The notes under the pieces: generated by a model
What the model saw: the letters and a program-made list of their open reading frames with translations, nothing else
Database searches by the model: none
What the model was told of the DNA's origin: nothing
Shown: positions 1 through 64,000 of the stretch, piece after piece
How the letters are laid out: each line of letters opens with the position of its first letter
Position numbering within the stretch: position 1 is the stretch's first letter
DNA from: Geminocystis sp. NIES-3709
GTDB taxonomy: Bacteria; Cyanobacteriota; Cyanobacteriia; Cyanobacteriales; Cyanobacteriaceae
Assembly (NCBI RefSeq): GCF_001548115.1
Contig: NZ_AP014821.1
Coordinates: forward strand, 3,289,262 to 3,353,261
Reading direction: 5' to 3'
DNA length: 64,000 bases
Made by a program: the position numbers and the translations under genes

Positions 1-48
1 TATCGTACAAAATTATAGTAAAAAATAGTTTTTAATATTAATATAAAA

Positions 49-636
49 CTAAGGGTTAACTTGTTTAACTGTCCATTCATTATGAATATTACGCTCATAA
101 ATAGAGCGATTTTGAGGATTTCCTCTTAATTCTAAATGATCAACTTTATCAGGATTTAATAACAATAAACAAAAATTATCTATAGGTTTTTGACTATCAA
201 TGTTAATATTTTTTATTGGAGTATTTTCTATTAATAATTCTTTCGGATTTGCCCAGTAAAATTGCTCTTTTCCCGTAATGCTTAACTTTTCCCATAATTT
301 TTGACGTTCATCTAATAAAAATTCATCAGGATAATTTTTAATAATTAATTTTACAGTTCCACTAATTCTAAATTGTTCTCTAGTTTTAGCAAAATACCAA
401 CAAATTTCTCCATAGGGATTATTCATTAAATGAGTAAATTTTTCACTGCGAATATCAGTAATAATTTCGATGTTATTACTATTAGCTAAAAATCCTCTAA
501 ATACAACCATTCTATTTGTTGGATAACCTTCTTTTGTAACCGTTGCGAAGGAAAAATAACGACTAGAAATGTTCGATCGATTTTTATGTAATGCTTTTTG
601 TAAGTAACTTCTCCAAGGTGCTAAAAAATCAGACAT
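49..636 (-). CDS. Pyridoxamine 5'-phosphate oxidase-like FMN-binding protein
   Basis: The 195-residue product opens with a short helix (APWRSYLQKAL). A split-barrel flavin fold follows, with the segments RYFSFATVTKEGYPTNRMVVFRG-like (about 26-48), TDIRSEKFTHL (about 61-71) and CWYFAKTREQFRISG (about 79-93). This is the pattern of the cyanobacterial and plant Pyridox_oxase_2 (Alr4036-type) subfamily, which binds FMN. True PdxH activity is not proven for that subfamily, so I give no gene symbol. It is monocistronic on the minus strand, and its start is followed outward by a heptanucleotide repeat. The substrate is unknown. Confidence 0.8.
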   Translation of the reverse strand: MSDFLAPWRSYLQKALHKNRSNISSRYFSFATVTKEGYPTNRMVVFRGFLANSNNIEIITDIRSEKFTHLMNNPYGEICWYFAKTREQFRISGTVKLIIKNYPDEFLLDERQKLWEKLSITGKEQFYWANPKELLIENTPIKNINIDSQKPIDNFCLLLLNPDKVDHLELRGNPQNRSIYERNIHNEWTVKQVNP

Positions 637-671
637 ATGAAATATTAACGAAAATGGCAGTATTTAATACA

Positions 672-699
672 TTATTACTTATTACTTATTACTTATTAC
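672..699. repeat. Heptanucleotide tandem repeat (TTATTAC x4)
   Basis: Four perfect head-to-tail copies of TTATTAC fill the short gap between the ctaB stop and the start of the FMN-protein gene. Short tandem heptamers of this kind (STRR) are common in cyanobacterial intergenic DNA. No function is evident. Confidence 0.8.
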
Positions 700-716
700 G
701 TTGAAAAAATTAATCT

Positions 717-1634
717 TTAGATAATAACAGCACGATTCATTAAAGTATCGACAACAATTCCAGTACATAAAAGCATCATGTAAAGAATCGAATATTTAAA
801 CATCGATTTAGCCAATTGTTTATCTTCTGGTTGTTGATATAATTGCCATGCCTTGATAATGAAACTAATACCTAAAATAAGGGCAAAAACCAGATAAATT
901 AAACCTAAACTATGCAGGGGATAAATTAAAACAAAGCTAAAAACTACTGTAATTAATGTATAAATCCAAATTTGTTTAACTGTCTCCGATGCACCTTTGA
1001 CAACGGGTAACATAGGTACTCCCACTTCAGCATAATCATCAGAAATCATTAAGGCTAATGCCCAAAAATGAGGAGGAGTCCATAAAAATATTAAGGTAAA
1101 AATAGCCCAAGCACTCCAGCTTAAATCTCCTGTAACGGCAGCCCAACCGACAAGAGGCGGAATTGCCCCAGCGGCACCCCCAATAACAATATTTTGGCTA
1201 GTATGACGTTTAAGCCAATGGGTATAGATAAGCATATAAAATACTATACCGGCGATCGCTAATACAGCAGAAAGAAGATTTACCCAAATAGCTAGTAAGG
1301 AAAAGGACAAAACACCCAAAATAGCACCGAAAATAATAGCATGGTTAGATTGTACTTTGCCCGAAGGAATCGGACGGGTTCGAGTTCTTTTCATGTCATA
1401 ATCAATATCTTGATCATAAACACAGTTAAAAGTTTGAGCAGAAGCGGCGGCTAAAGTACCTCCTAAAAGGGTGACAATGAGTAAAAAAGGATCAATATTA
1501 CCATCAGAAGCCATAAACATCGATGCGGCGGTGGTAATTAAAAGTAAGGGAATAATGCGTGGTTTAGTTAGTTGATAATAGCTTTGGATTACTTGTCCAA
1601 TGTTTTCGTTGCGAGAAATACTTGATCCGATCAT
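717..1634 (-). CDS. ctaB: Protoheme IX farnesyltransferase (heme O synthase)
   Basis: CtaB attaches the farnesyl chain to protoheme, giving heme O, in the plasma or thylakoid membrane. The 305-residue length is normal for the UbiA-type family. The prenyl-diphosphate motif NCVYDQDIDYDMKRT lies near residues 70-84, followed by TRPIPSG. A second acidic loop, ISDDYAEVGVPML, lies near 198-210, and about eight to nine hydrophobic segments are visible. It sits directly downstream of ctaA on the same strand, so the two probably supply heme A to cytochrome c oxidase. No ctaCDE genes are in the window. Confidence 0.96.
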   Translation of the reverse strand: MIGSSISRNENIGQVIQSYYQLTKPRIIPLLLITTAASMFMASDGNIDPFLLIVTLLGGTLAAASAQTFNCVYDQDIDYDMKRTRTRPIPSGKVQSNHAIIFGAILGVLSFSLLAIWVNLLSAVLAIAGIVFYMLIYTHWLKRHTSQNIVIGGAAGAIPPLVGWAAVTGDLSWSAWAIFTLIFLWTPPHFWALALMISDDYAEVGVPMLPVVKGASETVKQIWIYTLITVVFSFVLIYPLHSLGLIYLVFALILGISFIIKAWQLYQQPEDKQLAKSMFKYSILYMMLLCTGIVVDTLMNRAVII

Positions 1635-1776
1635 GATATTAGTTATTAGTTGACAGTTAACAGTTAATTATTTTTACCTTCTGCTTATTATTAAAGGTTT
1701 ATCGGTAATGTTTCCTTGGTTGGGACATAAAAAAGGGTAAAATTAAGTCACCGTAAGAATTTATCTTTTTCCTCTG

Positions 1777-2706
1777 CTATATTTTGGCAAAAGAAGATGA
1801 GACGATCGCATCTTTACGAGCGTAAATAGTAAAAGCAATTAATATGCCAAAGAGTAAAGCTCCCATAGTATGATGAGCAACAGTTAAGGTTTCTACTTGT
1901 AAATGAAGGTAAAAAGTTGCTACACCGAGGGAAATTTGACCAATTAAAATTAAACTAACATATTTGGTTAGATTTCTGAGTTTATAAGTTAGAGCAGGAG
2001 TTTGCCATGATAATACTATTAATGTTATACAAGCGATCGAAGCAGGGAAAACACCAATAATATGACTATTCATCACGAAACAGAGTTGATTTCCTCCAAA
2101 ACATTGATGTAAAGCCCATTGAGATGCAACTAACCCTCCCAGTAAACATTGAAGGTAAACAAGAATAGTCGCAATAAAACTAACGGTGGTTAATTTCTCC
2201 GCAGTGCCATTACCTTGATACTCTGTTAAGTTACTACCAATGACGATTAAAGTACCAAAAAAGAGTAAGGCGGTGGCTAAATGAGCAGTGACTATATCAA
2301 ATCTTAATAATTCCGTGACGGTTAATGCTCCTAAAATACCTTGAAAAATAATTAAACCCAGTGCAAATGTACATCCCCACGGCAACCATTGAGGTAGTTT
2401 TGATTTATGCCACCATGATAATATTACTAACACGATCGTGCTTAAACCAATTAAAGAAGCATCGAGACGATGAAACCATTCTAAAAATACTTGCAGATTC
2501 ATTTCTTGGGTGGGGATTACTTTACCATAACATAAAGGCCAGTCCGGACAAGCTAATCCAGCATTCATTACCCTTGTAGCTGATCCGATCGCCATCAATA
2601 ACAAGGTTGCGATCGCAATTTTCCAGATTAACCAACGAATCCACCTAATTGGTTGAGAAGAAATGGAAGATGGTGGATAAGAGCTATAAAGAATTGATTC
2701 TGTCAT
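1777..2706 (-). CDS. ctaA: Heme A synthase (COX15/CtaA)
   Basis: CtaA oxidises heme O to heme A for the terminal oxidase. The 309-residue protein has about eight membrane segments. The typical cysteine-containing loop ATRVMNAGLACPDWPLCYG is near residues 43-61. The conserved His motifs are EWFHRLDAS (about 76-84), TAHLATALL (about 140-148) and VAHHTMGALL (about 276-285). It lies upstream of ctaB in a probable ctaA-ctaB operon. Its 5' end faces divergently away from chlI. Confidence 0.95.
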   Translation of the reverse strand: MTESILYSSYPPSSISSQPIRWIRWLIWKIAIATLLLMAIGSATRVMNAGLACPDWPLCYGKVIPTQEMNLQVFLEWFHRLDASLIGLSTIVLVILSWWHKSKLPQWLPWGCTFALGLIIFQGILGALTVTELLRFDIVTAHLATALLFFGTLIVIGSNLTEYQGNGTAEKLTTVSFIATILVYLQCLLGGLVASQWALHQCFGGNQLCFVMNSHIIGVFPASIACITLIVLSWQTPALTYKLRNLTKYVSLILIGQISLGVATFYLHLQVETLTVAHHTMGALLFGILIAFTIYARKDAIVSSSFAKI

Positions 2707-2783
2707 ATCTTAAAAATGCTGTTGAAGTTATATCATTTTTGATCTTAGCTCAGGATCAATTTTGTGGAACTTATAAATTGAGA

Positions 2784-2820
2784 ATTAGCTGTTAGATTTT
2801 AGCGGTTAGCTGTTAGTCTT
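2784..2820. repeat. Degenerate TTAGCTGTTAG repeat
   Basis: Reiterated TTAGCTGTTAG and TTAGCGGTTAG units lie in the divergent ctaA/chlI gap. They are STRR-like, and no promoter or RNA gene could be assigned to them. Confidence 0.5.
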
Positions 2821-2961
2821 AAGTGTCTCTTTCTCACTCATTACTTCATGGAGATTGATTCGTGTTGACTGCTATGGAACAAAACAATATGATAGAAAGG
2901 TTATGCTTATTTACATCAGATTATTAAATAAAACTATCAGTAAATTATTATTATTAAAACT

Positions 2962-4032
2962 ATGACCGCTACTTTACAAGCACCTCCTAAAAATCGCCGT
3001 CTTGTGTTTCCTTTTACCGCTATTGTCGGACAAGAGCAAATGAAACTTGCTTTATTACTCAATATCATTGATCCCAAAATTGGAGGAGTAATGATTATGG
3101 GCGATCGAGGTACAGGCAAATCAACTACTATTAGGGCATTAGCAGACTTATTACCAGAGATTGATGTGATAGCAGGAGATCCTTTTAACTCCTCTCCGAC
3201 GGATGTAGAAATGATGGGAGACGATGTGCGAGACAAGTTTGAAAATCAACAAGAGTTTGAAGTAGTTAAGAAAAAAGTACCCATGATCGATTTACCTTTG
3301 GGTGCAACAGAGGATCGAGTTTGTGGTACGATCGACATTGAAAAAGCGTTATCCGAAGGTGTCAAAGCCTTCGAGCCCGGATTGTTAGCAAAAGCTAATC
3401 GTGGTATCCTTTATGTGGATGAAGTTAACTTATTAGATGATCACCTTGTGGATGTGTTACTTGACTCCGCCGCTAGTGGTTGGAACACTGTAGAAAGAGA
3501 AGGCATTTCTATTCGTCACCCTGCTCGTTTTGTGTTAGTTGGCTCAGGAAATCCCGAAGAAGGAGAATTGCGCCCTCAATTACTTGATCGTTTTGGAATG
3601 CACGCTGAAATCCGCACAGTAAAAGAACCAAACTTACGAGTCCAAATTGTAGAACAACGGGGAGAGTTTGATCGTAATCCTCAAGAATTTTTGGATAAAT
3701 ATCAACCTCAACAAGAAGAGTTACAAAGAAAATTAGTACAAGCTCAAGAATTGTTACCTCAAGTCTCGATCGATTATGATATTCGGGTAAAAGTATCAGA
3801 AATCTGCTCAGAATTAGACATTGATGGTTTAAGAGGTGATATTGTTACTAATCGTGCCGCCAAAGCCTTAACAGCTTTTGAATTGCGTACAGAGGTCACA
3901 GTTGATGATATTCGTCGAGTAATGCCTCTATGTTTGCGTCATCGTCTCAGAAAAGATCCTTTAGAGTCGATCGATTCTGGTTATAAAGTAGAAAAATCCA
4001 TAAACCGTGTCTTCGGCTTAGATGTAAATTAA
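2962..4032 (+). CDS. chlI: Magnesium chelatase ATPase subunit ChlI
   Basis: ChlI is the AAA+ motor that drives insertion of Mg2+ into protoporphyrin IX by ChlD/ChlH, the first committed step of chlorophyll synthesis. The 356-residue protein begins [18 protein letters not shown]. Walker A is GDRGTGKST near residues 47-55. The Walker B region is [16 protein letters not shown], and the sensor segment [20 protein letters not shown] is conserved. Length and sequence are fully typical. The gene stands alone, as is common in cyanobacteria. Confidence 0.98.
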
Positions 4033-4132
4033 TGAGAAATTAGGAATTAGGAATTAACTATATTATAGTAAGGGAAAATAGAAAATTTTGAGATTGTAAC
4101 TTTACATCGCTTTTCTGATGAATAAATTACTT

Positions 4133-4178
4133 TTTTTATCTCTCGCACTCGTCGCAAAGGAAAATACACAGAGGGTGG
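4133..4178 (-). repeat. Degenerate copy of the GCAAAGTCGCAAAG dispersed repeat
   Basis: The stretch with CTCGCACTCGTCGCAAAGG and ACACAGAG resembles the clearer copies at 26147-26183, 30487-30525, 31561-31603 and 32293-32331. It lies in the chlI-chrA gap in the CAAAG orientation. Similarity is judged by eye. Confidence 0.4.
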
Positions 4179-4245
4179 TTAAAAAAAAGAAAACTGCTGT
4201 AGAATCCCACTTTATAAAATTTCTTAGAAATTCGATCGATGTCAG

Positions 4246-5370
4246 ATGAATCCCCAACTAATTGATATAGCTAAAGTATTTTTGAAACTGGGAACGATCG
4301 CTTTTGGTGGCCCAGCCGCTCATATTGCGATGATGGATGAGGAAATTGTTAATAAACGTCAATGGATAAGTCGAGAAAAACTTTTAGATTTATTAGGGGT
4401 AACTAATTTAATTCCTGGGCCTAATTCTACAGAGTTAGCTATTCATATTGGTTATGAAAAAGCAGGATGGAAAGGATTGGTTATAGCAGGTTGTAGCTTT
4501 ATTATTCCTGCTGTAGCGATCGTGTGGATTTTAGCGATAATCTATGTACGTTATCAAAATGTACCCTCAGCGGAATGGTTATTATATGGTATTAAACCAG
4601 TTGTTATCGCCATTATCATTCAGGCTTTGTGGAAATTGGGCAAAAAAGCGGCTAAAGATACTCCTACTACTATCGGAGGTGTTTTAGCTACTCTGGGCTT
4701 CTTTTTTGGTTTTGACGAAGTTATTATTCTACTAACAGTGGGATTGGGGGTAATGATATATAAAAATTTTCCCAAAAAAAATATACAAGGTCTTTTTTTA
4801 TTGCCATTTTCAGGATTATTCGCTCAAACTAACGTTAATTTAATCTTTTCTCCCAATGAAATTAATATTTTTTTAGTTTTTCTCAAAATTGGTAGCATTC
4901 TTTATGGTGGCGGTTATGTGTTATTAGCTTTTCTACAACGGGATTTAGTAGAAAATTATCAATGGTTAACCTCTCAACAACTTCTTGATGCGATCGCCAT
5001 TGGACAATTAACCCCCGGCCCAATTTTTACAACGGCAACATTCGTAGGTTATTTAGTAGCGGGAAATTTGGGTGCAATTTGTGCCACTGTAGGAATATTT
5101 TTGCCGTCTTTTAGCTTCGTCTTATTAATTAATCCTTGGGTGGATAAAATCCGCAATTCTAAATTTGCCAGTGGTTTTTTAGATGGAGTCAATACCGCTT
5201 CTTTAGGGTTAATGGCTGGAGTTACTTATACCTTAATTCGTACCTCTGTTATTGACGTTTTCACTTGTATTTTAACGATCGTTACTGCTGTAATTGTTTT
5301 TCGTTATCAAGTCAATTCTGCATGGTTAGTATTAGGAGGTGCATTACTGGGTTTTATCGTCACAAATTAG
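4246..5370 (+). CDS. chrA: Chromate transporter, two-domain ChrA type
   Basis: This is a 374-residue CHR-family membrane protein with the two homologous halves of the long-chain type. The first half carries FGGPAAHIAMM (about 19-29) and TNLIPGPNSTELAIHIGY (about 51-68). The second carries YGGGYVLLAFLQRDLV and IGQLTPGPIFTTATFVGY. Known members export chromate or take up related oxyanions. The native substrate here is not shown. The gene is monocistronic, and the start ATG is the first in frame. Confidence 0.92.
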   Translation: MNPQLIDIAKVFLKLGTIAFGGPAAHIAMMDEEIVNKRQWISREKLLDLLGVTNLIPGPNSTELAIHIGYEKAGWKGLVIAGCSFIIPAVAIVWILAIIYVRYQNVPSAEWLLYGIKPVVIAIIIQALWKLGKKAAKDTPTTIGGVLATLGFFFGFDEVIILLTVGLGVMIYKNFPKKNIQGLFLLPFSGLFAQTNVNLIFSPNEINIFLVFLKIGSILYGGGYVLLAFLQRDLVENYQWLTSQQLLDAIAIGQLTPGPIFTTATFVGYLVAGNLGAICATVGIFLPSFSFVLLINPWVDKIRNSKFASGFLDGVNTASLGLMAGVTYTLIRTSVIDVFTCILTIVTAVIVFRYQVNSAWLVLGGALLGFIVTN

Positions 5371-5389
5371 CTTTTAGCCATTAGCAATT

Positions 5390-5410
5390 AGTTATCAACT
5401 GTCAACTATC
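5390..5410. repeat. Dispersed repeat TTATCAACTGTCAACTATC, copy 1
   Basis: The sequence after the chrA stop (TTAGCCATTAGCAATTAG then the named motif) recurs almost exactly after malQ at 53285-53334. Both copies sit just past a 3' end facing a convergent gene. A terminator role or simple STRR drift are both possible. Confidence 0.6.
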
Positions 5411-5431
5411 CTACCCACCCAAAAAACTGTT

Positions 5432-7180
5432 TCAGCAAAGCCGAAATAACCATTTATTTAACATTTCTTCTTGTTTTTTTGTTCGATTCTCAATAATTTT
5501 TACCTGATAACCTAAAGGTTTTGGAGAGTCTAATTTAACCTCTACAGTTTTTAATTCTTCCTGATGAAAATAAGTTAATTTAATGACATCATTAGCTTGA
5601 TAATCTTGCAATCTATCTATTAAATTATCACTTGTAACTCGAAAATTATCGATCGCTAATAATTCATCATCGGCATCAATTCCAGCTTTTCCTGCGGGAG
5701 AATTAGCATCTACAAAAGTTATTTTTTCAACACCACCATCTTTTTGTGTTTTTAAACCTAAATAGGGAGGCGTATTATGTTCAATTTTTGTCTCTAATTT
5801 TAATCCGAAAGGTTCAAAATATTCGTTAAAAGGTAGCTCGATCGTGCTATCTAAATATAAATAGAAAAATTCTGTTAAATCAGTATTGGCAATTAATTCT
5901 ATTTCTCGTTTCAAATCTTCAGGAGTAAAACCGATTTCTTCTTTCCCAAACTTTTGCCACATAATCAGCATAACATCATCAAAAGATTTATGATTATCAC
6001 TATTTTTTCTAATTAATAAGTCTAATAACAAAGTCACTAATTGTCCTTTTAAATAATAAGAAATTTGGCAATTATTACTATAAGCATCTCGCCGATATAA
6101 CTTAATCCAAGCATCAAAACTTGATTCTCTTAAGGGTTGAATTTCTCTGCCCGGAGTTGCTAAATATTGGCTAATATCTTTACTTAATAAATCAAAAAAA
6201 GTTCGATGATTATATATTCCTGCCCTTAAGGGTATAATCATGTCATAATAGCTAGTTGAACCCTCAGAAAACCATAAAGAAGTAGTGTAATTTTCTTGAT
6301 CATAATCAAAAGTTTCTAAGGCTTTTGGACGGATTCTTTTGACATTCCAAAGGTGGAAAAATTCGTGAGCAACTAATTGTATAAATCGATCGTATTTTTC
6401 TTTTTTTTGAAATCCAAAACGAGGATAATTTAAGACACAACAGTTTTTATGTTCTAATCCTCCAAAGCCACTAGCAGATAAATGTAATAAGAAAAAATAA
6501 TCTTCATAGGGTAAATCTCCAAATATTTTAGCTTCTGTTTTAATAATCTTTTCTGTATCTTTAATTAGTTTTTCTATTTCAATATTTCCCTCTCCCCAAA
6601 TTACCCATTGATGAGGTTTATTTTCTACCGTAAAATTAGCAATTTTTTGAGTTCCAATTTCAAATGGACTATCGACTAAAGTATCAAAATCTTCCGCTAA
6701 AAATGTGTTTTTTTCTTCAGAAATTGAAGGTAAAGAAGTGGTAACTTGCCAATTAAGTTGAGGTGGATCGATCGTAATTTTTAGAGGTAATTTTTCATAA
6801 TTTGGTATATAAAAAAATAAAGCCGCCCCATTAAAATAACCATGACTACCATCTAAATGATTCGTTCTCACCGTTAAATCATTAGCATAAATTTGATATT
6901 TTATAGTAATATTTTGATGATCATTTGTTTCAATTGACCAATGATTTTTAGTTTTTTTTATCCAACTTAAATAACTAAAGTTATCAGCAGAAATTACAGT
7001 AAATTTTTGTAGATGACGAGAGTATTCTCTCACTAAATAAGAACCGGGAGTCCAAACAGGCATTTTTATATCTAAAGTGTTTTCTTGCCAATTTTCAATA
7101 TTTAAAGTTACTTCAAATAAATGAGATTCAGGAGAAGACATTGAAACAAAATAATGTAAATTTGGACTTAATTTATTCAT
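5432..7180 (-). CDS. M61 glycyl aminopeptidase-like protease with PDZ domain
   Basis: This 582-residue metallopeptidase has the M61 signature AHEFFHLWNVKRIRP, with the HEFFH zinc helix starting at His272. The third-ligand region SLWFSEGSTSYYD follows about 30 residues later. A PDZ domain (LETKIEHNTPPYLGLKT onward) occupies about residues 455-550. No signal peptide is obvious, so a cytosolic protein is likely. Bacterial M61 enzymes prefer N-terminal Gly or Ala, but the physiological substrate in cyanobacteria is unknown. It is convergent with chrA. Confidence 0.92.
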   Translation of the reverse strand: MNKLSPNLHYFVSMSSPESHLFEVTLNIENWQENTLDIKMPVWTPGSYLVREYSRHLQKFTVISADNFSYLSWIKKTKNHWSIETNDHQNITIKYQIYANDLTVRTNHLDGSHGYFNGAALFFYIPNYEKLPLKITIDPPQLNWQVTTSLPSISEEKNTFLAEDFDTLVDSPFEIGTQKIANFTVENKPHQWVIWGEGNIEIEKLIKDTEKIIKTEAKIFGDLPYEDYFFLLHLSASGFGGLEHKNCCVLNYPRFGFQKKEKYDRFIQLVAHEFFHLWNVKRIRPKALETFDYDQENYTTSLWFSEGSTSYYDMIIPLRAGIYNHRTFFDLLSKDISQYLATPGREIQPLRESSFDAWIKLYRRDAYSNNCQISYYLKGQLVTLLLDLLIRKNSDNHKSFDDVMLIMWQKFGKEEIGFTPEDLKREIELIANTDLTEFFYLYLDSTIELPFNEYFEPFGLKLETKIEHNTPPYLGLKTQKDGGVEKITFVDANSPAGKAGIDADDELLAIDNFRVTSDNLIDRLQDYQANDVIKLTYFHQEELKTVEVKLDSPKPLGYQVKIIENRTKKQEEMLNKWLFRLC

Positions 7181-7528
7181 AATTTATGTATATAATAAAA
7201 ATTAACAATAAGGGTTAGATATTTAATAATTAAATTTTCAGCCTAGTTTCATTCTCTGAGATCGTCATATTAATCGTATTAATCGATCGCGCACTGCCGC
7301 TTTGCGATCGCAAAAAGCTCATAAGAAAAGTTTTATATAGAACTTAGATACTTATAATCATCAGAAAATTTGACCATTATATCCTTTTATAATATGATAT
7401 GACTGAAAGAATTGATTACAGTAAACAAAACTACTAATAAAATTGTCAAAAAACTTAGACTTCTAACTGTTAATATTGTCAGTTTTTAAGATGAATTATT
7501 TGTTTGATAGCTTCAATAAATAGCGATT
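7181..7528. other. Divergent intergenic region, M61 peptidase/SWIM gene
   Basis: This is AT-rich DNA containing a GCGATCGC HIP1 octamer near 7303 and several TATAAT-like runs. It presumably holds the two divergent promoters. I see no RNA gene or conserved operator. Confidence 0.5.
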
Positions 7529-8335
7529 ATGATTAGCAGACAATGGTGGGTAGAAAAGTGGTTGGAATTATTAGATTCTTACCGTTATAAAAAAAGATTG
7601 GAAAGGGGGCGTAACTATGCCAGAGAAGGTAATATTTTAAATATTGAGTTTAAACAATCTCAGTTGGTGGCGGATGTACAAGGTACAGAAGAAAAGCCTT
7701 ATCGAGTAACATTATCCTTAGATGCTTTTTCCGATGAAGATTGGGGATATGTAATTACTACTATGTCAGAAAAAGCTATTTTGGCGGCGCAGTTGTTGGT
7801 AGGAGAAATGCCGTCAGAAATTGAGCAGGTTTTTATCAAAAATGGTTTAAGTCTATTTCCCTTTAATTTAACGGATGTGAAATCTCGTTGTACTTGTCCT
7901 GATAAAGCTAACCCCTGTAAACATATTGCAGCAATTTATTATCAGTTGGGCGATCGATTTAGTGAAGATCCCTTTATCATATTCCAGTTGCGTGGTAGAA
8001 GTAAAGAGCAAATTTTAGAGGCATTGAGAGTGTCTCGTATTCATCAAATATCAGGTAAATCTTTATCCCCAGAAATGTTGGGCAAAATCAAGTCTCCTCC
8101 AAAACGCAAAACTAATATTACCAAAACTTCTGCACCTTTAACGATCGATAATTTTTGGGAATATGACGAAGCGTTAGACTCTTCTTTAGTGGTAATTGTA
8201 CCATCAACGGAAAATAAAACAATTCTCGAAGTATTAGGAGATATTCCTTTACCTTATAATGACTCTCAAGCGGTTATGCAATATCTTACTCAAGTCTATA
8301 ATACTGTACCGAAGGAAGTTACTACAGTTACTTAA
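7529..8335 (+). CDS. SWIM zinc-finger protein
   Basis: The 268-residue protein carries a SWIM motif, SRCTCPDKANPCKHIAAIYY, near residues 116-135, with the CxC...CxH zinc ligands. SWIM domains mediate DNA or protein contacts, and in cyanobacteria such genes often lie beside a SNF2-family helicase. None is present here. The rest shows no recognisable enzyme motif. The short gap to psbI contains a terminator that serves psbI. Confidence 0.85.
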   Translation: MISRQWWVEKWLELLDSYRYKKRLERGRNYAREGNILNIEFKQSQLVADVQGTEEKPYRVTLSLDAFSDEDWGYVITTMSEKAILAAQLLVGEMPSEIEQVFIKNGLSLFPFNLTDVKSRCTCPDKANPCKHIAAIYYQLGDRFSEDPFIIFQLRGRSKEQILEALRVSRIHQISGKSLSPEMLGKIKSPPKRKTNITKTSAPLTIDNFWEYDEALDSSLVVIVPSTENKTILEVLGDIPLPYNDSQAVMQYLTQVYNTVPKEVTTVT

Positions 8336-8336
8336 C

Positions 8337-8361
8337 AAAAAAGGGCGGAATAACACCGCCC
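8337..8361 (-). terminator. Intrinsic terminator of psbI
   Basis: The inverted repeat GGGCGG (8343-8348) / CCGCCC (8356-8361) has a 7-nt loop. Read on the minus strand, it is followed by six T residues (8342 down to 8337). It lies 8 bp past the psbI stop and may also end transcription from the convergent SWIM gene. Confidence 0.85.
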
Positions 8362-8369
8362 AGTCAAAA

Positions 8370-8486
8370 TTATTCTAAGTCTTTGCTACCGGGGTTGCGT
8401 GCTGGATCTCCAGAAAGGAAACCAAAGATAAATAACAATATGAAAAAAGCTACAACAATATTTACAACAATTTTTAGAGTTAACAT
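8370..8486 (-). CDS. psbI: Photosystem II reaction center protein I
   Basis: This 38-residue gene was read directly from the minus strand. The product begins [18 protein letters not shown] and ends with the near-invariant PsbI tail [12 protein letters not shown] followed by GSKDLE. PsbI is a single-span subunit of the PSII reaction center next to D1 and CP43, and helps early assembly. It lies between a divergently ending regulator gene and the SWIM gene, with its own terminator, so it appears to be monocistronic. Confidence 0.97.
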
Positions 8487-8553
8487 TTTTTTAATATACT
8501 CCGAATGATTTAATACTTGCTATATTCTACCGCAATAGAAGTTGATTTATTAA

Positions 8554-9261
8554 TTATTTATTATCGATCGTTCCGAACCAATAACCTTTACCATAAATAG
8601 TATGAATTAGAATAGGTTCTTTGTCCGTTTCAATTTTACGTCGTAATAGACGTACGATCGCAGCCACAACATTACTACTAGGAGTTTCTTCTTCTGCCCA
8701 AAGATACTCGAAAATTTGCTCTTGAGTAACTAATTCTTGTGGATGAAGACTAAAAAATTCTAACAATTTAACTTCTTTTTCTGATAGTTTGATTAATCGT
8801 CCGTTACGGTAGGCTAACTGATTACTAATTTCTAACTCTAAATCGGCTACTTTTATTTTTTGGTGTGATTTTAATTCTACACCGATCGACCGTCTCAATA
8901 AAGCCCTTACTCTCGCCAATAATTCTCTTAATTCAAAGGGTTTCACTAAATAATCATCCGCCCCTACATCTAACCCCATAACTCGATCGTCCAGAGTGTC
9001 TTTAGCCGTCAAAAACAATACAGGAGTTTGTACTGACTTTCCTGTTTCTTGTTGTCGTAAAGATTGACAAATTTCTAAACCTGTTTTGTAAGGTAACATC
9101 CAATCAAGAATTAAAAGATGATAAGAACATTGTAAAGCCAAATCTAAACCTTTATTACCCTCATGACAAACAGTGACATCATAACCTTCTTGAGTCAAAA
9201 TTTTAGCTAAACTCAATGCTAATTCCGTTTCGTCTTCTACTAATAAAATCTTGATTGACAT
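8554..9261 (-). CDS. OmpR/PhoB-family response regulator (RppA-like)
   Basis: The 235-residue protein has a receiver domain (residues 1-115) with acidic pair Glu9-Asp10, phospho-acceptor Asp53 in LLILDWMLP, and the switch Lys in DYLVKPFELREL. A winged-helix DNA-binding domain follows (about 140-230), with a typical IYGKGYWF end. The overall sequence recalls the cyanobacterial RppA/NrsR group, which controls photosynthesis or metal responses. The sensor kinase is not in the window, so the pathway is open. Confidence 0.9.
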   Translation of the reverse strand: MSIKILLVEDETELALSLAKILTQEGYDVTVCHEGNKGLDLALQCSYHLLILDWMLPYKTGLEICQSLRQQETGKSVQTPVLFLTAKDTLDDRVMGLDVGADDYLVKPFELRELLARVRALLRRSIGVELKSHQKIKVADLELEISNQLAYRNGRLIKLSEKEVKLLEFFSLHPQELVTQEQIFEYLWAEEETPSSNVVAAIVRLLRRKIETDKEPILIHTIYGKGYWFGTIDNK

Positions 9262-9296
9262 GATCTACTCTTAACTGATAATTAAATAGGTGACAA

Positions 9297-9343
9297 TGAA
9301 TAATTGACAATTGACAATGAACAATTAATAATTAACAAATCCT
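9297..9343. repeat. STRR-like AATTGACAATTGACAAT repeat
   Basis: Reiterated AATTGACA, ACAATGAAC and AATTAATAATTAAC units fill the divergent gap between the response regulator and hisG. Similar units recur near 51470-51600. Confidence 0.6.
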
Positions 9344-9362
9344 ATTCCTAATTCTTCTAACT

Positions 9363-10007
9363 ATGTTAACCATCGCATTACCTAAAGGCGCACTTTTAAA
9401 AGAAAGTATCGAACTGTGTCAAAAAATCGGCTTAGATTTTAGTTTATTTTTGTCATCGAGTAACCGTCAACTACAAATAGAAGATCCTACGGGATTGGCT
9501 AAAGCATTATTAGTCAGAGCGCAGGATGTTCCCGTTTATGTAGAATATGGTCAAGCTCATTTAGGTATCGTGGGATATGATGTTTTAAAGGAAAAAAAAG
9601 CTGATGTGGCTAATATTGCTAATTTAGGTTTTGGTTATTGCCGAATGTCCGTAGCAGTACCAGAAAATAGTCCTTATCGTAGTTCGATCGATCTTCCTGC
9701 TCATGGTATAGTGGCTTCTAAGTTTGTTAATTGTGCTAAAGATCATTTTCGATCGTTGGATTTACCCATAGAAATTGTACCCCTTTATGGTTCGGTAGAA
9801 TTAGGTCCCATTACAGGAATGTCAGAGGCAATTGTCGATTTAGTTTCCACAGGGAAAACTTTAAGGGAAAATGGCTTAATCGAAATCGATGTGTTATTTG
9901 AAAGTAGTGCTTATTTAGTTGCCAATCCTCTTACCTATCGTCTGAATAGTTATAATCTTAATCAGTGGGTACAAAAATTATCAAAGGCATCTTTCAACAA
10001 TGGATAA
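9363..10007 (+). CDS. hisG: ATP phosphoribosyltransferase, short form
   Basis: HisG condenses ATP and PRPP in the first step of histidine synthesis. The 214-residue length marks the short, HisG(S) type, which needs the regulatory partner HisZ (not in the window). Conserved segments include [16 protein letters not shown] at the start, [17 protein letters not shown], and the PRPP loop region [20 protein letters not shown]. It is monocistronic and ends at a clear hairpin. Confidence 0.96.
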
Positions 10008-10076
10008 TGAAAAATGAGCAATTGACAGTTATCTCTGGAGAGGATTGAATTAGAAGATGAAAACCCGCAAATCTTT

Positions 10077-10104
10077 TTCCCCAAAGGCTGGGGAATCTTT
10101 CTTT
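10077..10104 (+). terminator. Intrinsic terminator after hisG
   Basis: The inverted repeat TTCCCC (10077-10082) / GGGGAA (10090-10095) has a 7-nt loop and is followed by the pyrimidine-rich TCTTTCTTTT. It lies about 70 bp after the hisG stop and just before the end of the convergent dehydrogenase gene. Confidence 0.7.
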
Positions 10105-10124
10105 TGATATTATGTACCTCTTTT

Positions 10125-11246
10125 CTACACTAAAGTCGATACCATTGCCCCTAATAATTGTTCGGGGGTTACTTTAAAAGGTAGTCGATGAATATCTGAC
10201 GACGGTTGACAAGCTAATTCCGCAGTCGATCGAAGTTGAGCTAAAGTAATATTATCCAGTCCTAAATCTTCAAGGGTACAGGGTAAACCAATCTGACGGT
10301 AAAACTTAATTAACTGTTGTCGGGCTGTGGTTGCTAGTTGATTATTGATAACCATTTCTTCTAATCGCAACTGTACTAAAATACCATAAGCTACTTTTGC
10401 ACCATGTAATTGATTGTGCGTTTGGGTAAGATGGGTTAAAGCATTATGAATAGCATGAGCTGCTACTGTGCGACAATTTGCACCCCCTAATCCACCACTA
10501 ACACCTGCTAACAATACTGTTGCGTCAACAACTTCTTTCCATTCTTCACTCAGAGGATTATTTAAAGCCGTCTCCGATTTTTGTAATAAAATATCCCTTA
10601 AAACTCTTGCTTGTTGTACCGCCGCTATGGTTAAAGTCGCACTAGAATCACCACTACTTACAGAGGCTTCATACCATTTTGCGATCGCATCTCCAATTCC
10701 AGCTACTAAAGTATGAACAGGAGCAGTAGCCACCAAATTATAATCAAGGATGAGTAAATTAGGACAATGACGCAAACTTACGTCATATTCAAATCCTCCC
10801 GACTCCGAATAAATATTACTTAATGCAGTCCATGCTGCGCAAGTAGCACCAGATGTAGGAATGGTAACAACAGGTAAATTGCAATTATAAGCCAATAATT
10901 TTGATGTATCTAAGGCTTTGCCACCTCCAACCCCAATGATAAAATCTCCCTTATAAGATTTAACGACATTTTCTAGGCGTTTTAAAGAAGTTTGCGTACA
11001 ATCAGGGGAATAACTTTGATAATTGGGAGTTAAATTAAATTCTTCACAAATAGGATTAAGGTAGGTTTCGATTAATTTTAAAGTTTTTTTCCCTCCTACA
11101 ATAATAGGATGTTTCCCAAATTGGGCGATCGATTTTCCGCTATTAATCAAACAATTTTCACCCTTAACAATATTAGCAGGAGCAACTTGTAAACTTAAAA
11201 TATCAGTAACTTTAGCAGTAGCTTGAAGTGTTTTTAATTTAGTCAT
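10125..11246 (-). CDS. Iron-containing alcohol dehydrogenase, glycerol-dehydrogenase-like
   Basis: The 373-residue protein has the GldA-type NAD-binding segment GVGGGKALDTSKLLA and VVTIPTSGATCAAWTAL. Metal ligands are provided by Asp in GIGDAIAKW and His in VAAHAIHNALTH and QLHGAKVAYG, a complete set. Members oxidise glycerol or similar polyols, or reduce related ketones. The true substrate in cyanobacteria is uncertain. The upstream side faces the decayed region at 11.2-12.1 kb. Confidence 0.88.
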   Translation of the reverse strand: MTKLKTLQATAKVTDILSLQVAPANIVKGENCLINSGKSIAQFGKHPIIVGGKKTLKLIETYLNPICEEFNLTPNYQSYSPDCTQTSLKRLENVVKSYKGDFIIGVGGGKALDTSKLLAYNCNLPVVTIPTSGATCAAWTALSNIYSESGGFEYDVSLRHCPNLLILDYNLVATAPVHTLVAGIGDAIAKWYEASVSSGDSSATLTIAAVQQARVLRDILLQKSETALNNPLSEEWKEVVDATVLLAGVSGGLGGANCRTVAAHAIHNALTHLTQTHNQLHGAKVAYGILVQLRLEEMVINNQLATTARQQLIKFYRQIGLPCTLEDLGLDNITLAQLRSTAELACQPSSDIHRLPFKVTPEQLLGAMVSTLV

Positions 11247-11627
11247 TTCAACAATACAATACAGTTATATGTATAAATCCCAAACTGAGCATTGAAAACA
11301 AGGATTTGATGTAAACTATAAGTAATCAAGAAATAATTTTAAATCCTTATTTTATACTTAAGATACGAAACCTATATTACTAAGATAAAAGAAATTCCCA
11401 TAAATGGCACTGACATTAGTTCATATAGTTCAAAAAATATAGTAAAGTACGAGATTTACTTGGAGTCCATTTCAGATACTTCCTTTTGTCAATTATGTTA
11501 CTATAAATCGGGAAGATTAAAGAAGATTGAATTTTTTCTCTGAATTTTTAGATGATATTTGACAAATAATTTGTTACTGTACAGATGAAACTAGCTGAAA
11601 CGATTATCAGATAAGGGAAATAGAGAA

Positions 11628-11652
11628 TGCGGACGGAGAGACTCAAACTCTA
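11628..11652 (-). tRNA. tRNA 3'-end-like fragment (Leu-type?), not a complete tRNA
   Basis: Read on the minus strand, this is a T-arm and acceptor half. It has a five-base stem TAGAG / CTCTC with one mismatch, loop TTTGAGT (one change from TTCGAGT), acceptor 3' strand CGTCCGC, and discriminator A. The matching 5' part of a tRNA is absent from the 75 bases expected to hold it. Acceptor pairing GCGGACG would fit several cyanobacterial tRNA-Leu genes. It could mark an att site left by an integrated element. Confidence 0.4.
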
Positions 11653-11848
11653 ATTAATTTATGTTAACTTTTATTTTTCAACCATTATCTTCAATTTAAA
11701 ATTATCTCAACCTTCATTAACGGTACTTAGACAAAAATTGAGCATCGAATAAACCCCAAACTAGCTTTAGATAAGCTAAATTTCCAGATTGTCTTTTAAC
11801 CATTGAAAAAAGCGAAAAGACACTGTTATACGAAACGCCTCCAATGCT

Positions 11849-12019
11849 TCACCAAAGGTATTTTGCCGATTTTGCAACTTCCCTAGCTTTACGCCGTATA
11901 GATGATGAGGATCTTCTTATTTGTTGAACCATCCCATATAATTCTTCTTTGGGAAATTTTTGAGTAAGGAAAAAGCATTTTTCGACTATTAAGGTGATTT
12001 CTAATAATAAATATACCTG
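11849..12019 (-). pseudogene. Decayed four-helix-bundle (23S rRNA IVS-type) protein gene
   Basis: The minus-strand frame encodes a run with LTQKFPKEELYGMVQQIRRS, the diagnostic core of the four-helix-bundle family (TIGR02436). After SSSSI the expected PANIAEG-like segment is lost and the frame soon stops, while there is no start codon of normal context upstream. The recognisable part spans about 11897-12010. I infer that frameshift and truncation have destroyed the gene. Family function is unknown. Confidence 0.6.
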
Positions 12020-12152
12020 CTAAATCCCCCTAGCCCCCAAAACACAAAGAGGAAATTATAAAGAAGATGGGTAAATTCTTTCTTGGAAATGGCCTAAGTT
12101 AAGACACATTTAACTTACTTTTTTTTCTAGTAATAAAAAAACTATGAAACTC

Positions 12153-13190
12153 TTAACTTTTGCCTTTTGCCATTTGCCTTTTGTCCACCTCAACCAATAA
12201 TTTATCATACTCAAAGTCGAAGAACCAAAAAAGTTTTTGTTTTAATTTTCGATATATTAAGGCAATTTCTTCTGCTTTTTCATAGCCAAACCATTTGGAG
12301 AGTAAATTCAAAGCCCTAGGATTGGAAGGAATATAATTAGGATTAATGAGGTAAATTTTTTCCATTATTTCTGAAAACTTTTGTCGATCGTACTCAAAAA
12401 AGAACCTTGCCAGATTTCCATAAACTTTAATGAGAGCATTTTTTTGTTCTATTGTAATCTCTCCTCTGTTTTTCCAAAAATCCTCAACTTGGTAAGCATT
12501 TGTTAGACAATCTTGAGAAAAATCTATTTTATTTCGTTTCGATAAGCTATTACAACGATGAACACGATAATAAGCCCCTAGATCTGATATATGTATAAAC
12601 TTACCTCCGAATAATCCTGAATCTAATAAAAAACGGGCATCCTGAATAATTGGTAATGATTCATTCCAAAACCCTATTTTATCTACTATTCTACGAGAAT
12701 AGAGTAATGCGGCAGGAGGACACCAAAAATCGGTAAATAAAGCAATTTCCGGATTAGGGTGAATATCCTCTATAGAACGATTTATAATATCTCCTAATTT
12801 AAACGTACTATCTTTCTGTTCTTCTAATTTTTGCCAGTCTGTGTAAGCCACATCAGCATTACTATTAATTAAGCCGTTGACTCGCTTTTCTAAAGTGTTT
12901 GGTGCAAGTAAATCATCCGCATCAAGATATTGAATAAACGCTCCTTTAGCAAGGGATGTACCTAAATTTCTGGCCGCACTTGCACCTCTATTAGAGGTAA
13001 ATTTTGCTTTTACTCTATTTCCATAGGATTTAATTATTTCGGCTGTATTATCTGTTGAGCCATCATCAATTAAAATTATTTCATAATTGCTAAAACTCTG
13101 ATTAAAGACGCTTTTAAGAGTGTCTAATAAAAATCTTTCGGCATTATAACAGGGAATAATTATTGATATTAGATTACATACTGAATTCAT
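12153..13190 (-). CDS. Family 2 glycosyltransferase
   Basis: The 345-residue GT-A enzyme starts with the nucleotide-binding strand ISIIIPCYNAERFLLDTLKS and IILIDDGSTDNTAEII. The DxD-type metal motif is in FIQYLDADDLLAPNTL near residues 90-105. It is the last gene of the minus-strand polysaccharide operon and presumably adds one sugar to a lipid-linked oligosaccharide. Its final residues, RQMAKGKS, are encoded by a TTTTGCC-type repeat (12160-12187), so the native C-terminus may have been replaced. Confidence 0.88.
   Translation of the reverse strand: MNSVCNLISIIIPCYNAERFLLDTLKSVFNQSFSNYEIILIDDGSTDNTAEIIKSYGNRVKAKFTSNRGASAARNLGTSLAKGAFIQYLDADDLLAPNTLEKRVNGLINSNADVAYTDWQKLEEQKDSTFKLGDIINRSIEDIHPNPEIALFTDFWCPPAALLYSRRIVDKIGFWNESLPIIQDARFLLDSGLFGGKFIHISDLGAYYRVHRCNSLSKRNKIDFSQDCLTNAYQVEDFWKNRGEITIEQKNALIKVYGNLARFFFEYDRQKFSEIMEKIYLINPNYIPSNPRALNLLSKWFGYEKAEEIALIYRKLKQKLFWFFDFEYDKLLVEVDKRQMAKGKS
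12160..12187. repeat. TTTTGCC/ATTTGCC tandem repeat forming a gene's 3' end
   Basis: Four imperfect heptamers (TTTTGCC, TTTTGCC, ATTTGCC, TTTTGTC) run into the coding sequence of the GT2 gene and encode its last residues. Confidence 0.7.
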
Positions 13191-13295
13191 AGTCTAAGTA
13201 ATTATTATTGGTAAATATCAAATAAATTCTGTGGGTACAATTACAATTCAACATCTAAAACAATAAGATTATTCAACTACAATAAATTAATCCTA

Positions 13296-14276
13296 TTATA
13301 TAAATATAGAAAAACGAGCAGGAGAAGATTCAAATTTCCCCGTTTTTAAATTAAATTTAACACATATATATTCTCTCATTGAGGGCTTAATTCCATACCA
13401 AATAAATACTGCCAGTAATAATCTTACTACAACATAAAAACGAGTTGTTTCCAACCGTAGAATTAAACGATCGAATAAAGGAAGTTTTTGGATATAAGGA
13501 GATATTCCATCTAAAATCTCTGATAAACGATCGCTTACTTGATTAATAGTTTTCTGATCTTTATGCCATCTCATGGCTGAAAAGACAGCGGTTGTTAATA
13601 TAGGCTTTGCATAATTGATTAAGTCTAAATATAAAATTGGATCAAAAACATTGGGATATTTTTCAGATAGTTTTATATTATTCTCTTTAAGAAAATCTAA
13701 TCGGATAAAAGTAGCATCTTGAGGAAATTCCACCATGTCAAAAGCTAAAATATTGAGATTATATCGCCAAGGAATACAAATATCTGAAAATGAACCAGAT
13801 TCACTCATTTCGAGTCTTCCACCGGTAATCCATTTGGGATCTTCCACCAATTTAGATATTTCGATTAAGGTTTTGAGAGAATTTGCCAGTAAAATATCAT
13901 CACTATTGAGCCAATTAAACCACTTTCCCGTCGATAATTCGATTCCTTTATTAATGGCACTAACTTGTCCTAGATCTTTTTCACTTACCCAATAGGTTAA
14001 CCAAGATTCATATTTTTTAATAATTTCTACAGAATTATCTGTACTACCACCATCAATCACTATATATTCTAAATTTGGATAACCTTGAAGTAATACAGAT
14101 CTGATAGTTTCCTCTAAAAACTGACCATAATTATAATTAGGTGTAATGATACTAATTTTAGGATAATCTGAATCATTGAACGCAATATCAGTTGTTGGAG
14201 GACTTTCTTGTGTCCAAGGCCAACCTGTTTTTCCTTGTGGTGGTGGTGGTAATTCGCTTAAAGTGACACAACGCAT
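13296..14276 (-). CDS. Family 2 glycosyltransferase
   Basis: The 326-residue protein has the GT2 start ISIITPNYNYGQFLEETIRS near residues 41-60, then LEYIVIDGGSTDNSVEII and the metal-site region WFNWLNSDDILLANSL. A proline-rich N-terminal 35 residues (ELPPPPQGKTGWPW) precedes the catalytic fold, a tail seen in some cyanobacterial GT2 proteins. It sits second from the end of the minus-strand glycan operon. Donor and acceptor are unknown. Confidence 0.88.
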   Translation of the reverse strand: MRCVTLSELPPPPQGKTGWPWTQESPPTTDIAFNDSDYPKISIITPNYNYGQFLEETIRSVLLQGYPNLEYIVIDGGSTDNSVEIIKKYESWLTYWVSEKDLGQVSAINKGIELSTGKWFNWLNSDDILLANSLKTLIEISKLVEDPKWITGGRLEMSESGSFSDICIPWRYNLNILAFDMVEFPQDATFIRLDFLKENNIKLSEKYPNVFDPILYLDLINYAKPILTTAVFSAMRWHKDQKTINQVSDRLSEILDGISPYIQKLPLFDRLILRLETTRFYVVVRLLLAVFIWYGIKPSMREYICVKFNLKTGKFESSPARFSIFI

Positions 14277-14431
14277 AATGGGTTTAAAGGACGATCGAAT
14301 TAGTGCTATTTCTAGTAGTTTTAGTTATTTTTATTAAAGTTTTTCTGAGAAGTTGTTTGAAAAGTCTATATTTCTTACGAGATTTTCCTTAACCTCCCTT
14401 ATAAATATATATCTTAGTTTTAAAAGGTAAT

Positions 14432-15652
14432 TTATTTTGATAATATCTTTTGATATAGTGCAACATAGCGCTGTGCTTGTAATTCTAATGGATATTCCGT
14501 CAAGGCAATTTCTCGACAATTGCTACTCAGATTCTGTCGTAAATTATCATCTTCCAATAATTGAATAATTCCTTGACAAAAATCATCGAAATTTTCTGCT
14601 TCTGCTAAATAACCTGTTACATTTGGACGTACTAAATCAGGAACTCCTCCAATATTAAATGATACCATGGGAGTACCACAGGCTAGACTCTCTTGTAATA
14701 TTAATGGTAAATTATCACTACGAGTAGGAAAAATAAACAAATCTGCGGCAGAAAATGCCATTGACTTGAGTCGATCGCTACTTACATAACCTAAGCTAAG
14801 ATAAGATATTCCCAAAGAGCTTAATATATTTTCGCCCCCTTTTCCAATCGTTAAAAGGACAATTTCTTGTTTGAGAGTATCTGGTAATTGTTTTAATACT
14901 GGTAATAATAAATCTGTTCCTTTTCTGGTGTCTTTTAAACTTTCAGCCCCAAACATTAAAACTTTTTTTGATTTGTCTATTCCCAATAAATAACGGCATT
15001 TTTCTTTGTCTAATGGTTGATAAGCCGATACGTCTATTCCGTAAGGTATATGATGAATATTAAAATCATTGAACATACTGGTTTTAGCTTGTTCTGTTAA
15101 CCATTTACTCGGAGTAACAATGGTTAAATTAGAGTTGTTATAAGTCCATTTTTTTAATCGCCATTCAATAGCAGTGGTATCTCTAGTTACACTGGGGTAT
15201 GTTTTCAAATTAGGACATTTACCGCAACCATTTTGCCATTTTTGACAGTCATAACTATAAGCACAATGACCAGTAAAACTCCACATATCATGGAGGGTAT
15301 AAACTGCAGGTTTTTCTTTAGTTAATTGAGGAATCGCTAAGTAGTTAAAATAACCTGTATGTAAGTTATGAAAATTTAATATATCTGCTGATTGATAAAA
15401 TGGATGTTGAGGAATATCAAAAGAACTAATTAAATTAACATAATTAAATCCTAAACGCCATGTAAAACGACTGATGAAATTTTCGACGGAATATTTACGG
15501 ATAACAGAGTTGACTCGATCGTCATCGGTAATTGCATTACCTACTAATAGTTTAGAATCAATGCCTTGTTGTAGTAGTCCTTGATGTAAACGATAACCTG
15601 CTATACCTGCCCCTCCGCCAATGTCTGATTGATTAATTTGAAGTATTTTCAT
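14432..15652 (-). CDS. Family 4 glycosyltransferase
   Basis: I start the gene at the internal ATG giving MKILQINQSDIGGGAGIAGY, because this is the canonical GT4 N-terminus. The in-frame ATG 24 nt upstream adds an unconserved tail. A four-cysteine cluster, HCAYSYDCQKWQNGCGKCPN, lies near residues 128-147 and could bind a metal. The donor-site region reads ESLACGTPMVSFNIGGVPDL. The enzyme is a GT-B retaining transferase of about 406 residues within the polysaccharide operon. Confidence 0.9.
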   Translation of the reverse strand: MKILQINQSDIGGGAGIAGYRLHQGLLQQGIDSKLLVGNAITDDDRVNSVIRKYSVENFISRFTWRLGFNYVNLISSFDIPQHPFYQSADILNFHNLHTGYFNYLAIPQLTKEKPAVYTLHDMWSFTGHCAYSYDCQKWQNGCGKCPNLKTYPSVTRDTTAIEWRLKKWTYNNSNLTIVTPSKWLTEQAKTSMFNDFNIHHIPYGIDVSAYQPLDKEKCRYLLGIDKSKKVLMFGAESLKDTRKGTDLLLPVLKQLPDTLKQEIVLLTIGKGGENILSSLGISYLSLGYVSSDRLKSMAFSAADLFIFPTRSDNLPLILQESLACGTPMVSFNIGGVPDLVRPNVTGYLAEAENFDDFCQGIIQLLEDDNLRQNLSSNCREIALTEYPLELQAQRYVALYQKILSK

Positions 15653-15844
15653 GATAAGGTTTTTTTGAGTAAACAATAGATTATCAAATCAGATGATGAA
15701 AAATATTTAGGGTGTGTCATCAATTAAGTTATTAAAACCTTTTGTATCTAACATTGATCTATGAAAAAAATTCCCTTTCTCAAATCCATTTTTATTAACA
15801 GTTATAAAGCTAATTGATAAAAGCCCTTAAAAATAATTTTATTG

Positions 15845-16762
15845 TCAATCTTTAGTTATTTTTTCAAAACAAACATATAAAGTATGACCTGAAATTAAGT
15901 TGCGTATTTGGGAAAGTTTTAAGATTGGTTTTAAAATTTTATAAGCGATACGATGAGATATACTTTGTATCAACTTAATCTGAGGTAATCTTGATAGTTG
16001 AATTGAAATATACCAATTTATATGATATTCCGCTAAAGGTTCTATTTTAAAATGTTTGACTTTTAAAGGAAATATAGTAGTTATAAATTCAAAAGTTTCA
16101 TGGTTCCATTGAGTCATATGATGTGGAGGTTGATCTAATAAATTACTTTCACAATATTTAGGAAATGAGAGAGAATTAGGAACAGAAATAATTAATTTTC
16201 CATTGGTTTTAAGTAGCTTAATCATGGAATCAAAAAAATTAAAACAATCGGGAATATGTTCAAGAACTTGGAAAGCACAAAGTGCATCAAATGAATGAGA
16301 TTTTTTTCTAGCTAATTGATGAATATTATCATCAAAAATAGAGATGCCCATCTTTTTTCCAAACTCAACTGCACTGGAATTTAATTCAATGCCTTCCGCA
16401 TCGATGTTATGTTTTTTACAAAGACGATCGACGAAAGCTCCTTGTCCGCATCCAACTTCTAACACCTTAAAACATCCACTTAAATCTTCAATGGCGACAT
16501 CATATTCCCATTTTTGAAGCATATAATACCAATCAAAATTTTCTAGCTGTTCATAAAGTTTATCTGAACCTGCAATATCAAAAGGCATAAAAAATTTTAA
16601 CTTACTATCATTACATTGATAAAGATAGATTTCTGGATAGTTTTTTAATTCTTTAGTTATATCTATATCAAAAATTTTTTTCCAATCTTGAATTAATTGA
16701 TTACATGGAAAAGTTTTTAGTAAAGTTACATTTTCAGAATTGGTTAAAGGACTAACAATCAT
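15845..16762 (-). CDS. SAM-dependent class I methyltransferase
   Basis: The SAM-binding motif FKVLEVGCGQGAFVDRLC is clear. The later motifs are IEGIELN-like (AEGIELNSSAVEFG) and FDALCAFQVLEHIPDCFNFF. The start at 16762 (MIVSPLTN) is preferred because it falls 8 bp after the stop of the ABC gene, whereas the longer frame would overlap it. Such Methyltransf_23-type enzymes in glycan operons cap or modify sugar chains. The target is not known. Confidence 0.85.
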   Translation of the reverse strand: MIVSPLTNSENVTLLKTFPCNQLIQDWKKIFDIDITKELKNYPEIYLYQCNDSKLKFFMPFDIAGSDKLYEQLENFDWYYMLQKWEYDVAIEDLSGCFKVLEVGCGQGAFVDRLCKKHNIDAEGIELNSSAVEFGKKMGISIFDDNIHQLARKKSHSFDALCAFQVLEHIPDCFNFFDSMIKLLKTNGKLIISVPNSLSFPKYCESNLLDQPPHHMTQWNHETFEFITTIFPLKVKHFKIEPLAEYHINWYISIQLSRLPQIKLIQSISHRIAYKILKPILKLSQIRNLISGHTLYVCFEKITKD

Positions 16763-16770
16763 AAAATTTA

Positions 16771-18036
16771 TCAAGTAAAATAAAATTCTACAGGCCACCA
16801 CAAAGGAGATAAATTCTGTGGTACTTTTCCACTACCCCAAACATCTTGATTAACAACATCGAAGGACAAAATATGTTCTATATATTGATAATCCATGATG
16901 CTATCTCCCAACCATAACGAAATAAAATATTTTCCTTCCATTAAAGGAACTTTTCCCAAATTACACTCTAAAACCCCTTCATTAACAGGGTTAATTAAAG
17001 AATTTTTGGGTAACTGATAATGATTATTAGCGTTTAATAAAGGATTTCCATCGGATGTGTAAATAATTAATCCTACTTTTGGTTCTCTTATTAAATTCTC
17101 AGAACAATAGGACAATTTGAGTGATATTAGATCACCTGTTAAAAATTTAGTATTAGGCTTATTGTTACATAGTAAAGTCACGGACTCTATCCACATGGGA
17201 GATTTTTCCGGCTTTAAGGGTTTGATAGTATGTTCCTGATTGAAACTTTCTATAGAACTAAAATACTCATCTAAACACTTATCAACTTTACCAATAAATT
17301 GAGGTGTTCCATTATTCATGAATATACCATTATTACAAAGAACATGAATAGCTGCCATATTATGAGTTACAAATAAAACTGTTCTTCCTTCATTTTTGGC
17401 TACATCCTCCATTTTTCCTAAACACTTTTTTTGAAATTGAGCATCCCCTACCGCTAAAACTTCATCTACGATTAATATTTCTGGTTCTAAATGGGCGGCC
17501 ACGGCAAAAGCTAGTCGAACATACATACCTGATGAATATCTTTTAACAGGGGTATCTAAAAACTTTTCCACTTCAGCAAAAGCGACAATTTCATCAAATT
17601 TTTTTTTAATTTCTACTCTACTCATACCCAAAATAGCACCGTTGAGAAAGATATTTTCTCTTCCTGTTAACTCTGGATGAAAACCTGTGCCTACTTCTAA
17701 TAAACTAGCAACTCTACCTTTGATAGATATTTTCCCTGTAGTTGGTTCAGTAATACGACTTAATACTTTTAACAAAGTAGATTTTCCTGCACCATTACGT
17801 CCAATAATACCAACTCGATCGCCTCTTTTTATCTCAAAGGAAACGTCTTTTAGTGCCCAAAATTCTTCTTTTTCAGGATTGTTGAAAGATTCTTTTTTGG
17901 ATTGAAATAGTTTTTCTGTAAAAGATTTGGCACTATTGGCAATAACATCTCTTAAAGCAACATAACGCTCTTGCTTTTCATGTGCGATCGTGTATTTTTT
18001 CCCTAAATTTTCGACTTTAATGATAATGTCTGACAT
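16771..18036 (-). CDS. ABC-2 polysaccharide exporter ATPase (Wzt/TagH-like)
   Basis: The 421-residue protein has Walker A GRNGAGKST (about 78-86), signature YSSGMYVRLAFAVA (about 166-179) and Walker B PEILIVDEVLAVGD (about 184-197). A C-terminal β-sandwich of about 150 residues of the Wzt_C carbohydrate-binding type follows, ending at VWGSGKVPQNLSPLWWPVEF. It should power export of a lipid-linked polysaccharide. The partner permease (Wzm/TagG) is not in the window, although it normally lies just upstream, where there is only a toxin remnant. Confidence 0.92.
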   Translation of the reverse strand: MSDIIIKVENLGKKYTIAHEKQERYVALRDVIANSAKSFTEKLFQSKKESFNNPEKEEFWALKDVSFEIKRGDRVGIIGRNGAGKSTLLKVLSRITEPTTGKISIKGRVASLLEVGTGFHPELTGRENIFLNGAILGMSRVEIKKKFDEIVAFAEVEKFLDTPVKRYSSGMYVRLAFAVAAHLEPEILIVDEVLAVGDAQFQKKCLGKMEDVAKNEGRTVLFVTHNMAAIHVLCNNGIFMNNGTPQFIGKVDKCLDEYFSSIESFNQEHTIKPLKPEKSPMWIESVTLLCNNKPNTKFLTGDLISLKLSYCSENLIREPKVGLIIYTSDGNPLLNANNHYQLPKNSLINPVNEGVLECNLGKVPLMEGKYFISLWLGDSIMDYQYIEHILSFDVVNQDVWGSGKVPQNLSPLWWPVEFYFT

Positions 18037-18301
18037 TTATTTTCTGTAATGATAATTAGTGATTGATCTGAAATATCGTTTTCTGTTACCTCGTAAACTA
18101 AACGATGTTCTTGAGTAATCTACTTTACCCAAAAACTAGAGTGGTTAAACCCCAGTTTTTCAGATTTTCCTTTTCTATTAAAAAGTGATTTAGGTAATTT
18201 TTCGATTGATGTCATAATTTTCAAATCAATTCTCTGATCTTCATTAAACTTCTCCAGACATTATAATTTATTCTTCGTTTACCAAATAAAACATCTCTCA
18301 C
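18037..18301 (-). pseudogene. Broken YoeB-like toxin gene
   Basis: Minus-strand translation gives the YoeB landmarks in order: VRDVLFGKRRINYNVWRSL near the 5' end, EKLPKSLFNRKGKSEKLGFN in the middle, then SSFWVK, ITQEHRLVYEV and SLIIIT. A TAG at 18120-18122 interrupts the WVK-ITQEHRLVYEV block. A frameshift lies before EDQRIDLKIM, and the start would be GTG at 18299-18301. YoeB toxins are ribosome-dependent mRNA interferases paired with YefM, which is not seen here. The frame runs into the start of the ABC gene. Confidence 0.7.
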
Positions 18302-18388
18302 ATTCCAATTGATCAGAATTTACGAAAAACAACATTAAAATACAGTAGTTGAACAAAAAGTATAGTTTTAAATTTGACGATCGAAAAG

Positions 18389-18967
18389 TTAGAGTTTATC
18401 AAGTTCAATATTGAGTTTAAGAACATTTACTCCGGGTTCGCCAAAAATCCCCAAAAATCTGCCCTCAACAGCTTTAGTAATGAGTAACTCTATCTCATTA
18501 GGATCTAAATTTCTTGCGGTGGCAACTCGATTAATTTGATTTTGAGCCGATTCAATACTAATATGAGGATCTAATCCCGAACCAGATGTATAAACTAGAT
18601 CAGCAGTAGGTTTAATATTAACTTCTTTTAAAAGTTTAATTTCAGCTTCAATATTTTCGATTAAATTTGGATTACTAGGCGCTAAATTACTGGCACCAGA
18701 AACACCAGTATTACCAGCCGTTTCCCCTATGCTATAATTAATCACACTAGGGCGACTCCAAAAATATTCATCCCTTTTAAAAGATTGACCGATTAAAGTA
18801 GAACCGATTACATTACCTTGATTATCTTTAATTAAACTACCATTAGCCTGAAAAGAAACAAATAATTGTCCGAAAATAAAAATTAAAGAAGGATAAATAA
18901 CAGCGGTGAGGATCCATAAAATGAAAGTGACACGAATCGCTTTAGAAAAATCATTGATAGATAACAT
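18389..18967 (-). CDS. kdpC: Potassium-transporting ATPase subunit C
   Basis: KdpC is the single-span periplasmic subunit that stabilises KdpA-KdpB and raises ATP affinity. The 192-residue protein has one N-terminal membrane segment (about 9-35). The typical motifs are GSTLIGQSF, YFWSRPSVINY, SGASNLAPSNPNL and TSGSGLDPHIS. It is the last kdp gene of the minus-strand locus, separated from the KdpF-like gene by a Uma2 gene. Confidence 0.96.
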   Translation of the reverse strand: MLSINDFSKAIRVTFILWILTAVIYPSLIFIFGQLFVSFQANGSLIKDNQGNVIGSTLIGQSFKRDEYFWSRPSVINYSIGETAGNTGVSGASNLAPSNPNLIENIEAEIKLLKEVNIKPTADLVYTSGSGLDPHISIESAQNQINRVATARNLDPNEIELLITKAVEGRFLGIFGEPGVNVLKLNIELDKL

Positions 18968-19044
18968 TTTAAAATTTCTCCTGTAGAAAATAAGTATAAA
19001 AAACTAACTGTTAGTAATTAAAAAAACAAGCAAAATAATTTAGT

Positions 19045-19641
19045 TTAAGTATTTAAAGGGCGTAACATTTCTGATACTTTAATTTCAGTTTCAGAAAAAT
19101 TTAGCGGTTTAACAATATCATGATGAGTTACAATAATTGCTCTTTGGTAATCCTGATTCTGTGGTTGTCGATAGACATGAAGTTGACGTTGTTTAAGATC
19201 TAATACCCAATATTCAGGAATATTGGCAGAAGCGTAAAGTTGACGCTTAACTTCTAAGTCAGTTTTCAAAGTAGTATCCGCTATTTCGATGATTAAATAA
19301 ACTTCTGTGACGTTAAGGTGGCGATCGTCATAATCTAAAGGATCATACTTTACGATGGCAATATCAGGTTCGGGTTGAGAGAAATCGTTAACAATAATAG
19401 GTAATTGTTTTTGAATGATCACATTTTCTTTAAAGAGTTTATCAAATAAGCGATCGGTACGTCTAATAGCTGCGGCGTGAAAACTACTTTGGGATGACAT
19501 AGTAATAATTTGTCCGTCAATTAATTCTACCTTTTCGTCATCCGTAAAAATACCGACTTCTGCCATAAGATTATATTCTCTGACAGTTAAGAGTCTCAAG
19601 GGGAAAGAAATATTATTAGAGCAAGATTCAGTAAGTAGCAT
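19045..19641 (-). CDS. Uma2 family (DUF820) putative endonuclease
   Basis: The protein (about 198 residues from the ATG at 19641; a longer frame to 19713 exists) has the Uma2 landmarks KVELIDGQIITMS, FSQPEPDIAIVKYDPLDYDD, LIIEIADTTLKTDLEVKRQLY and IPEYWVLDLKQRQLHVYRQP. The fold is a PD-(D/E)xK nuclease, with PD, E and K (ExxD...K) positions kept. Uma2 genes are hugely expanded in cyanobacteria and their role is unsettled. It sits inside the kdp locus, so it may be co-transcribed with kdpC. Confidence 0.88.
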   Translation of the reverse strand: MLLTESCSNNISFPLRLLTVREYNLMAEVGIFTDDEKVELIDGQIITMSSQSSFHAAAIRRTDRLFDKLFKENVIIQKQLPIIVNDFSQPEPDIAIVKYDPLDYDDRHLNVTEVYLIIEIADTTLKTDLEVKRQLYASANIPEYWVLDLKQRQLHVYRQPQNQDYQRAIIVTHHDIVKPLNFSETEIKVSEMLRPLNT

Positions 19642-19755
19642 ATTAATATTTAAAGTGTAAATATTATTAGAAGTATTATAACTTTTTAATTTCGGCAAAG
19701 AGTAAAGGCACAAAAGAGAAAATTGTTTTTTTAGCGGAGAAAGAAGCTCAGATAG

Positions 19756-20004
19756 TTAAAATTTTTCTGGTTGAAAAATAACGATAAAAAGATAGATAAA
19801 TAAACTAAAAGTAACTAATCCTAATAACCCTAAAGCATAAGTTTGACCTTTTGATAAAACATCTTTGGTACTGGCATAAACCACAGGTGAAAGAATTAAA
19901 TTAATAAGAAAAATAGACAGAAGATAAATAGATAATTTATGAGAAAAAAACTTCTTAATTATTGTGAAAAAAGTTTGTTTACCAAGAGAAATATTAGTAT
20001 TCAT
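19756..20004 (-). CDS. kdpF: KdpF-like small membrane protein with N-terminal extension
   Basis: The last 25 residues, ALGLLGLVTFSLFIYLFIVIFQPEKF, match the KdpF pattern of one span ending in an FQPE-F motif. The preceding 55 residues add a basic start and another hydrophobic stretch (about 24-45) ending VVYAS, which could be a signal peptide. Position between kdpB and kdpC supports a Kdp accessory role. It may correspond to the extra small subunit (KdpG) reported in cyanobacterial kdp operons. Confidence 0.75.
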   Translation of the reverse strand: MNTNISLGKQTFFTIIKKFFSHKLSIYLLSIFLINLILSPVVYASTKDVLSKGQTYALGLLGLVTFSLFIYLFIVIFQPEKF

Positions 20005-20066
20005 GACATTAGTAAGATAGATATTTTATAAAATTGGGCAGGATAAAAAGTGGTGAAAAATTCAAA

Positions 20067-20240
20067 ATGCGTTACCTAGTAAAATTTCAAAAAACAGAAG
20101 AAGGTTATACTGTTTGGTGTCCAGGATTGCCCGGATGTTGGAGTCAAGGAGAAACTGAAACGGAAGCCTTAGAAAACATTAAAGATGCTATTCAATGTTA
20201 TTTAGAGACGATAAAAGAATTAACTACAGAACTAAGCTAA
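20067..20240 (+). CDS. HicB family antitoxin-like protein, orphan
   Basis: The start at 20067 gives [20 protein letters not shown]. An upstream in-frame start would add 11 unconserved residues. The 57-residue product matches the HicB partial-RNase-H fold: [20 protein letters not shown] then [16 protein letters not shown]. There is no HicA gene on either side and no C-terminal DNA-binding domain, so it is an orphan. It lies opposite to the kdp genes, and its 3' end overlaps the kdpB 3' end by 9 bp. Confidence 0.85.
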
Positions 20241-22304
20241 ACCGATCGCACTAACCATCACATCAATAACTTTAATAGCAATAAAAGGGGCAATTACTCC
20301 TCCCAAACCATAAATTAAGATATTGCGTTGTAATAATTGATCCGCCGTTAAAGCCCGAAATTTTACCCCGTTTAAAGCTAAAGGAATCAAAGCCGGAATA
20401 ATCAACGCATTGTAAATTAAAGCCGATAAAATTGCTGATTGAGAACTAACTAAGCCCATAATATTTAAACTACCAATACCAGCACTGGCGAAAATAGCGG
20501 GAATAATAGCGAAATACTTGGCAACATCATTGGCGATCGAAAAAGTCGTTAAAGCACCACGGGTGATGAGTAACTGTTTACCGATGGTTACAATATCAAT
20601 TAACTTAGTAGGATCTGAATCTAAATCAACCATATTAGCGGCTTCTTTAGCGGCTTGAGTACCAGAGTTCATGGCAACCCCGACATTAGCTTGAGCGAGG
20701 GCAGGAGCATCATTAGTACCATCTCCCGTCATCGCCACTAATTTACCCTTAGCTTGTTCATTACGAATTACCTCAATTTTATCCTCTGGAGTGGCTTCAG
20801 CGATAAAGTCATCAACTCCTGCCTCTTGAGCAATCACTTCCGCCGTAATTTTGTTATCTCCCGTTAACATGATGGTACGAATACCCATGCGACGCATTTG
20901 ATCAAAACGTTCCTTAATACCTGGTTTAATAATATCTTTTAGGTAAATTATTCCATAAATTTCACTATCTTGACAAACAGCAAGAGGAGTACCACCCAAA
21001 CTAGAGACTCCGAAATAATTTTCATCAAGATCTAAAGGAATTTGTCCTCCCCTAGAGCGAACAAAACCTTTAATGGCATCAACTGCACCTTTACGAATTT
21101 CTAAACCATTAGGTAAATCCGTGCCACTCATGCGAGTTCGTGCTGAAAATTCTACTCCAGTAGCTGTAGTAGCTATATCAGAGTCAGAATTAATTGTTGC
21201 CCCTAATTTTTCTGCTAAATTAACAATGGAGCGTCCTTCGGGAGTTTCATCAAAGATACTAGAAATTAAAGCAACCTGAGCCACATCTTTAATAGTATGA
21301 CCATTTACGGGGATAAACTCTTCAGCCAAACGATTACCTAGAGTGATAGTGCCTGTTTTATCTAGTACAAGAGTATTAATATCTCCACAGGCTTCCACCG
21401 CTCTGCCAGAAGTAGCAATCACATTAAATTGAGCAACTCGATCCATTCCAGCGATACCGATGGCACTTAATAAACCGCCGATAGTAGTGGGAATTAGAGC
21501 AACCAACAAGGCAATTAAAACCACCACACTAACAGGATTATTGACATAATTAGCGATAGGAGGCATAGTAGCAATTACAATCAAGAAAACTTCGGTTAAA
21601 ACCGCTAAAAGTACAGTTAAAGCGATTTCATTAGGGGTTTTGCTTCTTTCTGCCCCTTCCACTAAACTAATCATGCGATCGATAAAACCCTTACCCGGAT
21701 CTGCGGTAACTCGGATTAAAAGTTCATCAGAAAGTATCCGTGTTCCTCCAGTAACAGAACTAGCGATGTCAGTACCCGGTTGTTTTAAAACAGGAGCAGA
21801 TTCTCCCGTAATAGCCGATTCATCCACCGAAGCCATACCGCCGATAACCTCACCATCCGCAGGAATAACATCTCCAGCAATAACTTTAATTTGATCATCT
21901 CGTCTGAGGCTGGTAGAATTAACCTCTTGAGTTGAACCATCAGGAAGAACTTTTCGAGCTACGGTATCAGTTTTCGTAGCACGGAGAGCATCCGCTTGAG
22001 CTTTTCCTCGTCCTTCCGCTACTGCTTCGGCAAAATTAGCAAAGAGAATCGTCAAAAATAAAATGAGGGTAATCAGTCCATTGAATACTCTTTGATTAGA
22101 GTCAGAAGTATCGCCAAAAAGATTAGGATTGATAGTTACTAAAGCGGTGATAATTGTGCCAATCCAAACAATAAACATGACAGGATTTTTAATGGCAATT
22201 TTAGGATTTAATTTGATAAAAGATTGTTTAATTGCTCTAGTATAAAGCCCTTGATTTTTGGCTTTGGGTGTATGTTTTCGTTGCGATCGTAGTGGTTTAT
22301 TCAT
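20232..22304 (-). CDS. kdpB: Potassium-transporting ATPase subunit B
   Basis: KdpB is the P-type ATPase catalytic subunit that energises K+ uptake through KdpA. The 690-residue protein has TGES (about 167-170), the phosphorylation motif [14 protein letters not shown], the KGA nucleotide-binding segment [11 protein letters not shown] and the hinge MLTGDN...[17 protein letters not shown]. Length and motifs are complete. A broken vapC lies upstream between it and kdpA, and a reversed hicB lies downstream. Confidence 0.98.
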
Positions 22305-22346
22305 GATAAGATATGGAGTTATAGTTTAAGATATTTAATCTAACTT

Positions 22347-22580
22347 TTAAGCATCAACAATTTTAATTGGATATAAAGCAAATTTTGAATCTCTGGTGAT
22401 AATAGTTAAATTATTTGCCATGGATTGGGCTATTAACATTCTGTCAAAAGGATCATTGTGATAAGGAGATAATTTTCCTGCTAAAATTCCCTGTTAAATG
22501 GTGATTAAAAGAGGTATAAAATTGTTATGTTTAATTGCTTCTTCTAAATCATCGGGAGCAGATAATTTGCCGATCGAACT
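22347..22580 (-). pseudogene. Broken VapC-type PIN-domain toxin gene
   Basis: The minus-strand frame reads SSIGKLSAPDDLEEAIKHNN, then FIPLLITI, a TAA stop, QGILAGKLSPYHNDPFDRML and IAQSMANNLTIITRDSKFAL, ending in IKIVDA. This is the C-terminal two-thirds of a PIN ribonuclease with its DPFDR and TRD segments. The in-frame stop at the usual His/Glu position after LLITI, and the missing N-terminal acidic strand, mark it as dead. It sits between kdpA and kdpB. Confidence 0.8.
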
Positions 22581-22635
22581 TTATTTAGACAATTCCATTG
22601 AAGAAAAAATACCCAAAAATTGTCAACTAATTGAG

Positions 22636-24318
22636 TTAGCCTAAAGCAAACCCTTCGGCGATCGGACCTAAAACTAAGACAGGTAAAAATGTTAACGCTC
22701 CCAATATCAAAATTATTCCCCCTGTGATTCCTGTAAACAAAAATGTATCTGTGCGTAAAGTTCCTGTCGTTTCAGGTACAGGTTGTTTACGAGACATATT
22801 GTCGGCTAACAGTAATAAAGCAATAATCGGTACATATCTTCCCATCAATAGACTAAAACTAGCACTTAAATTCCACCAAAGGGTATTATCTCCTAATCCT
22901 TCAAATCCTGAACCGTTATTAGCGGCCGCTGAAGCATATTCGTAAATTACTTGGGAAATACCATGAAAATTAGGATTACTAATTCCTGCTAAAGTTTCGG
23001 GAAAAGCTAAAGTAATAGCACTAGGTATTAAAATCGCAATGGGATGTACTAACAAGATTACACTAGCGAGTATGATTTCTGGTTTTTCGATTTTTCGCCC
23101 TAAAAATTCGGGTGTTCTCCCTACCATTAATCCAGTCACAAATACTGTTAGAATTAGATAAATAAATAGATAAGCTGTACCTGTTCCTTGTCCTCCCCAA
23201 ACAATTTGCAAGAATAGGTTAAATAAAGTACTAAATCCTCCTGGTGGCATTAAGGAATCGTGCATTCCATTAACAGCACCGCACATTGTTGCTGTTGTCA
23301 TTACTGCCCATAATGCTGTTTGTGCCCAACCAAAACGAATTTCTTTACCTTCTAAGTTGGGTTGTTGTTCTCCTAATAAATTATTAACTAAGGAATTACC
23401 TTGATATTCGCCAATAGCAGATACGCCAATTAAAACCGCAAAAATAACAAAAACCATCCAAAATATTAGCCATGCCTGACGTTTATTGTTAGCAAATATT
23501 CCATAGGTATAAATTAAAGAAGTAGGAATACTCATCATGGCAATCATTGCTACTAAATTAGAAAAAGCATTAGGATTTTCGTAGGGATGAGCGGAATTAA
23601 TGCCAAAAAAACCCCCTCCATTTTCTCCTAATTGTTTGATGATTTCAAAATGAGCCACAGGTCCGATCGCAATTACTTGGTTCGCTCCTTCTAAGGTTGT
23701 CACTGTCACTGGTGGAGATAGGGTTTCGGGGACTCCTGAGATCATTAGCACGATCGCCCCTACAATAGAAATAGGTAATAAAATGCGAGTAATAGATAAG
23801 GTTAAGTCCACATAAAAACTACCCAATCTTTGCCCTGTTAAACCTCGAATAAATGCGATCGCTACCGCTAAACCAGTACCAGCAGAGGTAAACATTAAAA
23901 ATCCTAAAGCTAATACCTGACTGCTATAAGTAAAGGTTGTTTCCCCTGAATAATGTTGTTGATCTGTATTCGTAAGAAAAGAAATAGTGGTATGTAATGC
24001 TAAATGCCAAGTTGGTGCCGATAAATTAGTGAGGTTGAGAGGTAAAAACCCCTGAGTCATGAGAATGACATATACTAAAACACCCATAACTAAGTTACTA
24101 ACAATCACATCTTTTACATACTGTAAACCATTACTGTTAGTAGCTTCGAGCATTCGGAGCCCAAATAAGGGATATAACCTACTCTCTACTGGTTTTAATA
24201 ACCTGTCAAGAAAAGTCGATTTTCCCAAAAAGACACAAGCCATATAATTACCAAGTATAGGAGTGATTATCACCACCAACACTAAGGTTAAAATAATTTG
24301 TAGAAATCCTTGCCACAT
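22636..24318 (-). CDS. kdpA: Potassium-transporting ATPase subunit A
   Basis: KdpA is the K+-translocating subunit, related to Trk/Ktr channels. The 560-residue length is standard. Selectivity-filter segments are recognisable: [53 protein letters not shown] and [20 protein letters not shown]. It is the first gene of the locus and shares a 250-bp divergent gap with amt. No kdpD or kdpE lies in the window. Confidence 0.98.
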
Positions 24319-24504
24319 AAGTTGAGGAAAAGAATAAAAGTTGTTAATTTAATCTTAGAAAACTCAACTCTAAAAGTCTCTAAACAAATGTATAATTTTG
24401 CGTTTATCTTTTCTAAACACTCATCTAAAAAGTCTAAAATCTTTCTGTCTATTAGATAATCAATGTGAAGTTTTTTTTGAAACTTAATTATTTAAAGTGA
24501 TTCC

Positions 24505-24518
24505 GTACTTAAAGATAC
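24505..24518 (+). promoter_or_regulatory. NtcA-binding site upstream of amt
   Basis: A perfect GTA-N8-TAC palindrome (GTACTTAAAGATAC) lies 54 bp before the amt ATG. A TATAAT (24543-24548) begins 24 bp after its end, close to the 22-23 bp usual in NtcA-activated promoters. This predicts activation by NtcA under nitrogen limitation. Confidence 0.8.
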
Positions 24519-24542
24519 ATAATCATTATGCATAAGTTTGGC

Positions 24543-24548
24543 TATAAT
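24543..24548 (+). promoter_or_regulatory. -10 element of the amt promoter
   Basis: TATAAT lies 24 bp downstream of the NtcA box and 23 bp before the amt ATG. There is no clear -35 box, as expected for a class II NtcA-activated promoter. Confidence 0.65.
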
Positions 24549-24571
24549 TACTTTTTCACATCAAAAAAACA

Positions 24572-25942
24572 ATGAAACAAATACTCCTTTTTCCTTTACT
24601 GGTTATTGTTTTTGTATTAATTTTAGCTTATCCTTTAGAACCAGCATTAGCAGGAGAATTAGAAGATGCGATCGCAAATGCTCAAATATCTGCTGACACC
24701 ACATGGATGTTAATATCTACAGGTTTAGTAATGCTAATGACACCAGCGTTGGCTTTTTTTTATGGTGGATTTGTAGCTAAACGGAATATCCTCAATACTC
24801 TCATGATGAGCTTTCTTTTGATGGGTATAGCAGGTGTTTTTTGGGTTTTATTCGGTTACAGTCTTGCCTTTGCTCCCGGATTGCCTTTTATTGGTGGTTT
24901 GGAATGGTCATTTTTAAATGATGTAGGACTTGAAACTACTGATTATTTAATGGGGACAGAACCGGCAGAAGTCGTGTCGTATGCCCCAACAGTTCCTCAT
25001 GAAGCCTTTATGCTTTATCAAGGAATGTTTGCCGTCATTACTCCGGCGTTAATTTCTGGTGCGATCGTAGAGAGAGTTGGTTTTAAGGCTTATACATGGT
25101 TTGTCGTATTATGGTTAATTGTTGTCTATTGTCCTATGGCTCATATGGTATGGGCTAAGGGGGGTTTATTAGGCTTATATGGTGGCATAGGAGCGTTAGA
25201 TTTTGCTGGTGGTGCAGTAGTACACATTACATCTGGAGCTTCTGCCCTTGTTTTGGCTATTTTAATTGGAAAACGCACCACTTATCCAGAACAAACTTCT
25301 CCACCTAATAATGTACCTTTTATTCTTTTAGGTGCTGGATTATTATGGTTTGGATGGTTCGGATTTAATGGAGGTAGTGCTTTAGCATCGGGTGCATTAG
25401 CAACAGCGGCAGTGGTTACTACTAACACATCAGCGGCGGCGGCAATGGTAACATGGCTTTTATTGGAACAGTTTTTGCGTGGTAAACCAACAGCAGTTGG
25501 TGCCGCAACTGGAGCTGTGGCTGGTTTAGTGGGAATTACTCCTGCGGCGGGTTTTGTGACTCCCCTAGCGGCAATTCTGATTGGTAGTATTACGGCAGTT
25601 TGTTGTTTCTTTGCCATTGGTTTAAAAGTAAAATTAGGTATTGACGACGCTTTGGATACTTTTCCCGTTCATGGAGTTGGGGGAACAGTAGGAGCTATTC
25701 TTACAGGAGTATTTGCTACCACTGAAGTTAATGCCGCCGGAAAAGATGGTTTATTGACGGGAAACCCACAACAAGTTTTAATTCAAATAGCTTCTGTTGT
25801 GATTGCTTATGCAGTTGCCATTATTGGTACTTTCATTATTTTTCAACTAATTAAAGCAATTATGCCTTGGCGAGTTACTGAGGAAGATGAGTTTCAAGGT
25901 ATTGATATTAAAGAACATGGTGAAGAGGCTTACGGAGAATAA
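24572..25942 (+). CDS. amt: Ammonium transporter, Amt family
   Basis: The 456-residue product starts with a hydrophobic signal-like segment ending ALAGELEDA, then 11 predicted spans. Family motifs present are LMTPALAFFYGG, the periplasmic aromatic segment HEAFMLYQGMFAVITPA, WGGIGALDFAGGAVVHITSG-like GGIGALDFAGGAVVHITSG, and DDALDTFPVHGVGGTVG with the twin-His pore. It conducts ammonium uptake and is probably gated by PII. The NtcA box upstream fits nitrogen control. Confidence 0.96.
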   Translation: MKQILLFPLLVIVFVLILAYPLEPALAGELEDAIANAQISADTTWMLISTGLVMLMTPALAFFYGGFVAKRNILNTLMMSFLLMGIAGVFWVLFGYSLAFAPGLPFIGGLEWSFLNDVGLETTDYLMGTEPAEVVSYAPTVPHEAFMLYQGMFAVITPALISGAIVERVGFKAYTWFVVLWLIVVYCPMAHMVWAKGGLLGLYGGIGALDFAGGAVVHITSGASALVLAILIGKRTTYPEQTSPPNNVPFILLGAGLLWFGWFGFNGGSALASGALATAAVVTTNTSAAAAMVTWLLLEQFLRGKPTAVGAATGAVAGLVGITPAAGFVTPLAAILIGSITAVCCFFAIGLKVKLGIDDALDTFPVHGVGGTVGAILTGVFATTEVNAAGKDGLLTGNPQQVLIQIASVVIAYAVAIIGTFIIFQLIKAIMPWRVTEEDEFQGIDIKEHGEEAYGE

Positions 25943-25997
25943 ATTAATGACGATTCTTTGTTTGTAATTAATCACTGTTGAAGGATAGAAAACAGCA

Positions 25998-26041
25998 AAT
26001 CACGGAGAAGAAGTTTTAAACTTAAATTTTAATCCGTGATT
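25998..26041 (+). terminator. Inverted repeat after amt, possible terminator
   Basis: AATCACGGA (25998-26006) pairs perfectly with TCCGTGATT (26033-26041) around a 26-nt loop, which itself contains the palindrome AAGTTTTAAACTT. The T-run after the stem is weak (ATCTTGTTT). It lies about 55 bp past amt, so it may end or stabilise the amt transcript. Confidence 0.5.
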
Positions 26042-26146
26042 ATCTTGTTTAAATTTAGATAAATATGCTAAGAGGAGACAATTCTAACCATTTCAATAAA
26101 ATATCGAGGAATTCTTGAGTTTAAATACAATATGCAACCAACCTTA

Positions 26147-26183
26147 AAACCCTTTGCGTCTTTGCTACTTTGCGAGAAAAACC
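26147..26183 (+). repeat. CTTTGCGTCTTTGC dispersed repeat
   Basis: This copy, CCCTTTGCGTCTTTGC then TACTTTGCGAGAAAAACC, has the same consensus as the repeat at the 5' end of the histidine kinase gene (30487-30525). Inverted copies are at 31561-31603 and 32293-32331. Confidence 0.75.
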
Positions 26184-26191
26184 TCCTCATT

Positions 26192-26322
26192 AAGCTAACA
26201 CTTGAGAAGCATGACTAAAAGTAGTTTCTTCTGAATAATCCTGTTGGTTGATTTATATTAATCAGAAAAAAAATTGCAGTATGTAAAGCTAAATCCCAAC
26301 TAGATACAGATAAATTTATACT
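26192..26322 (-). pseudogene. Remnant of a second kdpA
   Basis: Minus-strand translation gives NLSVSSWDLALHTAIFFL, matching [18 protein letters not shown] of the intact KdpA, then after a frameshift SEETTFSHASQVLA, matching [17 protein letters not shown]-level similarity to about 23918-24038 is also visible. Only about 43 codons remain, so this is a fragment of a duplicated or horizontally received kdpA. Confidence 0.85.
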
Positions 26323-26354
26323 AAAAGTATTTATTTATTTTAACATCACTGAAA

Positions 26355-27665
26355 ATGTCTTCTCTTGCCGTCGAAATTTTAATGATTTTTCTATTAACTT
26401 TTGCTAATGGTATTTTTTCTGGTTCTGAAATGGCAGTGGTATCCGCTCGTAAAGTCAGATTAGAGCAGTTAGCTGAACGTGGCGATCGTAATGCAAGGGC
26501 AGCTCTCAAATTAGCTAATAATCCCAATGATTTTCTCTCTACAGTACAAATTGGTATTACTCTCATTGGTATTTTGAGTGGTGCGGTAGGGGGTGCTACT
26601 TTAGGCCAACGGTTAAAACCAGTCTTTGATGGTATCCCTATTTTACAGCCTTATAGTCAAGGTATTAGTGTAGGTATTGTTGTCACCATTATCACTTATC
26701 TATCTCTTGTGATTGGTGAATTAGTACCAAAAAGAGTCGCCCTTAACGCACCGGAACAAATTGCCTGTTTTATTGCTTCTCCCATGAGATTTCTTTCTCG
26801 TTTAACGACTCCTTTAGTGAATATTTTAGGTGTCTCAACGGATACTCTCCTCAATTTATTGGGTATTAAGGCTTCCGATGAACCTGATCTCACAGAAGAA
26901 GAAATAAAAGTTTTAATTAGACAAGGGGCAGAATCAGGAATGTTTGAAGAAACAGAACATGATATGGTAGAAAGAGTATTTCAACTGGGTGATCGCCCTA
27001 TCAAAGCGATGATGACACCTCGTCTTGATGTGGTTTGGTTAGATATAGAGTCACCCATACAAGATAATTTACAAAAAGTAATTAATAATAGTTATTCTCG
27101 TTTCCCAGTGGGTGAAGGCAGTTTAGATAATTGTATAGGAGTGATTAGAACTAGAGATCTACTCACCGCTCAACTTTTGGGAGAAGAAATAGATTTACGA
27201 AGGATCATGAAACCGCCTTTTTATGTACCTGAAAATGCTCGTACTCTTACTGTTATAGAAGAATTTAAAAGAACTGGTATTCATATTGCGTTGGTAACAG
27301 AGGAATATGGTGGTATTGAAGGCTTAGTGACTCTTAATGATTTAATGGAAGCAATTGTGGGAGATATACCATCTTTAGATCATCATGAAGAACCTTTAAT
27401 GATTCAGAGAGAAGACGGTTCATGGTTATTAGACGGGGGGCTTGACATCAATGAGTTAAAAGACTTATTTGATATAGATTCATTGCCAGACGAAAACACA
27501 AACCGCTTTCACACCGTTGGAGGATTTATGATGTATTGTTTAGGTCATGTGCCACAATCAGGGGAGTATTTTGAACAGGATGGATTACGCTTTGAAGTTG
27601 TCGATATGGACGGCACGAGAGTTGATAAAGTTTTAGTACAAATTATTGCCACCGACGGGAATTAA
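26355..27665 (+). CDS. CNNM/HlyC-CorC family membrane protein
   Basis: The 436-residue protein has a DUF21 (CNNM) membrane domain in the first ~190 residues, with FANGIFSGSEMAVVSARK and LVIGELVPKRVAL. A CBS pair (MTPRLDVVWLD; VTEEYGGIEGLVTLNDL) and a C-terminal CorC_HlyC domain (about 350-430) follow. Relatives export Mg2+ or Co2+, or are annotated as hemolysins. Metal export is more likely. Its stop overlaps the stop of the convergent flotillin gene by 3-4 bp. Confidence 0.92.
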   Translation: MSSLAVEILMIFLLTFANGIFSGSEMAVVSARKVRLEQLAERGDRNARAALKLANNPNDFLSTVQIGITLIGILSGAVGGATLGQRLKPVFDGIPILQPYSQGISVGIVVTIITYLSLVIGELVPKRVALNAPEQIACFIASPMRFLSRLTTPLVNILGVSTDTLLNLLGIKASDEPDLTEEEIKVLIRQGAESGMFEETEHDMVERVFQLGDRPIKAMMTPRLDVVWLDIESPIQDNLQKVINNSYSRFPVGEGSLDNCIGVIRTRDLLTAQLLGEEIDLRRIMKPPFYVPENARTLTVIEEFKRTGIHIALVTEEYGGIEGLVTLNDLMEAIVGDIPSLDHHEEPLMIQREDGSWLLDGGLDINELKDLFDIDSLPDENTNRFHTVGGFMMYCLGHVPQSGEYFEQDGLRFEVVDMDGTRVDKVLVQIIATDGN

Positions 27666-29584
27666 TAAGCATCAGTCTCCATTTGTTGATTTTCCATTTC
27701 TTTATTTAGGAAACTATGATTTTCATCGTAGTTTGATTGGGCTGTGAAATGAGAATCTGAGAGAGAATCAATCAATTTATTACCGAATTCCCTCAATTCC
27801 GGGTTTTTTAACATCTGAGTAATAAGAGCGATCGCACTCGTTGCCATCACTAATTTTGTTGCTTCTCCTGCATCTTGTCCATTTTGATTACCTCCGGCTA
27901 AGATAATGGGATTACTACCTAAAACACCGGGTTGAGGTGCTAAAGCTGAGATTACTTCGGGTAATACTTGAATAAATTGTCCCATATATTGTTCTGCTAA
28001 TTGAATGGTAATGGCTTTAGTGGAGAGGGTATTTTGTGCTTCAATCATCGCTTTTTCCCCTTGGGCTTTTTTCAAGGCTTCTTCTAAAGTTGCCGTCGCC
28101 TGAGTTTTAATCGCTTCCGCTTTTTCGAGGGCGATCGCTTTTTCTACTTCGGCTTCTAAACGTTTTTGCTCTAAATCCCCTTGTTTTGCAATTAAAGCTG
28201 TTTCTTTATTACGTTGAGCTGTTATTAAGGCTAATTCCTTAACTCGATTTTCTTCCCCAGTTTTAATGGCGGTTTCTTTCAAGACTTCTGCCATCGACAC
28301 TTCTTTTTCCTTTTCAATTAAGGCTTTTTCCGCTAAAGCTAACTCTTGATTTTTCTTTCTCAAGGCAACTTCTCGACCAATTTCAGCTTGTTGTATCGCT
28401 AATTGTTTTTCAATATCCTTTTCTTTTAAGGCTTGTTGGGTAAGAATTTGTTGGGTTTTAAAATCTTGATCTTTTAATGTAATTGCAATTTGTCGATCGA
28501 GTTCAGCTTCTTGAATAGCCTGTTGTTGTTGAATTTCCTTTTCTTGTAATAACTGCTCACTAATAATCTTACCCTCTTGAATTTCTTGAGCTTTTTGTAC
28601 CTTAATCAACTCCTGTTTAGCTTGTTCCGTTTCTTTTATTTCCAAGACTTGACGAGTATTTTCTGCCTTTAACTGCTCCACTGCTAATGTATTTTGCAAT
28701 TCTTTTTCAGTAAGAGACCGTTCCGCTGCCAATTGTTTTTCAGTTTCTGTCAAGCGTAATTCAGCAATTTGAGTTTGTGTCTCTTGACGCACTTGCTCTA
28801 ATTCTTTAAGATTTTTTTGCACGATCGATTCACGAGTCACCACCGCTTGAGAATCAAGATAATTTTTCTCATCATAGTCATTTAACTCGTCAATATTAGT
28901 AATAGCAATATTCAATAACTCCAAACCAAAACGCTCTAAATCGACTTTAACTTTTTCTCTCAGATAAGTAGTAACTGTATCAACCTTACCCTGCAACTCA
29001 CCTAAATTACTTTGTGCTGCCGCATCGCGCAAATGCCCTTCCAAAATATCATTAACACGGGTTTTAATCTCATTTTCCCCCACCAAAATCTCTTTTTCAC
29101 CCCGTTTACCAGCACCCAATAACATAGCCGCATTCAAAACACTTTTTTCTTCAGGAAAGACACGCACTTGTAAACTACCGTTAAAAATAGCCTTTAGTAA
29201 ATCTTTAGTGCGTAAAGGTTTTTCTCTGGTATTACCTCGATTAATTGGTACAGTTACTTGATTTAAAGAAACAATGGTAATAGTTTCAAAGCCCGGGAAG
29301 AAAAGAGCCGCTCTTGTAATTACCTGCTTATTACGAACCGGTCCAGAAATAACAAAGGCTTCATTGGTATTGCAAACTCGATAAAACTTAGCAAATAGTA
29401 AGTAAGTAAAGATAACAGCAAAGATTAAACCACCACCAAAAATACCGACAGGTAATAACCAACTAAGAGAATTATTATTATAGGTATTAGTTTGAGCTAA
29501 AACAGGGGGATTACTAGAAACGGTGATAATTTGTGAGGAAGAATTGAGTTGAGATAAGAGAGTTAATTCTATTTTAAGGTTCAT
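27662..29584 (-). CDS. Flotillin-like SPFH protein (YqiK type)
   Basis: The 640-residue protein has one N-terminal membrane span (about residues 42-66, SWLLPVGIFGGGLIFAVIFT). An SPFH/band 7 domain follows (about 70-250), then a very long Glu/Lys/Gln-rich coiled coil with EAEVEKAIALEKAEA-type repeats (about 255-520). The C-terminal flotillin segment contains QLAEQYMGQFIQVLPEVI. Flotillins form oligomeric rafts at the membrane. The upstream YqiJ-like gene is its usual partner. Confidence 0.92.
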   Translation of the reverse strand: MNLKIELTLLSQLNSSSQIITVSSNPPVLAQTNTYNNNSLSWLLPVGIFGGGLIFAVIFTYLLFAKFYRVCNTNEAFVISGPVRNKQVITRAALFFPGFETITIVSLNQVTVPINRGNTREKPLRTKDLLKAIFNGSLQVRVFPEEKSVLNAAMLLGAGKRGEKEILVGENEIKTRVNDILEGHLRDAAAQSNLGELQGKVDTVTTYLREKVKVDLERFGLELLNIAITNIDELNDYDEKNYLDSQAVVTRESIVQKNLKELEQVRQETQTQIAELRLTETEKQLAAERSLTEKELQNTLAVEQLKAENTRQVLEIKETEQAKQELIKVQKAQEIQEGKIISEQLLQEKEIQQQQAIQEAELDRQIAITLKDQDFKTQQILTQQALKEKDIEKQLAIQQAEIGREVALRKKNQELALAEKALIEKEKEVSMAEVLKETAIKTGEENRVKELALITAQRNKETALIAKQGDLEQKRLEAEVEKAIALEKAEAIKTQATATLEEALKKAQGEKAMIEAQNTLSTKAITIQLAEQYMGQFIQVLPEVISALAPQPGVLGSNPIILAGGNQNGQDAGEATKLVMATSAIALITQMLKNPELREFGNKLIDSLSDSHFTAQSNYDENHSFLNKEMENQQMETDAY

Positions 29585-29745
29585 AAATATTCATCTCCAA
29601 TTAAGAGTAAAAGACTTAATAAATTTTTTAATTGTATGATTAATTAATGGTTTATATTGCTCAAAAGGATTATTAATTATTGCTCAAGAATGAGGAAAAA
29701 CGATCGTTAATTTTTATTAATTTATATTGCTAATTATGATGTTTT

Positions 29746-30444
29746 TTAGGAATTTTCTTCGGGATTTAATAAATGGTTAGGGAAAAGAGAATTAGAGTGA
29801 TTTAACTTTAAATGATCTATACTATTTAGTTTAACAATAGAATAATAATTTGGCTCGAGAAAATCAACGAGATAAACTTTATTTCCTACTTGAAAATCTA
29901 TATCAATAGCTTGTGAGTAGGGAAGACAAAAAACATGGAGGGAAAATCTACCTATTTCATCGTAAACAGATACTTCTAAAATGCCATTAGCTAAGATGCA
30001 CGAAACTTCTCCTTCGATACCAATAATACGTTCTGGAATTAATTTTACCGTGTGGGTGCGAAGAATTTTTCTTAAATTGCCGACAATATCAATAAAAATT
30101 ATGGTAAAAAAAAGTCCGATTAAACGAATGCTTAAATATGGAATAGGTAAAGAAGGATTGATATTTAACCATAGCAAACAAATGAGATTACCAGTTAAAC
30201 CAACAATACCGATCATGAAAGGATAAATACCTAAAAGAAAGACAAGAGGTACTTTTCCGATGCCAAAAATGGATAAAATAAAACCGATAATAGGAATATT
30301 AAGAATAGATAATTTTTTGTTAATTTGTTCTCCTAATAAATCAGGAGCAACGGCGGTAAGAGTAGAAACTACTAGCAATAAAAAACCCATAATTATTGCC
30401 ATTATAAATCCATAATTTACCAGAGCAAAAATAATATTCATCAA
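29746..30444 (-). CDS. YqiJ-like OB-fold membrane protein (DUF1449/NfeD-related)
   Basis: The 232-residue protein has about four membrane segments in its first 130 residues and a soluble β-rich C-terminal domain (IIGIEGEVSCILANGILEVS onward) resembling the OB fold of NfeD/YqiJ. It precedes the flotillin gene on the same strand, 161 bp away. This matches the E. coli yqiJ-yqiK arrangement, in which the OB-fold partner may regulate the flotillin oligomer. Confidence 0.75.
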   Translation of the reverse strand: MMNIIFALVNYGFIMAIIMGFLLLVVSTLTAVAPDLLGEQINKKLSILNIPIIGFILSIFGIGKVPLVFLLGIYPFMIGIVGLTGNLICLLWLNINPSLPIPYLSIRLIGLFFTIIFIDIVGNLRKILRTHTVKLIPERIIGIEGEVSCILANGILEVSVYDEIGRFSLHVFCLPYSQAIDIDFQVGNKVYLVDFLEPNYYSIVKLNSIDHLKLNHSNSLFPNHLLNPEENS

Positions 30445-30482
30445 ATTAAACTTTCATTATCTTCAATCTTAACCGAAATTCC

Positions 30483-31556
30483 ATGAAGAAACCTTTTGCG
30501 TCTTTGCGTCTTTGCGAGACAAAAATTCTGTTAATTGTTAGTCTATTTATCATAGTTATTACTCTCGAATTCACCACCCCACCTGCCTACGTATTTGGTT
30601 ATCTTTACATAGGAGCAATATTATTAGTCAATGTCAGTTATCACAGAAAAGCCACATTAATTGCCACAGTCATATCAGTTTTACTTACCTTACTCAATTT
30701 ATACATACATATCGGCACGGAAATTGAACTTTCTACCGTTGCCAATCGTTTAATTGCTACTCTCTCTTTAATAGTCACTGGTTGGTTAAGTAATAGTAAC
30801 CGCCACTATCAAAAAAAGTTAATTGAACAACAAACGAAGCTACAATCTCAGGAGAAATTAGTTCAATTAAGGCAGGATTTTGCTTCTACCCTCACCCACG
30901 ACTTAAGAACACCCTTACTAGGGGCGATCGAAACTATTAAAGCCTTTCAGGGTAAGCAATTTGGTGAAATTACCATCACTCAAGAAAAAGTTTTAGCCAC
31001 CATGATTCGCTCTCATCAATCTAGTTTACAGTTAGTAGAAAGTTTATTAGACGTTTATCGCAATGATCTCGAAGGCTTAAAATTAAATTTATCACCCCTT
31101 GATTTAACGATTTTGACGGAAGAAGTAACTAATAGTTTGGCGGAGTTAGCCTCTGTACATCAAGTTTATGTTTTATTTAATTATGGTGAGTCTGATTTTC
31201 GTCAATCTTTATGGGTAAATGGGGATACTTTTCAGTTAAAACGAGTCTTGACAAATCTACTTATCAATGCTATCAATCATTCTCGTAGGGGCGATCGCAT
31301 CGAAATTATTTTATCTTCTCAGTCCACTACTCAAGTTGTTAAAATTTTAGATCATGGTTCGGGTATTAAACCAGAGGATTTTCCTTTTTTATTCGATCGA
31401 TTTTACCAGTCTAACAGCGATCGACAAGCTAAGGGAACGGGATTGGGTTTATATCTGTGTCGTCAAATTATTGAGGCTCACGGTGGTAAAATTTGGGCAG
31501 AAAATCATTCAAAAGGTGCTATTTTTAGTTTTTTTCTTCCTGTTTATCAAGGTTAA
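30483..31556 (+). CDS. Membrane sensor histidine kinase
   Basis: The 357-residue kinase has two to four N-terminal membrane segments (about 15-105), a short linker coil and a HisKA domain with phospho-acceptor His139 in STLTHDLRTPLLG. The HATPase domain has NLLINAINHS (N box), DHGSGI (G1), FDRFYQS (F) and GTGLGLYLCRQI (G2). The first residues, KKPFASLRLCETK, are a translation of the CTTTGCG dispersed repeat, so the native start may have been altered. Its likely partner is the LuxR-type regulator at 34173. Confidence 0.92.
   Translation: MKKPFASLRLCETKILLIVSLFIIVITLEFTTPPAYVFGYLYIGAILLVNVSYHRKATLIATVISVLLTLLNLYIHIGTEIELSTVANRLIATLSLIVTGWLSNSNRHYQKKLIEQQTKLQSQEKLVQLRQDFASTLTHDLRTPLLGAIETIKAFQGKQFGEITITQEKVLATMIRSHQSSLQLVESLLDVYRNDLEGLKLNLSPLDLTILTEEVTNSLAELASVHQVYVLFNYGESDFRQSLWVNGDTFQLKRVLTNLLINAINHSRRGDRIEIILSSQSTTQVVKILDHGSGIKPEDFPFLFDRFYQSNSDRQAKGTGLGLYLCRQIIEAHGGKIWAENHSKGAIFSFFLPVYQG
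30487..30525 (+). repeat. CTTTGCGTCTTTGC dispersed repeat at the kinase 5' end
   Basis: This copy (CTTTTGCGTCTTTGCGTC then TTTGCGAGACAAAA) overlaps the first codons of the histidine kinase gene. It is close to the copy at 26147-26183. An inverted copy lies right after the kinase stop at 31561. Confidence 0.8.
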
Positions 31557-31560
31557 TTTT

Positions 31561-31603
31561 TTTCTCACAAAGGCACAAAGTCGCAAAGAAACACACAAAG
31601 AGT
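31561..31603 (-). repeat. Dispersed repeat, inverted copy after the kinase gene
   Basis: The text TTTCTCACAAAGGCACAAAG and TCGCAAAGAAACACACAAAG is the reverse complement form of the CTTTGCG repeat. With 30487-30525 it flanks the kinase gene as an inverted pair. Confidence 0.75.
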
Positions 31604-31780
31604 TTTTAAAATTTAATATTCTTTTATTTCTTTTAACTCGATCGAATTTTCCCTTATTATCTTCATATGTCTATTAACAAATATTACAAATTATCACCTC
31701 ATGATTAAACTTTGCTAGGCTTGATAATAAAGGCTTTAGCCTAAACTCCTCATCTGTTCTTCTTTTCCTCTTTTTAAAAA

Positions 31781-33667
31781 ATGCCTAATATTTTCTCACA
31801 AATTGACTTTAATTCTCTCAAAAATAATCCAGACTTTAAAGAAGATAGCGTCAGAGAAGTGATTATTTTACCTCTTTTAAAAAGTCTCGGTTACACAGAA
31901 AATAATATTATTCGCAGTAAAACTTTACAACATCCTTTCCTCAAAATTGGCAGTAAAAAACGTAAAATTAATTTAATCCCTGATTACCTCTTAAAAATTG
32001 AAAATAATTATGCTTGGGTATTGGATGCCAAAGCACCAAATGAGAATATAAAAGAAGGTGAACACATTGAGCAAGTTTATTGTTATGCTACCCATCCCGA
32101 AGTGAGAAGTCTTTATTTTGCCCTCTCTAATGGGGTTGAATTTAGTTTGTTTAAAACTTCTGGTAATGATACCCCTATTTTATATTTTTCTCTCGATGAA
32201 TTTGATTATTATTATGAGCAATTAAGTCAATTTTTATCTTTAAATAGTTTTCAACTGGGGAAGGCTTTTTCTTATGATGAGGGTGATTTTTTCACGCAAA
32301 GTCGCAAAGACGCAAAGAAGGATGCAAAGGATTTTTTGGTGAGTCAATTTGATTATCTTAATCGTCCTTTATTATCTGAAATTACCGTCAAAAAAAGAGC
32401 GGCTAAAAGACATTTTGGGGTGCATGGTTATTTCACTAAACAAGCATGGAATGTGGTAGCAGAATATATCAAAAATTTTAGTCAACCTCATGATACTATT
32501 CTTGATCCTTTTGGGGGTAGTGGTGTTACTGCTATTGAGGCTTTAATGAATAATAGAAAAGCTGTTAGTATTGATATTAATCCCCTTGCTACTTTTCTGG
32601 TTAATTCTCTCATTTATCCTGTTAATTTTGATGAATTAAATGAGGCTTTTAATAGAATAAAATCTGCTTATCAAAAAAACGAACCTAATACTCCAGAAGA
32701 CATCAAAAAAGCTCTTAAAAAATATCCTTATCCCAAAGATTTTAAACTGCCTAAAGGTTCGGATGTGGACACCATAGAAAAATTATTTAGTAATAAACAA
32801 TTAGCTCAATTAGGTTTTTTAAAATATCTCATTAATAAGGAGAAAAATAAAAATATTAAGGATACTTTAATGTTAATGTTTTCTGGTATTTTGACTAAAG
32901 TAAACTTAACTTATCATAATAACTCAAAAAGACTAGCACCGGGACAAGGTGATACTTCTATTTTCAGATATTATCGCTATAGAATTGCACCCCAACCCAC
33001 AGATTTAGACTTAATGACTTACTTTGAATTAAGACTAAAAAAAGTAATTTCAGCTAAAAAAGAGATGGAATATTTCATCAATGAAAACACCATTTCTAAC
33101 GCTCAAATTGTTAAAGGTACAGCAACAGATTTAAGTTTTATATCTAATGAAAGTATAGATTATATTTACACAGATCTACCCTACGGCAAAAAAATTCCCT
33201 ATTTAGATTTATCGATTATGTGGAATGCTTGGCTAGATTTAGAAGTCACTGAAAATGACTATAATTTAGAAGCAATAGAGGGAGGAGAAAAGCAAAAATC
33301 GAAGGATGAATATAACGAATTAATCGCCCAAAGTATTAAAGAAATGTATCGGGTGTTAAAATTCGATCGATGGTTGTCTTTTGTATTCGCTCATAAAGAT
33401 CCCGAATTTTGGCATTTAATCATCGATACCGCCGAAAGTTGCGGTTTTGAATATAAGGGTGCTGTTGCTCAAAAAAATGGTCAAACTAGCTTCAAAAAAC
33501 GTCAAAATCCTTTCACTGTTTTATCTGGGCAACTAATCATTAATTTTTGTAAAGTTCGTACTCCTAAAGCAATTATGAAGGCTAATTTAGGAATGGATAT
33601 AGCAGAAATTGTCATCCAAACGATCGAGGGAGTAATTGCTAAAAATGATGGAGCTACCCTTGAGTAA
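31781..33667 (+). CDS. Fused nuclease-DNA methyltransferase (HsdR_N + N4/N6 MTase), truncated by a stop
   Basis: Residues 1-130 form an HsdR-N-like PD-(D/E)xK domain with Pro67-Asp68 and Asp82-Ala83-Lys84 (WVLDAKAP). Residues 165-190 contain a translated repeat. Residues 195-620 are a β-class-like DNA methyltransferase with SAM motif DPFGGSG starting at Asp242. Motif IV reads YTDLPYGKKIPYLDLS, so the usual DPPY is DLPY (Leu466, CTA codon at 33176-33178). The gene stops at TAA 33665-33667 in frame with the next coding segment. It resembles a single-chain restriction-modification enzyme that is decaying. Confidence 0.8.
   Translation: MPNIFSQIDFNSLKNNPDFKEDSVREVIILPLLKSLGYTENNIIRSKTLQHPFLKIGSKKRKINLIPDYLLKIENNYAWVLDAKAPNENIKEGEHIEQVYCYATHPEVRSLYFALSNGVEFSLFKTSGNDTPILYFSLDEFDYYYEQLSQFLSLNSFQLGKAFSYDEGDFFTQSRKDAKKDAKDFLVSQFDYLNRPLLSEITVKKRAAKRHFGVHGYFTKQAWNVVAEYIKNFSQPHDTILDPFGGSGVTAIEALMNNRKAVSIDINPLATFLVNSLIYPVNFDELNEAFNRIKSAYQKNEPNTPEDIKKALKKYPYPKDFKLPKGSDVDTIEKLFSNKQLAQLGFLKYLINKEKNKNIKDTLMLMFSGILTKVNLTYHNNSKRLAPGQGDTSIFRYYRYRIAPQPTDLDLMTYFELRLKKVISAKKEMEYFINENTISNAQIVKGTATDLSFISNESIDYIYTDLPYGKKIPYLDLSIMWNAWLDLEVTENDYNLEAIEGGEKQKSKDEYNELIAQSIKEMYRVLKFDRWLSFVFAHKDPEFWHLIIDTAESCGFEYKGAVAQKNGQTSFKKRQNPFTVLSGQLIINFCKVRTPKAIMKANLGMDIAEIVIQTIEGVIAKNDGATLE
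32293..32331 (-). repeat. Dispersed repeat inserted in frame within the methyltransferase gene
   Basis: The stretch CACGCAAAGTCGCAAAGACG then CAAAGAAGGATGCAAAGG is the CAAAG-orientation dispersed repeat. It is read in frame as TQSRKDAKKDAKDF between the nuclease and methyltransferase domains, so it sits in a linker where insertion is tolerated. Confidence 0.85.
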
Positions 33668-34057
33668 ATTAATGATGAATTGATTATCAAAGGTTTAGAA
33701 TTAGGATTTTTAGATTTATTAAAGAAAGAATATTCAGACTTAACACCGATATTATTAGATAATTTTGACTATGATGAAAAAACGGAATTATTTACCATCA
33801 AAAAAGATACTAAATTCAAGTCATATATAGACGTAAAACTGAGAATCAAATATTATTTAATTAGTTATTTAAGAAGAATGGAAAGAGAGAATAAAACTAG
33901 CACTTTTGATGAAATTGTGTTGAATATTTTACCCTTATTAAAAAATGGTACAACCCCCGAAAATCAGACAATTTTAACGGTATTAGAAGATATAGGGGAG
34001 AGACTAGGAGAAAACCATTGGAAATTGAAAGGAGAAGGACAATTAAGTTTATTTTAG
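33668..34057 (+). pseudogene. C-terminal segment of the nuclease-methyltransferase, cut off by a stop
   Basis: This segment continues the reading frame of the preceding gene. After the TAA come INDELIIKGLELGFLDLLKK and finally ENHWKLKGEGQLSLF, with no frameshift. An internal TTG at 33680 could start a separate 125-residue protein, but the spacing lacks a clear ribosome site. Reading the stop as a sense codon would give one protein of about 757 residues. I infer a recent nonsense mutation. A two-polypeptide version remains possible. Confidence 0.75.
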
Positions 34058-34113
34058 TCGTTATGGACTGTTATATAATTAGATGATGGAATGATAACTC
34101 GATCGAAATTTAG

Positions 34114-34170
34114 CATCTCTTTAAATCCTTTTTTTGCGATAGTGAGCGCCTTTGTGAGAGAAAAACAAAA
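34114..34170 (+). repeat. Degenerate CTTTGCG dispersed repeat before the LuxR regulator
   Basis: TTTTTTTGCGATAGTGAGCG followed by CCTTTGTGAGAGAAAAACA resembles the repeat consensus ending in GCGAGA-AAAA. It abuts the ATG of the response regulator, the same placement as the copy before the kinase. Confidence 0.45.
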
Positions 34171-34172
34171 CC

Positions 34173-34814
34173 ATGACAACCTTAAAAATTCTTTTAGTGG
34201 AAGATGACGAATTATTCCGTTTAGGGCTTTCGGTCCGATTACAACAAGAAACAGATTTGCACATCATCGCCGAAGCAGAAGACGGAGAAACCGCCGTTAA
34301 TCTCACTAATCGTCATCCTTTGGATTTAGTTTTACTGGATATAGGATTACCCCGTATGAGCGGTTTAGAAGCCTGTCAAAAAATTAGGTCAAATCACCCC
34401 AAATTACCTATTATTGCCCTTACTTCTCGCTCTGAACCTTCTCTGATTAATCGTTTGATCGAGGTTGGTATTCAAGGTTATTGTCTTAAAGGTGTCCCTG
34501 CTGAAACTTTAATTTTGGCTATTCGCTCTGTGGTTGCTGGTGCTTCATGGTGGGACTCTAACGCTACTCAACAAATTCACACTGCTTTTACTTCTCCCAA
34601 TTCATCAAATCAAGAACTCTTAGACTGTTTAACTAACCGAGAAAAAGAGATTTTACTATTAATGGCAGAAGGTAAAAGTAATCAAGAAATTGCTAATATC
34701 CTCTATATTACTTCTGGTACTGTTAGAGTTCATACTCACACTATTATACAAAAATTGAATGTGAGCGATCGTATATCTGCTATTTTGCTATTTAAGAATA
34801 AATATCATAATTAA
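34173..34814 (+). CDS. NarL/LuxR-family response regulator
   Basis: The 213-residue protein has a receiver domain with Glu10-Asp11-Asp12, phospho-acceptor Asp56 in VLLDIGLPRMSG and Lys in YCLKGVPAETL. A LuxR helix-turn-helix (about 148-210) follows: LTNREKEILLLMAEGKSNQE, TSGTVRVHTHTIIQKLNV. It probably acts with the histidine kinase at 30483, although the nuclease-methyltransferase gene now separates them. Target promoters are unknown. Confidence 0.92.
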   Translation: MTTLKILLVEDDELFRLGLSVRLQQETDLHIIAEAEDGETAVNLTNRHPLDLVLLDIGLPRMSGLEACQKIRSNHPKLPIIALTSRSEPSLINRLIEVGIQGYCLKGVPAETLILAIRSVVAGASWWDSNATQQIHTAFTSPNSSNQELLDCLTNREKEILLLMAEGKSNQEIANILYITSGTVRVHTHTIIQKLNVSDRISAILLFKNKYHN

Positions 34815-35188
34815 CTGACATTACGCACTCATTCACATATTAAGTTTTAATAGGTATCAGGTATTAGGTTTAATGAAAATGATTGAAGTCAAAAGTTATA
34901 AAGTTATCGAGATTTAACGGTTTAGCAAAAATCCATTGATTTGGTAGTCAGATGTTATCAATTAACTTCTCAATTTCCCAAAACTGAAATTTAAAGAAAA
35001 AATAATGAATTTTTTTGATTTTTAAACCTAACACCCGAAACCTGATACCTGACACCTCAAATAAACAATTAATTCTATTTTTGCGTAACATCAGATAATT
35101 AATTTCATACACCTAAAAAAATAATCCCCCAATAATTAGGAGATTAAATAAAAAATTTTTCAAGTGATTGAATAAATCACAGAGTTAA
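34815..35188. other. Convergent gap with GGTATTAGG-type repeats
   Basis: This 374-bp gap between convergent genes has GGTATCAGGTATTAGG (about 34854-34870) and, inverted, AACCTGATACCTGACACC (about 35038-35056). The two could pair as a long-range stem. The same family recurs at 54932-54964. No gene is seen. Confidence 0.55.
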
Positions 35189-37195
35189 TTAACCGACGAC
35201 AGTAAATGCAATGACAAAACCTAAGACGGCGGCGAAAACAATTAACGCATAAAATTGAGCTCGTCCATTTTCCAGATATTTCAACCCTTCACCACTGATA
35301 ATAGTTACTAAACCTGTTAGGTTGACAGCACCATCAACCACTTTATAATCTACTTCCATAATGGCACGGGCAAGACGACGACATCCTTGAACAAAAACCT
35401 TATCATAAATATCATCGAAATACCATTTATTCAAGGAAAGCTCATATAAAGGTTGGATTTTTTCAGCGATCGATTTATAATCAATTTTACCTCTCATGTA
35501 ACATAAAGAAGCGATCGTGATACCAATTAAAGCGATACCAACGGAGTTACCACCCATAATGAGAAACTCATTTAAGTCAAAATGATGGGCAACTTCTAAC
35601 ACTTCTTCATTAGGATTCGCTATAAACTCCTCAAAACGGTTATTCCAAGGCATCCCAAGTAAACCAATGAAAACAGAAGGAATAGCCAACGCCATTAAGG
35701 GAAATGTCATAGTTAAGGGGGATTCGTGAGGTTTTTCACCGTGATGTCCATTACCACTTAAGGTAACACCTGCTTTCTGTAATAATTCCTCTTGAATTTT
35801 GTGATCTTTACCTCTAAAATCTCCTTCAAAGGTCATAAAATACATCCTAAACATATAAAATGCCGTTAAACCTGCGGTTAACCAACCCACTAACCATAAA
35901 GCAGGATTGGCTTCAAAGGCTAAACCTAGAATCTCATCTTTTGACCAAAATCCGGCGAAAGGAGGGATACCACAAATAGCTAGAGTACCGATAAGGAAGC
36001 AAGAGGAAGTAATGGGCATATATTTGCGTAAATTCCCCATTAAACGCATATCTTGGGCTAAAATAGGCTCATGACCGACAACTTCTTCCATGCCATGAAT
36101 TACTGAACCTGAGCATAAGAATAGCATAGCTTTGAAGTAAGCATGAGTCATCAGGTGAAATAAACCTGCACTATAGGCACCGATACCCATAGCCATTACC
36201 ATATAACCTAACTGGGAGATGGTAGAGTAAGCTAAACCTTTTTTGATGTCATTTTGAGTAATTGCGATCGTAGCACCTAAGAAAGCAGTAAAGCAACCTG
36301 TCCATGAAATCACTGTCATTACTTCAGGAATTGGCTCGAATACAGGGTACATCCGCGCAATTAAGAATACTCCAGCCGCTACCATTGTGGCCGCATGAAT
36401 TAAAGCTGAGATAGGGGTAGGGCCTTCCATTGCGTCAGGCAACCATACATGGAGTGGGAACTGGGCTGATTTGGCTACAGGGCCTAAAAACACCAAAATA
36501 GCGAATAACGCCGCTAACCACCCGGCAAGTTCCCCTGAGCCTACGATTTCATGGAGTCGATCGCCCATGGGGATAAATTCAAATGTACCTGTTGCCCAAT
36601 ATAAACCAAGCATACCCAGTAATAAACCAAAGTCTCCTACCCTATTGGTAACAAAGGCTTTTTGACAGGCATCGGCGGCAGGTTTGCGATCGTACCAAAA
36701 ACCGATCAATAAGTACGAACATACTCCTACTAATTCCCAAAAGATATATACTTGTACTAAGTTAGGACTGATGACTAAACCTAACATAGAGGCACTAAAG
36801 ATGCTCAGATAGGCGTAAAAACGTACATATCCTGCATCGTGTGCCATGTAGCCGTCAGTATAAATCATCACCAGTAAAGCAACGGTGGTAACGATTACGA
36901 GCATCAATGAGCTAAGATGATCGATAGTATAGCCCATACTCAGACTAAAATCTCCAGCACTAGCCCATTCTATCATTTGTGTATAGGGTTCGTGTCCTTG
37001 CCATTGACTCCAAAATAGTGCGATCGCCATTGTTAAACAAACGCCTAAAGTAGAGATAATAAAGACAGAGTTAACTTGTCGTAACTTGTTGGTGGCTTGG
37101 TTAAAAGAAATTAAGCCAATACCGACTATCATTGAAGAGAGTAGAGGTAGTGTTGGTATTAACCAAGCATATTCATATAACTTTAAACTATCCAT
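35189..37195 (-). CDS. ndhF: NAD(P)H-quinone oxidoreductase subunit 5 (NdhF1 type)
   Basis: NdhF is a proton-pumping membrane subunit of the photosynthetic NDH-1 complex, used in respiration and cyclic electron flow. The 668-residue length and about 16 spans are typical. Conserved segments include FWELVGVCSYLLIGFWYDR, GPTPISALIHAATMVAAGVF, KGLAYSTISQLGYMVMA and the C-terminal LNKWYFDDIYDKVF that marks the NdhF family. The sequence fits the NdhF1 (respiratory) form better than the CO2-uptake NdhF3/F4 forms. ndhD is not nearby. Confidence 0.95.
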   Translation of the reverse strand: MDSLKLYEYAWLIPTLPLLSSMIVGIGLISFNQATNKLRQVNSVFIISTLGVCLTMAIALFWSQWQGHEPYTQMIEWASAGDFSLSMGYTIDHLSSLMLVIVTTVALLVMIYTDGYMAHDAGYVRFYAYLSIFSASMLGLVISPNLVQVYIFWELVGVCSYLLIGFWYDRKPAADACQKAFVTNRVGDFGLLLGMLGLYWATGTFEFIPMGDRLHEIVGSGELAGWLAALFAILVFLGPVAKSAQFPLHVWLPDAMEGPTPISALIHAATMVAAGVFLIARMYPVFEPIPEVMTVISWTGCFTAFLGATIAITQNDIKKGLAYSTISQLGYMVMAMGIGAYSAGLFHLMTHAYFKAMLFLCSGSVIHGMEEVVGHEPILAQDMRLMGNLRKYMPITSSCFLIGTLAICGIPPFAGFWSKDEILGLAFEANPALWLVGWLTAGLTAFYMFRMYFMTFEGDFRGKDHKIQEELLQKAGVTLSGNGHHGEKPHESPLTMTFPLMALAIPSVFIGLLGMPWNNRFEEFIANPNEEVLEVAHHFDLNEFLIMGGNSVGIALIGITIASLCYMRGKIDYKSIAEKIQPLYELSLNKWYFDDIYDKVFVQGCRRLARAIMEVDYKVVDGAVNLTGLVTIISGEGLKYLENGRAQFYALIVFAAVLGFVIAFTVVG

Positions 37196-37545
37196 CCTAG
37201 TTATTGTCTAATTTATTCATAACGTTTTAATTGTGACATAGGTTGATAAACTATGAACAAAGAATAGACTTTTTACATAAGTTCCACAACAGGAATAAAA
37301 AACAGGGCATTGCTAAGGGTTTCAGAAAATCATTCATTGATTCGGCAATCCCCAGAAACGCCCATTTCTTATAATTGTCTCCTATCCCCTAACCTAAGCC
37401 AACACGCATTTAAGTTGCATATAATTTGATGAAAAATAAATAAATCCTTCTCCCTCTCCTCCTGTCCTGTTTTTACCGACAGAAAACTACATGAGTTTTA
37501 ACTTATCTCCTACCTTCATCGACATTCCGTATCGAATTCAGGTTT
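37196..37545. other. ndhF upstream region with structured repeat
   Basis: This 350-bp gap presumably contains the ndhF promoter. It holds the inverted repeat at 37305-37353 and an AACCTAAGCCAACACGCATT motif near 37391-37410. The latter vaguely resembles CCTAAGTTAAGACACATT near 12093. No gene is seen. Confidence 0.5.
37305..37353. repeat. Inverted repeat GGGCATTGC/GCAATCCCC
   Basis: GGGCATTGC (37305-37313) pairs with GCAATCCCC (37345-37353) with one mismatch. Within the loop AATCA and TGATT can also pair. An alternative pairing GGGTTTC/GAAAC-CCC exists just outside. It may be a small mobile-element end or a structured leader. Confidence 0.5.
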
Positions 37546-38310
37546 CTATTCAGCGATCGCTTCTTGTAACTTAGGATTACTGTACCAACTATAAGCACCT
37601 GTGGTAACTGGAATGAGATTTATTTCTTTTCGCACTTCATCTAAAGGATGTTCAAAGTATTCCTCCCATTTTATAGGAAATAAAGGTTTTGCTGACTCTC
37701 CCATGTCTAAACCTTGAGAGATTAACTTAAATTTGTAACCTAAAGTTTTTATTTGATCTTCTGGTAAAGATGTTTCAGATATTAATTTGTCAGAAGCAAA
37801 AAAGCTAATCAATAAAGAAAGCAAATCAATAAACAGAAAACCGGGGAAACGACTTTGAGCAACTGTTAGTGAAATTACCCCTAATTCTCCAAAATTATCG
37901 AGACTAAACCCTGTTAAAATGTGGTGAATATCGTGAGTTTTAAATACTCGAAAATGCACATATTCTTCATCGTTCATTTCTGGTTTCGCTGGAGGATAAA
38001 ATTGAGGATCATAACCCAGTGTACTCATGACTTTAGCATAAGTCCAACCAAGAGAATGTTTCGGCATGGCTAACATTGCTTCTAAGTTGTATTCTGAACC
38101 AATATATTTTTCCTTAACTATTTCTGCCGAATCGGATTCACTCATTACCGCCCTAACACACAATTCCATCGGTTTTGTGCCTAAAAATCGATCGCTAACT
38201 TTAAAGGCACTACTAACATCTTGCCCCGCACCTCCAGCAATTTTCACTAAATCAGCAAACTTCGCTAAATTTTCGGGGGATGTTATCTCATTAATATAGT
38301 TAAAAGACAT
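37546..38310 (-). CDS. Coq4 family protein
   Basis: The 254-residue protein has the Coq4 zinc motif HDxxHx(11)E, seen as HDIHHILTGFSLDNFGE near residues 122-138. Mitochondrial Coq4 binds quinone intermediates in ubiquinone synthesis. Cyanobacteria make plastoquinone instead, so the function here is uncertain and may involve another isoprenoid quinone or lipid. The gene is monocistronic between the ndhF upstream region and the Pho-box region. Confidence 0.85.
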   Translation of the reverse strand: MSFNYINEITSPENLAKFADLVKIAGGAGQDVSSAFKVSDRFLGTKPMELCVRAVMSESDSAEIVKEKYIGSEYNLEAMLAMPKHSLGWTYAKVMSTLGYDPQFYPPAKPEMNDEEYVHFRVFKTHDIHHILTGFSLDNFGELGVISLTVAQSRFPGFLFIDLLSLLISFFASDKLISETSLPEDQIKTLGYKFKLISQGLDMGESAKPLFPIKWEEYFEHPLDEVRKEINLIPVTTGAYSWYSNPKLQEAIAE

Positions 38311-38452
38311 AATTTTAAGCTTTTAGATTCTCAGTGAAATCTTACCTATTTATTTATCTCAAAAATATTAAGATTTGTTTGAATTATTCAGCTACATCCA
38401 TCACAACAGTCAAAAATTAACCGAATAGCTTCACTATCAAATGTTTTGCTTT

Positions 38453-38493
38453 GCGTAACCTCAGTTACTTAATTGTTAATCTTCTCTTAACTT
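38453..38493 (+). promoter_or_regulatory. Pho-box-like direct repeats upstream of pstB
   Basis: Four 8-bp units lie at exact 11-bp spacing: GCGTAACC (38453), GTTACTTA (38464), GTTAATCT (38475) and CTTAACTT (38486). Cyanobacterial SphR/PhoB boxes are tandem (C/T)TTAACC(T/A) octamers separated by 3 bp, so this should be the phosphate-starvation operator of pstB, about 137 bp upstream of its ATG. Confidence 0.65.
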
Positions 38494-38630
38494 CTAAGAT
38501 TCAAAGAGGAATTATAATTGATATAGATATTAATATATTAATAACTTTAATTAATGGATCATTGATTCTGAAAAGCTGGTTTTGATCCTAAATCGTTAAC
38601 CTTTAAATTTATAATAATTTTGATCGTAAT

Positions 38631-39440
38631 ATGAATATTTCATCTTCACCAAATTTGATTGATGAGGCGGTTTTGAGGACGGAAAATGTTGATGTTTATT
38701 ACGGCTCTCATAAAGCTGTGGCAGGAGTTAATTTAGATATTCCTAAAAATAAGGCGATCGCATTTATTGGCCCTTCTGGTTGCGGAAAAAGTACAATTCT
38801 GCGATGTTTTAACCGCATGAATGATTTAGTTGCCAGTGCGAAGATTCAAGGACGAATTACATTTAGAGGTAAAAATATTTATAGTGCGAATGTTGATCCT
38901 GTCAAATTAAGAAGTAGTATCGGCATGGTATTTCAAAAACCTAATCCTTTCCCTAAATCTATCTATGAAAATATTGCTTGGGGTGCAAGAATTAACGGAT
39001 ATAAGGGTAATATGGACGATTTAGTAGAACAATCTTTAAGAAAATCAGCTTTATGGGATGAAGTGAAAGATAAATTGCGTCAAAGTGGTTTAGCCTTATC
39101 TGGAGGGCAACAACAACGTCTATGTATTGCAAGAACGATCGCTATTCAACCTGATGTTATCTTAATGGATGAACCTTGTTCTGCATTAGATCCCATTTCC
39201 ACTCTTAAAGTGGAAGAGTCTATTCACGAATTGAAACGCAATTACACCATTATTATTGTTACTCATAATATGCAACAAGCATCAAGGGTATCTGATTATA
39301 CGGCTTTTTTCAATGCGAAAAGTGTAAATGGAGGAAGTGGAAAACTTGGTTATTTGGTGGAATACGATCGAACTGAAAATATCTTTCAAAATCCTGTTGA
39401 ACAAGCTACTCAAGAATACGTTAGCGGACGTTTTGGTTAA
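38631..39440 (+). CDS. pstB: Phosphate ABC transporter ATP-binding protein
   Basis: PstB powers high-affinity phosphate uptake. The 269-residue protein has Walker [10 protein letters not shown], the signature [16 protein letters not shown] and Walker [14 protein letters not shown]. The family segment [16 protein letters not shown] is near residue 22. It stands alone without pstS, pstC or pstA, so it may be a second pstB copy. The Pho-box repeats upstream support phosphate control. Confidence 0.95.
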
Positions 39441-39631
39441 AAATTGGCGTTTATAAACAAAATTTTTCTCAGGTAGATTATAATTGTTGATCAAATTTTT
39501 TCAGGAAACCTTAAATATGTTATAATCACCATAACTTATTTGTGACTACAAAATTTTTAGAAACTGTTAACTTTAAAAAATTGTAGCACTATGTTGTTTT
39601 AGGAAAATTATTAATAGTGAGTTAAAATTTG

Positions 39632-40534
39632 ATGTTTTGGTCGGGTTTTCCTGACAATTTACCGATTGTGCTGCGACAACTGCTCGATGTAGGATTATTA
39701 TTTCTCTCTTTTTATTTTATCTCTGTCCTAATTAAAGAGCGTCGCGCCCAACGAATGATTCGGGGTTTGTTAATTCTTATTATTACCTTATTCATTAGCG
39801 ATCGAGTTTTTAAACTAACTTTATTTAGCTTTTTTTTAGAAAGATTGGTGATAATTTGCTCTCTTTCAATGGCTGTAATATTTCAATCAGATTTCCGCCG
39901 TTTTTTGGAGTTATTAGGAAAAGGAGATTTAAGACAGTTTTTTGAATCAAATCCTCATTTACCAAAAGAAGATAGTGTCATTGATGAAATTGTTGATGCC
40001 GTTAAAGAATTGTCTCAAAATCGTACGGGTGCTTTAATTATAATTGAAACATTTAATACTATTGAGGAGAGAATTTTTCTTAATCCGGGAGTTAAACTTA
40101 ACGCTGAAATTACTAAGGAATTATTACAGACTATTTTCCAAACTAAAACTTTACTTCATGATGGAGCTGTTTTCATTAGAGGATCGGAAATAGTGTCTGC
40201 TAGTGTAATTTTACCATTATCCGATCGAACGGCATCTCGTCAATTGGGTACTCGTCATCGTGCCGCAATGGGTATCACTGAAAGGGTTGAAAATTGTATC
40301 TGTATTGTTGTCTCAGAAGAAACTGGATCTATTTCTTTAGGAGAAAAAGGTGTCTTAAATCGTCCTTTAACCAGTACAAAATTAAAAGAATTATTAGAAG
40401 AAAAACTCTCAAAACCGAAAGAAGGAGAAGTGGTAACAGGAGTTACCCGTTTAAGTAAAAAATTAGGTTTTCAGGGTTTAAATATATTGAAAAGTATTCT
40501 TAAATTAGACTACGGTAAATCTCGTCGTAAATGA
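39632..40534 (+). CDS. cdaA: Diadenylate cyclase (CdaA/DacA type)
   Basis: CdaA makes c-di-AMP from two ATP at the membrane. I start at ATG 39632, since the TTG just before adds only one residue. The 300-residue protein has about three N-terminal spans. The DAC domain (about 115-235) carries LLHDGAVFIRG and GTRHRAAMGITE, the DGA and RHR motifs of the active site. CdaR and GlmM, the partners in Firmicutes, are not adjacent. It is convergent with xthA with a 3-bp gap. Confidence 0.93.
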   Translation: MFWSGFPDNLPIVLRQLLDVGLLFLSFYFISVLIKERRAQRMIRGLLILIITLFISDRVFKLTLFSFFLERLVIICSLSMAVIFQSDFRRFLELLGKGDLRQFFESNPHLPKEDSVIDEIVDAVKELSQNRTGALIIIETFNTIEERIFLNPGVKLNAEITKELLQTIFQTKTLLHDGAVFIRGSEIVSASVILPLSDRTASRQLGTRHRAAMGITERVENCICIVVSEETGSISLGEKGVLNRPLTSTKLKELLEEKLSKPKEGEVVTGVTRLSKKLGFQGLNILKSILKLDYGKSRRK

Positions 40535-40537
40535 TAT

Positions 40538-41326
40538 TTAAAATTCACAAATAACGGGAGCATGATCACTCGGTTGAATAAGTTTTCTAGGTTCAATATC
40601 AATATAACAATTAACGGCTTTTTCTGCTAATTTATCCGTTAAATAAACATGATCTATACGCCATCCCCTATTCTTAGAAAATCCTCCTTGACGATAATCC
40701 CACCAACTAAAATAATTACCTTCTGAGGTAAATTTACGGAAAATATCTGTTAAACCAATATTTAAAATTGATTTTAAAGTTTCTCTTTCTATTTTTGAAG
40801 CCATTATGTGATTTTCCTTTCCTATAGATTTATAAATATCTATATCTTCTAAGGCAATATTAAAGTCTCCACAAACTAATAATTCTTCTGAATATTCCTC
40901 TTTTAATACTGTTAAATATTGTTTTAATAGATCTAACCAAGCTAATTTATATTCATATTTTTCCGAACCGACAGAATTACCATTTGGAACATAAAGATTA
41001 ACGATTCTAATATTATTAATAACTCCACTAATAACTCGTTTTTGTTCATCAAAATTATCAACAATATTTGTCGGTAAAATGTTAGCAAAACCATATTTAA
41101 CATCTTCTAAAACTTGACGACTAAAAATAGCTACTCCGTTATAGGCTTTTTGTCCATAAATATAAGTGTGATAACCTAACTCTTTAAAATCTTCTACAGG
41201 AAAATCAGCATCAACAACTTTTGTTTCTTGTAAACAAATTACATCAATATCATTTTCTATTAACCATTGTTTTACTTGTTCTTGACGGGTACGAATAGAG
41301 TTGACATTCCATGTAGCTATTTTCAT
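40538..41326 (-). CDS. xthA: Exodeoxyribonuclease III / AP endonuclease
   Basis: XthA cleaves abasic sites and degrades 3' ends in base-excision repair. The 262-residue protein starts MKIATWNVNSIRTRQEQVKQ, has catalytic Glu in VICLQETKVVD, LYVPNG, the GDFNIAL metal-site loop, the WRIDHVYLT segment and terminal PSDHAPV. All active-site motifs of the EEP fold are present. Confidence 0.96.
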   Translation of the reverse strand: MKIATWNVNSIRTRQEQVKQWLIENDIDVICLQETKVVDADFPVEDFKELGYHTYIYGQKAYNGVAIFSRQVLEDVKYGFANILPTNIVDNFDEQKRVISGVINNIRIVNLYVPNGNSVGSEKYEYKLAWLDLLKQYLTVLKEEYSEELLVCGDFNIALEDIDIYKSIGKENHIMASKIERETLKSILNIGLTDIFRKFTSEGNYFSWWDYRQGGFSKNRGWRIDHVYLTDKLAEKAVNCYIDIEPRKLIQPSDHAPVICEF

Positions 41327-41415
41327 TGATTAATTATTGATAACTTTTTCAAGACTATTTTACTCTCTATTCCCTTCTCTTCTAACTTTTTCAATGAAGA
41401 TGTCTAATAGTTACA

Positions 41416-42232
41416 ATGGATAAAATTAGTGGAAAATCAATAAAACTTATGACAAGTGTAATCTCGATCGATGATAAAGAATTATCGAAGGATATTGAAT
41501 TATCTGAAGATATTTTATCCCCTGAAGAATTACCCCCTACTGATTTAATTTATGATGATGGAGAGCCAATGGAAACAAATCACCACCGTATTGCAATGAA
41601 TTTGCTCATCGATTCTTTAGAAAATTTTTTGATGAAACAACGGAATGATTTTTTTGTAGGCGGTAATATGTTTATCTATTACAGTGCCACTCAAGCTCGA
41701 AATCGAGACTTTCGAGGACCAGATTTTTTTCTGGTATTGGATACAGATAATGAAGTTTTACGCAAGGCTTGGGTTGTCTGGAATGAAAACGGACGTTATC
41801 CTGATGTAGTTATCGAACTGATGTCACCTTTTACCGCACAAGCGGATAAAAATGAGAAAAAGGATATTTACGAAAAGATCTTTAAAACTAGGTACTTACT
41901 ATGTTTTTGATCCCTTCGATCGAAATTCTTTGCAGGGATGGCGTTTAAATAACAAAATGAAATATGAAGAAATTGCAGCTAATGAAAAAGGATGGCTTTT
42001 ATGTGAAAGTGTTGATTTATGGTTAGCACCTTGGGAAGGAGTGATGAAAAGACAAACAGCTCATTGGTTAAGATTTTATGACAAAAATGAGAATCTTGTC
42101 TTATTACCTTCGGAAGAAGCACAACAGGAAGCACAATTAGCACAACAAGAGGCACAACTAGCTCAAGAAAAATATGAGCGTTTAGCCACAAGATTAAGGG
42201 AGTTAGGGGAAAATCCTCAAGATTATCTTTAA
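41416..42232 (+). pseudogene. Frameshifted Uma2 family gene
   Basis: The first frame (41416-41910) covers residues up to EKKDIYEKIFKTRYLLCF. The second frame continues with GTYYVFDPFDRNSLQGWRLN to the stop at 42232. Removing one A from the AAAA run at about 41882-41886 restores a continuous Uma2 protein (KIFK-LGTYYVFDP). The tail holds a QEAQLA repeat, typical of cyanobacterial Uma2 proteins. A sequencing error is the alternative to a true frameshift. Confidence 0.85.
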
Positions 42233-42268
42233 AAATTAGGAATTAGGAATTAAAAATTAATCAGTTAT

Positions 42269-43618
42269 TTATTGTTTTTTTTCGTTGAAAATCATTTTTA
42301 CTCCCCCTTCAGGGCTTAAAACAACTCCTCTTCTTTTAGGTTTTAATGTTTTATTTTCTGCTAACTTTAAATCATATTTAGTGATAATATGAGCGATCGA
42401 AAGTTTCATTTCATACAAAGCTAAAACCTCCCCTAAACAACGTCTTACACCACCACCAAAAGGCATAAATTCATAGGGGGAATATTGACGATTTAAAAAT
42501 CTTTCGGGAATAAATTTATCTGCTTCGGGATATAAGTCTTCTCGGTGATGGGTTAAATAAATACATCCCAAAAGTACCGTATCTTTAGGAATTTTTTGAT
42601 CTAATAATTCTGTATCTCTCATCACCTGTCGGGGAAAAGTCAACATTGCGACAGGATGTATTCTTAAAGTTTCGTTGCACACTGCGGTTAAATAGGGTAA
42701 CTTAAAAATAGTCTCACCTCTTCGATCGTGATTTTCTGATAATTCTGTGAGTAATTTTGTTTTAATATCAGGTTGACGGTGTAACCAGTACAATGTCCAT
42801 GTCATGGCGATAGCCGTTGTCTCATGGCCTGCAAACAACATTAACATTAATTCATCTCGTAATTCTTGATCACTCATGCCTTTTCCCTCTTCATCTACGG
42901 CAGTTAAAAGAGTGGAAAGAATATCTGTTCTATTGGTGTTATTTTCTTGACGACGGAGGTTAATTTCACTATGAATTAACTCATCTAATTGCATCCTAGT
43001 ACGAATAAAACCACCCCAAGGACTCCATGCACCAAAATCTTTTTTTAACCAATCATAAAACAAAAAGCTAATATTAATGGGATTGTTAAATCGATCGAGA
43101 ATAGCTTTTATTAACTCTTTCATTTTCTCAAATCGATCGCCTTCTGACAAGCCAAAAACAATTTTTACGATGACTTGTAAAGATATTTCCTGCATCAATT
43201 CTCTGGCAATAAAAACTTCTCCCGGTTTCAATTGATTAAAAATATTTTCAGTAATTTCTGTAATTAAATTACTATAAATTTGCATTCTTTCCCCATGAAA
43301 AGAAGGCATCAATAATTTTCTTTCTCGTTTATGATTTTCCCCGTCTAAAGATAACAACGAAGAAAAACCGACTACGGGAGTTAAAATATTATTTAATTGA
43401 CCATTCGCAAAAAATTGTTGTCGATCGTTAGTTAAAATTTGTTGTATAGCTTGGGGATGAGTAACAAAAACTAATGAACCACTACCTAAACCGGAAACTG
43501 TCGCTGTAAAAATGTCAGGATGTTGATTATAAGCATTCTTTAAGTATCCCACAGGATCGAGTATCCATTTAATTTTTTGTTGAATAACAGAAGTTGTTAA
43601 AGGGTTTATTTGTGACAT
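42269..43618 (-). CDS. Cytochrome P450 (CYP110-like)
   Basis: The 449-residue protein has the I-helix MLMLFAGHETTAIAMTW (AGHETT), the ExxR in NETLRIHPVAM and the heme-binding loop FMPFGGGVRRCLGE with ligand Cys394. The N-terminus lacks a clear membrane anchor. Sequence flavour is of the CYP110 group, common in cyanobacteria, whose members oxidise fatty acids or terpenes. The substrate is not deducible. It stands alone between a broken Uma2 gene and a methyltransferase read divergently. Confidence 0.92.
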   Translation of the reverse strand: MSQINPLTTSVIQQKIKWILDPVGYLKNAYNQHPDIFTATVSGLGSGSLVFVTHPQAIQQILTNDRQQFFANGQLNNILTPVVGFSSLLSLDGENHKRERKLLMPSFHGERMQIYSNLITEITENIFNQLKPGEVFIARELMQEISLQVIVKIVFGLSEGDRFEKMKELIKAILDRFNNPINISFLFYDWLKKDFGAWSPWGGFIRTRMQLDELIHSEINLRRQENNTNRTDILSTLLTAVDEEGKGMSDQELRDELMLMLFAGHETTAIAMTWTLYWLHRQPDIKTKLLTELSENHDRRGETIFKLPYLTAVCNETLRIHPVAMLTFPRQVMRDTELLDQKIPKDTVLLGCIYLTHHREDLYPEADKFIPERFLNRQYSPYEFMPFGGGVRRCLGEVLALYEMKLSIAHIITKYDLKLAENKTLKPKRRGVVLSPEGGVKMIFNEKKQ

Positions 43619-43989
43619 ATTATTCTTTTGAAATAATTTATTTAACTACTTTAAGCCACTTTTTCAAAAATGGACAATGAACAATAAACAATTGGGAACT
43701 TTCATCTTTAGATGTTTAAGAAAATTCAATATTTTATCTTTTGTAAATGTACTAAAATATCTATTAATTAAATTAAAAATATCCAATAATATTCTAATCT
43801 CTTTTATTTTACCATTTGATAGACGTAAAACCTAATTTGATAATGAGTAAAAAGTTTTAACACATAATCTAAATCTAACTCAGAAAAACATTCATTATCG
43901 TCAAATTTTAATAATTGATAAGCAAATATTGATTATTCACCATTTTTCCCTGACAATAAATAGTTGATTATTGGATAAAGAATGAGATT
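43619..43989. other. Divergent gap, P450/methyltransferase
   Basis: This is 371 bp of very AT-rich DNA between divergent genes. It must hold both promoters, but I see no distinctive operator, repeat, RNA gene or gene fragment. Confidence 0.5.
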
Positions 43990-44913
43990 ATGACATCAAC
44001 TACGATCAAATCAAAAAATAATTTAACTACAAAATTAATTAATGGGTTACTAAATATTAAACCCTTAGCAGAATTTGCCAAAACCCAAGCAAGAAAAATG
44101 ATCATCAAACGAGCCAATTTTATTGGAGTACCTTGGGAAAACAATGTTAAACATCTGGAAAATCATGATTGGCAAGAGGAAATTAAAGCAGTAGAAAATC
44201 CTAATATTAACTATCCTTCTTACTATTTAACATCCTTTCATGCTTATGAAAAAGGAAATATGAGTTGGGATGCCGCTTGGGAGTTAGAATCTGCCGCCTA
44301 TAGTGTTCATTCTACTATTTACTCGAAAATCCCTCAACTTGATGGCGATCGAAATCTGAGAAAAAGCTATCATGAATTTTTACAAACCCAACTCCCTTCT
44401 AATCCTGACAATATTTTAGATATTGGTTGCGGTGTAGGATTGAGTACATTTGCTTTACAAGAAACCTATCCTAATAGTAATATTTCTGGATTAGACTTAT
44501 CCCCTTACTTTTTAGCTGTTGCCAAATATCAAGCAAAACAAAAAGGAAAATCAATTAATTGGATTCATGACGCAGGAGAATATAATAATTTACCACTAGA
44601 ATCTTTTGATTTAATTTCTACTTTTTTAATGTTCCATGAATTACCACAATTTGCTGCCGAAAATATTATTTCCCATAGCAATAAATTACTAAAAAAAGGT
44701 GGTTTTTTTGCCCTTATGGATATGAATCCTCAATCAGAAAATTATAAAAAAATGCCTCGTTATGTCTTTACTTTATTAAAAAGTACTGAACCTTATTTAG
44801 ATCAATATTTTACTTTAGATATAGAATCTATGTTTATTAAATGTGGATTTTCAACACCTAAAATAGTATCTATTAGTCCTCGACATCGTGCTATTATTGC
44901 TCAAAAAATATAG
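43990..44913 (+). CDS. SAM-dependent methyltransferase
   Basis: The 307-residue protein has an N-terminal region rich in aromatic residues (FHAYEKGNMSWDAAWELESA) before a class I SAM fold. The fold is marked by NILDIGCGVGLSTFALQE, ISGLDLSPYFLAVAKYQA and FFALMDMNP. It resembles cyanobacterial Methyltransf_11/25 proteins of unknown target. The neighbouring P450 is divergent, so shared metabolism is only a possibility. Confidence 0.85.
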   Translation: MTSTTIKSKNNLTTKLINGLLNIKPLAEFAKTQARKMIIKRANFIGVPWENNVKHLENHDWQEEIKAVENPNINYPSYYLTSFHAYEKGNMSWDAAWELESAAYSVHSTIYSKIPQLDGDRNLRKSYHEFLQTQLPSNPDNILDIGCGVGLSTFALQETYPNSNISGLDLSPYFLAVAKYQAKQKGKSINWIHDAGEYNNLPLESFDLISTFLMFHELPQFAAENIISHSNKLLKKGGFFALMDMNPQSENYKKMPRYVFTLLKSTEPYLDQYFTLDIESMFIKCGFSTPKIVSISPRHRAIIAQKI

Positions 44914-44999
44914 TTTAAAATAGTTAACTTTCTAAAATATAGACTCTCAAATTTTCTTAACTAATACCTTTTCAAAAATACAATATCTAATACTTAAAA

Positions 45000-45545
45000 A
45001 TGAAAGTTACTCCTACAAAAATTCCAGAAATTTTAATTATTGAACCTCAAGTATTTACAGATGATCGAGGTTTTTTCTTTGAGAGTTTTAATAATAAATC
45101 TTTTCAGGAAAAAATAGGATTAAATATCAATTTTGTCCAAGATAATCATTCTCGATCGAGTCAAAATGTATTAAGAGGATTACACTATCAAATTAATGTG
45201 CCCCAACTAAAATTAGTAAGAGTAGTATGTGGAAAAATTTTAGATGTAGCAGTGGATATTAGACAATCTTCTCCTACTTTTAAGCAATGGGTAGGAGTAG
45301 TTTTAAGTGACGAAAATAAGAAACAATTATTAATACCAGAGGGATTTGCTCATGGTTTTTTTGTATTGTCAGAAAGTGCTGATGTTTTGTATAAAACTAA
45401 TAAATTTTATGTAGGAAAATACGATCGATCTATTCGTTGGAATGATCCAAATATTAACATTAATTGGAATATAAAAATTCTCCCTATACTATCAAAAAAA
45501 GATGAAAATGCACCCTTTCTTAAAGATGCAGAAATTTTTGTTTAG
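45000..45545 (+). CDS. rfbC: dTDP-4-dehydrorhamnose 3,5-epimerase
   Basis: RfbC makes dTDP-4-dehydro-L-rhamnose, a step in rhamnose supply for surface glycans. The 181-residue length is standard. The catalytic His is in NVLRGLHYQINVPQ, the acid in LDVAVDIRQSSPTFKQWVGV, and LLIPEGFAHGF is conserved. rfbA, rfbB and rfbD are not in the window. Confidence 0.96.
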   Translation: MKVTPTKIPEILIIEPQVFTDDRGFFFESFNNKSFQEKIGLNINFVQDNHSRSSQNVLRGLHYQINVPQLKLVRVVCGKILDVAVDIRQSSPTFKQWVGVVLSDENKKQLLIPEGFAHGFFVLSESADVLYKTNKFYVGKYDRSIRWNDPNININWNIKILPILSKKDENAPFLKDAEIFV

Positions 45546-45661
45546 TTATTAAAAGTATTTTAGATTTTTAAAGAGTTTAAATACTATTTTATAAATAACT
45601 AATTTACGATAAATCTAATAACCAATAACCAATGACTAATTAAATATTTTATCATTAAATA

Positions 45662-46072
45662 ATGCTAGTTAAATTTACCAAGAATCAGCAATATATTTTA
45701 GATTTATTAGAACAGTTAAAGACAGAAATTAGTGCTCAAGATTTACACATTAAACTCCGAGAGAATGATTTAAAAATTGGATTGGCTACCGTTTATAGGA
45801 CTCTAAAACTTTTACATTTAGAAGGCATTATTCAGGAAAGAATTAATACCAGTGGAGAGTGTTTATATGAATTAATTAAAGATAGTCATTCCCATCATTT
45901 AAACTGTATTAATTGTGGTCGATCGATTATTATAAGAGAAGAATATTGTCCTATTAATCAAAATTTAACTAATTGGTGTTTATCACAAAATTTTAAGTTA
46001 TATTATCACACTTTAGAATTTTTTGGTTTGTGTGAAAATTGTCAAAATGAAATAGAAAGTACGGATTTATAA
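45662..46072 (+). CDS. Fur family transcriptional regulator
   Basis: The 136-residue protein has a winged-helix N-terminus (TKNQQYILDLLEQLKTEISA, GLATVYRTLKLLHLEGII). The C-terminal metal domain has HSHHLNCINCGRSI, plus structural zinc pairs CINC and CENC. Whether it is Fur, Zur or PerR cannot be decided from the sequence. It stands alone after rfbC. Confidence 0.9.
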   Translation: MLVKFTKNQQYILDLLEQLKTEISAQDLHIKLRENDLKIGLATVYRTLKLLHLEGIIQERINTSGECLYELIKDSHSHHLNCINCGRSIIIREEYCPINQNLTNWCLSQNFKLYYHTLEFFGLCENCQNEIESTDL

Positions 46073-46081
46073 ACTATAGCG

Positions 46082-46144
46082 TTTCCCATAGTTATGAGGT
46101 ACGGGTAGATCTTTGAAACCTTGAAACCTATTGCCCTTGGGAAA
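46082..46144. repeat. Inverted repeat TTTCCCA/TGGGAAA next to the IS element
   Basis: TTTCCCA (46082-46088) and TGGGAAA (46138-46144) bound a 63-bp stretch just left of the ISKra4-like end. The stretch includes ATAGTTATGAGGTACGGG, which is reminiscent of ends of IS elements in cyanobacteria. It is probably a separate mobile-element scrap. Confidence 0.4.
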
Positions 46145-46150
46145 TAAGTG

Positions 46151-47356
46151 GGGAGCAGGTCAAATTTGCCGAACAAAAAAACTACTTGACAAAAGAACTA
46201 AAATGGTTTTTGGTTAACTAAATTAATCTTAATTCTCTTATTTTCTTTAAAAATGATCCCTGAACAACAAGCACAACTGAATCTACATATTCGAGCTATT
46301 GCCAATATTCTTTATCAACAATCTGATGTTAATCAACTTCATAATTTGGCTACTATAGAAAAAACTATTCGAGAACAAACCCTTAAATATATTACTCCAC
46401 AAATAGGATTTTTTTTATCCAAAACATCACAAACACCCAATCGGGAAGAACCCGAAACATCAGAAGTATAATTGGGGAATTACCCATTACTGAAAAACAA
46501 GCCATTAGATTAAATTTAAAAACAAATCAAAGAATTAGTCCTTACCTGGAAAAATGCTGCTCCCAGAGCGAGTGCTAATATTTCTGATGAAAATGCTGCC
46601 CAAGACGTGGAGTTTTATACAGCCATGAAAATATCTGGGAGAACTCAACAAAGAATTGTACATCGTTATCAATTTCCAGAAATAGCCACGGAGCAACACA
46701 TAGAAGAAATTAGCCTTGATGGTGGCAAAGTGAGATTAAGAACAGAACAAAAAGGTGAAAGTTGTGTTTGGCGAGACTATAAAGCAATTTGCGTCAATCA
46801 GCAAGAAAGAAAAGCTTGGTTTGCACAAAATGAAGAATTAATAGATTGGGTTAATCAACAAAAATTGTCAGAACCATTAACTTGTTTAGGGGATGGACAT
46901 TCTGGTATTTGGAAAATAATCAAAGAATTTAACGCTCCTGGAGAAAAAAGAGAAATACTTGATTGGTATCATTTGATGGAAAACTTAAACAAAGTGGGAG
47001 GAAGTAGGAAAAGATTAAAGGAAGCAGAAAATTTGCTTTGGTGTGGGAAAATAGATGAAACAATCACATTAATGTCACAGGTGAAGAAAAAAAAAGCAGA
47101 AAATTTCTGTAACTATTTGGAGACTCATAGAGAGCGGATTGTTAACTACGGTTATTATCAGGAAGAACAAATTTGTTCTATTGGTTCAGGAGCGGTAGAA
47201 TCAACGGTAAAGCAAATAGATAGGCGACTCAAAATTTCAGGTGCACAATGGAACAAAGAAAACATCGCTCAAGTACTCAAACATAGATGTGCATATCTCA
47301 ATAATTGTCTTTAATCAGTCAATAGTACTTTTGTTTCGCATAACTGACTTGCTCCC
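46151..47356 (+). mobile_element. ISKra4-family-like insertion sequence, inactive
   Basis: The ends are imperfect inverted repeats: GGGAGCAGGTCA... at the left, and, read inward from the right, GGGAGCAAGTCAG. Homology runs on for about 40 bp (ACAAAA-ACTA-TTGAC shared). The 1.2-kb element encodes a broken transposase on the plus strand. No convincing target duplication is visible. The family assignment rests on the transposase sequence. Confidence 0.8.
46253..47314 (+). pseudogene. Broken ISKra4-type transposase
   Basis: An N-terminal piece (72 residues, 46253-46471) and a C-terminal piece (from about 46560, clear to 47314) lie in the same frame. The middle, with ELPITEKQAIRLNLK and SPYLEKCC, lies in another frame. 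So at least two frameshifts break it. The C-terminal half has the DDE-type segments EISLDGGKVRLRTEQ, CLGDGHSGIWKIIKEF, EILDWYHLMENLNKVGG and SGAVESTVKQIDRRLK. Confidence 0.85.
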
Positions 47357-47371
47357 GTTGATAATTCTCAA

Positions 47372-49621
47372 TTATTGTATGATATTTGTTAAAAGTTCTT
47401 TTAAATTTTGACAATTTAAGTAAATGTCTTCTAGTCTGGAGTCAGGATATAGCAATTGATGAAAGTGTTTACTACCAATAATTTCTCCTGTTAAATAATA
47501 GTAATCTAAGTTAACTAAATTACTCACTAACCAATAACAAGGATAAACATAATTAGGGGCAAAAATCTCTATTACTTTTGTTGTGGGTTGACAAAAAACA
47601 AGATTACTTAAGCCACTACCATGAGGAGAAATTACTATTTCCGCTTGAGATAACAATTCTCCTTGCTGTTTAACCGATAATAATTCTAAATTTACTACCT
47701 CAAAATTATATTCTAAGAGTAAATTAATTATTTCTTGTTCATTAATTAAGCGTCGATTACTAGATTTATTTCTACTAATATATAATCTTTTGTTTGATTT
47801 ATTATCGATTATTTTATTTTCTAAAATTTTATCTCGTAAATATTGACAACTCCAAGGAGGCATCCATGCGATCGAGCCGGGAAAAGAAGGTACAATTAGA
47901 TTACTTGCCTGTAGATATATAGGTAAAGATAAAGGTAAAATTTTATCAGAAGGAATACCGAAAATTTCTAAAGTTTCTTTTTGATAATTAGTCCGATTAT
48001 CAACTAAAAAATAATCTACTTTAGTTAAGTCTATTTGTGCTAATTCTAGTAAATAAATTCTTGGTAAAATATCAAATAACCAATGAAAATAAATGTTATT
48101 TAATAATCCTGCTAACACAACTACTGTTCCTTTTATTAATTTAATTGGAGGTAAAAAATTAGTTTGAAAAATAGAATGTTTACTAGGATGACTATCTGGA
48201 TGATTTGGACTTAAAGCAGGAGATTCAGGAGAAAGATCACCAATCAAATAATTTTCAGGAGTAATTATAGCACTACTCGCTTCATCTTCTCGGAGATAAA
48301 AAAAACCATTATGAGTATTAATAACAAAGGTTTTAGGTAACTCTATTGTTGAAGGAAAATAAAAACTAGGATGGAGATTTTTAATACTATTTTTTGGTGG
48401 TTTTAAACGTAAAATATTATCTAAATCAATTTTCTTATAAGTAACATTGTCTGTAGATTTTTTTGTCGCCCAATCTAATGCTTTCTCATAGTATTTTTGT
48501 GGTTTGTTAAATGAAGTGTTAATTTGATCATTAAATGATTTTTTTTGATTAATTAATAAACTTATTGCTTGACTTTTTTCTTTATCTATCCTGTCTAGTT
48601 TGTTTAAATACTCGTCAATTAAATGTATTTTTTCAGTGTAAAATAAACTTAAAATAAGGTGATAGTAAATAGATTCCGATTCAATATTTTTTTGTAAAGC
48701 CTGTTGATAGTAATTAATCGCTAAAAAATAATTTTTTTGATTAAATAGTAAATGAGCAATATTAATCAAAATTTCTTCTTGGTTATTATTTTTTAAGGCT
48801 ATAATTAAGTTTCTATTTAATTCGATCGAGTTGGCATTATTGGATGATGATTTAATATTTTGAGAATACCAATTTAAGTATTCATCAATCATTGGTAATT
48901 GACTATTAATTAATTTTTGCCATAATTCGATCGATAAATTAAGTTTATTTTGTAAAAGATAAATATAACCTAATTCTCCATAGACTTGAGTATAATTAGG
49001 AGCAATTATAACTATTTTTTCTAAAGATTCTTGAGCTAAAATAATTTGATTATTTTTTAAATAACAATAAGCTAAGTTTGATAAAATATTTAAGTTATCA
49101 TTCTCTATATTTAAACCTTGTTGATAGATTTCGATCGCATTTTTATATTCATAAATATTTTGCCATAATAAACCTAAATTTTCATAAGAAATAATTAGAT
49201 TAGGTTGAGTTAAAATTAATTCTTGCCAAAGAGAAACAGCAGAATCTAAATTATTTTGGATAATAAAAAGTTGAGCTAAATTAGTATAAGCAGGAATATA
49301 CTGAGGATTGATTTCTAAGCCTTGTTGATATAATTTAATCGCTAAACTAATATTTTGTTGATGGAGTTTTATCTGGGCAATATCAAAAATTTTTTGAGCG
49401 ATAACTATTAAGTCAAATTCTGAACTATTTAAAAGTAAATCTAACAAAATTGTTTGATAATATTCTTCATTATCTAAACAAAAGTAAGCTAAAGCTAAAT
49501 AAATTTTATATAAATTATTATCATCATTATCGATTAAAATATTTTCTAAGTATTCGATCGAATTTTGATATTGTTCTTGAATAAAAAAATTCTTAATTGC
49601 TAACTCTTGATATTTATTCAT
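47372..49621 (-). CDS. TPR-repeat glycosyltransferase, GT61-like
   Basis: The 749-residue protein has about 7-9 tetratricopeptide repeats in residues 60-360 (for example LAQLFIIQNNLDSAVSLWQE, LAYCYLKNNQIILAQESLEK). The C-terminal DUF563/GT61-type domain (about 400-749) contains NNIYFHWLFDILPRIYLLE, RLYISRNKSSNRRLINEQEI and EIVISPHGSGLSNLVFCQP. The latter resembles xylosyl/arabinosyl-type GT61 enzymes. It probably glycosylates proteins or cell-surface glycans, with the TPR part recruiting the acceptor. Confidence 0.85.
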   Translation of the reverse strand: MNKYQELAIKNFFIQEQYQNSIEYLENILIDNDDNNLYKIYLALAYFCLDNEEYYQTILLDLLLNSSEFDLIVIAQKIFDIAQIKLHQQNISLAIKLYQQGLEINPQYIPAYTNLAQLFIIQNNLDSAVSLWQELILTQPNLIISYENLGLLWQNIYEYKNAIEIYQQGLNIENDNLNILSNLAYCYLKNNQIILAQESLEKIVIIAPNYTQVYGELGYIYLLQNKLNLSIELWQKLINSQLPMIDEYLNWYSQNIKSSSNNANSIELNRNLIIALKNNNQEEILINIAHLLFNQKNYFLAINYYQQALQKNIESESIYYHLILSLFYTEKIHLIDEYLNKLDRIDKEKSQAISLLINQKKSFNDQINTSFNKPQKYYEKALDWATKKSTDNVTYKKIDLDNILRLKPPKNSIKNLHPSFYFPSTIELPKTFVINTHNGFFYLREDEASSAIITPENYLIGDLSPESPALSPNHPDSHPSKHSIFQTNFLPPIKLIKGTVVVLAGLLNNIYFHWLFDILPRIYLLELAQIDLTKVDYFLVDNRTNYQKETLEIFGIPSDKILPLSLPIYLQASNLIVPSFPGSIAWMPPWSCQYLRDKILENKIIDNKSNKRLYISRNKSSNRRLINEQEIINLLLEYNFEVVNLELLSVKQQGELLSQAEIVISPHGSGLSNLVFCQPTTKVIEIFAPNYVYPCYWLVSNLVNLDYYYLTGEIIGSKHFHQLLYPDSRLEDIYLNCQNLKELLTNIIQ

Positions 49622-49709
49622 CTAAGTAGAAAACAAAAAATCACAAAAAAGTAAATCACCATAATATAAAGTCTATCGTAATTCTAAAAAATAAGGAGAA
49701 TTGAAAATC

Positions 49710-50165
49710 ATGTGGCGAAAATGGCAATTTATTTCCGGAGTACTAAAAATTATCTTTCGTCATCCAGTGTTAGGAGTAACATTTGTACCAATTTTATCTG
49801 ATGGTAATATAGTTTTGGTTTATCGTCGAGATACTCAACAATGGAGTTTACCCGGTGGTATGGTTGATTGGGGAGAAGACATACCCAATACTCTCAAAAG
49901 AGAGTTAAAGGAAGAGACAGGCTTAGATTTAGTCAAAATTGCACGTTTAATAGGGGTTTATTCATCACCCGATCGAGATCCTCGTCTTCATTCTATATCC
50001 ATCTTAATCGAAATAGAGGCAAAAGGAGAACTGATTGTAGAAGATACTTGGGAAATTTTAGAGGCTAAAGCATTTTCAAAAGATAGTCTTCCTCTTGGTA
50101 ATTTAGCACATGATCACGATCGACAAATTCAAGATTATTTAGAAGGTAAAATAACTATAGCTTAA
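49710..50165 (+). CDS. NUDIX hydrolase
   Basis: The product of about 151 residues has a complete Nudix box, GMVDWGEDIPNTLKRELKEE followed by TGL, which binds Mg2+ and cleaves nucleoside-diphosphate-linked substrates. I use the ATG at 49710. The AAGGAG at 49692-49697 also permits the TTG at 49701. Its 3' end overlaps the 3' end of the convergent EI24 gene by 4 bp. The substrate is unknown. Confidence 0.88.
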   Translation: MWRKWQFISGVLKIIFRHPVLGVTFVPILSDGNIVLVYRRDTQQWSLPGGMVDWGEDIPNTLKRELKEETGLDLVKIARLIGVYSSPDRDPRLHSISILIEIEAKGELIVEDTWEILEAKAFSKDSLPLGNLAHDHDRQIQDYLEGKITIA

Positions 50166-50968
50166 TGAGCATTTCTTTTTTGATCACAGACTAATAAAGT
50201 ACCAGCAGAAACGCATAAAGGAATAATAATTAAATTTAATAAAGGAATACTAATTAAAGTCAAACAAATTAAACCAAAACCTGCAGTTGTTGGAAATTTT
50301 CCCCAAATAAATTTTAATTTTTCTCGAAACTGTAATCTTTTTCTTTCTAAAGTCGCATCACAAAAATCTAAACAAATAATGGTGGTTGTTAAAGTTATAC
50401 TCCCCACTAAAGAAATGATATTACCTAGGGTAGGAATAAAATTAATTAAAAATAAGGGAATGCTAAATATTAGTATTAATAATAACTTTTTTAGTTCAAA
50501 TAATATTGCTCTAAATATGTCTTGAATAATGTTAATTTCTATGACTTCTAGCTTACCAGTATATAATATTTCTAATTTTTCAGATAATTTACCATACCAA
50601 GGAGAACCCAATATTGAGCCAAATTGAACTATAACAAAACCGATTAATATTAATAATAAAATAAACAATAATGCCTTTAATAATAAGCTAAAAAAGATAA
50701 TTATATAAACTAAAAAATTAGACCACTCAGGAAGTCGATCGATAGCTTTATCTACCCATAAAACAATATCATTAGTAACAGAATCAAATAAATCTAAACT
50801 AGGATTTAATAACAACAAATAAGTTGCTATTCCTACAGAAAAATTGATAATAATGGGGATGATTAAGTATTGCCATAACTGTTTATTTTGAGCCAAAAAT
50901 TTTATGGCTATAAAAGGATAACTAATACCTGTAAAAAAACCGAATCCTGTAAAAATTTGTTTAATCAT
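50162..50968 (-). CDS. EI24/CysZ-like membrane protein
   Basis: The protein starting at the ATG at 50968 (MIKQIFTGFGFFTGISYPF) has about 268 residues. The longer frame to 51037 adds an unconserved tail. It has several spans and the EI24/CysZ-type segments IGFVIVQFGSILGSPWYGKL and PLFLINFIPTLGNIISLVGS. CysZ moves sulfate in E. coli, but cyanobacterial homologs are uncharacterised. Confidence 0.8.
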   Translation of the reverse strand: MIKQIFTGFGFFTGISYPFIAIKFLAQNKQLWQYLIIPIIINFSVGIATYLLLLNPSLDLFDSVTNDIVLWVDKAIDRLPEWSNFLVYIIIFFSLLLKALLFILLLILIGFVIVQFGSILGSPWYGKLSEKLEILYTGKLEVIEINIIQDIFRAILFELKKLLLILIFSIPLFLINFIPTLGNIISLVGSITLTTTIICLDFCDATLERKRLQFREKLKFIWGKFPTTAGFGLICLTLISIPLLNLIIIPLCVSAGTLLVCDQKRNAH

Positions 50969-51074
50969 TTTACTTTTTAAAATTATGTTAATTCGTGAAA
51001 TATAAGATAAATTCAGTTTTTCGATGGGAATTGACAATGCTATAGTATATTCACAGTCATTTTATCGAATATAT

Positions 51075-51428
51075 ATGGAAAACAATACATTACTTAATAT
51101 TATCCAACAAAGTTTCAGAACTGTTATAGGTGCAACGGCAGAAGCAGTGGAAACCTTACAGGATAATCAAAAACGGAATCAAGTTTTATCAGATTTAAAA
51201 ATTGAATGGCAAGAAAAATCAAGAGAATGGTCTGAAAAGGGTACTATAACAGAACAAGAAGCTAGAAAAATTATTGAACAGTTTTTCAAAGGATATACTG
51301 ACAAAAATAGATCCTATCAAGAAATAGAGATTACTTCTGAAGATCCTCAAAATGATAGTATTCAAGAATTAACTAAAGAAATTATTGCCTTAAGAGAAGA
51401 ATTACAAAATCTCAATTCATCTAATTAA
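51075..51428 (+). CDS. Small coiled-coil (phasin-like) protein
   Basis: I start at ATG 51075 (MENNTLLNIIQQSFRTVIGA). Upstream codons overlap the divergent gene's promoter and look unconserved. The 117-residue product is helical with ETLQDNQKRNQVLSDLKIEW and a C-terminal coil. This shape is like phasin-type or poly(hydroxyalkanoate)-granule proteins conserved in cyanobacteria, but no polymer genes are nearby. Function unknown. Confidence 0.6.
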   Translation: MENNTLLNIIQQSFRTVIGATAEAVETLQDNQKRNQVLSDLKIEWQEKSREWSEKGTITEQEARKIIEQFFKGYTDKNRSYQEIEITSEDPQNDSIQELTKEIIALREELQNLNSSN

Positions 51429-51767
51429 AATCTGCCTCATAGTATTTTGGTGAGAGTAGTTCAACAATTTACAATTAACAATTAGCAATGTATAATTACT
51501 GTCAAATGTCAAACTTTTATCTTTTTCCCGTTAAAAAGGTCATATCTTAAACATTGAATGGATCAATTGTCAACTGTCAATGATCAATCATCAAACTACA
51601 CATTTCTTAATGTTGAAGAATTTTAAACCTGTCTAAGATTAAGATTAAGGGATGTCAGTTTAAGAATTATAAGATCAAAAAATAATGAATTTTGATTTTT
51701 TTATAAGAAATTCAAAAACAGACATGATCAATTATCACAAAACCCTTTTTTGAGGGATGTTATTTTT
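51429..51767. other. Gap before malQ with STRR-like repeats
   Basis: This 339-bp region includes AATTTACAATTAACAATTAG near 51467-51486 and GTCAACTGTCAATGATCAAT near 51570-51590, both simple-repeat-like. No gene is seen. The malQ promoter presumably lies in its right half. Confidence 0.5.
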
Positions 51768-53288
51768 ATGTTCGATCGTAGATTGAGTGGTATTTTACTA
51801 CACCCGACATCCTTACCTAGTGCTTATGGTATTGGCGACTTAGGTAATGGCGCTTATCGCTTCGTAGATTTTTTGGCAAAAGCAGATCAACAAGTATGGC
51901 AAATACTACCTTTAGGCCCTACAGGAGCAGGAAATTCTCCCTATTTAGCCTATTCTGCCTTAGCGGGAAACCCTTTAATGATTAGCCTTGATATTCTTTA
52001 TGGAGACGAATTATTAACAGAAGAAGACTTAGAAACCGTTAAAGAAATTTTTGAAGTACTAAATCCCTCCAGAGTCAATTTTGACTTAGTTATCAAAGAA
52101 AAATATCCTTTATATCGCAAGGCTTTTGAGGCGTTTCAAACGAAAGAAGAAGATGAGTATAAACAAGAATTTAACCAATTTTGTGAGGACTATAGTTACT
52201 GGCTAGAAGATTATTCCCTTTACATGGCTTTAAAAGACTATCATCAAGGTAAGGCTTGGTTTCAATGGGATGAGTCGATCGCAAAACGTAATCCAGATGC
52301 AATTCATACATGGCAAATGAAATTAGGTCATGAAATGTATTATCATAAGTTTCTGCAATTTAGTTTCTTTAAACAATGGAGTAACTTAAAACAATATGCT
52401 AACGAAAAGGGCGTTAAAATTTTTGGAGATATTCCCATTTATGTTGCTCATGATAGTGTGGATGTATGGGCAAATCAAGAGATTTTCTGTTTAGATGCAA
52501 AAACTGGGGCGGCGGCTTTAATGGCAGGTGTTCCACCTGACTACTTTAGTGAGACTGGTCAATTATGGGGCAATCCTGTTTACGATTGGGAAGTGTTAGA
52601 AGAAAATAATTTTGCATGGTGGATACAACGCATTAAAGGAATGTTAGAATATGTTGACATTATGCGTATTGACCATTTTAGAGGTTTTGAAGGTTACTGG
52701 GCTGTACCTGAAGGAGAAACTACTGCCATTAACGGTGAATGGTTAACCGCCCCCGGAGATAAGTTTTTTGGCATTTTAAAAGAGGAGTTGGGTGCTTTAC
52801 CCATAATTGCCGAGGATTTAGGAGTTATCACCCCAGAAGTGGAAGCATTACGAGATAAATATGAGTTTCCGGGTATGAAAGTTCTACATTTTGCCTTTGA
52901 TTCCGATCGAGCTAATGGTTTTCTCCCCTATAATTACGTTAACCGTAACTGTGTGGTTTATACAGGCACTCATGATAATGATACGACGGTAGGATGGTTT
53001 GAAAAACGATCGTTTAGTGAGAAAAAAAGAGTAGTGGACTTTCTCGGTGGTATTGATAATGAAGGTATCCACTGGAGTTTAATTCGTCTTGCTTTATCAT
53101 CGGTAGCTAATTTAGCTATTTTTCCCGCACAAGATCTGTTAGGCTTAGGTTCATCGGCGAAAATGAATACTCCCGGCACGATCGAAGATAACTGGAGTTG
53201 GCGTTATGTGGAAGGAGTTTTTACTCATGATATTAGCGATCATCTCAAATATTTAACCTATCTTTATGGTAGAGAACCTTTTAATTAG
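51768..53288 (+). CDS. malQ: 4-alpha-glucanotransferase (amylomaltase)
   Basis: MalQ (GH77) transfers α-1,4-glucan segments during glycogen turnover. The start ATG at 51768 gives MFDRRLSGILLHPTSLPS. An upstream TTG frame adds six residues. Signature segments include YGIGDLGNGAYRFVDFLA, WQILPLGPTGAGNSPY, catalytic Asp in DIMRIDHFRGFEGYW and acid Glu in LPIIAEDLGVITPEVE, with the stabilising Asp in GTHDNDTTVGW. The 506 residues are typical. Confidence 0.97.
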   Translation: MFDRRLSGILLHPTSLPSAYGIGDLGNGAYRFVDFLAKADQQVWQILPLGPTGAGNSPYLAYSALAGNPLMISLDILYGDELLTEEDLETVKEIFEVLNPSRVNFDLVIKEKYPLYRKAFEAFQTKEEDEYKQEFNQFCEDYSYWLEDYSLYMALKDYHQGKAWFQWDESIAKRNPDAIHTWQMKLGHEMYYHKFLQFSFFKQWSNLKQYANEKGVKIFGDIPIYVAHDSVDVWANQEIFCLDAKTGAAALMAGVPPDYFSETGQLWGNPVYDWEVLEENNFAWWIQRIKGMLEYVDIMRIDHFRGFEGYWAVPEGETTAINGEWLTAPGDKFFGILKEELGALPIIAEDLGVITPEVEALRDKYEFPGMKVLHFAFDSDRANGFLPYNYVNRNCVVYTGTHDNDTTVGWFEKRSFSEKKRVVDFLGGIDNEGIHWSLIRLALSSVANLAIFPAQDLLGLGSSAKMNTPGTIEDNWSWRYVEGVFTHDISDHLKYLTYLYGREPFN

Positions 53289-53334
53289 TGATTAGCTTTT
53301 AGCGATTAGCCATTAGTTATCAACTGTCAACTAT
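53285..53334. repeat. Dispersed repeat TTATCAACTGTCAACTATC, copy 2
   Basis: This second copy (see 5390-5410) follows the malQ stop, with TTAGCTTTTAGCGATTAGCC before it, and ends in the final codons of ruvB. The long shared run argues for a common origin. Confidence 0.6.
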
Positions 53335-54426
53335 CAATTGTGCATTACTAAGATGTTTGTAAGCCTTATCTGTCACAACTCTCCCTCTGGTGGTGCGATT
53401 AATAAAACCAATCTGTAGCAAATAAGGTTCATATACTTCCTCAATGGTTTTTGCGTCTTCCCCTGTAGCAGCAGCGATCGCCTCTAGTCCTACAGGGCCA
53501 CCTTTAAACTGTTCTATCATAGTGGATAATACCAGTCTATCAGTCCAATCTAATCCTAGACGATCGACATTATGTAAATCTAAGGCTTCGGCTGCTAATA
53601 CTTGATTAATATTCGATTGGTGTTTGACTTGCACATAATCTCTAACCCTTCTCAACAAACGATTACTAATTCTCGGTGTTCCTCTTGATCTACGAGCAAT
53701 TTCTTCTGCACCACCTTTATCAATATCTAAATTAAGAATGGAACTCGATCGTAGTATAATTTGAGTTAATTCGTCTATGTGATAAAATTGTAGTCTTTGA
53801 ATTAAGCCAAAACGATCGCGCAATGGAGAAGTTAAAGAACCAATTTTGGTAGTAGCACCAATGAGAGTAAAGGGAGAGAGAGGGATACTGCGTATTTTAG
53901 CTGATTGTCCTTTCCCGATCGTCACATCTAAACGACAATCTTCCATCGCTGGGTAAAGTAGTTCTTCTGTAACTCTATTTAGACGGTGAATCTCATCAAT
54001 AAATAAAATATCGCCCTGTTTAAGACTCACTAACAAGCCTGTAATATCCCTAGGCCTCTCCAAAGCAGGAGCAGCCGTTATCTTGCAATTAACTCCCATT
54101 TCTTGGGCTAAAATTAAAGACATGGTAGTTTTACCCAATCCGGGAGGCCCGTATAATAAGATATGATCTAAAGAATCTTTTCGCTGTTTTGCGGCCTGAA
54201 TTGCGATCGAAATCACCTCTTTTAGATCTTTTTGTCCGATATAGTCGGTTAAACGATGAGGGCGAATTTTATCTTCATTTTCTCCTAAATCTTCTATAGT
54301 TTCTGTGGATAATAACAGTTTATCATCTTCTGATAATACAGACTTAGAAATATCCGATACTTTATTCTTTTTTTGCTGTGGTAATCGTTGAGATTTTTGT
54401 TCGGTGTTCGATCGTTTAATTGCCAT
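53320..54426 (-). CDS. ruvB: Holliday junction branch-migration helicase RuvB
   Basis: RuvB is the AAA+ motor of the RuvAB complex in recombination repair. The 368-residue protein has an N-terminal extension, then [15 protein letters not shown], Walker [10 protein letters not shown], Walker [11 protein letters not shown], sensor [18 protein letters not shown] and the C-terminal winged helix [16 protein letters not shown]...TTRGRV. All motifs are intact. Its 3' end overlaps the dispersed repeat following malQ. Confidence 0.97.
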
Positions 54427-54448
54427 AATTTAAAAGAAGATAGCTTTT

Positions 54449-54874
54449 CTATTTTTTGTGAATTGTTAGATTATCTATTTCTGTCGGTAAAGCAAAAGAT
54501 AAACCACAGGTACAATGATCCCTAATATCAATATTTTTGAATTGAAATGCACCTCCCATTAAGTCTTCTGTATAATCTATTTTTAAATTTTGTAAGTATT
54601 GATAGCTATCTCGATCAACAATAATAGTAACATCAGAATCGGGGGATAATTGATGATCTTCAGGTTGTGATTTTGTATCAAAGGTTAGTTGATAAACATA
54701 ATCAGCACATCCTCCTTTTTCTATTTTTATTCTGATATAAGAATTTGATGTATCTAAGATCGAATCCTCTGTGGTATTCTTGGATGTCAAGGATACAGTT
54801 TGCGATCGCACAGAGTGCCGTTGGCATCGGAGTCTTTTAATTTCTGCGATCGCCGTTTCGGTACAAGTAATCAT
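54449..54874 (-). CDS. HesB/IscA-family iron-sulfur assembly protein
   Basis: The 141-residue protein has the A-type carrier cysteines: Cys56 in EKGGCADYVYQL and Cys121/Cys123 in DHCTCGLSFALP. The fold segments ITCTETAIAEIKRL and DLMGGAFQFKNID also match. A-type proteins take Fe-S clusters from SufB or IscU to apo-proteins. The insertion between residues 20 and 47 is longer than usual. It lies 22 bp upstream of ruvB on the same strand. Confidence 0.88.
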   Translation of the reverse strand: MITCTETAIAEIKRLRCQRHSVRSQTVSLTSKNTTEDSILDTSNSYIRIKIEKGGCADYVYQLTFDTKSQPEDHQLSPDSDVTIIVDRDSYQYLQNLKIDYTEDLMGGAFQFKNIDIRDHCTCGLSFALPTEIDNLTIHKK

Positions 54875-55197
54875 AAACAGTTAATATTTGATAGTAATTA
54901 TGGTGTGCTGAATAAATCAGAAAGCTATAAAAGGTATTAGGTATCAGTTGTTAGGTATTAGGTAAATAATTCATGAAAAACTATTAACAGTTGATTTTAC
55001 ATAGATTAATTTTATTAAACAATTAAATAACATTTGGCAAAATGAATCTAAAGTCTAAAACCTACCCACATCAAAGATTTTTCTTTTCTAATCTAGCTAT
55101 TTTTGTAAATATTGTTAATACAAAAATGGGGTTTTTGATTTATAAGTATTTCTCCTAACTCCTACCCTCACTAAAAACTTTTTCAACCTTTGCCTAA
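54875..55197. other. Gap with GGTATTAGG repeats
   Basis: This 323-bp region has AAAGGTATTAGGTATCAG and TTAGGTATTAGG (54932-54964), the same family as in the ndhF-side gap at 34.85-35.06 kb. No gene is seen. The HesB-type gene promoter presumably lies near its left end. Confidence 0.5.
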
Positions 55198-55611
55198 TTA
55201 TTGTCTTGCATAGTCATCTTGAAAGCGAATAATATCATCTTCCCCTAGATATTCTCCGTTTTGAACTTCAATTAAAATCAATTTGATTACTCCGGGGTTT
55301 TCAAGACGATGAGGTGTACATTGAGGAACATAGGTAGATTGATTTGCCCCTAAAATTTTTACTTCTTCTCCACACTCAACTTTCGCAGTACCAGAAACTA
55401 CAATCCAATGTTCACTACGATGATGGTGCATTTGTAAGCTGAGACGATGACCCGGATTTACCTCAATACGTTTAATTTTATATCCTGTAGCTTCTTCAAG
55501 GGTGGTAAAACTACCCCAAGGACGAGTTTCTGTAACATGATTTTCCACAGAATAGCCTTTGGTAATTTCATTATCAGTTCTTTGAATAAGGGGATTTTGT
55601 AGTTCAATCAT
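55198..55611 (-). CDS. Cupin, type II mannose-6-phosphate isomerase C-terminal-like
   Basis: The 137-residue protein matches the metal-binding cupin half of bifunctional ManC: ETRPWGSFTTLEEATGYKIK, RLSLQMHHHRSEHWIVVSGT and YVPQCTPHRLENPG, with the His cluster and Glu ligands. It lacks the N-terminal guanylyltransferase half, a stand-alone form common in cyanobacteria. Probable role: interconversion of mannose 6-phosphate and fructose 6-phosphate. Confidence 0.9.
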   Translation of the reverse strand: MIELQNPLIQRTDNEITKGYSVENHVTETRPWGSFTTLEEATGYKIKRIEVNPGHRLSLQMHHHRSEHWIVVSGTAKVECGEEVKILGANQSTYVPQCTPHRLENPGVIKLILIEVQNGEYLGEDDIIRFQDDYARQ

Positions 55612-55694
55612 AGGAGTTTTAATACTTTTTGTAGAATAACTTGAAAATAATAATATAACAAGATTATTTAATTTAATAAAATTTCATCGATAAA

Positions 55695-56105
55695 TTAAAA
55701 AGATGTATTTTTGCCTTGGGCATCAACAAATTGAAAAATTTTGATAGATTCTTCTTCTTGAAGATTCACACTGGTAGATGGGGTAAAAGTCTTTACCTCC
55801 TTATTTTTATCTTTAGGTTCTTCTAAATTTACAGTAACATTATTTTCTTTTTTTATCGGTAATTTAGGTTGATTATTAGCTGTAAAAATTTTTGCTAATT
55901 CTATTTGTAAAGATTCGATTAATTCCGGTTCAGCGTCTAATATTTTCCTAACTTCCTGAGCATCAGTAAGAAAACCTTGAATTTTTTGTTTTTTAGCTAA
56001 TAAATTTTTTTTCCTTTCAAGTAGTTCTTGTTGTTTAGCTTGTAAAGTTTTAATTTGATTTGACAGATCTTGATCTAGTTTGGAGAAAACATTAGTATAT
56101 CCCAT
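55695..56105 (-). CDS. Coiled-coil protein, unknown function
   Basis: The 136-residue product is mostly a long coil (residues 8-60: KTLQAKQQELLERKKNLLAK) followed by a Pro/Lys/Glu-rich tail. I do not recognise a family. It ends just before the cupin gene on the same strand, so the two could be co-transcribed. Confidence 0.65.
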   Translation of the reverse strand: MGYTNVFSKLDQDLSNQIKTLQAKQQELLERKKNLLAKKQKIQGFLTDAQEVRKILDAEPELIESLQIELAKIFTANNQPKLPIKKENNVTVNLEEPKDKNKEVKTFTPSTSVNLQEEESIKIFQFVDAQGKNTSF

Positions 56106-56307
56106 AATCCACTTATCCTTTTATCCTTTTTTTTGTTTTTAATGATAACCCATTCTGGAAAAATTGCACGATCGATTAATAGTGCTGTGGCAAATCAAAA
56201 ATAATAAATTAGCAATTCCTTTCACTATTACGGATAGCCTAACTTCTACAAGAAGTCGAATAATTGATACAATTTGTTATTATCAGTATTTTTCATTTAT
56301 ACCCATT

Positions 56308-57060
56308 ATGCAGTTAACTTGGCTAGACAGTAATTCGTGGTTAATAGAAATGGCCGGATTAAGGATATTACTTGATCCTTGGTTAGTGGGATCTTTGATA
56401 TTCGGTAATTTATCATGGGTGTTTGAAGGAAAAAAGCGTACTTCTCATCCTATACCAGAGTCGATCGATCTTTTACTACTATCTCAGGGTTTAGAAGATC
56501 ATGCTCATCCGCCAACCCTCAAAATTTTAGATCATAATCTACCCATCGTAGCTTCCGAAAATGCGGCTAAAGTTTGTCAGAGTTTGGGTTATAGTCAAAT
56601 TCACTCATTAAAACATAATGAAACTTATATTTTTCAAGATAAAATACAAATTGAGGCGATCGCAGGTTCACCAGTAGGCCCCGGATTAGTGGAAAATGGT
56701 TATATTATCAGGGATTTACAAAGTGATGATTCTATTTATTATGAACCTCATGGTTTCCACAGTGCGAACTTACAACGTCAAAAAAGGGTTAAAGTTATCA
56801 TTACTCCCTTAACTAACATTAAAATACCTTTTATTGGGTCTGTGATCAAAGGACAAGAAAATGCAGTGGAGGTGTGTCGTTGGTTACAACCAGAATATAT
56901 ATTATCGACTGCGGCAGGGGGAGATTTAGAATTTCAAGGTTTTCTTACTAAACTTTTAAAAGAAGAAGGATCGATCGAACTTTTTCGTGATTTACTAACT
57001 AAAGAAAATATTAAAACCAATGCGATCGATCTGCAACCTTGGACAGTTTTTAATGTATAA
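56308..57060 (+). CDS. MBL-fold metallo-hydrolase-like protein with altered metal motif
   Basis: I start at ATG 56308 (MQLTWLDSNSWLIEMAGLRI). The upstream 48 codons of the frame have no MBL homology. The 250-residue protein has the UlaG-like start, LLDPWLVG, and QGLEDHAHPPTL where active enzymes have HxHxDH. So the first two His are absent, a known feature of a cyanobacteria-plant subgroup. Function unknown. Confidence 0.8.
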   Translation: MQLTWLDSNSWLIEMAGLRILLDPWLVGSLIFGNLSWVFEGKKRTSHPIPESIDLLLLSQGLEDHAHPPTLKILDHNLPIVASENAAKVCQSLGYSQIHSLKHNETYIFQDKIQIEAIAGSPVGPGLVENGYIIRDLQSDDSIYYEPHGFHSANLQRQKRVKVIITPLTNIKIPFIGSVIKGQENAVEVCRWLQPEYILSTAAGGDLEFQGFLTKLLKEEGSIELFRDLLTKENIKTNAIDLQPWTVFNV

Positions 57061-57119
57061 ATTTAGAAATATTCGATCGTTGTAATAGGCATAATAGTTA
57101 TTTATTTCAAGAATATCTT

Positions 57120-58652
57120 TTATTCATTATTGATATTTTTTCGATAAATTTTCAAATTATAAATTCCCGTATCTAAATTTTTTCCAGTATCAAACCATTG
57201 TTTTTCTTTTTCTCCTAAAAGTCCTAAAACATCAGGATTATAATCTGCTCTAACTGTTTCTCTAGGATCTATAATGATAACGGATAGTTTTTCTTTATCA
57301 TCATCAGTCAATAACCCATGATATAAGGGGAAAAAAACATTTTTTGCCTTTGGTTTTACAGCGTAAAATGTCGAAAAATCACCATAAACTACATCGTTTT
57401 TATCTATATTTGTTTTAACAAAATTTTCTACTTTTTCATAATCTATTTTATCCCAATTATAACGAGCATTTTTCAATTCTTGAGGAAGACCATAAGACAT
57501 CGCTTTAACCCATAAAATAAAACAAACTAATAGAATTAATTTTTTTGACCAAAAATTCTGATTTGTTAATAAAATTTTGTTGAGACTTGCACCAATTGAA
57601 ATTATTAAAGGAATAATAGACATCCAACTATAATAAATTGGATATTTGCCCAAAAAGCACATGGTAATAGGTATTATTATTATTGTTACAACTCCAAAAG
57701 AAATCGGCGATCGAAATGAGAAAATTTTAGTTAAAATTTCATAAAATAATAAAATAAATAATATTATTACTAGAAATTGCCAAGTAAAGTTATCAAGACA
57801 ACCTCGACATAAATATTCTGTATTTTGTTGATTAAAAACTTGACTAATCTTATCAATAAATTTAGCAAATAAATTTATGTCACTGTTACTACTGGCTACA
57901 CTATGACCAAGAGACATCGACAAAAAATCATCCCAGACGTTGTTAATAGAATAAATGAAATATAAAAAAATAATTCCAGATAAAAAACCGACATTAATAA
58001 AAATATATTCTCGCCAAAATAACCTATAGTTATAAACAAGTAAAATTATTGATAAAATAGTAAAAAATACGATAGAAGATAAACCTGCTAAAGGAAATAA
58101 AATTCCTAAAAAAATGATAATGGAATATCTCCATTTACTATTGTGAATAGAATATACGAGTAAAACTGATAAAGAAAGTAAAATACAAATGACATCGTAT
58201 CTGCCAGAAATATAGTTAAAAGTAATTCCTGCAGTTAATAAAAAACTTATAACAAGAAAAATTCTTAACCAAGAAAAAGTAATTAAATTTAGTCTAAAAA
58301 CTGCTAACCATAGAATAAGACTAGATATAATCATTAATATATAGTTAAATAATCGAGCAGAAAGTAAACTAAAACCCAAAATTTTGAACCAACAACTCAA
58401 AAGAATTGTATAAAGAAAAGAGGTACTAACATGAAATTCATCACTGGTTTGATGATACCAACTAGCAGAAGTAAAACTATTATTAAAATATAAATTTGAT
58501 GCAGGTTCAGTTAATGTTACTTCATCTAACCATACGGGGTATAATCTTGAAGCATTAACTATTCCTATAATCAAAAATGTAATAAGTAAAATAATCAAAA
58601 TGGAAATTTCTATAATGATATATTTGCTTAAATTTTTTCTAAAAAAAATCAT
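57120..58652 (-). CDS. Polytopic glycosyltransferase-like membrane protein (GT-C type)
   Basis: The 510-residue protein has about 11-12 spans and a long first periplasmic loop with acidic residues (WLDEVTLTEPASNLYFNN) as in PMT/ArnT-type GT-C enzymes, which use polyprenyl-phosphate sugars. The sequence ends with a soluble domain (DKIDYEKVENFVKTNIDKND). It lies between the MBL gene and a pair of glycan-related genes. Substrate unknown. Confidence 0.7.
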   Translation of the reverse strand: MIFFRKNLSKYIIIEISILIILLITFLIIGIVNASRLYPVWLDEVTLTEPASNLYFNNSFTSASWYHQTSDEFHVSTSFLYTILLSCWFKILGFSLLSARLFNYILMIISSLILWLAVFRLNLITFSWLRIFLVISFLLTAGITFNYISGRYDVICILLSLSVLLVYSIHNSKWRYSIIIFLGILFPLAGLSSIVFFTILSIILLVYNYRLFWREYIFINVGFLSGIIFLYFIYSINNVWDDFLSMSLGHSVASSNSDINLFAKFIDKISQVFNQQNTEYLCRGCLDNFTWQFLVIILFILLFYEILTKIFSFRSPISFGVVTIIIIPITMCFLGKYPIYYSWMSIIPLIISIGASLNKILLTNQNFWSKKLILLVCFILWVKAMSYGLPQELKNARYNWDKIDYEKVENFVKTNIDKNDVVYGDFSTFYAVKPKAKNVFFPLYHGLLTDDDKEKLSVIIIDPRETVRADYNPDVLGLLGEKEKQWFDTGKNLDTGIYNLKIYRKNINNE

Positions 58653-58840
58653 CTATACAACTATCTTTTTTTGAACAATTAATTATACGATAAAGCCCTA
58701 TGATTGACTATCTTTTTTTATATAAAACTTAACTTTTATGACTTTTGATCAAATAATTTGACTGTCTAAGGACAAATTGTCAGACAAACATGGTATTTTT
58801 AAGGATAAATATTATATCAATCTTTTTTTAATAAAATACA

Positions 58841-61186
58841 ATGTTGTTACAATCGATCAAAAATCAACAACAGCAATTACGAACACAATTAAAATTGGCG
58901 GTAGAAGATTTAAAAATAATTCAAGAGTGTGGGTACTATGACTTTATCATTTCCCACTCAGAAGTAAATGATCGTCATGGGGTGGGAGTATTATTAAAAA
59001 GGATTTTTAGGGATGATCAAAATATAGTTTCTATTCGTTCTCGTAATCTTTATGATGGAAAAGACGATTTTGGGAATTTTAATTTTCTAATTCAGCATGA
59101 TAATTACGATGTTAATGTTATTTATGAGCAAGTTCGATCGACTTTAGGGAATCTCAAACCGAAAAGAATACTGTGTATTCCTTATTTTCTCGATGACATC
59201 TTAACCGCTACTGCCATTAAAGATATGTTTGATGTGCCACTGTGTACTTATTTGATGGATGATCAAAATATCTATATTAATGAAATCCCAGATAAATACA
59301 TGGCGGAATTACTGGATAAATCAGACTTATGTTTTGGTATTTCCAGAAATTTATGTCAAGCTTACGAACAAAAATATAACCAAAAAATTTGGTTTGTTCC
59401 TCCTGTAGCACCAGAACAATTCATTGTCAAAGATACAGTAATTTTCCCTTCTCAAGCACAAGAGCAACATGGAGTCTTAATCGGTAATATTTGGAGTCAA
59501 AAATGGCTTGATCGACTGAGAGAAACCGTGAGAGGTTCAGGCGTTAAAATAGATTGGTATGGTAATCCCCATCGAGGGTGGCTTAAATTTGAAGAAACAG
59601 AATTAGAGCAAGACGGCATTATTTTTAGGGGTTATGTGGAAAATGAAATCGATTTAGTGGCAAAATTAAGAGAAGCATCCTTTGCAGTTATTCCCACTGC
59701 CCAAGAAATCAGCAGCAGTGAGCGCATGGAAATTGCGAAATTAAGTTTACCCTCAAGAATACCTTTTTTAGTGGCTACTGCCCATATTCCCTTATTAGTT
59801 ATGGGTAATGAGGAAACTGCTGCCGCTAATTTTGTCACAGATTTTCAATTAGGGATAGTGTCCCATTATGACTCCTTAGAATTTCAAGAAAAAATAGCAT
59901 GGTTAAAAGATGTTCAAAATCAAGACATAATTCGTCATCAAGCCTCTAATTTAGCTCAATTTTTATCTTCTCAAGGTATGGAAGATTGGATTTGGGATTC
60001 TTTGGCTAAAAAATCTCCTGCTGATTCTCGTTTTGAAAAACTAGGGCAGTATTTAAGTTCGGCTACGGTGGTTATTACTGCTAATGAAATTAATAATAGA
60101 CATGGAACAGGATTTTTAGTCAAAAGAATTATGGCAGATACCCCCAATATATTCTCCATTCGCTCACGAAACGATTACGGAGGTGTTCACAATTTTGGTA
60201 GTGCGAGTTATTGTTTACCACGTCAAAATATTTCGCGTTTTCAAGCATTTCAAGCCATGATAAATCTTTTAGAAGGGGTTAAAGTTAAACAAATATTTTG
60301 TGTTCCTTATTATACTGATGATTTACTTTTGTCGATCGCTACTAAGGAATTATATAATGTTCCATTGGGAGTATATATTATGGATGACCAAAATGTAGTC
60401 ATCAACAAGATTCCTGATGATATAATGAGGGAGTTTTTAAGTAAATGTTCTTTTCGTTTAGCTACTCATCCTGAACTTAGAGACGCTTACGAAAAAAAAT
60501 ATGGGTTAAAATTTTACTTATTACCAGCCGTAGTACCTGATAATTTAATTACAACAAATCCCACTTTTCCTCAAAAAAATCTCCTCAAAAATAAAACTGG
60601 GGCATTAATTGGTAGTGTTTGGAGTCAAAAATGGTTTCAAATGTTAGCCGACACCCTCATGAATACTGAGTTAAAACTAGATTGGTATGGTAACTCAAAT
60701 TATATCTGGTTAACAGAATCTCCCGAAGAAATCAGTCAAAAAACCAAAATTACTCCCTATGGTATCCTTCCCGAACCGGAATTAGCACAAAAATTAAAAG
60801 ACTATCCTTATATAGTAGTTCCTACTGGTACAATGGATGAAAAAGATGATCACCCAGAATTATCTCGTTTAAGTCTACCGGGGAGAATCATTTTCGCCCT
60901 AGCCTCTTCTCATACCCCTGTGATTTTATTAGGAAGCCAGACAACTTCTGCCGCTCAATTTGTGAAAAATTTTGGTATTGGTCTTATTTGTGATTATGAT
61001 GGTGAGAGTTTCCGTCAGGCGGTAGATTATGTTACTAAACCTGAGATACAAAGAGAAATGCGTAAAAAAGCCTCTCAAGTAGCACAAAAATTTTCTGCAA
61101 AAGATATAAACCTTTGGATTTGGGAATCCTTACAAAAAGGAGAACTTGCCGACTTTAAATTTGAAGATTTATTTTCCGATCAATAA
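58841..61186 (+). CDS. Protein of two tandem copies of one glycosyltransferase-like module
   Basis: The 781-residue protein consists of two homologous halves, residues about 30-395 and about 405-775. Paired segments: DRHGVGVLLKRIFRD vs NRHGTGFLVKRIMAD; CTYLMDDQNIYINEIPDKYM vs GVYIMDDQNVVINKIPDDIM; LIGNIWSQKWLDRL vs LIGSVWSQKWFQML; KIDWYGNPHRGWL vs KLDWYGNSNYIWL. Each has GT-B-like features, but I know no family. It is followed 223 bp later by the FkbM gene, so a glycan role is likely. Confidence 0.75.
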   Translation: MLLQSIKNQQQQLRTQLKLAVEDLKIIQECGYYDFIISHSEVNDRHGVGVLLKRIFRDDQNIVSIRSRNLYDGKDDFGNFNFLIQHDNYDVNVIYEQVRSTLGNLKPKRILCIPYFLDDILTATAIKDMFDVPLCTYLMDDQNIYINEIPDKYMAELLDKSDLCFGISRNLCQAYEQKYNQKIWFVPPVAPEQFIVKDTVIFPSQAQEQHGVLIGNIWSQKWLDRLRETVRGSGVKIDWYGNPHRGWLKFEETELEQDGIIFRGYVENEIDLVAKLREASFAVIPTAQEISSSERMEIAKLSLPSRIPFLVATAHIPLLVMGNEETAAANFVTDFQLGIVSHYDSLEFQEKIAWLKDVQNQDIIRHQASNLAQFLSSQGMEDWIWDSLAKKSPADSRFEKLGQYLSSATVVITANEINNRHGTGFLVKRIMADTPNIFSIRSRNDYGGVHNFGSASYCLPRQNISRFQAFQAMINLLEGVKVKQIFCVPYYTDDLLLSIATKELYNVPLGVYIMDDQNVVINKIPDDIMREFLSKCSFRLATHPELRDAYEKKYGLKFYLLPAVVPDNLITTNPTFPQKNLLKNKTGALIGSVWSQKWFQMLADTLMNTELKLDWYGNSNYIWLTESPEEISQKTKITPYGILPEPELAQKLKDYPYIVVPTGTMDEKDDHPELSRLSLPGRIIFALASSHTPVILLGSQTTSAAQFVKNFGIGLICDYDGESFRQAVDYVTKPEIQREMRKKASQVAQKFSAKDINLWIWESLQKGELADFKFEDLFSDQ

Positions 61187-61409
61187 TAATATTTACCATG
61201 AAGAAAATATATGAAGGAATTTGATTTTGTGTTAGTGTTTGAATTTAGAGATAACTTTAGTTAACGTTCGCTATTCGCAATGAAATGAATTTTATTTGGG
61301 AGATAAAAGTTTTGAGCAATTCAATCCAAAAAAAAATTATTTTTCCAAATTTTTACCTAAATAATATAAAAAATATTTTAATTTATCATAAGAAATCTTT
61401 ATAAAAATT
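61187..61409. other. Gap between the duplicated-module gene and the FkbM gene
   Basis: This 223-bp AT-rich gap holds no recognisable gene or strong hairpin. Confidence 0.4.
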
Positions 61410-62825
61410 ATGTCATTAGAACCACAAGAAAAAAAAGGTGTTGTTAGTTTTTTCGCCAATTTACCATTAATAAGAAGAATTAAAATTATTAAAGAATTAA
61501 GTCTTGAAAAACTTGATCAAATTCTTGATAAATCCAATAATTTAGAAATAAAAACTAATTCCTTATTAAATAATGATACTTCTTTTTTAGAAGCAAATAT
61601 CCTTGTTATACAAACGTTAAAAAGTATCTATAAACAGTCTCAAAATTACTATAATAATTTACTAACAATTGTTCAAGAGGTCTCAAAAAAACTTTCTTTT
61701 TTACTTCAAAATAATGAATCTCAAAATACTAAATTAAATACCTTAGAAGAAAAAATTAATACCGTTGATGAAAATTTATCGATCGTAAATGAAGAAATAA
61801 CTAATATTAAAACCCTTTCTGAAAAAACCTTATCTGAGCAAAATCACCTTAAACAACTTTATGACAATTCTTTATCCCAACAAAACGTAATTAAACAACT
61901 TTATCATGATTCTTTATCTCAACAAAATGTAATTAAACAACTTTGCGAAAACTTTTTACAACAGCAACAATCCCTATTTCAACAGCAACAAAAAATTACA
62001 AATATTGTAACTGATTTAACACCTAAACCACTAATTATTAATGATTCTTCAAAAGAATTAAATGAACCAGAAATAGGCTTAATGATGTACTTATATTCTT
62101 TTCTTCCAAATCGTTATGCTATTGATGTGGGTGCAAATATAGGGGATGTTTCTGAAAGTTTATTAAAAGCAGGATATGAAGTATATGCTTTTGAGCCATT
62201 TTTACCTACCTATGAAAAACTAAAATTAAGACTAGAAAAAAATCCTAATTTCCACTGTCATCAAATTGCTTTAGGTTCAAATAATGACACCAAAGAATTA
62301 TATTTAGCTACGGATAAAACTCCAGACAAAATTTATCAAGATTCTAGCTTATATAATAGTTTAATTAAACATTCTATGCCTGAAGATTTGTCCTTTACCG
62401 ACTCTACCACTGTGACGGTAAAAACCCTAGCTAGTTTACATGATAGTCGAGAGATTCCTTCTAATGTTGGTTTAGTCAAAATTGACACCGAAGGTTTTGA
62501 TTTACAAGTAATTCAAGGTATGGGATTGTATCAATATCCTGTGGTGATAACCGAATTTTGGGACTCTCAAATTCCTTTCGGTATTTCGGAAACTCACAAT
62601 AAATTAGAAAATTTAGTCACCGAAATGCGTCGTCGAAAATATTATTGGCATATTGTAATGTATCGAGTTTGGGGTGATAAAAATACATCGATCGCATTTT
62701 ACTGTAATCATTCCCATTCTGTCACTAACAGTTGGGGTAATATTTTTTTCTTCCAAGACTATAACATTTTTGTTCAAGCTCATCGTTGGGCATTATCCGT
62801 CATTTCTGAAACTTATTTCTATTAA
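61410..62825 (+). CDS. FkbM-family methyltransferase with N-terminal coiled coil
   Basis: The 471-residue protein has a long coiled coil (residues about 30-205) rich in Gln/Asn/Leu, then an FkbM methyltransferase domain: RYAIDVGANIGDVSESLLKA, VYAFEPFLPTYEKLK, GLVKIDTEGFDLQVIQGM. FkbM enzymes O-methylate sugars or related groups. The coil includes a 14-residue tandem repeat (QLYDNSLSQQNVIK) and may tether the enzyme to a glycan complex. Confidence 0.88.
   Translation: MSLEPQEKKGVVSFFANLPLIRRIKIIKELSLEKLDQILDKSNNLEIKTNSLLNNDTSFLEANILVIQTLKSIYKQSQNYYNNLLTIVQEVSKKLSFLLQNNESQNTKLNTLEEKINTVDENLSIVNEEITNIKTLSEKTLSEQNHLKQLYDNSLSQQNVIKQLYHDSLSQQNVIKQLCENFLQQQQSLFQQQQKITNIVTDLTPKPLIINDSSKELNEPEIGLMMYLYSFLPNRYAIDVGANIGDVSESLLKAGYEVYAFEPFLPTYEKLKLRLEKNPNFHCHQIALGSNNDTKELYLATDKTPDKIYQDSSLYNSLIKHSMPEDLSFTDSTTVTVKTLASLHDSREIPSNVGLVKIDTEGFDLQVIQGMGLYQYPVVITEFWDSQIPFGISETHNKLENLVTEMRRRKYYWHIVMYRVWGDKNTSIAFYCNHSHSVTNSWGNIFFFQDYNIFVQAHRWALSVISETYFY
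61851..61945 (+). repeat. 42-bp in-frame tandem repeat within the FkbM gene
   Basis: Copies start at 61851, 61893 and 61935 (the last is partial), each opening AAACAACTTT. They encode QLYDNSLSQQNVIK, QLYHDSLSQQNVIK and QLCENFLQQQQ. The unit of 42 bp equals 14 residues, two heptads of a coiled coil. Confidence 0.85.
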
Positions 62826-62859
62826 TAAATTTTGAGTAATAACAACTGTATTTTCCCAA

Positions 62860-62877
62860 GGCGTAAAATACTACGCC
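62860..62877. terminator. Hairpin between FkbM and the DUF4327 gene
   Basis: GGCGTA (62860-62865) pairs with TACGCC (62872-62877) over a 6-nt loop, 35 bp after the FkbM stop. No U-run follows in either direction, so termination is only suggested by position between convergent genes. Confidence 0.45.
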
Positions 62878-62934
62878 CCGAAATAATTAGAAATTAAATT
62901 CGCTCACGGAAAGTGACGATCGCACCGTATAACT

Positions 62935-63177
62935 TTAATCATTATCCCAGTCTTCTGCACCTAATAAATCACCAATACGATCGCGTAGTAAATAATCTTT
63001 TTCTTCTAATTGTCTTTCAATAGATAACCATTCTCTAGGGGGAATATAATTTGCCAAACTATAAATAGGTTGATGACGGCTAATGCTACCCCTTTCTAAT
63101 AAGGCTCTAATTTCATCTCTAATGAAATCAAGGGTGTAACGATAGGGAGAAATAGGGGAAAGAGTATAAGTAGTCAT
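62935..63177 (-). CDS. DUF4327-like small protein
   Basis: The 80-residue protein has YRYTLDFIRDEIRALLERGS, QPIYSLANYIPPREWLSIER and YLLRDRIGDLLGAEDWDND, which match the cyanobacteria-specific DUF4327 family. Function unknown. It lies convergent to FkbM and divergent to gatA. Confidence 0.75.
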   Translation of the reverse strand: MTTYTLSPISPYRYTLDFIRDEIRALLERGSISRHQPIYSLANYIPPREWLSIERQLEEKDYLLRDRIGDLLGAEDWDND

Positions 63178-63466
63178 AATTAATTCAGTATTATAAGTAA
63201 AGTATTTAAAATTGCCTTAAAGGAAAAAAACAAATCTTTCAGTTAAATTCTATACCGTTTCTTTAAGAAGTCGCAACAATTCCTTGACAAATACTCTTTA
63301 ATAAGCTGAAACCTATCTAAATGATTGGCCAGAAATAGAAAAAAATGTTGGTCGATGAATAATTGTTCAATCATTCTCTGTTTAGTTAATCTGTCTGATT
63401 TCGATTCAAAAATATTGGTATAGTTAATAAAATATTGATAATGTATAACAGAAAAAATATTTATTC
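63178..63466. other. Divergent gap DUF4327/gatA
   Basis: This 289-bp region presumably contains both promoters. I see no conserved operator or RNA gene. Confidence 0.4.
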
Positions 63467-64000
63467 ATGGCTTCTATTAAAGAATTACACAAGCAAATTA
63501 AAAACAAAGAACGATCGGCAGTAGAAATTACAGAAGAATATTTAACCACGATCGAACAATTAGAACCACAAATTAAAAGTTTTTTGTGCGTAACCAAAGA
63601 TTTAGCTCTTTCTACAGCGAAACAAGTGGATGAAAAAATAGCAAGAGGAGAAGATATTAACATCTTAGAAGGTATTCCTATAGCTATTAAAGATAATATG
63701 TCCACTAAAGGCATTCCCACCACTTGTGGCTCAAAAATTTTAGAAAACTTTATCCCCAGTTATGAATCTACCGTCACCCAAAAATTAAAAGATCAAGGAG
63801 CAGTTATTTTAGGTAAAACTAACTTAGATGAATTTGCCATGGGAAGTTCCACAGAAAACTCAGGTTATCAAGTCACCGCAAACCCTTGGGATATTACTAG
63901 AGTACCGGGAGGTTCTTCTGGTGGTTCAGCCGCCGCCGTTGCCGCTAACGAGTGTGTCGTTTCTTTGGGTTCAGATACCGGGGGTTCGATTCGTCAACCA
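63467..64000 (+). CDS. gatA: Glutamyl-tRNA(Gln) amidotransferase subunit A, 3' end cut by the window
   Basis: The start ATG at 63467 gives [20 protein letters not shown]. The 178 residues present contain the amidase signature parts [20 protein letters not shown] (catalytic Lys), [20 protein letters not shown] and [16 protein letters not shown], reaching [13 protein letters not shown] (catalytic Ser pair) at the window end. GatA frees ammonia from glutamine for Gln-tRNA synthesis in the GatCAB complex. The gene is incomplete only because the window stops. Confidence 0.96.

What the first reader, a model, noticed from the sequence alone, without database searches (positions are those of the whole stretch)
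31781..34057. Fused nuclease-methyltransferase split by a single in-frame stop
The 628-residue gene ends at TAA 33665-33667. The same reading frame continues without shift through INDELIIKGLELGFLDLL to GEGQLSLF at 34057. A one-codon change would give one protein of about 757 residues with an HsdR-N-like nuclease domain and a DNA methyltransferase domain. This is either a recent nonsense mutation, or a system working as two polypeptides or by readthrough.
Basis: partly seen in the sequence, partly recalled or inferred. Interest (0 to 1): 0.75.

Follow-up and report, generated by a model that had tools for sequence, protein, structure and literature searches.

The report
Recently broken one-piece restriction-modification gene
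A cyanobacterial gene that in its relatives makes one long DNA-cutting-and-marking protein carries a premature stop here, so it is most likely a freshly broken defence gene and not a new two-part system.

Summary
A 628-codon frame (31781-33667) ends at TAA, and the same frame stays open for 129 more codons. Of 42 long frames in the window only this one does so.

Of 96 homologous tblastn rows (60-88% identity; five at 44-46%), none stops at this column: Gln 88, Asp 5, Glu 2, Lys 1. So the family is single-chain: HsdR_N-like nuclease, flexible linker, DNA methyltransferase, conserved C-terminal domain. The stop lies in a helix near that domain's start. No stop-reading tRNA is among the 42 found, a list that is not complete. 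The tail is still under strong purifying selection, so the stop is recent.

The window copy also has a private P466L change in catalytic motif IV (Pro in 96 of 96 rows). In three of the seven family genomes that hold the gene it is broken, each time differently. I read this as recent inactivation of a mobile, solitary R-M fusion inserted in a two-component operon.

More interesting is the linker: it carries in-frame copies of three different dispersed repeats in different relatives.

The parts
31781..33667 (+). Truncated fused nuclease-methyltransferase gene, 628 codons plus TAA
31781..32254 (+). HsdR_N-like PD-(D/E)XK nuclease domain (residues 1-158; P67-D68 ... D82-A83-K84, Q98xxxY102)
   Evidence: Pfam HSDR_N / HSDR_N_2 in 26 / 27 of 59 members at E 0.01 or better; P67, D68, K84, Q98 and Y102 invariant in the 78-row alignment
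32276..32347 (+). Interdomain linker (residues 166-189) that contains an in-frame copy of a dispersed GCAAAG repeat
   Evidence: 36 repeat hits (29 places) in the own genome against 0 for the reversed control; linker DNA of relatives; pLDDT under 50 at residues 167-187
32369..33562 (+). DNA methyltransferase domain (residues 197-594), motif I DPFGGSG at 242-248
   Evidence: Pfam N6_N4_Mtase 5.8e-16, PADLOC MTase_II 6.8e-39, fold matches over 197-594
33173..33184 (+). Methyltransferase motif IV, DLPY here; private lesion P466L, Pro in 96 of 96 homolog rows
33665..33667 (+). Premature in-frame TAA (column 629)
33668..34057 (+). Remainder of the C-terminal domain after the stop (129 codons plus TAG), still highly conserved
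33599..34054 (+). C-terminal domain (residues 607-758), helical with weakly winged-helix-like halves; cut by the stop at its second helix
30483..31556 (+). Histidine kinase upstream of the insert
   Evidence: HisKA and HATPase_c; next to the response regulator in three relatives
34173..34814 (+). LuxR-type response regulator downstream of the insert
31557..31602 (+). GCAAAG repeat copy at the left edge of the insert; a copy (degenerate in G064) also lies in the empty site of G041 and G064
34146..34165 (-). Inverted copy of the repeat's end at the right edge of the insert

Best explanation
This is a recently inactivated copy of a single-chain restriction-modification enzyme. In intact relatives one polypeptide carries an N-terminal HsdR_N-like PD-(D/E)XK nuclease, a flexible linker, an amino-methyltransferase domain and a conserved helical C-terminal domain. 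Inferred function: it methylates its target site on the host chromosome and cuts unmethylated invading DNA. In the window lineage a nonsense change cuts the chain inside the C-terminal domain, and a second private change alters methyltransferase motif IV. The product is probably inert for both activities. That is a safe way to lose a fused enzyme, because nuclease and methylase fail together (inferred). The gene travels as a solitary unit; here it sits between the two genes of a two-component operon. Shown: the stop, the conservation, the two private lesions, the empty site in relatives and the lack of conserved partners in the loci examined. Inferred: the biochemical activity of the family and the inactivity of this copy.
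For: No stop at column 629 in 96 of 96 homolog rows other than the window's own copy (81 rows from the 80 loci kept, 15; four genomes appear twice); the column is Gln 88, Asp 5, Glu 2, Lys 1. P466 is Pro in 96 of 96 rows and Leu only in the window. The stop falls in predicted helix 627-641, in a well conserved stretch. dN/dS of the tail, window against five relatives, is 0.023-0.086, so it is not decayed. None of the 42 tRNAs found reads a stop. Independent breakage occurs in G064 (stop at column 228) and G172 (only 1-316 and 666-758 found). Kinase and regulator matches end 52-72 bases apart in G041, G064 and G172. No partner gene family recurs across 86 loci. No second full copy was found in the genome.
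Against: No expression, methylome or read data. The truncated chain keeps every nuclease motif and most methyltransferase motifs, so residual activity cannot be excluded. Private amino-acid changes in the window copy are not clearly more frequent than in intact relatives (11 before the stop, against 8 in G041, 13 in G133, 13 in G100 and 17 in G117), so relaxed selection is not shown. The window's total of two departures at near-invariant columns is ordinary (rows range 0 to 14). Only 80 of 150 relatives were kept, and ranking favours full-length matches. The tRNA list is not complete: 150 of 354 candidates were scored, and it lacks a tRNA-Leu with anticodon TAA.
Confidence: 0.83

Rival explanations
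1. The stop (and perhaps the motif IV change) is a sequencing or assembly error, and the gene is intact.
For: No reads were available. The stop is a single codon in an otherwise intact, constrained frame.
Against: No other of 42 long frames in the window is interrupted in this way, so the assembly is not rich in such errors. A second private change hits a residue that is invariant in 96 of 96 rows of the same gene, which two independent errors would explain poorly.
Confidence: 0.08
2. The gene works as two polypeptides: the 628-residue chain plus a C-terminal fragment restarted from TTG 33680.
For: An in-frame TTG lies 15 bases after the stop codon's first base, and the tail remains conserved.
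Against: None of 96 homolog rows is split here. The break lies inside a predicted helix of a continuous domain. By eye no well-placed ribosome-binding site precedes the TTG. The methyltransferase also carries a motif IV change. The tail's conservation is equally expected from a recent stop.
Confidence: 0.05
3. Programmed or suppressor readthrough of the TAA makes full-length enzyme at low level.
For: The frame is open and conserved on both sides. The tRNA list is not complete (150 of 354 candidates scored), so a suppressor could have been missed.
Against: None of the 42 tRNAs found has a stop-reading anticodon. No other frame interrupted in this way is in the window. The 96 homolog rows have a sense codon here.
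Confidence: 0.02
4. The truncated protein has been kept as a stand-alone nuclease-like or regulatory DNA-binding protein (domesticated).
For: Private changes before the stop are mostly synonymous in the window lineage (35 synonymous against 11 replacement).
Against: That ratio is similar to those of intact relatives (36 to 8 in G041, 37 to 17 in G117), so most of it probably predates the stop. A cutter without a working methylase should be harmful (recalled, inference).
Confidence: 0.02

Closest known systems
Type IIC / IIG fused restriction-modification enzymes (TspDTI, TspGWI, MmeI)
   Same: One chain with an N-terminal PD-(D/E)XK domain followed by a methyltransferase and a C-terminal DNA-binding region. 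TspDTI's nuclease domain is also only remotely HSDR_N-like (PMC3384240, passages). Three of 59 N-terminal members also match Pfam MmeI_N weakly (best 0.004).
   Different: Frames of mostly about 740-800 residues against more than 1000 in TspDTI. Motif I and motif IV are about 220 residues apart with a helical insertion, more like E. coli Dam than the gamma class. No biochemically characterised member is known to me (recall).
BREX PglX / PglXI methyltransferases
   Same: The methyltransferase core matches PADLOC PglXI (2.6e-38, residues 329-591).
   Different: No BREX model among nine scanned neighbours in the window and no recurrent partner gene family in 86 loci; it carries an N-terminal nuclease domain instead.
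Rickettsia palindromic elements (RPEs) in protein-coding genes
   Same: Short dispersed repeats inserted in frame in a coding gene at a place the protein tolerates (PMC10969869 and PMC3733652, passages).
   Different: Shorter repeats. Three repeat families occupy one slot of one gene family in cyanobacteria, where RPEs sit in many genes.

Membership tests
Single-chain (Type IIC-like) R-M enzyme | Nuclease and methyltransferase in one polypeptide | tested here: met
   Met by the family: 94 of 98 rows have no in-frame stop; the four are the window copy twice, L085 and L095. Five of the 98 (L095-L099) start at the methyltransferase and lack the N-terminal domain. The window chain itself keeps both catalytic parts but is truncated.
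Single-chain (Type IIC-like) R-M enzyme | PD-(D/E)XK catalytic residues in the N-terminal domain | tested here: met
   D68 and K84 are invariant; residue 82 is Asp in 71 and Glu in 6 of 77. HSDR_N or HSDR_N_2 is found in 26 or 27 of 59 members; the window copy itself scores 22.4 bits, under the 25.1 cut-off.
Type IIG (gamma-class) R-M enzyme | Gamma-class motif order with a C-terminal TRD | tested here: inconclusive
   Motif I precedes motif IV, but with about 220 residues between them and a helical insertion; best Foldseek rows are Dam, best VIA-align rows Trm11/TrmN. The C-terminal domain matches winged-helix folds only weakly (Z up to 7.8).
Type IIG (gamma-class) R-M enzyme | Cleavage at a fixed distance from the site, SAM dependence | not testable with these tools
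   Needs purified enzyme.
Two-subunit system split at residue 628 | Relatives split at this column with a conserved downstream gene | tested here: not met
   0 of 96 homolog rows have a stop here; Pfam finds nothing in the tail alone. 70 of the 150 relatives were not kept and not examined.
BREX | Co-located BREX partner genes | tested here: not met
   None of nine window neighbours matches a BREX model at 1e-10 (the kinase and the regulator were not scanned there); no recurrent partner family in 86 loci, of which 42 are longer than 12 kb.
Programmed readthrough / recoded TAA | Stop-reading tRNA, or recurrent interrupted genes | tested here: inconclusive
   0 of 42 tRNAs, but only 150 of 354 candidates were scored; 1 of 42 long frames in the window interrupted, this one.
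In-frame dispersed repeats (RPE-like) | The repeat is multi-copy in its own genome and lies in frame in a coding gene | tested here: met
   GCAAAG repeat 36 hits at 29 places in G000; CCCTCACC... 54 in G064, 76 in G006, 33 in G023, reversed control 0; CCCCCCTT-AAGGGGGG palindrome 42 sites in G041, 40 in G100, 22 in G064, 11 in G133, reversed control 1 in G041 and 0 in the others; in frame in the linker.

The most novel reading that the evidence does not exclude
The disordered linker between nuclease and methyltransferase is a recurrent landing site for mobile palindromic repeats. At least three unrelated dispersed repeat families have inserted, in frame, at the same slot in different cyanobacterial copies. 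They lengthened the linker from a family median of 12 residues to 16-48, and the enzyme tolerated it. The insert's edges also coincide with copies of one of these repeats, so the same repeats may help to move the whole gene.
Probability: 0.5. Interest if true: 0.42.

Novelty: new member of a known kind. Interest (0 to 1): 0.24.

Why it matters
The split-gene question is settled in favour of an ordinary mutation, which saves others from treating it as a two-subunit or readthrough system. The family itself is worth attention: 60-88% identical to the window copy in records titled as cyanobacteria, Bacteroidota, Planctomycetes, Spirochaetes and other groups (many are metagenome bins), solitary, and without a characterised member that I know of. 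The repeat-tolerant linker shows how small mobile repeats can remodel a working protein. The copies broken in different ways in one family offer a view of how fused R-M genes are lost without harm to the host.

Tried and rejected
Two-subunit and readthrough readings were tested and judged unlikely.

A BREX or other multi-gene context was rejected.

Plasmid carriage: 72 of 72,556 plasmid records match, none covering 80% of the query. Phage carriage: 2 of 50,697 records, weak, no place covering 80%. In viral contigs, 2 full-length relatives at 66-67%, not followed further.

The isolated C-terminal domain model is weak (pTM 0.52). Foldseek gave no match at E 0.001 or better and VIA-align Z up to 7.8, which may be a common arrangement only. 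Pfam gave no convincing family for it: 4 of 63 members match Cullin_Nedd8 at best 0.011, in line with the cullin winged-helix rows but weak. A profile search of the PDB with this domain gave nothing, and with the nuclease domain only weak hits, best an McrBC component at 0.014.

Relaxed selection in the window lineage was looked for and is not shown. A comparison of breakage rates inside and outside the family was not made, because its ranking favours intact full-length matches; 70 of its 150 relatives were not kept.

Literature: searches were seen as listings, and passages were read in PMC3874165, PMC10969869, PMC3384240 and PMC3733652. None described this gene family in the listings or passages seen. 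The motif-class names (other than those in the passages) and the view that a cutter without its methylase is harmful are recalled.

Full report
What is there. The window holds an open frame at 31781-33667 that ends in TAA after 628 codons. The same frame stays open for 129 more codons, to TAG at 34055-34057. This is not chance: the probability of a 129-codon open run at the window's composition is about 4e-5. Among 42 open frames of 200 or more codons, this is the only one followed by 60 or more open same-frame codons (frameshifts are not seen by this control). The genome is placed in the same genus as G117, whose contig of 24,377 bases matches in length that of Geminocystis sp. GBBB08, so the host is probably a Geminocystis.

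What it encodes. The first 158 residues are an HsdR_N-like PD-(D/E)XK domain. Pfam HSDR_N or HSDR_N_2 is found in 26 or 27 of the 59 N-terminal sequences scanned, at best 9e-8; the window copy alone scores 22.4 bits, under the 25.1 cut-off. The motif residues D68, K84, Q98 and Y102 are invariant in the 78-row alignment. Residues 197-594 are a methyltransferase: Pfam N6_N4_Mtase 5.8e-16, PADLOC MTase_II 6.8e-39 and PglXI 2.6e-38. Fold matches are to Dam by Foldseek and to Trm11/TrmN by VIA-align (top five rows: Z 18.0-18.4, rmsd 2.2-3.1, 174-180 residues). Residues 607-758 form a helical C-terminal domain with no convincing Pfam family and no solved relative by sequence. Its two halves resemble winged helices only weakly (Z up to 7.8).

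Relatives. The read-through query found 150 encoding stretches in the genome collection, of which the best 80 were kept. Their record titles include cyanobacteria, Bacteroidota, Planctomycetes, Spirochaetes, Nitrospirae and gammaproteobacteria, at 60-87% identity, nearly all over the full length. Together with the order sample, 98 rows covered 400 or more query residues and 94 of them had no in-frame stop; three shorter rows were left out. The four with stops are the window's own copy seen twice (column 629), L085 from G064 (column 228), and L095 of a subgroup of five at 44-46% identity (column 412). Thus 0 of 96 foreign rows stop at column 629; the residues there are Gln 88, Asp 5, Glu 2 and Lys 1. 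Four genomes are in these rows twice (L003/L086, L004/L093, L005/L087, L008/L089).

How recent. The tail after the stop is still strongly constrained: dN/dS of the window against G041, G064, G117, G100 and G133 is 0.023, 0.028, 0.039, 0.026 and 0.086, at dS of 0.50-0.80. Among those relatives themselves, the six of ten pairs computed give 0 to 0.069. Private replacements are not in clear excess: 11 before and 2 after the stop, against 8 and 0 in G041, 13 and 2 in G100, 13 and 12 in G133, and 17 and 1 in G117. So the stop is young, or selection on the rest has not had time to relax visibly.

A second lesion. Of 243 columns that are at least 95% conserved, the window copy departs at two (C116S, P466L). 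That number is ordinary: the 78 rows range from 0 to 14. But P466 is the first proline of DPPY, methyltransferase motif IV, and is Pro in 96 of 96 foreign rows. With the stop this gives two hits on parts that matter to the methyltransferase half. The order of the two events is not known.

Repeated loss. Twelve of 195 genomes in the order sample hold a copy at 70% identity or more that covers more than 300 query residues. In three of these it is broken, each differently: G000 (this stop), G064 (another stop) and G172, where only residues 1-316 and 666-758 were found. A thirteenth genome, G058, outside the window's family, has only a 61-residue C-terminal piece at 80%. The three lie in the window's family, where 7 of 15 genomes have the gene; G117, whose main copy is intact, also has a second, degraded fragment. 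In G172 the missing middle is replaced by sequence that, by eye, holds an HNH-like frame interrupted by a transposase-like insert.

Mechanism. By established knowledge of fused R-M enzymes (PMC3874165 and PMC3384240, passages), intact members should methylate and cut one target as one chain. The C-terminal domain is on the whole better conserved than the nuclease domain: the mean majority fraction per 40-residue block is 0.71-0.88 for residues 601-758, 0.60-0.77 for residues 1-160 and 0.37 in the linker block 161-200. The stop removes nearly all of it, cutting inside helix 627-641 of the model (mean pLDDT 80.6, pTM 0.78). I infer that both activities fail together. No stop-reading tRNA is among the 42 found, so readthrough has no visible means; but only 150 of 354 tRNA candidates were scored, and the list lacks a tRNA-Leu with anticodon TAA, so it is not complete.

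Mobility. In six relatives, blastn matches over 80 bases to the 64-kb window are confined to 31674-34057 within the 16-18 kb fetched for each; G117's second fragment and G006 also match only inside the gene. The matches to the flanking kinase and regulator end 52-72 bases apart in G041, G064 and G172, which gives the empty site. In G117 they are on different contigs, and G100 and G133 lack both at the threshold used. In 86 loci, 42 of them longer than 12 kb and some of them the same genome twice, no partner gene family recurs: the widest clusters are shadow frames of the gene itself, then an ABC-type ATPase group in 10 loci and smaller ones in 6 or fewer. It is therefore probably a solitary, horizontally moving gene. 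Most of the window's neighbours have ordinary cellular functions by Pfam. The one PADLOC match among nine, mad3, is on an ABC ATPase.

The linker. Residues 167-187 have pLDDT under 50. In the window and G117 this linker is written in a GCAAAG-type repeat, and G172's peptide there is similar; in G041, G100, G133 and G064 it holds a CCCCCCTT-AAGGGGGG palindrome; in G064, L005 and L008 it holds CCCTCACCCC...CTCTCCCA. Each is dispersed in its own genome. The first has 36 hits at 29 places in G000 (up to 2 mismatches; other genomes not counted). The palindrome has 42, 40, 11 and 22 sites in G041, G100, G133 and G064, but only 3, 2 and 2 in G000, G117 and G172. The third has 54, 76 and 33 hits in G064, G006 (L008) and G023 (L005), against 2 in G000 and 10 in G041. 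Reversed-pattern controls gave 0, except one site for the palindrome in G041. The family median linker is 12 residues (n = 78). The six rows of this group in that alignment have 16-48; three other rows also have 16 without a recognised repeat. This is like in-frame palindromic elements known from Rickettsia, but the concentration of several families in one slot of one protein is unusual to me.

Verdict. The best reading is a recent nonsense mutation in a one-chain R-M gene. An assembly error cannot be excluded without reads. As a finding it is fairly ordinary; the linker is the part worth following.

Noticed in passing
32276-32347 and the linkers of L084, L085, L003, L004, L092, L005, L008: Three different dispersed repeat families sit in frame at the same interdomain linker in different copies of the gene.
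   Followed up: partly
31557-31602 and 34146-34165: The inserted gene is bracketed by a GCAAAG repeat copy and an inverted copy of that repeat's end. The empty site in G041 (and, degenerate, in G064) also holds a copy between kinase and regulator, so the repeat may mark or cause the insertion point.
   Followed up: partly
L166 7560-9740 (G172): The middle of the fusion gene is replaced by an HNH-like frame that is itself interrupted by a transposase-like insert with GAGGGGGCGACA ends (read by eye).
   Followed up: no
L095-L099: A 44-46% identical subgroup of five lacks the N-terminal nuclease domain and has about 200 extra C-terminal residues; in the four read (L096-L099) these show a D...ExE-like pattern by eye, and Pfam finds nothing there in the two scanned (L097, L099). 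Perhaps a nuclease moved to the other end.
   Followed up: partly
L056 5001-7217 and 7336-9549: Two tandem full-length copies of the gene in Thiospirillum jenense, possibly duplicated enzymes with different targets.
   Followed up: no
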